Shown in pieces: positions 1 through 20,137 of a stretch of 20,137 nucleotides of DNA. A program made the position numbers and the translations under genes. The notes beneath the pieces were generated by a model. It searched no databases. It saw nothing but the letters and a program-made list of their open reading frames with translations, and was not told the DNA's origin. Origin of the DNA: an uncultured Dialister sp. (GTDB lineage Bacteria > Bacillota > Negativicutes > Veillonellales > Dialisteraceae). Numbering within the stretch: the first letter of the stretch is position 1; each line of letters begins with the position of its first letter. The stretch is from NCBI GenBank assembly GCA_934216155.1, contig CAKQBK010000050.1, positions 1 to 20,137 of the forward strand. Direction: 5' to 3'.

Positions 1-76
1 AACCCTTAGAACCCTTAGAACCCTTAGAACCCTTAGAACCCTTAGAACCCTTAGAACCCTTAGAACCCTTAGAACC
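1..76. repeat. 9-bp tandem repeat, unit AACCCTTAG
   Basis: Eight exact head-to-tail copies of AACCCTTAG run from the window edge, then break up at AACCCC; the array may extend further left. Related 9-mers (AACCCTGAG type) recur at 13056-13091, 13760-13801 and 18703-18738, so this is one of four arrays of a family in this window. No open frame or promoter is attached to it. It resembles a telomere-like motif only superficially. Confidence 0.95.
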
Positions 77-509
77 CCAATTTCCAGCTACGAGTCACCA
101 GTCCCTAGAAATATAAAATATTCTCACAATGCATGAAATGATTTTTTTCTATATCATCAATTATACACGTAAATACGGGGGATTTTCAAATTTGTTCAAA
201 AAATCCTATGAAACTTTTGATAAAATTGTCATGCATGGTATACATAATATAAAAAATACATAGGTGAATGACTATGAAAAGTATAGATTCTATCTGATAT
301 ACCTGATTGATTAATGGCAGATTAATTGCTGCTATGCATATCATACATAGCTCTGATTCATGGGTGACATTAGACGAAACGGTATTTCCCATATAGAATA
401 GACCACGTAAGGCCGATAAAAAGGAAATAGTCAGTGAAAAGTGATCTGACTTCCATCATATGATTCTTCAAAATGGGTAAAAAGAAATATTCTTAGGAGG
501 AATACTTTA
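77..509. other. Gene-free AT-rich region upstream of the MFS gene
   Basis: Bases 84-107 are a scrap of the CTACGAGTCACCAGTCCCTAG repeat text that recurs at 7795-7860, 12865-12910 and 19580-19635. The rest is AT-rich. A 68-codon minus-strand frame (186-392) has no ribosome binding site and no recognisable family, so it is not called. No promoter for the downstream transporter could be fixed with confidence; TTGTCA (226-231) with TATAAA (248-253) is a weak candidate 257 bases from the start codon. Confidence 0.5.
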
Positions 510-1751
510 ATGGCAGTTTCATCTAAAAAATTATGGACAAAAGACTATGTTTCAGGGATTGGAATCAATCTTCTTGTGTATATCGTTCATTTTCTCCTAA
601 TGCTCTGGTCCACCAGCTATGCGATCGTGAACTGGGGCGTTGACATCGGAATGGCTGGTTTGGCCTCCGGTATTTTCATTGTGGGGGCTTTGGTAGCTCG
701 CATTCCTGCTGGCCGCTACATCGATTTCCTGGGACGGAGAAAGATGCTTGTGGCCGGCACCCTTCTTTTCTTTGCAGCGACTTTCCTGTACTTGATTGCT
801 CCTGGCGTAGGAAGTTTCATGGTGATTCGTTTTCTTCATGGTCTTTCCTTTGGGATGACTTCTACTGCCGTTTCTACCGTAGTAGCTGCGCTGATTCCAA
901 ATAACCAGATGGGAACTGGTATTGGGTATTTCACCTTAGGCGTTACACTGGCATCTGCCATTGGACCGTACATGGCTATGAGCTTTGTGAATCTCCATAT
1001 GTTCACCGCCGCTATGATGGTGGTGATGGTTCTGTCTGGCATCATTTTCCTGCTGTCCCTCTTCATGAGAGTGCCGGAACGTCATATTTCTGAAACAGAA
1101 CGAAAAGAATTTCGCAAAGTTCATATTTCCTACTTCTTTGCAAAGAAATCTTTGCAGATTGCTTTCGTCGCTATGGTGGGTGGCGTGTGCTATTCCACGG
1201 TTCTCTCCTTCCTGGGCGAATATGCCAATAGCTTGGGTATGTCCACTGTGGGCGGTACCTGGTTCTTCATTTGCTTTGCTTTCACCTCTCTGATTTGCCG
1301 TCCTATCGCTGGTTGGCTTCTGGATCATAAAGGCGGTTCCATTGTCATTTATCCGGCACTGGTTCTGACATTCCTCTCTATGATGACCATTGCATTGGCA
1401 AGAACCGACTGGATGCTCCTCTCCGGTGGCCTCCTTCTGGGCGCTGGCTACGGTACGCTGACCGCTGCTTGCCATGCTCTGTCCATTCACTGTGCGCCTA
1501 TTAGCCAGATCGGAGTCGCCACATCTACTTACTTTGTTCTCCTCGACCTGGGCATCGGCGTAGGCCCGTACCTGCTGGGTAACTTGGTTACCGCCTATGG
1601 CTTCTCTGCAGTATATGTTTGCGCCGCTGTGTTGTCCCTCTTCGGTATGGCTTTCTACTACTTGGAACTGGGCAGACATAGCCGCTTCACTACCCAGCGT
1701 ATGGAAGAAGATCGGGTATTGAAATTGAAAGAAGCCGCTGAAATGAAATAA
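510..1751 (+). CDS. MFS transporter, 12 membrane spans
   Basis: A 413-residue membrane protein with about twelve hydrophobic segments in two six-helix halves separated by a charged loop near residues 190-210, which is the usual layout and length of the major facilitator superfamily. The loop after helix 2 carries the family's motif A, GRYIDFLGRRK (residues 68-78), with the conserved Asp and Arg pair. The N-terminal half is rich in Gly and small residues, as in drug or sugar efflux members of the DHA1 type, but nothing identifies the substrate. AGGAGG at 495-500 lies nine bases before the ATG and fixes the start. The gene stands alone and is closed by a terminator 30 bases downstream. A long minus-strand frame inside it (936-1679) is a shadow. 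Confidence 0.9.
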   Translation: MAVSSKKLWTKDYVSGIGINLLVYIVHFLLMLWSTSYAIVNWGVDIGMAGLASGIFIVGALVARIPAGRYIDFLGRRKMLVAGTLLFFAATFLYLIAPGVGSFMVIRFLHGLSFGMTSTAVSTVVAALIPNNQMGTGIGYFTLGVTLASAIGPYMAMSFVNLHMFTAAMMVVMVLSGIIFLLSLFMRVPERHISETERKEFRKVHISYFFAKKSLQIAFVAMVGGVCYSTVLSFLGEYANSLGMSTVGGTWFFICFAFTSLICRPIAGWLLDHKGGSIVIYPALVLTFLSMMTIALARTDWMLLSGGLLLGAGYGTLTAACHALSIHCAPISQIGVATSTYFVLLDLGIGVGPYLLGNLVTAYGFSAVYVCAAVLSLFGMAFYYLELGRHSRFTTQRMEEDRVLKLKEAAEMK

Positions 1752-1780
1752 AATCTCTTAGGGATTAGAAAATAGTATGA

Positions 1781-1812
1781 AAAAAGAGCTACCCCATGTG
1801 GCGGCTCTTTTT
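1781..1812 (+). terminator. Rho-independent terminator of the MFS gene
   Basis: AAAAAGAGC (1781-1789) pairs with GCTCTTTTT (1804-1812) around a 14-base loop and ends in a T run. It lies 30 bases after the stop codon of the transporter. Confidence 0.85.
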
Positions 1813-1896
1813 GTAATTGATACATATAAAAATGAGAGACAGAAAGGTGGTCATATATCCATAGGTACCGTAGAAGGAATGAATAGTAAATTAGAA

Positions 1897-2316
1897 TTAC
1901 ACCATATAATAAGCGTGTTCTAGAATTTTTTCCGTTGCTTGGTATTCTCTGAAAATATTGTCAAGCAAGCGAGTTGCAATATAATCAATTTGTTGTGGGA
2001 ATATAGTTTTCCAACAATTTTTGCTGTTTTCAATAATAATTTGTTCCCTGGATAAATATTCCATAATAGGCAGTTCGTATATAGAAAGTAAAATGCGCTT
2101 TTTTACTAATTTCTTTCTACCGGATGGCATTTTTCTAATTCGTTCATGAATTTCGGGAACAGGAAAGCAACTTTTAGAAATCCATATGATTCCATCGCAT
2201 ATATTGTTTTCATTACGATATTGTGGATCTCCGAGATTAAATCCGCCGTAATTATAAATTACAGTATGGTTGTATTCTGCTGATTTATGGGCCATTCCGC
2301 CATAACCTAAACTCAT
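1897..2316 (-). CDS. Hypothetical protein, 139 residues, AT-rich
   Basis: I do not recognise a function. The frame is open further upstream to 2424, but the ATG at 2314-2316 is preceded by AAGAAGG (2324-2330 on the minus strand) with a seven-base gap, whereas upstream ATGs lack a ribosome binding site. The shorter form beginning MSLGYGGMAHKSAEYN is therefore preferred. The protein is soluble, with no signal peptide or membrane span. It shows a Gly-Tyr-rich N-terminus, a basic stretch (GRKKLVKKR) and a C-terminal segment rich in aromatic and charged residues (DNIFREYQATEKILEHAYYMV is its end). Base composition is clearly more AT-rich than the neighbours, which could mean recent acquisition. 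It is transcribed divergently from the aconitase-like gene at 2467. Confidence 0.65.
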   Translation of the reverse strand: MSLGYGGMAHKSAEYNHTVIYNYGGFNLGDPQYRNENNICDGIIWISKSCFPVPEIHERIRKMPSGRKKLVKKRILLSIYELPIMEYLSREQIIIENSKNCWKTIFPQQIDYIATRLLDNIFREYQATEKILEHAYYMV

Positions 2317-2408
2317 AGCAGCACCTTCTTCATTACATTTAAAATTACATATAAAAATCATATCATTTATTTTCATGAAAGTAAAAAAACTTATTATCTT
2401 TTCGTTCA

Positions 2409-2431
2409 TGATATAATGATACATAATGTAT
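2409..2431 (+). promoter_or_regulatory. Extended -10 promoter with palindrome over the start site
   Basis: TGATATAAT (2409-2417) is an extended -10 box; the -35 is poor (TTATTA at 2391-2396, spacing 15). ATACATAATGTAT (2419-2431), a perfect 6-base-arm palindrome, covers the expected transcription start about 43 bases before the aconitase-like gene and could be an operator. The sequence is clear; the regulatory role is inference. Confidence 0.5.
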
Positions 2432-2466
2432 AGCGAGATATAATTCCTTTTAAGGCGGAGGATACT

Positions 2467-4089
2467 ATGAAAGTGAGTGTTTTATTTGACATGGAAAATG
2501 GCAGTGAAGAACTGTTGATGGAGCCTTCTCAATATGTTTTGTGTGGGATGCAGGCAGTGGAGGCTGTGCGGATTCTGGTAAAAAACGGGCAGAAGGTGGC
2601 TCATCCGGAAAAGGTGCGTGTGGTGATTGATCACGCGGTGCCGCCCAATTCTCCGGAGGTGTCTCTGGCGCAGCGGGAATTGATGGATTTTGCTAAGACG
2701 TACCAGATTCCTTTTTATTATGGCAGGGGCATGGCCTTTTCTTTGCTGAAGAATGAATGGGGAAAGGAATCGCTGGTTCTTAGCACGGACCCGGATGTGG
2801 CTATGGTTGGCGGTTTGGGTGCTATTGGACTTTGTTTGTCTCCGGAAGATATGGCCCAGGCATTGACCGCTGAAACGTGGAAAGCCAAGGAACGGAACAT
2901 TTTCTGGGTCAAGGTGATGGGAGCATTGCCAGCTGGAACAGACGTGAGGGATGCGGCACGGGCTTTTATTTCTCAATGGAAAGGGAAGTTGCCGAAGGAT
3001 TCCATTCTTGCTTTTTCTGATGGAAATACGGGACTTTCTGAAGAGGATTGGATGGTTCTTTGCGGGGCCATGCAGAAGGTATCTGTGCCTATGGCAGCAA
3101 AGTCTTCTTATGATTGGAAAGGACCCTATGATGCGGTGTTGGATTTGGACAAAGTTATGCCCTCTTTGGATGTGGGGGCCGGTCATGTGGTAGATACCTT
3201 ACCAGCACAATCGGTGCAGGCGGTCTTTATTGGTGGTGCCTATGGAGGTTTTTTGTCGGATATCAAGAAAACAGCCGATGCTTTGGAAGGAAAACGTGTG
3301 GCACCGAAGGTTCGTCTTTCTGTGGCTCCTCATACGGCAGAAGTGTATAGCGCGGCAGCTCGGAAGGGATATCTGACCACCATCATGGAAGCAGGTGGCT
3401 TGGTGCTGAACCAGTGTGCTACGCCCCACGAACAGGCTATGATTGGCAAAACGGAGCTGATGATTTCCAATGACAGTCACAATGAAGAGGGCTATGCCGG
3501 AGATGTTGGTGGACGAATTTACCTTTCTTCTACGGAAACGGCTATCCAGGCAGCATTGACCGGAAGGATTGGGAAAGAAGACATATCTCCGAAGAAGGAC
3601 ATGACCTTGGAAGGGCGGGTCTGGAAATTTGGAGACGATATCGATACAGATATTATCATTCCCACCCAGCATTTATCCTATCCTTCTTGGGAAGAAGTAA
3701 AAAAGCATATGTTTGAACCACTTCGCCCAGAATTGGCTGCCCAGATTCGAGAAGGAGATATCATCGTAGCGGGCAGCAACTTTGGTTGTGGGTCTTCCCG
3801 GGAACAGGCGGCGGAAGTGATTGCCACGTCTGGGATTCGCTGCATTATTGCGAAATCCTTTGCTCGCATTTTCTTCCGAAATGCCATCAATAACGGCGTA
3901 CTTCTCATCGAATGTCCTGCCCTGCCGGACCAGGTAACCGAAGGGGATACGGTGAAAGTGGTCATCAATGCATATATTTCCCATAAAGGGAAGAAATACC
4001 CCATCCCGAAAATGCCAGAGAACCTGTATAGGCTGATTATGGATGGGGGACTGGTTGCTAGTGTGAAAAAGAGACGACAAAAGCAGTGA
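2467..4089 (+). CDS. Degenerate aconitase-type large domain fused to LeuD-like swivel domain
   Basis: A 540-residue aconitase-superfamily protein; the start is set by GGCGGAGG (2454-2461) five bases before ATG. Residues 1 to about 370 align through their length with the large subunit encoded at 4339-5589 (HDHLNP matches IDHAVPP at 54-60; TDSH matches TDPD at 107-110; GTLPKG matches GALPAG at 152-157). The catalytic and cluster residues are gone: the SCTN cysteine is Ala258, the CxxC pair is reduced to Cys317 with Pro320 in place of the second Cys, and the substrate arginines of NRNFLGR are not conserved. Residues about 380-540 form an intact LeuD-type swivel domain (GDDIDTDIIIPTQHL, GSNFGCGSSREQAAE, KSFARIFFRNAINNG). 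Its substrate loop reads HLSYP instead of the YLR(T/M)-type loop of isopropylmalate isomerase. The large half is probably structural and the swivel half serves the neighbouring LeuC-like subunit. The substrate is unknown; no leuA or leuB lies nearby. Confidence 0.85.
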   Translation: MKVSVLFDMENGSEELLMEPSQYVLCGMQAVEAVRILVKNGQKVAHPEKVRVVIDHAVPPNSPEVSLAQRELMDFAKTYQIPFYYGRGMAFSLLKNEWGKESLVLSTDPDVAMVGGLGAIGLCLSPEDMAQALTAETWKAKERNIFWVKVMGALPAGTDVRDAARAFISQWKGKLPKDSILAFSDGNTGLSEEDWMVLCGAMQKVSVPMAAKSSYDWKGPYDAVLDLDKVMPSLDVGAGHVVDTLPAQSVQAVFIGGAYGGFLSDIKKTADALEGKRVAPKVRLSVAPHTAEVYSAAARKGYLTTIMEAGGLVLNQCATPHEQAMIGKTELMISNDSHNEEGYAGDVGGRIYLSSTETAIQAALTGRIGKEDISPKKDMTLEGRVWKFGDDIDTDIIIPTQHLSYPSWEEVKKHMFEPLRPELAAQIREGDIIVAGSNFGCGSSREQAAEVIATSGIRCIIAKSFARIFFRNAINNGVLLIECPALPDQVTEGDTVKVVINAYISHKGKKYPIPKMPENLYRLIMDGGLVASVKKRRQKQ

Positions 4090-4104
4090 GACGCTGGGGA
4101 AAAT

Positions 4105-4295
4105 AGTTAGGAGTGAGGAGTTAGAAGTGAGGAGTGAAGGTGGCAGCGCATAAAATTTATAAAGCGCCGCATCTTTATAAAAAATGAACGACTTTTATTT
4201 GCTTGGATCATAAAATATAAAAGGGGTATTGGGGCACTATATGAATTGTGCGCCCCTTCCACCACTCCTCACTCCTAATTCCTCACTCCTAACTT
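4105..4295. repeat. Family 2 intergenic element (copy 2a)
   Basis: A 191-base element with imperfect inverted ends: AGTTAGGAGTGAGGAGTTAG on the left and CTAATTCCTCACTCCTAACT on the right. Inside each end is a hairpin with a GC arm and an AATT-like loop (GCAGCGC...GCGCCGC and GGGGCACT...GTGCGCCCC). The same layout recurs at 9471-9822, 10163-10479 and 16467-16797, with a half copy at 19511-19570. It separates the two aconitase-like genes, which would otherwise be close neighbours. Confidence 0.85.
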
Positions 4296-4338
4296 ATATA
4301 CGGTTTCATACCAAGTGAAACAGAAGGACAAGGTACAT

Positions 4339-5589
4339 ATGAAGAGTCATACCATAGCGGAGAAGATTTTAATGAAACATACCGGGGCGGCGGATTTGCG
4401 GCCTGGCGATCTGGTGGTGATTGAGCCAGATTACGCGGTATGTCATGATATTTATACAGAAAAATTATATAAACGATTGGAAGATATGGGATTTTCGTCT
4501 TTGAAATATCCCAACCGATGCGTGATTTTCCATGACCATTTGAATCCTGCCTGTCTTCCTACGGATCCGAGAAGTTTGTCCTATGGGTATAAATTATGTG
4601 AGAAATATGGCATTCAGGATTTCCACGGCACCGGCGGGATTTGTCACCAGCTCATTCCAGAATTGGGCTATGGGAAACCGGGACGAATTATTCTTTGTAC
4701 CGATTCCCATACCACTACCTACGGTGCCGTGGGATGCTTTTCTACTGGCATCGGGTATACCGAAATGGCCTATCTGTGGGGCACAGGGGAATTGTGGCTT
4801 CGCGTGCCATCGGCCATCAAAATTCAAGTGGATGGGACATTGCCCAAAGGGGTCTATGCCAAAGATATCATTCTACGTGTACTGGGTGATTTGAAAGCCG
4901 CTGGCGGTACCTATCGGTCACTGGAATTTTGCGGCAGTACCATTTCCGATTTGTCCATCGATTCTCGTTTGACCATTTCCAACATGGTGGTAGAATGTGG
5001 TGCCAAAGCGGGCATGTTTCCGGCAGACGAAAAAACAGCGGCCTATTGCAAGGAACCGCTGGAAGATATCGATTGGGTACAGGTGGGAGATGACGAGGCT
5101 TACGAAAAAGTGCTTCGCTATCGGGCCGAAGACCTGGAACCCGTGGTGGCTTGTCCGCCCTATGTGGATAACATTCACCCTTTGTCGGAAGTGGAAGGCA
5201 CAGAAATCACCCAGGTGTGCTTAGGTTCTTGCACCAATGGACGGTTGGAAGATTTAGAAATCGCTGCGTCCATTCTGAAAGGCAAGAAAGTCCATCCTTT
5301 CGTGAAATTTGTGGTGACTCCGGCGTCCAATTCCATTATGGAAGAAGCTATGAAACGGGGATATATTGAAACATTGGTAGAGGCGGGGGCTATGGTGACA
5401 CCACCGTATTGCTCTTTCTGTGAAGGCCGAACCATGGCCCTCATGGGAGAAGGGGAAGTCATGCTGGGCACCAACAATAGAAATTTCCTGGGCCGCTTCG
5501 GGTCGCCCAAAGCCAAAGCCTATCTGGCCAGTCCGGCGGTGGCGGCTGCGTCAGCTATTACGGGGAAAATTACAAAACCAGAGGCGTGA
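4339..5589 (+). CDS. LeuC/aconitase-family hydro-lyase large subunit
   Basis: A 416-residue [4Fe-4S] hydro-lyase large subunit, the size of the short (archaeal or HacA-like) LeuC class. Visible motifs are HDHLNP (65-70), CHQLIPELG (102-110), TDSHTTTYGA (121-130), GSCTN with Cys298, PYCSFC with Cys358 and Cys361, and NRNFLGRFGS (380-389). All three cluster cysteines and the DSH triad are present, so it should be catalytic, adding or removing water across a 2-hydroxy acid. It has no swivel domain of its own, and the only one nearby is the C-terminus of the upstream protein. CSFC with FLGRFG differs from typical isopropylmalate isomerases, so aconitase, homoaconitase, isopropylmalate, citramalate/mesaconate or dimethylmalate-type activity all remain possible. 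A GTG at 4315 is in frame but lacks a binding site; the ATG at 4339 follows AAGG and gives the family-like start MKSHTIAEKIL. Confidence 0.88.
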   Translation: MKSHTIAEKILMKHTGAADLRPGDLVVIEPDYAVCHDIYTEKLYKRLEDMGFSSLKYPNRCVIFHDHLNPACLPTDPRSLSYGYKLCEKYGIQDFHGTGGICHQLIPELGYGKPGRIILCTDSHTTTYGAVGCFSTGIGYTEMAYLWGTGELWLRVPSAIKIQVDGTLPKGVYAKDIILRVLGDLKAAGGTYRSLEFCGSTISDLSIDSRLTISNMVVECGAKAGMFPADEKTAAYCKEPLEDIDWVQVGDDEAYEKVLRYRAEDLEPVVACPPYVDNIHPLSEVEGTEITQVCLGSCTNGRLEDLEIAASILKGKKVHPFVKFVVTPASNSIMEEAMKRGYIETLVEAGAMVTPPYCSFCEGRTMALMGEGEVMLGTNNRNFLGRFGSPKAKAYLASPAVAAASAITGKITKPEA

Positions 5590-5610
5590 TTCCGCTTGCG
5601 TTATTTGTAG

Positions 5611-5840
5611 TGCAAGGGTTATTATTCTACAGATACCATTTGTGATAGTGGCAATTCATAGCGCTTGTCAAAAGGGTATGATTCTACGGACAGTGTTTTA
5701 TCTAACAAATCAAAAATACCGCTACCATCAAGGTTATGAAAGGTTATCTCAAATTGTAGGAATAACCTTTTATAACCTTGGCCGTAGCGGTATTTTTGAT
5801 TTGTTAGATAATGAAATCTGCAGAATAATAACCCTTTGCT
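5611..5840. repeat. Family 1 MITE-like palindromic element (copy A)
   Basis: Terminal inverted repeats GCAAGGGTTATTATTCTAC (left, from 5612) and its counterpart ending in AATAATAACCCTTTGC (right) bound the element. Inside, 27 bases at 5699-5725 are the perfect complement of 5784-5810. Within those arms, two AAGGTTAT iterons ten bases apart (5729-5747) pair with 5762-5780 with one mismatch, giving a hairpin of about 112 bases. A second left-end-like motif (AAAAGGGTATGATTCTAC) starts near 5670, suggesting nested copies. It fills the gap between the LeuC-like gene and the CpXC gene and probably ends the upstream transcript. Confidence 0.92.
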
Positions 5841-5902
5841 TAGCGGCAAGAGTATAAGTGTCATAAACCACATCCGCTCTTTATAACCCTGGCCACCTTT
5901 GT

Positions 5903-5908
5903 TATAAT
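5903..5908 (+). promoter_or_regulatory. Candidate -10 box for the CpXC gene
   Basis: TATAAT sits 46 bases upstream of the CpXC start codon, just outside the family 1 element. The -35 match (TTTATA near 5880-5885, spacing 17) is poor, so only the -10 is well supported. Confidence 0.4.
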
Positions 5909-5953
5909 ATACCTAATGTTTTTAATCGGTATTTCCTATAAAGGAGAAAATTT

Positions 5954-6595
5954 ATGTCACAAAGTGCTATGCAGGAAATTACCTGTCCGAAATGCGGGAA
6001 GAAAACTTCTTTCCTGGTGTGGGACAGTATCAATACGTTGCAGAATCCGGAAATGAAAGAAAAAGTCAGAAATGACGAAGCGTTCCGTTTCCATTGCCCG
6101 GAATGTGGTGCAGCAGCGATGCTGAATTACAATTTCCTGTATCATCAGCAGGAAGATAAGGTGCTGATTTTTGTCAATGCCGATGGGTCCAATTGCAAAG
6201 AAATGGAACAGATCCTGGACCAGAGAGGCAATGCCTTTGATGGATACAAGAAACGGATTGTCATGTCCTATAACGAATTTAAGGAAAAACTCCTCATCCT
6301 GGATGCGGGCTTCGATGATCGCATTGTAGAAATCATTAAAAGCTCCATTTGGGATAACGTGGATGCCCATTATAAAGATAAGAAAATTGATGAAATCTAT
6401 TTCGCCACCAATGAAGATGGAGCCCATGGGTTCCTCTTCCGCAAACAGGGACAGATGATTGCGTCTATGGAATTTGACGAAGCCCTGTACAAGGCCATCA
6501 AAGATAGCGCCCTGGATCGCATTGAGGCGGCTTCTAAAAACGACCTCCATATCAATCGAGAATGGGCGAAGGGGATTATTGAGAAATTGGGATAA
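5954..6595 (+). CDS. CpXC-domain zinc-ribbon protein
   Basis: A 213-residue cytoplasmic protein. It opens with two Cys-x-x-Cys knuckles, CPKC (11-14) and CPEC (48-51), separated by about 33 residues in the order typical of the CpXC domain, a family of unknown function found in Firmicutes and other bacteria. The remainder is an alpha/beta region rich in Asp, Lys and aromatic residues with no signal peptide or membrane span. AAAGGAGAAA at 5940-5949 precedes the ATG and supports the start. The two cysteine pairs probably bind zinc. Both flanks are family 1 palindromic elements, so it is likely a single-gene transcript. Function is unknown; only the domain assignment is given with confidence. Confidence 0.82.
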   Translation: MSQSAMQEITCPKCGKKTSFLVWDSINTLQNPEMKEKVRNDEAFRFHCPECGAAAMLNYNFLYHQQEDKVLIFVNADGSNCKEMEQILDQRGNAFDGYKKRIVMSYNEFKEKLLILDAGFDDRIVEIIKSSIWDNVDAHYKDKKIDEIYFATNEDGAHGFLFRKQGQMIASMEFDEALYKAIKDSALDRIEAASKNDLHINREWAKGIIEKLG

Positions 6596-6614
6596 ATATA
6601 GTGAGGAGCTAATA

Positions 6615-6810
6615 CAAAAAGGTTATTATTCTACACATTTCTATTTTCTAACATGTAGATTTTTACCGCTTACAGCAAGGTTAAAAGGGTTATACAAGGT
6701 TATGTGCTTACGTAAGTTTCATAACCTTGTATAACCCTTTTTAACCTTGTATCTAGCCCGTATGCATGAGTTGTTAGAAAAGAGAAAGCAGCAGAATAAT
6801 AACCTTCTTA
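6615..6810. repeat. Family 1 MITE-like palindromic element (copy B)
   Basis: Left end AAAAAGGTTATTATTCTAC (6616-6634) is inverted at GCAGAATAATAACCTTCTT (6791-6809). The inner arms 6676-6704 and 6720-6749 are complementary except for one extra T. They contain three AAGGTTA/AGGGTTAT half-sites at roughly ten-base spacing on each side, around the palindrome CTTACGTAAG (6706-6715). It lies between the convergent CpXC and upp genes, where it could serve as a two-way terminator. Confidence 0.9.
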
Positions 6811-6865
6811 TCATTTGCGGTGTTTCCAAATTATGATGCGCTGTTCCCTTTACGGCTTACTGCAT

Positions 6866-7489
6866 TTATTTCGTTCCGAAAATACGATCCCCTGCATCGC
6901 CCAGGCCTGGGAGGATGTATTTGTGTTCATTCAGCTGACGGTCCAGTGCGGCGGTGTAAATCGGCACATCCGGATGGGCTTTGTTGACCACTTCTACCCC
7001 TTCTGGAGCGGCTACGAGGCACATGAATTTGATGTTCTTAGCGCCACGTTTTTTCATCATGTCGATGGCTGCGACTGCACTGCCACCGGTTGCCAACATC
7101 GGATCTACCAGAATGAAATCGCGGTTTTCTACATCAGGGAGTTTGCAATAGTATTCAATTGGTTTGGCGGTGACTGGGTCACGGTACATACCAATGACAC
7201 CGATACGGGCGGAAGGCATCAGTTCGGTGAGACCTTCTACCATGCCAAAGCCGGCACGAAGAATCGGAACGATACCGACCTTTTTGCCCGATACCTGTTT
7301 ACCAATGGTTTTTTCCATCGGGGTTTCAATTTCTACATCTTCCAGCGGGAAATCACGGGTCAGTTCATACCCCATGAGCAGGGTGATTTCCTGCAGCAGA
7401 CGGCGGAATTCACCGGAGCTGGTTTCTTTCTTTCTCATAATAGTCAGCTTATGCTGAATCAGTGGATGATTGATAACTTGAATCTGCAT
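6866..7489 (-). CDS. upp: Uracil phosphoribosyltransferase
   Basis: A 207-residue enzyme that converts uracil and PRPP to UMP in the pyrimidine salvage pathway. Length and order match the family: an N-terminal [12 protein letters not shown], the [10 protein letters not shown] loop (about 74-83), the PRPP-binding segment [15 protein letters not shown] (about 124-138), and the uracil-binding C-terminus [11 protein letters not shown] (197-207). On the minus strand AGGAGG lies five bases before the ATG. No uraA-type permease lies next to it here. A long plus-strand frame over the same bases (6815-7504) is a shadow. Cytoplasmic; identification is firm. Confidence 0.97.
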
Positions 7490-7563
7490 GATTGCCTCCT
7501 GTAATTGGTTGTTGATTGTGGGTTGGATTGGCTCACAACCCTATCCATAGTTTATCTTTTCTT

Positions 7564-7592
7564 ATTTTATCATGAGAAAAGAAGGTTCTCAA
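7564..7592 (-). promoter_or_regulatory. Promoter of upp
   Basis: On the minus strand TTGAGA (7587-7592) and TAAAAT (7564-7569) are 17 bases apart, with a TGA extension before the -10. It lies about 75 bases upstream of the upp start codon, and no better candidate is seen in the gap. Confidence 0.6.
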
Positions 7593-7891
7593 GGTATAGT
7601 TAGCGGTAGGTAGTTAGCAGTAGGCGGTGAACTGTGAACTTTACAATATTTCTTAAACCTTTTCTATGAAATAATGACAACTATCTCATAATGTTGTAAA
7701 ATGATGGTTAGCTTGGAAATAAGTTTGGATAGTAAGGTTATACTTATCGTTCACATCATTGAATTAATGAATGATGTGTTATAAGGTGATTGGTAGACTG
7801 ATGACTAGTGACTGGGGAAGTATCCCTTTTTCTAGTCACGAGTCACCAGTCACGAGCTACTCATTTTCAGTATAAAGAAAAGAGGAAATCT
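7593..7891. other. Intergenic region between upp and the secreted protein gene
   Basis: Bases 7605-7640 are degenerate family 2-like text (AGTTAGCGGTAGGTAGTTAG). CACATCATT (7752-7760) is the perfect inverse of AATGATGTG (7770-7778) around a nine-base loop, an operator-like or small hairpin structure 114 bases before the secreted protein gene. Bases 7795-7860 form an imperfect hairpin of repeated GTGACTGG/CCAGTCAC text, shared with other gaps. No convincing promoter was found. Confidence 0.5.
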
Positions 7892-9421
7892 ATGAAACAT
7901 AGCAAACTGACAGCCCTGCTCTGCGCTTTGGCTATCACTGGCACTGGCGTATCGTCTGCCTGGGCAGAAGAAGCAGCACCGGCTGAAACTACACAGACTG
8001 CACAGACAGAAACTGTGACCCAAGAAGTGAACTATACCGATGCATTGCTGAAGGGCTTATCCTTGACCCTTCCCGATGTACAGAATGCTGTAGAATCTGG
8101 CACATTCAAGAACTTGTCTCCAGAAGCACCGAAACCGGAAGCACCGGAGCCGGAACCCATTCCGGAACCAGAACCGGAGCCCACACCAGAACCTGAGCCG
8201 GAACCGGAACCCGAGCCAGAACCGACACCGGCACCAGCAGCCAAGTACACCGCTGATCAGGGCACCGCTGCCAATGAACTCACCAGCGATGGTACCTATG
8301 ACGGCATGACATACAGCTCTGAAAAATCCGATGAAAATGCACTCCGTGTTTCCATGGCCTATATTTCTGCCACTGGGGATACATTGACCAAATCCGGCGA
8401 TGCCAGCAGCAACGAAAGCAGCGATCTCTTCGGCCTCAATGCAGCTCTTCTGGTTACCCACGGCGGTCATGCGACCCTGACAGATACAAAAATTTCCACC
8501 TCTGGCTTGGGCGCTACCGGGGCTTACGGCTATAGCAAAGGCACTTATATCAACCTGACCAATGGCACCATTGCTACCACTGGTAACTATGCAGCTGCAG
8601 CCGAAGTATCCGAAAGAGCCATGATGAAGGTGAAAAATACTACCGCCAGCACCGCAGGATACGGCGCACCGGTACTGAAAGTGTCTAAAAATGGGGGTAT
8701 CATCCTCGTGGAAGACAGCCAGTTCACCACTGCAGGACAGAACGCCCATGGCGTGTACACCGCTGGCGATGTGACACTGACAAACAGTACTGTCAATGCA
8801 CAGAATACCAAAGCCGCTGTGATTAAAAACAACAATACCCTGACTTTGGAAAATGCTACCCTGGAAGGCAATGAAACCGGTTCTCTGCCATACAACATTG
8901 TGATGTACTCTGATGCGGATGCCATTGGTACCATGGGAACCCAGCAGTTTGAAGCTAAAGGATCCCATCTGATTTCCCATAAAGGCGGCATGTTCTACGT
9001 GACTGGCACACGGGGAAAGATTACCCTGGAAAATACCACCCTGGAACAGGACAAAACACAGCCGATTTTGACCATTGTAGGAAATAATGGCACCTTTGGT
9101 TGGGGCGAACCAGGCAGCAATGGCGGCCATGTCGAAATGATTCTGGGCAATCAGACACTGGAAGGAAATATTCTGGTAGATTCTATTTCTGATATTAACC
9201 TCAGCATCCGCGATAACTCCACCTGGACAGGGGCTCTCGACATCATTGATAACGCAGAAGGTGGCACCCCTTACAAGACCAATGCGGACATTTTCATCGC
9301 TGAAGGCTCCACCTGGAATCTGACTGCCGATTCCAAAGCCACCAGCGTATTCAACCTGGGCACCATCAACTACAATGGACACACCATTACCTTGGCAGAT
9401 GGAACGGTGATGAAGGAATAA
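7892..9421 (+). CDS. Secreted or surface protein with Pro-Glu linker and beta-helix-like repeats
   Basis: A 509-residue exported protein. The frame is open from 7808, but the ATG at 7892 follows AGAGGAAA and begins a clean signal peptide (MKHSKLTALLCALAITG, cleavage predicted after AWA at 25). A low-complexity linker of alternating Pro and Glu with some Thr (about 79-113) leads to a Thr/Asn/Gly-rich region (about 115-509). Its short turns such as GHATLTDTKIS, GDVTLTNSTVN, NTLTLENATLE and GKITLENTTLE look like rungs of a right-handed beta-helix, as in adhesin passengers and pectate-lyase-like folds. No autotransporter barrel, LPXTG, S-layer domain or membrane anchor is visible, so how it is held is unclear. 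It may be a secreted adhesin or a passenger without its translocator. The gene stands alone with its own terminator. Confidence 0.82.
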   Translation: MKHSKLTALLCALAITGTGVSSAWAEEAAPAETTQTAQTETVTQEVNYTDALLKGLSLTLPDVQNAVESGTFKNLSPEAPKPEAPEPEPIPEPEPEPTPEPEPEPEPEPEPTPAPAAKYTADQGTAANELTSDGTYDGMTYSSEKSDENALRVSMAYISATGDTLTKSGDASSNESSDLFGLNAALLVTHGGHATLTDTKISTSGLGATGAYGYSKGTYINLTNGTIATTGNYAAAAEVSERAMMKVKNTTASTAGYGAPVLKVSKNGGIILVEDSQFTTAGQNAHGVYTAGDVTLTNSTVNAQNTKAAVIKNNNTLTLENATLEGNETGSLPYNIVMYSDADAIGTMGTQQFEAKGSHLISHKGGMFYVTGTRGKITLENTTLEQDKTQPILTIVGNNGTFGWGEPGSNGGHVEMILGNQTLEGNILVDSISDINLSIRDNSTWTGALDIIDNAEGGTPYKTNADIFIAEGSTWNLTADSKATSVFNLGTINYNGHTITLADGTVMKE

Positions 9422-9432
9422 CATCTATGATG

Positions 9433-9470
9433 AAGAGCTGTGAGAGACTTTTTTCTCATAGCTCTTTTTT
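9433..9470 (+). terminator. Rho-independent terminator of the secreted protein gene
   Basis: A 13-base stem (9433-9445 with 9454-9466, one G-T wobble) has an 8-base loop and is followed by a run of T, twelve bases after the stop codon. Confidence 0.9.
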
Positions 9471-9822
9471 AGTTAGAAGTGAGAAGTGAGAAATGAGAAA
9501 TTGTGGTGGCGGCGCATCAAATCTGGAAGCGCCGCAAAATATACAAAGGTTATTATTCTACTCATTTCCACCTTCTAATATGTAAATTTTGCCGCATAAG
9601 ACAAGCTTAAAAAGGGTTACACAAGGTTATGAAACTTACGATAAGCACATAACCTTATATAACCCGTTTTAACCTTGTGCTAAGCGATACAAAACAACTT
9701 GTTAGAACATCGAAATCCTAGAGTATAACCTGCCTGAAGGGCTAACCTAAAACAGGAATTTGGGGCGCTTTATGAATTGTGCGCCCCTTCCACCATTTCT
9801 AACTTCTAACTTCTAACTATCC
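9471..9822. repeat. Family 2 element (copy 2b), interrupted by a family 1 element
   Basis: The left part (AGTTAGAAGTGAGAAGTGAG, then the hairpin GGCGGCGC...GCGCCGC, to 9537) and the right part (GGGGCGCTT...GTGCGCCCC, then TTCTAACTTCTAACTTCTAACT, 9757-9818) are the two ends of a family 2 element. Between them lies copy C of family 1. Family 1 therefore appears to have inserted into family 2. Confidence 0.82.
9544..9735. repeat. Family 1 MITE-like element (copy C), nested and decayed
   Basis: Left end CAAAGGTTATTATTCTAC (9544-9561) is intact. The right end is decayed (TATAACCTGCC near 9724-9734). The inner inverted repeats of GGTTAT iterons are recognisable at 9612-9630 and 9648-9677. It lies wholly inside the family 2 element 9471-9822. 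Confidence 0.78.
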
Positions 9823-9824
9823 TC

Positions 9825-9854
9825 TTGACGTCCCTATTTAAACCATGCTATATT
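9825..9854 (+). promoter_or_regulatory. Promoter of the T-box/metQ transcript
   Basis: TTGACG (9825-9830) and TATATT (9849-9854) are separated by 18 bases, with TG two bases before the -10. It begins directly after the right end of the family 2 element and lies about 17 bases before the first T-box bases. Confidence 0.75.
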
Positions 9855-9870
9855 ACTTCTAACTACAAAA

Positions 9871-10119
9871 TGGCAGTGAAGAGAAGAGTATGCCTGTGGA
9901 TAAAGTAAAGAGAGCTTCTATTAGGTGAAAGGAAGTATTTGGAAATAGGCAGAACATGGCCTCTGAGCCTGCTGGGCTGAATGATTAGGTCCACCGGGAA
10001 TTCCCGTTACAGAAGAGAAGTTTCATACTTCATAAGGCTTTCTCTGGCGACAGAAAAGCAAAATAGGGTGGTACCACGATTACGAATCCATCGTCCCTTA
10101 CGGATGGTGGATTTTTTGT
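9871..10119 (+). promoter_or_regulatory. T-box riboswitch, methionine specifier
   Basis: The T-box proper AGGGTGGTACCACG (10065-10078) matches the antiterminator consensus, with TGGT facing a tRNA ending in ACCA. Stem I is visible: AGTA (9887-9890), the helix TGCCT (9891-9895) with AGGCA (9947-9951), and then the specifier strand GAACATGG with ATG at 9956-9958. An ATG specifier, a TGGT bulge that fits the A discriminator of tRNA-Met, and metQ as the next gene all agree on uncharged tRNA-Met as the ligand. When that tRNA binds, transcription should read through the terminator at 10086-10117. Confidence 0.93.
10086..10117 (+). terminator. Regulated terminator of the T-box leader
   Basis: An 11-base stem (10086-10096 with 10102-10112, two G-T wobbles), a five-base loop and six T residues. 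It lies just 3' of the T-box sequence, as expected for the terminator competing with the antiterminator. Confidence 0.9.
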
Positions 10120-10162
10120 TTCTTGACGCTTACCAAACATGTTGAGGTAAACGATAAGAGAA

Positions 10163-10479
10163 GAGTGAGGAATTAGGAATGAGGAGTTAGGAGTGGTGGA
10201 AGGGGCGCACAATTCATAAAGCGCCCCAATACCCCTTTTTAGGGATTAGAGATTAGGCCCTAGGGATTAGGAAATTTGCAATGCTTCCTGTTATGTCATA
10301 GCTATTAGCTTTTAGCTGTTAGCTACTAGCCGGCTAGAAGCCAGAAGCTAATAGCTAGCTGCTGTGACACTAGCGAATTTTAGGATTTCCCAATCCCTAG
10401 CTATTTTACAATATTTTGCGGCGCTTTATAAGTTGTGCCCCACCACCACTCCTCACTCCTAATTCCTCACTACTCACTG
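10163..10479. repeat. Family 2 intergenic element (copy 2c)
   Basis: A 317-base element with ends GAGTGAGGAATTAGGAATGA and TCACTCCTAATTCCTCACTA, a GGGGCGC...GCGCCCC hairpin on the left, and a GCGGCGC-led segment on the right. The core is an inverted array of TAGCT/AGCTA words centred on CTAGCCGGCTAG (10327-10338), ending with TGTGACACTAGCGA (10363-10376). It is almost identical to 16467-16797. It lies between the T-box terminator and metQ, inside the presumed leader transcript. Confidence 0.9.
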
Positions 10480-10501
10480 CATTAAAAAGGAGAGCATAGG
10501 T

Positions 10502-11335
10502 ATGAATCTGAAGAAAACAATCATCGCATCGGTAGCAGCTCTGGCAGCTGTTGGTTTCCTGGCTGGTTGCGGCGGCGATCAGAAAGCAGCTCCGGCAAAG
10601 AGTGCTTCTGCTGACAAAGCAGTTACCATTAAAGTAGGCGTATCTCCTGTACCGCATGGAGAAATCCTTGGCGCTGTCAAAGACCAGCTAGCCAAAGAAG
10701 GCGTCAATGTAGAACTGGTAGAATTCACCGACTACGTACAGCCGAATCTGGCACTGAATGATAAGAGTCTGGATGCCAACTATTTCCAGCATAAACCATA
10801 CCTGGATGAATTCTGCAAATCCAGAGGTCTGAAACTGAAATCCATCGGCACCGTCCATCTGGAACCAATGGCTGTATACTCCAACAAGATCAAAGCCTTG
10901 AAGGACCTCAAAGATGGTGCTCATGTAGCCATTCCGAATGACCCGACCAATGGCGGCCGTGCTCTTCTGGTACTGCAGTCCGCTGGCCTGATCAAACTGA
11001 AAGAAGGCGCACCGATCACCGCTACCCCGCAGGACATTGCTGAAAATCCGAAAAACTTGGTATTCTCCGAACTGGAAGCACCACAGCTGCCACGTTCCAT
11101 GGAAGATGCTGATATTTCTGTCATCAACATGAACTTCGCCCTGGAAGCCAAACTGGATCCAAAGAGCGCCATCTACACCGAAAGCTCCGATTCTCCATAT
11201 GCGAATATCGTAGCTGTTAGAGAAGGCGATGAAAACCGTCCGGAACTGCAGAAACTGATGAAAGCCCTGCAGAGCGCAGAATCCAAAGCATTTATTGAAA
11301 AGAAATATGGTGGCGCTATTAAGGCTACATTCTAA
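10502..11335 (+). CDS. metQ: Methionine ABC transporter substrate-binding lipoprotein
   Basis: A 277-residue NlpA/MetQ-family lipoprotein. The N-terminal signal ends in the lipobox FLAGC with Cys23, so the mature protein is lipid-anchored outside the cytoplasmic membrane. Family motifs follow: KVGVSPVPHGEIL (about 44-56), NLALNDKSLDANYFQHKPYLD (85-105), AIPNDPTNGGRALLLLQ-like (about 143-160) and a C-terminal YGGAIKATF. Its role is to bind methionine and pass it to the MetN/MetI transporter. GGAG lies eight to eleven bases before the ATG. No metN or metI follows; the next genes are tRNAs, so it is an orphan binding protein here. The Met-specific T-box upstream supports methionine over other NlpA ligands, although this family also includes proteins for other amino acids. 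Confidence 0.92.
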   Translation: MNLKKTIIASVAALAAVGFLAGCGGDQKAAPAKSASADKAVTIKVGVSPVPHGEILGAVKDQLAKEGVNVELVEFTDYVQPNLALNDKSLDANYFQHKPYLDEFCKSRGLKLKSIGTVHLEPMAVYSNKIKALKDLKDGAHVAIPNDPTNGGRALLVLQSAGLIKLKEGAPITATPQDIAENPKNLVFSELEAPQLPRSMEDADISVINMNFALEAKLDPKSAIYTESSDSPYANIVAVREGDENRPELQKLMKALQSAESKAFIEKKYGGAIKATF

Positions 11336-11379
11336 TATGTTGGATGTAGGCTGTGAGTCATGTCCTATTCATTGAAATC

Positions 11380-11552
11380 GAAAAAAGGTTATTTATTCTA
11401 CGCAGTTTTGTAGATTGAATAAAGCAAAATACACCGCTACCAGCAAGGTTATAAAAGGTTATACCATATATTATGCATAACCCTTTATAACCTTGTAGGT
11501 AGCGGTATTTTTTTATTGCCACAGAGGGAACTGTCTCAATAATAACCTTTTC
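11380..11552. repeat. Family 1 MITE-like element (copy D), probable metQ terminator
   Basis: Ends AAAAAAGGTTATTTATTCTAC (left) and AATAATAACCTTTTC (right). The inner stem ACCGCTACC...GGTAGCGGT (11433-11506) encloses paired AAGGTTAT iterons ten bases apart and is followed by eight T residues (11507-11514). That makes it a good rho-independent terminator for metQ, 100 bases after its stop codon. Confidence 0.9.
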
Positions 11553-11673
11553 ACCAGTTGACCAGAATGGCAATAGTTGCTGATGGAATTAGCAAAGTAA
11601 TAACCTATTATCGCAAAGATACGAATGATTTAGACCCAAAGATGGATTTTTGAAAAATATTTCAAAAAAGTAC

Positions 11674-11702
11674 TTGCAAAAAGTGACGAGGTAGTATATA
11701 AT
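11674..11702 (+). promoter_or_regulatory. tRNA operon promoter P1
   Basis: TTGCAA (11674-11679) and TATAAT (11697-11702) are 17 bases apart. It is the first of three consecutive promoters before the tRNA cluster. Confidence 0.8.
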
Positions 11703-11767
11703 CATTCTCGTCGCACGGCGAGTGAAGACACGAAATAAAAACTTCTTGATTGAATGAAAATTTCCTG

Positions 11768-11796
11768 TTGACACAAACGAAACGGTATGATACAAT
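11768..11796 (+). promoter_or_regulatory. tRNA operon promoter P2
   Basis: TTGACA (11768-11773) and TACAAT (11791-11796) are 17 bases apart, with TGA before the -10. The bases after P1 and P2 share ATCATTC and TCGTCG, as if one promoter unit had been duplicated. Confidence 0.85.
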
Positions 11797-11853
11797 ATCA
11801 TTCGTCGCTGATACGTCAAGTTCTTCAAAACTGATTGAGTTCAAAATTGAAAC

Positions 11854-11881
11854 TTGACAAATGACAAAACTGTGATATAAT
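11854..11881 (+). promoter_or_regulatory. tRNA operon promoter P3
   Basis: TTGACA (11854-11859) and TATAAT (11876-11881) are 16 bases apart, with TGA before the -10. It lies about 20 bases before tRNA-Gly and is the strongest match of the three. Confidence 0.88.
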
Positions 11882-11901
11882 AATATCGCTGTTAAGCAAA
11901 T

Positions 11902-11976
11902 GCGGAAGTAGCTCAGTGGTAGAGCACAACCTTGCCAAGGTTGGGGTCGCGGGTTCGAGTCCCGTTTTCCGCTCCA
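11902..11976 (+). tRNA. tRNA-Gly (anticodon GCC)
   Basis: 75 bases. Acceptor GCGGAAG pairs with TTTCCGC; the anticodon loop is TTGCCAA; the T loop has GGTTCGAGTCC; CCA is encoded. First gene of the cluster. Confidence 0.97.
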
Positions 11977-12009
11977 TTGTTAGTTACATCGCAAGATGTT
12001 TCTATAGAT

Positions 12010-12085
12010 TCCTGAATAGCTCAGCCGGTAGAGCGCGTGACTGTTAATCACGATGTCGTAGGTTCGAACCCTACTTCAGGAGCCA
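12010..12085 (+). tRNA. tRNA-Asn (anticodon GTT)
   Basis: 76 bases. Acceptor TCCTGAA with TTCAGGA, anticodon loop CTGTTAA, T arm GGTTCGAACCC, encoded CCA. Confidence 0.97.
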
Positions 12086-12087
12086 AT

Positions 12088-12162
12088 AGGGGTATCGCCA
12101 AGCGGTAAGGCAACGGACTCTGACTCCGTCATGCGTAGGTTCGAATCCTACTACCCCTGCCA
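12088..12162 (+). tRNA. tRNA-Gln (anticodon CTG)
   Basis: 75 bases. Acceptor AGGGGTA with TACCCCT, anticodon stem ACGGA/TCCGT around loop CTCTGAC, so the anticodon is CTG, which reads only CAG. A TTG isoacceptor must lie elsewhere. CCA encoded. Confidence 0.93.
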
Positions 12163-12166
12163 AAAT

Positions 12167-12242
12167 GATCCACTAGCTCAGTCGGTAGAGCACTTGACTT
12201 TTAATCAAGGTGTCCCGCGTTCGAGTCGCGGGTGGATCACCA
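12167..12242 (+). tRNA. tRNA-Lys (anticodon TTT)
   Basis: 76 bases. Acceptor GATCCAC with GTGGATC, anticodon loop CTTTTAA, encoded CCA. Confidence 0.97.
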
Positions 12243-12247
12243 TATTT

Positions 12248-12322
12248 GGCCTGTTCGTCAAGTGGTTAAGACACCGCCCTTTCACGGCGGGTTCGCGAGT
12301 TCGAATCTCGCACAGGTCACCA
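12248..12322 (+). tRNA. tRNA-Glu (anticodon TTC)
   Basis: 75 bases. Acceptor GGCCTGT with ACAGGTC, anticodon stem CCGCC/GGCGG around CTTTCAC, encoded CCA. Confidence 0.97.
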
Positions 12323-12326
12323 ATGT

Positions 12327-12402
12327 GGGCGATTAGCTCAGCTGGGAGAGCGTCTGCCTTACAAGCAGAATGTCAGCAGTTCGATCCTGTTATCGCCCAC
12401 CA
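12327..12402 (+). tRNA. tRNA-Val (anticodon TAC)
   Basis: 76 bases. Acceptor GGGCGAT with ATCGCCC, anticodon loop CTTACAA, encoded CCA. Confidence 0.97.
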
Positions 12403-12407
12403 CAAAT

Positions 12408-12484
12408 GGCCCGGTGGTGTAGTGGTCTAACATGCCGCCCTGTCACGGCGGAGATCGTCAGTTCAAATCTGATCCGGGTCGCCA
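12408..12484 (+). tRNA. tRNA-Asp (anticodon GTC)
   Basis: 77 bases. Acceptor GGCCCGG with CCGGGTC, anticodon loop CTGTCAC, encoded CCA. Confidence 0.97.
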
Positions 12485-12493
12485 TTTTATTTT

Positions 12494-12569
12494 GCCTCGG
12501 TAGCTCAGTTGGTAGAGCAAAGGACTGAAAATCCTTGTGTCAACGGTTCGATTCCGTTCTGAGGCACCA
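12494..12569 (+). tRNA. tRNA-Phe (anticodon GAA)
   Basis: 76 bases. Acceptor GCCTCGG with CTGAGGC, anticodon loop CTGAAAA, encoded CCA. Confidence 0.97.
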
Positions 12570-12576
12570 CATCTTT

Positions 12577-12662
12577 GCGGCTGTGGCGGAATGGCAGACG
12601 CGCTACTTTGAGGGGGTAGTGATCTTTCGATCGTGTGAGTTCAAGTCTCACCAGCCGCACCA
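12577..12662 (+). tRNA. tRNA-Leu (anticodon GAG)
   Basis: 86 bases with the long variable arm of class II tRNAs (GATCTTTCGATC). Acceptor GCGGCTG with CAGCCGC; anticodon loop TTGAGGG gives GAG. CCA encoded. Confidence 0.94.
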
Positions 12663-12697
12663 CTAATTCCTAATTCCCTCGTGTTTTAACTAAATAT

Positions 12698-12782
12698 GCG
12701 GTTGTGGCGGAACCGGCAGACGCGCTATCTTCAGGCGGTAGTGGAGTAATCCGTGAGAGTTCAAATCTCTCCAACCGCACCA
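12698..12782 (+). tRNA. tRNA-Leu (anticodon CAG)
   Basis: 85 bases, class II with a long variable arm. Acceptor GCGGTTG with CAACCGC; anticodon loop TTCAGGC gives CAG. Last gene of the cluster; CCA encoded. It is similar to the preceding tRNA-Leu, suggesting local duplication and divergence. Confidence 0.94.
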
Positions 12783-12786
12783 GTTC

Positions 12787-12818
12787 AAAAATCTCATCCA
12801 ATCGGGTGAGATTTTTTT
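12787..12818 (+). terminator. Terminator of the tRNA operon
   Basis: AAAATCTCATCC pairs with GGGTGAGATTTT (one G-T wobble) around a four-base loop and runs into seven T residues, five bases after the last tRNA. Confidence 0.92.
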
Positions 12819-12864
12819 ATTGCTCTTTTTTAGAGTAATTGGAAATAGCGCAATATAATAGCTT

Positions 12865-12893
12865 GGTGACTGGTGACTGGTGACTGGTGACTG
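12865..12893. repeat. 7-bp tandem repeat, unit TGACTGG
   Basis: Four head-to-tail copies of TGACTGG-type text follow GCT and run into GATAGCTAGG. The same words occur scattered at 84-107, 7790-7860, 18363-18375 and 19583-19612. Confidence 0.85.
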
Positions 12894-12935
12894 ATAGCTA
12901 GGTTCTGGGGATTAGTGCTCTGTGGCGGGATTTGT

Positions 12936-12993
12936 ACTAGCGGTTACCCTCTTTCGCTGAAAGGGGGCAGGGGGGATAGCTCGCACTAGCGGT
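12936..12993. repeat. Family 3 polypurine element between 9-bp direct repeats
   Basis: ACTAGCGGT (12936-12944) is repeated exactly at 12985-12993. Between them lie ACCCTCTTTCGCTGAAAGGG and the polypurine tract GGGGGCAGGGGGGATAG. Similar elements lie at 13372-13427, 13504-13553 (inverted) and 18485-18520. The direct repeats could be a target duplication or part of the element. Confidence 0.75.
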
Positions 12994-13055
12994 ATGAATG
13001 AAATAAGACACATAGCGATGTAGGCGTTCTGCTATAGCGGTGATAGCAAAGGATT

Positions 13056-13091
13056 CTGAAGGTTCTAAGGGTACTAAGGGTTCTTGAGGTC
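13056..13091. repeat. Degenerate 9-bp tandem repeat (CTAAGGGTT type)
   Basis: Four 9-base units, CTGAAGGTT, CTAAGGGTA, CTAAGGGTT and CTTGAGGTC, form the reverse orientation of the AACCCTTAG array at 1-76. Confidence 0.75.
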
Positions 13092-13127
13092 CGTCAAAGG
13101 TGCCATTTGATGCTAGCGTAATCATAG

Positions 13128-13326
13128 TATCGTCATTTCGACCGATGGGATTTGTGCTAAATATCAAAAAAGATGCAAGCGACCATGTTGGACAAAAGTG
13201 GAGAAATCTTGTGACACTAGCGAGATTATCGAGAGAGTCACAAGATTTCTCCACTTCTGTCCAACATGGTCCTAAACCACCCGATAGTATCATCAAGCAC
13301 AAATCCCATCGGTCGAAATGACGGTA
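13128..13326. repeat. 199-base near-perfect palindromic element (family 4)
   Basis: Outer arms 13128-13158 and 13296-13326 are 31 bases each with one mismatch. Inner arms 13181-13215 and 13237-13271 are 35 bases each with one mismatch. The inner loop contains ACTAGCGAGATTATC. The strand could fold into a very long hairpin with an internal bulge. The word TGTGACACTAGCGA (13210-13223) is shared with family 2 elements. Confidence 0.92.
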
Positions 13327-13371
13327 TTTTTTGCCATTTTCTTAACTTAATAACATGATGCAGAATCATTT

Positions 13372-13427
13372 CTAGCGGATACCCTCTTCCTCTGGAAGGG
13401 GGGCAGGGGGGATAGCTCGCACTAGCG
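13372..13427. repeat. Family 3 polypurine element (second copy)
   Basis: It carries TACCCTCTTCCTCTGGAAGG, then GGGGGCAGGGGGGATAGCTC, and is flanked by CTAGCG on both sides (13372-13377 and 13422-13427). Confidence 0.75.
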
Positions 13428-13503
13428 AAATGCATTGAGATGATATATATTACGTTGTGGGCGTTCTGTGAAATCGGCTAGTCGGGAGCTCTTCTTCGTT
13501 GGC

Positions 13504-13553
13504 CTATCCCCGGCTCGCAAGCGAGCCTGCCCCTTCCTGAGGAAGGGTCTCTT
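13504..13553. repeat. Family 3 related element, inverted, with two hairpins
   Basis: It reads CTATCCCC, then the hairpin GGCTCGCAAGCGAGCC (13512-13527), then CCCTTCCTGAGGAAGGG (13531-13547). It is the reverse-orientation relative of the polypurine elements. Confidence 0.7.
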
Positions 13554-13717
13554 ATATCGTTATGATGGGATGGCTAGAAGAACATGGAAGTGAAACGTGT
13601 ATGTAAAGGTTCTGTAGCGATGGCTTGGCTGTTGGAACATGGAGATGGAATGGGTATGTGAGGTTCTGTAGTGGTAGCATAGATAGTGCAACATATCAAG
13701 GTATCGACTATCAAAAG

Positions 13718-13801
13718 GTTCTGGCTCTGCGAAAATCGATAGATTTTCAATGGAGCCAGAACCCTGAGAACCCTGAGAACCCTGAGAACCCTGAGAACCC
13801 T
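13718..13801. repeat. Hairpin joined to a 9-bp AACCCTGAG tandem array
   Basis: GGTTCTGGCTC (13718-13728) is the inverse of GAGCCAGAACC (13753-13763), with an inner pair GAAAATC/GATTTTC. The right arm runs directly into AACCCTGAG repeated four times plus six bases (13760-13801). It ends 86 bases before polA. Frames crossing it on either strand are simple repeat translations and are not called. Confidence 0.9.
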
Positions 13802-13887
13802 CTGGCCCCTGTGCGGAAATGCATATATATATGATATAATAAAAGACAACTTTTTCGATGATGTAAAACTAGGAAGCAGGAGTTCAA

Positions 13888-16464
13888 ATGGATAAAAAAT
13901 TAGTGATCATAGATGGAAGCAGTTTGTTATACCGGGCGTTTTATGCGTTGCCGCCTACGATGACGTCTCCCGAGGGCGTGCCGACTAATGCGATTTATGG
14001 ATTTCTTCGCATGCTGCTAGGCCTTTATCGGGATTTGAATCCGGAATACATGGCCGTCACTTTTGATAAGGACCGTCACACGTTCCGCACCGACATGTAT
14101 GATGGGTACAAAGCCACCAGAAAGCCGGCGCCTCAGGAATTGGTGCCCCAGTTTGATTTGATTCGGGATGTGCTTTCTACTATGGGCGTGGCCGTGTACA
14201 GTCTCGATGGGTACGAAGGGGACGATATCCTGGGCACCTTGTCACTTCGGTACGAAAAGGAACTTCCTGTCAATATTGTCACCGGGGACCGGGATGCGCT
14301 GCAGCTTTCCAGTGAGAGAACCACGGTGCTTTTGACCCAGAAGGGCATCACCCAGATGGCTGCCATGACGCCGGAAGCGATTCAGGAGAAATATCACATC
14401 ACTCCGTCGCAGGTGATTGATATGAAAGCCCTCATGGGGGATACGGCCGATAACATTCCAGGCGTGCCGGGCATCGGGGAAAAGACAGCGTTGAAGCTGC
14501 TCACCCAGTACGACACGCTGGACAATCTGTATGCCCATGTGGAAGAAATCAAAGGGGCCCAGGGGAAGAAACTGTGTGCCAATAAAGACATGGCGTATCT
14601 GTCCTATGAGTTGGCGAAAATCAAGCGGGATATTCCCATGGAAACGACCTTGGACGAAATGAAACAGCCCGTACATATCGAAGAAATGAGAGAGTTATTC
14701 CAGAAATTGGGTATCAATTTGCTGTCTGATTTTGCCAATTTGCCACGATTCCAAGAACTGGCAGAAGCGAAGCGGGTGGAAAGCCAAAAGAAATTGCTTT
14801 CTGTGGAACCATGGGATGGACAGGATTTCTCTAAAAAGGCAGTGGCTATCGTAGCTGACCTTATAGGAGAGGCTCCCTTCTTGACCGCCAAGAACATGGT
14901 GGTTGTTGCCGATGGGCATGCCTATGAAGTGAAACCTGCCCAGTATGGGGACCTTTCCAAGGCATTGCAAAAGGCAGAAGTGGTATTGACCGAAGGGTCC
15001 AAAGTGCTGATGGAATCAGATTTCCCTTGTGAAACCCTTCCTTTCTTTGATGTCACCTTGGCTTCGTACTTGCTGGATCCGACCCGTGTGACCTATCCGC
15101 TTTCCTTCATGGCCGGCCTCTATGGGCAGCCGTCGGTGTATCCCGATGAATTGGACAGCTTTTCTGAAAAAGGAAGCTGCATGGGGGAATTCTTGTTGGC
15201 CCTCTATACACCGTGCCAAAAGAAATTGGAAGAAAATGGAGTATGGAAACTCTTCCGAGACGTGGAGCAGCCGCTGGTGAAAGTATTGGCAGCCATGGAA
15301 AAAGCAGGCATTGCAACGGACCAGAAGACCTGGCAGGAAGTCAGAAACGACATGGAAAGCCAGGAACGAATTTTAATGAAAGACATTTACACCGAAGCGG
15401 GAGAACCGTTCAATCTCAATTCGCCAAAGCAGTTGGGCCATATTTTGTTTGAAACCATGGGCCTGCCCGCAGGGAAGAAAATAAAGACCGGCTACTCTAC
15501 CGCAGCGGATGTGCTAGAAAATTTGGCACAGGACTATCCATTTGTAAAAAATATTTTGAAATATCGCACCTTGGCGAAATTGGTTTCCACCTACTTGGAT
15601 GCGCTGCCTCAGTTGATTCGCAAAGAAACCGGACGGATTCACAGCTCCTTCAATCAGACTGTCACTGCCACAGGACGTCTTTCCAGCTCGGATCCGAATT
15701 TGCAGAACATCCCGGTACGCACCGAAGAAGGGAAAAAGATTCGCTCCCTCTTTGTACCGGGAGAAGGCTATGATTCCTTTATTTCTTCCGACTACTCCCA
15801 GGTGGAACTTCGTATTCTGGCTCATATGTCTGGCGATGAAAGCCTTATCCAGGCTTTCTTAAACAAAGAAGATATCCATCGCAGAACCGCCGCGGAAGTG
15901 CTGGGGATTCCTTTTGAAGAGGTTACCCCGGAACAGCGAAGCCATGCGAAAGCAGTCAACTTTGGTATCATTTATGGTATCAGTGATTTCGGTCTGTCCC
16001 GCCAGTTGGGGATTCCTAGAAAACAAGCCGCCGATTACATCAAAGCCTATTTTGAACGGTATCCCCATATCCATGCCTTCATGGATGGCCTCATTGAAAA
16101 AGCTAGAGAAACCGGCCGGGCCACCACCTTGTTTGGTCGCTACCGGGAACTGCCGGATATCCATAGCAAAAACTTCCAGCGCCGCTCCTTCGCCGAACGG
16201 ACTGCCATGAATACACCCATCCAGGGGACCGCAGCGGATATCATGAAAATGGCCATGATAGCTGTGTACGACAAAATGCAGCAAGGCCATTACAAGAGCC
16301 GGGTACTGCTGCAAGTTCACGACGAACTGGTGGCCGAAGTGGTCAATGAAGAAAAAGAAGAAATAGAAAAACTGCTGAAAGAAACCATGGAATCAGTGGT
16401 CTCCCTCAAAGTGCCGCTCTTGGCAGACGTAAACGAAGGGAAAAACTGGGCGGAGACGAAATGA
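13888..16464 (+). CDS. polA: DNA polymerase I
   Basis: An 858-residue repair and replication polymerase that removes RNA primers and fills gaps. Residues 1 to about 290 are the 5'-3' exonuclease (VIIDGSSLLYRAF at the start, GYEGDDILG, VTGDRDALQL, MGDTADNIPGVPGIGEKTA). About 300-430 correspond to the 3'-5' exonuclease fold but lack the acidic DxE and later Asp residues, so proofreading is probably absent, as in many Firmicutes. The polymerase domain has motif A DYSQVELRI (about 635), motif B KAVNFGIIYG (about 688) and motif C QVHDELV (about 809). GGAAGCAGGAG precedes the ATG. At 858 residues it is shorter than the E. coli enzyme (928). A family 2 repeat element follows immediately, then coaE. 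Confidence 0.97.
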   Translation: MDKKLVIIDGSSLLYRAFYALPPTMTSPEGVPTNAIYGFLRMLLGLYRDLNPEYMAVTFDKDRHTFRTDMYDGYKATRKPAPQELVPQFDLIRDVLSTMGVAVYSLDGYEGDDILGTLSLRYEKELPVNIVTGDRDALQLSSERTTVLLTQKGITQMAAMTPEAIQEKYHITPSQVIDMKALMGDTADNIPGVPGIGEKTALKLLTQYDTLDNLYAHVEEIKGAQGKKLCANKDMAYLSYELAKIKRDIPMETTLDEMKQPVHIEEMRELFQKLGINLLSDFANLPRFQELAEAKRVESQKKLLSVEPWDGQDFSKKAVAIVADLIGEAPFLTAKNMVVVADGHAYEVKPAQYGDLSKALQKAEVVLTEGSKVLMESDFPCETLPFFDVTLASYLLDPTRVTYPLSFMAGLYGQPSVYPDELDSFSEKGSCMGEFLLALYTPCQKKLEENGVWKLFRDVEQPLVKVLAAMEKAGIATDQKTWQEVRNDMESQERILMKDIYTEAGEPFNLNSPKQLGHILFETMGLPAGKKIKTGYSTAADVLENLAQDYPFVKNILKYRTLAKLVSTYLDALPQLIRKETGRIHSSFNQTVTATGRLSSSDPNLQNIPVRTEEGKKIRSLFVPGEGYDSFISSDYSQVELRILAHMSGDESLIQAFLNKEDIHRRTAAEVLGIPFEEVTPEQRSHAKAVNFGIIYGISDFGLSRQLGIPRKQAADYIKAYFERYPHIHAFMDGLIEKARETGRATTLFGRYRELPDIHSKNFQRRSFAERTAMNTPIQGTAADIMKMAMIAVYDKMQQGHYKSRVLLQVHDELVAEVVNEEKEEIEKLLKETMESVVSLKVPLLADVNEGKNWAETK

Positions 16465-16466
16465 AA

Positions 16467-16797
16467 TAGTGAGGAGTGAGGAATTAGGAGTGAGGAGTGC
16501 TGGAAGGGGCGCGTCAAAATTATATGGCGCCCCAATACCCTCTTTTTTAGGGATTAGGGATTAGGCCCTAGGGATTAGGAAATTTGCAATTTTTCCTGTT
16601 GTATCACAGCTATTAGCTTTTAGCTGTTAGCTACTAGCCGGCTAGAAGCCAGAAGCTAAGAGCTAGCTGCTGTGACACTAGCGAATTTCAGAATTTCCTA
16701 ATCCCTAGCTACTAATCCCTAGCTACTTTACTATATTTTGCGGCGCTTCCAAATTTTGTGCGCCGCTACCTTCACTCCTCATTCCTAACTCCTAACT
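16467..16797. repeat. Family 2 intergenic element (copy 2d)
   Basis: It is nearly identical to copy 2c over most of its length: GAGGAATTAGGAGTGAGGAG at the left, the AGGGATTAGGCCCTAGGGATT segment, the TAGCT/AGCTA inverted array centred on CTAGCCGGCTAG, and TGTGACACTAGCGA (16671-16684). The right end has GCGGCGC...GCGCCGC and TCACTCCTCATTCCTAACTC. It begins three bases after the polA stop codon and separates polA from coaE. Confidence 0.92.
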
Positions 16798-16851
16798 CTA
16801 ATTGTTTTTCGTTTAAATGATATTTAAAAATAAAAGGATTGGATACCGAAA

Positions 16852-17457
16852 ATGTATCGTATCGGATTAACTGGTGGGGTCGGAAGCGGGAAGAGTACCG
16901 TTTCCTCCTACATGAAAGGATTGGGGATCCCTGTCATTGATGGGGACAAATTGGCCAGAGAAGCGGTCACGCCGGGAAGCGCCGCTATGAAGCAAATGAG
17001 AGAGGTCTTCGGGGATGATATATTTCTTCCCGATGGCAACTTGGATCGCTTGAAAGTGGCTAGCATTGTTTTCACCGACGAAAGGAAACGGCAGCAGCTG
17101 AATGGGATTATTCATCCCTACATCTGGCACCGTACCCAGCAAGAACTCCTGCGGGCCCAGGAAGAGGGCCATCACATCGTGGTGCTGGACATGCCGCTGC
17201 TACTGGAAATCAGCTGGCAGCTCCGGGTCGAATCGGTGTGGATTGTGAAAGTGCCTCTGGAAGAACAAATTCGCCGCGTCATGGCCAGAGACCACTTTAC
17301 CAGGCAGCAAGTGCTAGACCGGATTCATAAACAGATGCCTACGGAAAATAAAGTGAACTACGCTGATGTTGTTATCGATAATAGTCGATCTGTGGAAGAG
17401 ACAAGGCGGCAGGTGGATGAGGCATTGAAGAAAATCATGAGAGAAAAAGGGTATTAG
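16852..17457 (+). CDS. coaE: Dephospho-CoA kinase
   Basis: A 201-residue P-loop kinase that adds the 3' phosphate to dephospho-CoA in the last step of coenzyme A synthesis. Motifs are GGVGSGKST (8-16, nucleotide binding), VIDGDKLAREAV (the DxD substrate site, about 28-39), NGIIHPYIW, the lid LDMPLLLE, and the C-terminal RIHKQMPTENKVNYADVVIDN. Length is normal for the family. AAAGGA at 16831-16836 is the likely ribosome binding site, though its gap to the ATG is longer than usual. The polA-coaE-lytic transglycosylase order is a known arrangement in Firmicutes. Confidence 0.96.
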   Translation: MYRIGLTGGVGSGKSTVSSYMKGLGIPVIDGDKLAREAVTPGSAAMKQMREVFGDDIFLPDGNLDRLKVASIVFTDERKRQQLNGIIHPYIWHRTQQELLRAQEEGHHIVVLDMPLLLEISWQLRVESVWIVKVPLEEQIRRVMARDHFTRQQVLDRIHKQMPTENKVNYADVVIDNSRSVEETRRQVDEALKKIMREKGY

Positions 17458-17498
17458 TACTCATTTTGCTAACCAAACATTGCAAATTTCCGCTCATC

Positions 17499-17667
17499 TA
17501 AAGGTTATTATTCTACTAATTTCTTATTTGATTCATTTCAAAATATCCGCTTGTCAAGGGGTTATAAAAGGTTATGCATGGCCAAGAGTAATAACCTTTT
17601 ATAACCTGGATACTAGCCAAAATTTACTTTGTTTCTCATTTTATATCTGCAGAATAATAACCTTTTG
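17499..17667. repeat. Family 1 MITE-like element (copy E)
   Basis: TAAAGGTTATTATTCTAC (17499-17516) is inverted at GCAGAATAATAACCTTTTG (17649-17667). The inner pair GGTTATAAAAGGTTAT and ATAACCTTTTATAACC forms the usual iteron hairpin. It lies between coaE and the transglycosylase. Confidence 0.9.
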
Positions 17668-17674
17668 ATTATTT

Positions 17675-17722
17675 GTAAAAGGATACTATTCTCCTATGGA
17701 GTCATAGAGAATAACCTTTTAC
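17675..17722. repeat. Miniature family 1 hairpin
   Basis: GTAAAAGGATACTATTCTC (17675-17693) is inverted at GAGAATAACCTTTTAC (17707-17722), with a three-base bulge. The loop holds CTATG and CATAG. It looks like the two ends of family 1 joined with the interior deleted, eight bases from copy E. Confidence 0.75.
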
Positions 17723-17769
17723 TAAAAGAAAGCAGCGATTATTATACTTAGAGAGGGGGGAGAATAGAC

Positions 17770-18360
17770 ATGAGAATCGCTTTGAAACGAAAGAAGAGAG
17801 AGGTCCATCGGCATCAGGGAAATACAGGGGCCATGGTATTTACGCTGCTCCTGGCGATTTGGAGCGGGTTCATGTTTTATATCCTCTCTGATGTGTCGTT
17901 CCTCAGGCCCAATAAGGCGGTGTCCCATATCATCGCAGAAAGTGCGGCCCGGGCGGAGATTTCACCGTCTCTGTTGGAAGCGGTGATTCTGACGGAAAGC
18001 AAATTCAATGAAAAAGCCATTTCCCATGTGGGGGCCGTCGGGATGATGCAGCTCATGCCGGACACGGCCCAGTGGATTTCCGAAGAAAGCGGACTTCCGG
18101 CGGATCATTTGGAATGGCCAGAGGAAAATATCCCCCTGGGCGCTTGGTACCTGGATTATCTTTTGACCGAATACCATAACAATGAAGTGCTGGCTCTGGC
18201 GGCCTATAACGCCGGCCGCGGCAACGTGGACAGTTGGATGAAAGACTACCAGTGGAAAGAAGACTTTTCCGATATGGATAAAATTCCCTTCCCCGAAACC
18301 AGAGAATTTGTAAAAACCGTAGTGGCGTCGAGAGATCGATTAGAAGCAGAACGAAAGTGA
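17770..18360 (+). CDS. Membrane-anchored lytic transglycosylase (SLT domain)
   Basis: A 196-residue murein lytic transglycosylase, cleaving the glycan strand of peptidoglycan to leave 1,6-anhydro ends. A basic N-terminus (1-20) and one hydrophobic segment (about 22-41) anchor it with the catalytic domain outside the membrane. The SLT domain (about 55-190) has the catalytic Glu76 in LTESKFNEKAISHVGAVGMM, followed by QLMPDTAQWI and LALAAYNAGRGNVDSW (141-156). The closing FPETREFVKTV matches the usual final motif of family 1 transglycosylases. The purine tract GAGAGGGGGGAGA before the ATG supplies the ribosome binding site. Located after coaE, as in related genomes. Confidence 0.93.
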   Translation: MRIALKRKKREVHRHQGNTGAMVFTLLLAIWSGFMFYILSDVSFLRPNKAVSHIIAESAARAEISPSLLEAVILTESKFNEKAISHVGAVGMMQLMPDTAQWISEESGLPADHLEWPEENIPLGAWYLDYLLTEYHNNEVLALAAYNAGRGNVDSWMKDYQWKEDFSDMDKIPFPETREFVKTVVASRDRLEAERK

Positions 18361-18702
18361 TATAACTGGTGACTAGGGATTAGTAGCTAGGCCCTAGGGA
18401 TTAGGGGGATCAGGTGCCGCTAACCGTAAACGTCATAGGGGATTGGATTTGAGTGAAATGATGTAAGCGGTATCATTGATATTTACCCCCTTCCTCAGGA
18501 AGGGGGGCAGGGGGGATAGGAAGATGAAGAAGAGTTGTTATGCTAGCCGCTGGAGTGAGCGCCTATAGGGATAGTAACACCTGAGATGTACCGCCATAGC
18601 AAGCTATCCCCTGAACTTTTCGCTACGCTTAAGTTCTATCCCCTTCCAAAGGAAGGGGATTTATATGGAATGATAACGCTAACGTAAAGCGGCACATTCG
18701 AG
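18361..18702. other. Repeat-rich gene-free region
   Basis: Holds TGGTGACTAGGGATTAGTAG text shared with other gaps (18367-18407), a family 3 polypurine element (18485-18520, CCCCCTTCCTCAGGAAGGGG then GGGCAGGGGGGATAG), and a related element in the other orientation (18604-18660, CTATCCCC ... CCCCTTCCAAAGGAAGGGGA). No gene or promoter was found. Confidence 0.7.
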
Positions 18703-18738
18703 GAACCTGAGAACCCTGAGCAACCTGAGAACCTTGAG
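18703..18738. repeat. 9-bp tandem repeat, GAACCTGAG type
   Basis: Four units: GAACCTGAG, AACCCTGAG, CAACCTGAG and AACCTTGAG. It is a degenerate relative of the arrays at 1-76 and 13760-13801 and ends 69 bases before the next gene. Confidence 0.85.
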
Positions 18739-18807
18739 AAACCTAAAATCTCTAATGAAATTATACTTACTGACGCAAAATCTATGTTTTATAAAAAAGG
18801 AGTCATC

Positions 18808-19509
18808 ATGGCTGAAGTAGATGAAAAAATGAAGAAGGCCCGGGAGGAGAGGAAGAAGCTCTTTGCGGACTGGGATATTGAGCACGAACTTCCTCAAGAC
18901 ATTGGCCCTTACCATTTGCAGCGTATAGAAGTGCAGCATGAACGTATTTTCTACGCCTTTGGCTGGATTGATGAGAAAAGCGGTTGGCAAATTCGGGCTC
19001 TTTATGATGAAGAAACCGCGGACTATATGATCAAAATGGACCTGCATATGATGACTCTCACAGAAATCGAGTGCATCACCGGGGATTTTGAAGAATTTAA
19101 AAGAAATGTGAAACTCCTCACCCCATCGGCCATTGAAAAAGAATTGATTCGTAGAGACGAAGTGTCGGTTCTGGTTCGGGGTAAAGGGTTCATGGTGTGG
19201 GATTATCACGCCCTGCTGCCAGAAACATTGGGCCACTACGAAAGAATCATCGCACCAGACCGCCCGCTCTTAGGGCTCAATGGTTCCTACGTCATTGGTG
19301 CCTACGAATGTAGGGAAAAAGACACGGGAATTCTTTTCTTCTACAACGTGTACCGCAACGAATACTACGGCGAACTGCGCGCCCAGGGGATTCCCGGCAT
19401 CATCCACCAATACGATGCGAAAACCATCGAAGAACTGGAAAAGAAAATAGAAACAAACCTTTCTAGCGACTTGGAAGAACTGTATAACAATCCGGAAATA
19501 CCTGATTAG
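18808..19509 (+). CDS. Hypothetical protein, 233 residues
   Basis: I do not recognise the family. AAGGAG at about 18797-18802 lies five bases before the ATG at 18808, so this start (MAEVDEKMKKAREERKKLF) is preferred over an in-frame ATG at 18784. The N-terminus is a charged, helix-forming segment. The rest alternates acidic and aromatic residues in an apparently soluble alpha/beta protein with no signal peptide, membrane span or cysteine motif. GYLFF-like strands and the segment GHYERIIAPDRPLLGLNGSYV suggest a compact domain. Codon use matches the housekeeping neighbours, so it is probably a native cytoplasmic protein. It stands alone between two repeat-rich gaps. Confidence 0.75.
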   Translation: MAEVDEKMKKAREERKKLFADWDIEHELPQDIGPYHLQRIEVQHERIFYAFGWIDEKSGWQIRALYDEETADYMIKMDLHMMTLTEIECITGDFEEFKRNVKLLTPSAIEKELIRRDEVSVLVRGKGFMVWDYHALLPETLGHYERIIAPDRPLLGLNGSYVIGAYECREKDTGILFFYNVYRNEYYGELRAQGIPGIIHQYDAKTIEELEKKIETNLSSDLEELYNNPEIPD

Positions 19510-19510
19510 T

Positions 19511-19570
19511 GAGAAGTTAGAAGTGAGAAGTTAGAAGTGGTGGCGGCGCATCAAATTTGGAAGCGCCGCT
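19511..19570. repeat. Family 2 half element (copy 2e)
   Basis: Only the left end is present: GTGAGAAGTTAGAAGTGAGA and the hairpin GGCGGCGCATC...GAAGCGCCGC. No right end is found within the following 500 bases. Confidence 0.78.
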
Positions 19571-19633
19571 ATTTATTTTTTGTTGGTGACTGGTAGACTG
19601 GTGACTCGTGACTGGGATTTTAGGGATTAGTAG

Positions 19634-20044
19634 CTCAAACTTCCCAACTGTAAAATAGTGATTTCTTCCGACTATATCAGTTGAAAATAATAATTTTAAA
19701 TACTAATGATAGGTCCGTAGGACATCGCCCTATCGGGGGAGATGCCGAAGGCAGAGGGGGTGCATTTCCTTCAGCCGAAGGCTGGTTGTATGGTTTTCAT
19801 AAATGCAAGGCGATATAAATCCCAATATTTGATACGTGTCAAACCGTTTTTTATTCCGCTTAATATTTAGAAAACCATACAACCGGCCTAACGGCCGAGG
19901 GAAATACACCCCCTTTGGTGCCTTCGGCACCACCTTTCCCCCGGAGGGGGCACTGTCCTACGGACCTATCATTAGTATTTAAAACAGTTAAATACAATAG
20001 ATCGTATGGGACAGAGTCGCTATTTTATAGGTGGGAAGTTTGAG
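19634..20044. repeat. Outer inverted repeat around the 291-base element
   Basis: CTCAAACTTCCCAACTG... (19634-19658) is inverted at 20020-20044 with about three mismatches in 25 bases. A further half-site AAACTTCCCACGTG lies at 20065-20078 in direct orientation. The region encloses the family 5 element. Confidence 0.75.
19694..19984. repeat. Family 5 element with perfect 31-base terminal inverted repeats
   Basis: The 31 bases at 19694-19724 are the exact complement of 19954-19984. Inside, GGTTGTATGGTTTTC (19784-19798) pairs with 19870-19884, and GGGGGTGCATTTCC pairs with GGAAATACACCCCC with one mismatch. The whole 291 bases form an extended quasi-palindrome. No transposase is encoded; the 67-codon minus frame inside is an artefact of the repeat. 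Confidence 0.92.
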
Positions 20045-20137
20045 TTATATAAGGTTATGAACTTAAACTTCCCACGTGAAAAAATGCGTCAATTACCAAT
20101 AAAATCTAGTAATTCCATTGGCAAAATATAAAGTCAT
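20045..20137. other. Window end, no gene seen
   Basis: AT-rich sequence containing one AAGGTTAT word (20051-20058) and an AAACTTCCCACGTG half-site. No reading frame or RNA gene is supported. Confidence 0.5.

Follow-up and report, generated by a model that had tools for sequence, protein, structure and literature searches.

Two neighbouring genes, P1 and P2, in a 20,137-nucleotide stretch of DNA from an uncultured Dialister sp. (contig CAKQBK010000050.1; the window) probably encode a single LeuCD-type [4Fe-4S] hydro-lyase/isomerase, in which the dead domain of P1 would be retained as a structural or regulatory subunit. The direct basis of this explanation consists of domain identities, loss of canonical residues, tree grouping, conserved gene order and co-occurrence. 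From these we infer the physical complex, the active site shared by P2 and the swivel, and the role of the pseudo-subunit. The gene pair noticed in the original prediction was confirmed, and the two genes were complementary: P1 carried the swivel domain and 3 of 14 canonical Fe-S/catalytic residues, and P2 carried all 14 and no swivel. The features are listed in Table 1.

Table 1. Features of the P1-P2 locus in the window.
Feature	Coordinates	Strand	Remark
P1 large-subunit-like domain	2467..3579	+	Residues 1-371; degenerate (pseudo) aconitase/LeuC type, C1-related
TDPD motif of P1	2785..2796	+	Residues 107-110; TDSH in catalytic large subunits; Asp108 retained
Ala258 of P1	3238..3240	+	First Fe-S cysteine position (P2 Cys306)
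Cys317 of P1	3415..3417	+	One residue ahead of second ligand cysteine in alignment
P1 swivel/LeuD domain	3607..4077	+	Residues 381-537; intact, groups with D2
GSSRE motif of P1	3790..3804	+	Residues 442-446; swivel motif
P1-P2 intergenic stretch	4105..4294	.	About 190 bp, bearing inverted-repeat arms
P2	4315..5589	+	Intact catalytic-type large subunit without swivel, groups with C2; likely start ATG 4339
P2 Fe-S ligand region	5230..5421	+	Cys306 within GSCTNG; Cys366 and Cys369 within CSFC

P2 matched the full-length aconitase model PF00330 at 308.8 bits (cut-off 28.7) and NF001614 at 498.3 (cut-off 385), and its canonical residues included all three Fe-S cysteines. The predicted fold of both proteins and the predicted active site of P2 are those of ordinary LeuC/LeuD. 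Residues 1-371 of P1 had the fold of a LeuC/HacA-type large subunit without the residues of that type, and the TDSH and NRNFxGR motifs were both missing. By these residues one copy appears catalytically dead, as had been proposed. The ligand positions in P1 were A258, A318 and H321 according to the BLASTP alignment. Ala258 stands at the position of the first cysteine, as noted in the original prediction, and Cys317 is offset by one before the second ligand column. All three ligand cysteines and the equivalents of His147, Arg447 and Arg452 were lost in 14/14 window-type rows, where the first-ligand column held Ala in 10 and Ser in 4. The equivalents of Asp100 and Asp165 were retained in all 14, as was Asp in the column of P1 Asp108 in the residue table, and Cys317 was invariant in the 24 aligned window-type proteins.

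It is possible, though unlikely, that the degenerate domain is still a cluster- or ligand-binding domain with an activity of its own like that of aconitase X, which would make P1 bifunctional. Aconitase X works with altered ligand sets, according to the available part of the source (PMC8184944); the two Asp equivalents and Cys317 are invariant, and group C pseudo-subunits, a related form, keep three cysteines (7/7). Against this stand the complete loss of the ligand cysteines, His and both Arg equivalents in window-type rows and the score of P1 on PF04412 (AcnX), 16.2 with a cut-off of 31.5. We prefer to regard the N-terminal domain of P1 as a dead large subunit.

The C-terminal part of P1 matched TIGR02087 at 175.9 (cut-off 108.95) over residues 381-537, with GSSRE present. 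This type of motif carries the catalytic serine of aconitases (Ser642), as stated in the part of PMC8184944 that was available. GSSRE was found in 11/11 window-type swivels; the remaining 15 pseudo-system swivels included one with GFSRE (L002).

Genomic context was read from the genomes of relatives and not from the window's own assembly. On motifs and alignment, 13 of the 27 places given by the P1 search were pseudo-subunits; the remainder comprised 4 intact C1, 9 ordinary large subunits and 1 active partner. The P2 search gave 23 places, 13 adjoining a pseudo-subunit and 10 others; six of the latter were C2 of tandem cassettes (G134, G137 contig 27, G138, G139, G141 and G362), and G135, G136, G140 and G364 were left out of locus inspection. 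Across 380 genomes of one class, taken as Negativicutes from G001 (Veillonella sp. R32), the active partner was present at 13/13 pseudo-subunit places, and all 9 P2 places at 54% identity or more adjoined a pseudo-subunit. The strict co-occurrence expected of the pair was thus borne out, and no dead gene without its partner was seen among the loci examined. The order pseudo-subunit, swivel, active subunit, on the same strand, was found in all 17 pseudo-subunit loci examined, with the swivel free in 8, fused to the active subunit in 7 and fused to the pseudo-subunit in 2, the window being extra. The residue table covered 16 of these 17 pseudo-subunits; the one in G096 was called by missing motifs only. 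In three cases a P1-like and a P2-like cluster had longest contigs of equal length (20454, 19422 and 5333). A contig scan of genomes with a single protein as query found no relative, and the matches listed for an alignment query may lack close relatives of the window. In Clostridia, the pseudo-subunit profile matched ordinary large subunits in at least 291 of 391 genomes and so yields no tally of pseudo-subunits; among the matches listed only G002 stood far out; the short frames in G404 contig 39 and G514 contig 159 were left out of inspection.

P1 might instead be a regulator or moonlighting protein, with a housekeeping LeuD giving P2 its swivel. Pseudoenzymes often act as regulators, and in the relative G006 a large subunit, a swivel and a LeuB-like protein form a set of their own. 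We consider this quite improbable, because GSSRE is kept in every window-type swivel, P1-type swivels group with D2, and seven loci have a related swivel in one protein with the active subunit, where it is therefore the catalytic partner. The separate LeuD pairing with P2 that had been raised against the original prediction was not seen in G006, whose LeuD sits in a set with a large subunit and so has its own partner. The swivel of P1 is better read as the partner of P2.

In the large-subunit tree, a single branch (100/99) split pseudo-subunits and C1 from all other sequences, and the active subunits (P2) and C2 came together at 100/100. The swivel tree had a single 100/99 branch with pseudo-system swivels and D2 on one side and D1 and ordinary LeuD on the other; it contained several long rows, and the branching order among D2 and pseudo-system swivels was not settled. 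The rival grouping of pseudo-subunits with the P2/C2 lineage was rejected (p-AU 0.02), the tested group having been chosen after the tree had been seen. For the large-domain tree, 17 of the 92 rows of the first tree were removed, 12 to thin it and 5 as long-branched or short (pA_G006, pC_G028, pB_VeillR32, o_L066 and pC_G030). Pseudo-subunits jointly formed one side of a branch in both large-subunit trees; group C did not do so in either of these or in the swivel tree. All trees were unrooted, and a reading in terms of descent presumes a root among ordinary subunits. The proposed ancient duplication was supported, with the refinement that the dead domain of P1 is not the sister of P2 and groups with C1.

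The apparent decay of the pseudo-subunits is graded, with cysteine-keeping and cysteine-less forms. C1 of the intact cassette had 13/14 canonical residues in 11/11 cases. Group C pseudo-subunits retained all three cysteines in 7/7 and had lost catalytic residues, and group B had lost the cysteines except for the first one in 1 of 8. The motif variants GSCNN and GGC occurred in C1 and group C, neither of which is cluster-less by its residues. In four genome pairs, the swivel and active subunit were 68-83% identical and the pseudo-domain only 36-58%; weak constraint fits this fast evolution as well as regulation does. Group C, with three cluster cysteines and a loss of catalytic residues, would suit cluster handling by a pseudo-subunit that serves P2 in maturation or cluster transfer and is not a permanent subunit. 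This is very unlikely, as the window-type and nearly all group B forms are cysteine-less and still linked to their partner.

P2 scored 401.9 on the LeuC equivalog TIGR02083 (cut-off 610.65) and 399.1 on the methanogen homoaconitase equivalog NF040615 (cut-off 550). P1 scored 153.2 on the LeuD equivalog TIGR02084 (cut-off 245.85), and 146.9 and 140.4 on the methanogen homoaconitase equivalogs NF040625 and NF040604 (cut-off 230). Most P2 homologues were nameless and the named ones were called 3-isopropylmalate dehydratase large subunit, but an ordinary isopropylmalate isomerase, mis-split or decaying, is highly improbable and was rejected on the LeuC and LeuD equivalog scores, the separate G006 set and the full length of the fused form in 24 aligned proteins.

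In the enzyme that we propose, P2 would contribute the cluster and the half of the active site that binds substrate; the C-terminal P1 swivel would complete the site and bring the catalytic serine. The N-terminal P1 domain, a putative relative of C1 in a D1-C1-D2-C2 enzyme, would most likely occupy the place of a second large subunit. Single-chain models gave a pTM of 0.86 for a natural swivel-active fusion and 0.66 for P1, values whose underlying alignments differ (24 and 15 rows). The P1-P2 gap in the window was about 225-250 bp, and co-translation is therefore uncertain. The intergenic stretch in Table 1, whose end motif was found again elsewhere in the window, is probably an insertion outside the P1-P2 system.

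Neighbouring genes in many relatives suggest 2-hydroxycarboxylate fermentation. No operon neighbours hinting at function were present near P1-P2 in the window, G006 or G096 (on a 12 kb contig in G096), and no operon study matching this system was found in the open-access literature. As a likely substrate we propose, with low confidence, a small 2-hydroxy di- or tricarboxylate resembling citramalate, citrate or methylcitrate. In Acidaminococcus fermentans, the aconitate hydratase genes Acfer_1971 and Acfer_1973 have as neighbours the dehydrogenase gene 1968 and the MatC carrier gene 1969, according to the available part of PMC3035267; that these two genes are the present pseudo-subunit system is a guess.

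Pseudoenzyme subunits occur in many protein families. With the chances evenly balanced, P1-P2 may represent an undescribed class of the aconitase superfamily, in which an active large subunit, a swivel arranged in three ways and an obligate pseudo-large subunit derive from a half-decayed four-subunit tandem enzyme, and the pseudo-subunit controls or shapes the active site in the fermentation of branched or tricarboxylic hydroxy acids by anaerobes. Intact, cluster-keeping and cluster-less stages coexist, and one swivel occurs on its own or joined to either the dead or the active subunit; the origin of a heteromeric dead-subunit enzyme can therefore be tested stepwise. Genes of these anaerobes labelled isopropylmalate dehydratase may have another function.

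In keeping with the original prediction, the open-access literature yielded neither a characterised family of this architecture nor any published account of an obligate pseudoenzyme partner in the aconitase superfamily. Aspergillus AcoB is an aconitase paralogue without measurable activity; unlike P1, it keeps its active-site residues, and the available part of the source does not report it as a partner subunit (PMC3556520). Aconitase X (cis-3-hydroxyproline dehydratase and mevalonate-5-phosphate dehydratase) belongs to the superfamily and has unusual cluster ligands, with [2Fe-2S] or [3Fe-4S] clusters and ligand sets unlike those of other aconitases in the part of PMC8184944 at hand. This identity was rejected for P1 and P2, as P2 (22) also scored below the PF04412 cut-off.

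Dimethylmalate dehydratase DmdAB is likewise a LeuC/LeuD-type hydro-lyase, and TIGR02087 is named the LeuD/DmdB family. The difference lies in location: in G002, a candidate cluster of PrpF, PrpB-like, large-subunit and swivel genes, which we take by pathway order to be Mii-Dml-DmdAB-like, lies apart from the pseudo-subunit locus. The closest known enzymes are the archaeal LeuC/LeuD-type isopropylmalate/citramalate isomerase and homoaconitase of Methanocaldococcus jannaschii (4kp1, 4kp2, 3vba and 2pkp). P2 is homologous to this type over residues 8-422 (E 4e-100), the small subunits match the P1 swivel, and the P1 pseudo-domain has the same fold. However, P1 and P2 lie under every equivalog cut-off shown, and the swivel loop reads HLSY in P1 and YLVY or YLRT in 3vba and 2pkp. 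To our knowledge, archaeal LeuC/LeuD-type enzymes have no dead large subunit. Tandem cassettes of the D1-C1-D2-C2 kind, found in Lachnospiraceae and some Negativicutes, are also close: in the trees their C1 grouped with the pseudo-subunits, their C2 with P2 and their D2 with the P1 swivel, but the cassette has D1 and its C1 keeps nearly all of the canonical residues.

P1, a degenerate (pseudo) large subunit fused to a LeuD-type swivel domain, matched both Aconitase and Aconitase_C in Pfam, and Aconitase was the sole Pfam domain above cut-off in P2, the intact (active) large subunit. In NCBIfam, the C-terminus of P1 exceeded the cut-off of a LeuD/DmdB subfamily model and P2 those of three LeuC/HacA subfamily models. 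Neither protein reached any of the equivalog cut-offs shown, and the substrate is therefore unnamed by curated models. The large domains of P1 and P2 were 25% identical over 363 positions with 40 gaps (BLASTP, E 4e-19). PF28406, a precomputed Pfam domain on some P1-like and P2-like homologues (P0003, P0004, P0005, P0156 and others), was absent from the Pfam results of P1 and P2.

Features of the Dialister window
Feature	Position	Strand	Details
P1	2467-4089	+	540 aa
P2	4315-5589	+	424 aa; ATG 4339 is the likelier start
TTAGGAGTGAGGAGTTAG-like motif stretches	4105-4294; near 9473-9816, 10173-10476, 16470-16795, 19517
Beta-helix protein	7808-9421		537 aa; proline/glutamate repeat and beta-helix region
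T-box leader	9867-10101		Rfam 112.7 bits; upstream of MetQ-type lipoprotein gene
MetQ-type lipoprotein gene	10502-11335
Ten consecutive tRNA genes	11902-12782

The TTAGGAGTGAGGAGTTAG-like motif had 14 matches in the window, four of them between P1 and P2, and none in shuffles. Inverted-repeat arms are present in the P1-P2 intergenic copy; its appearance is that of a non-coding element, small and either mobile or palindromic. Further copies lie between the T-box leader and the MetQ-type gene.

The P1-P2 type is a family, not an accident. A search with P1 returned 1377 proteins at E 1e-5 (7998 candidates scored); the 120 listed were 47-94% identical to P1, and 119 of these covered at least 90% of it. 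The fused layout was common to P1 and the 23 homologues aligned with it, taken from those 120. We surveyed 380 genomes of one class, taken as Negativicutes through its member Veillonella sp. R32. Searching them with the pseudo-domain at E 1e-18 gave 27 places, spread over 24 genomes; 13 of these places, in 12 genomes, were pseudo-subunits. The original prediction had raised the question of whether the pair co-occurs, and at all 13 a P2-like subunit was encoded no more than about 4.1 kb away, in the same orientation; all nine places with P2 identity of at least 54% were among them. The longest contig was of the same size for P1-like and P2-like clusters in three cases, an indirect sign that the clusters share contigs.

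Four loci from named genome contigs, in Companilactobacillus insicii (L002), an uncultured Clostridium (L013), an uncultured bacterium (L072) and Clostridiales bacterium 1_7_47_FAA (L080), brought the pseudo-subunit loci to 17. The gene order pseudo-subunit, swivel, active subunit was found in 17/17, with a transporter gene separating swivel from active subunit in L089 and L135. The swivel was free in L087, L089, L090, L091, L135, L140, L002 and L068 (Veillonella sp. R32, G001), part of the active-subunit protein in seven (L136, L137, L138, L139, L013, L072, L080), and part of the pseudo-subunit protein in L088, L092 and, in addition to the 17, the window.

A D1-C1-D2-C2 cassette, in which two complete small-large pairs follow one another, occurs in Lachnospiraceae and in some Negativicutes (intact in L003, L005, L007, L014, L063, L073, L079, L115, L116, L120, L132, L142 and L144), possibly a four-subunit isomerase. 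By eye, ilvN/ilvC-like genes adjoin the L073 cassette. In the large-domain tree (75 rows), a 100/99 branch set pseudo-subunits and C1 apart from ordinary, C2 and active subunits, and C2 and P2-like active subunits formed one 100/100 group. Forcing pseudo-subunits into the active/C2 lineage, a constraint chosen after the tree had been seen, was 26.3 log units worse (p-AU 0.02). In the swivel tree (65 rows), a 100/99 branch separated D2 and the swivels of P1-type and of the other pseudo-subunit groups, B and C, from D1 and ordinary LeuD. Should the root fall among the ordinary subunits, these trees would be explained most simply if D1 was lost and C1 decayed while D2 and C2 were kept, after which the swivel fused independently to one or the other neighbour.

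In the surroundings of the 17 loci, covered to about 10 kb or to the contig end where that came first, we found a citrate-type symporter of the 2-hydroxycarboxylate family (11/17), a pyruvate:ferredoxin oxidoreductase type enzyme (10/17), phosphate butyryltransferase with butyrate kinase (9/17), an OadA-like carboxyltransferase with a CMD protein (9/17), RraA-like (5/17) and LeuB-like dehydrogenase (4/17) genes, identified from typical members. Uptake would be followed by isomerisation, oxidative decarboxylation, 2-oxoacid oxidation and acyl-phosphate ATP synthesis. Such a pathway fits, for example, citramalate to propionate, or citrate-type acids; the dehydrogenase is at only four loci. In L080, L013, L072 and L137-L139 a conserved fermentative set (PFOR, Ptb, Buk, CitS-like transporter, OadA-like, CMD protein, LacI regulator) surrounds the three-part hydro-lyase; no study matching this set was found in the literature searched.

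None of these neighbours lay beside P1-P2 in the window or in its relatives G006 and G096. Each relative encodes a PrpB-like lyase at another place in its genome (279 and 294 bits, below the 354 cut-off) and gave no CitF match, and G096, perhaps incomplete, had no PF00180 dehydrogenase match; these results point weakly to a possible methylcitrate- or dimethylmalate-like route in the two genomes. In L147 (G002 contig 103), PrpF, PrpB-like and LeuC-like genes are consecutive with a swivel beyond, a row separate from the pseudo-subunit locus of G002 that resembles a dimethylmalate or methylcitrate route. Leucine synthesis by P1-P2 is argued against by a separate large-swivel-LeuB-like set elsewhere in G006. 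The window and G006 share the order P1, P2, CpXC, upp, beta-helix protein, metQ, with some genes inverted; the last four are 58-85% identical (beta-helix protein, 65%).

According to a passage of PMC8184944, the general base in the aconitase superfamily is a swivel serine and the Lewis acid an Fe-S cluster in the large part. P2 carries the cluster ligands and the P1 swivel the serine motif, probably as two halves of one active site, and the pseudo-domain would take the place of a second large subunit. The structure model of the natural swivel-active fusion in L013 had pTM 0.86 and that of P1 0.66, from differing input alignments. Percent identities of pseudo-domain/active/swivel were 36/74/75 (window-G006), 44/69/70 (window-G096), 58/82/81 (G125-G137) and 53/83/83 (L013-L080). 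The pseudo-domain, lower in each pair, is thus retained yet faster-evolving, which might fit a structural or regulatory part. No earlier description of a pseudo-subunit hydro-lyase was found in the open-access literature. Judged from sequence, P1-P2 is best described as a real, coherent variant of LeuCD/aconitase with a retained, apparently dead subunit.
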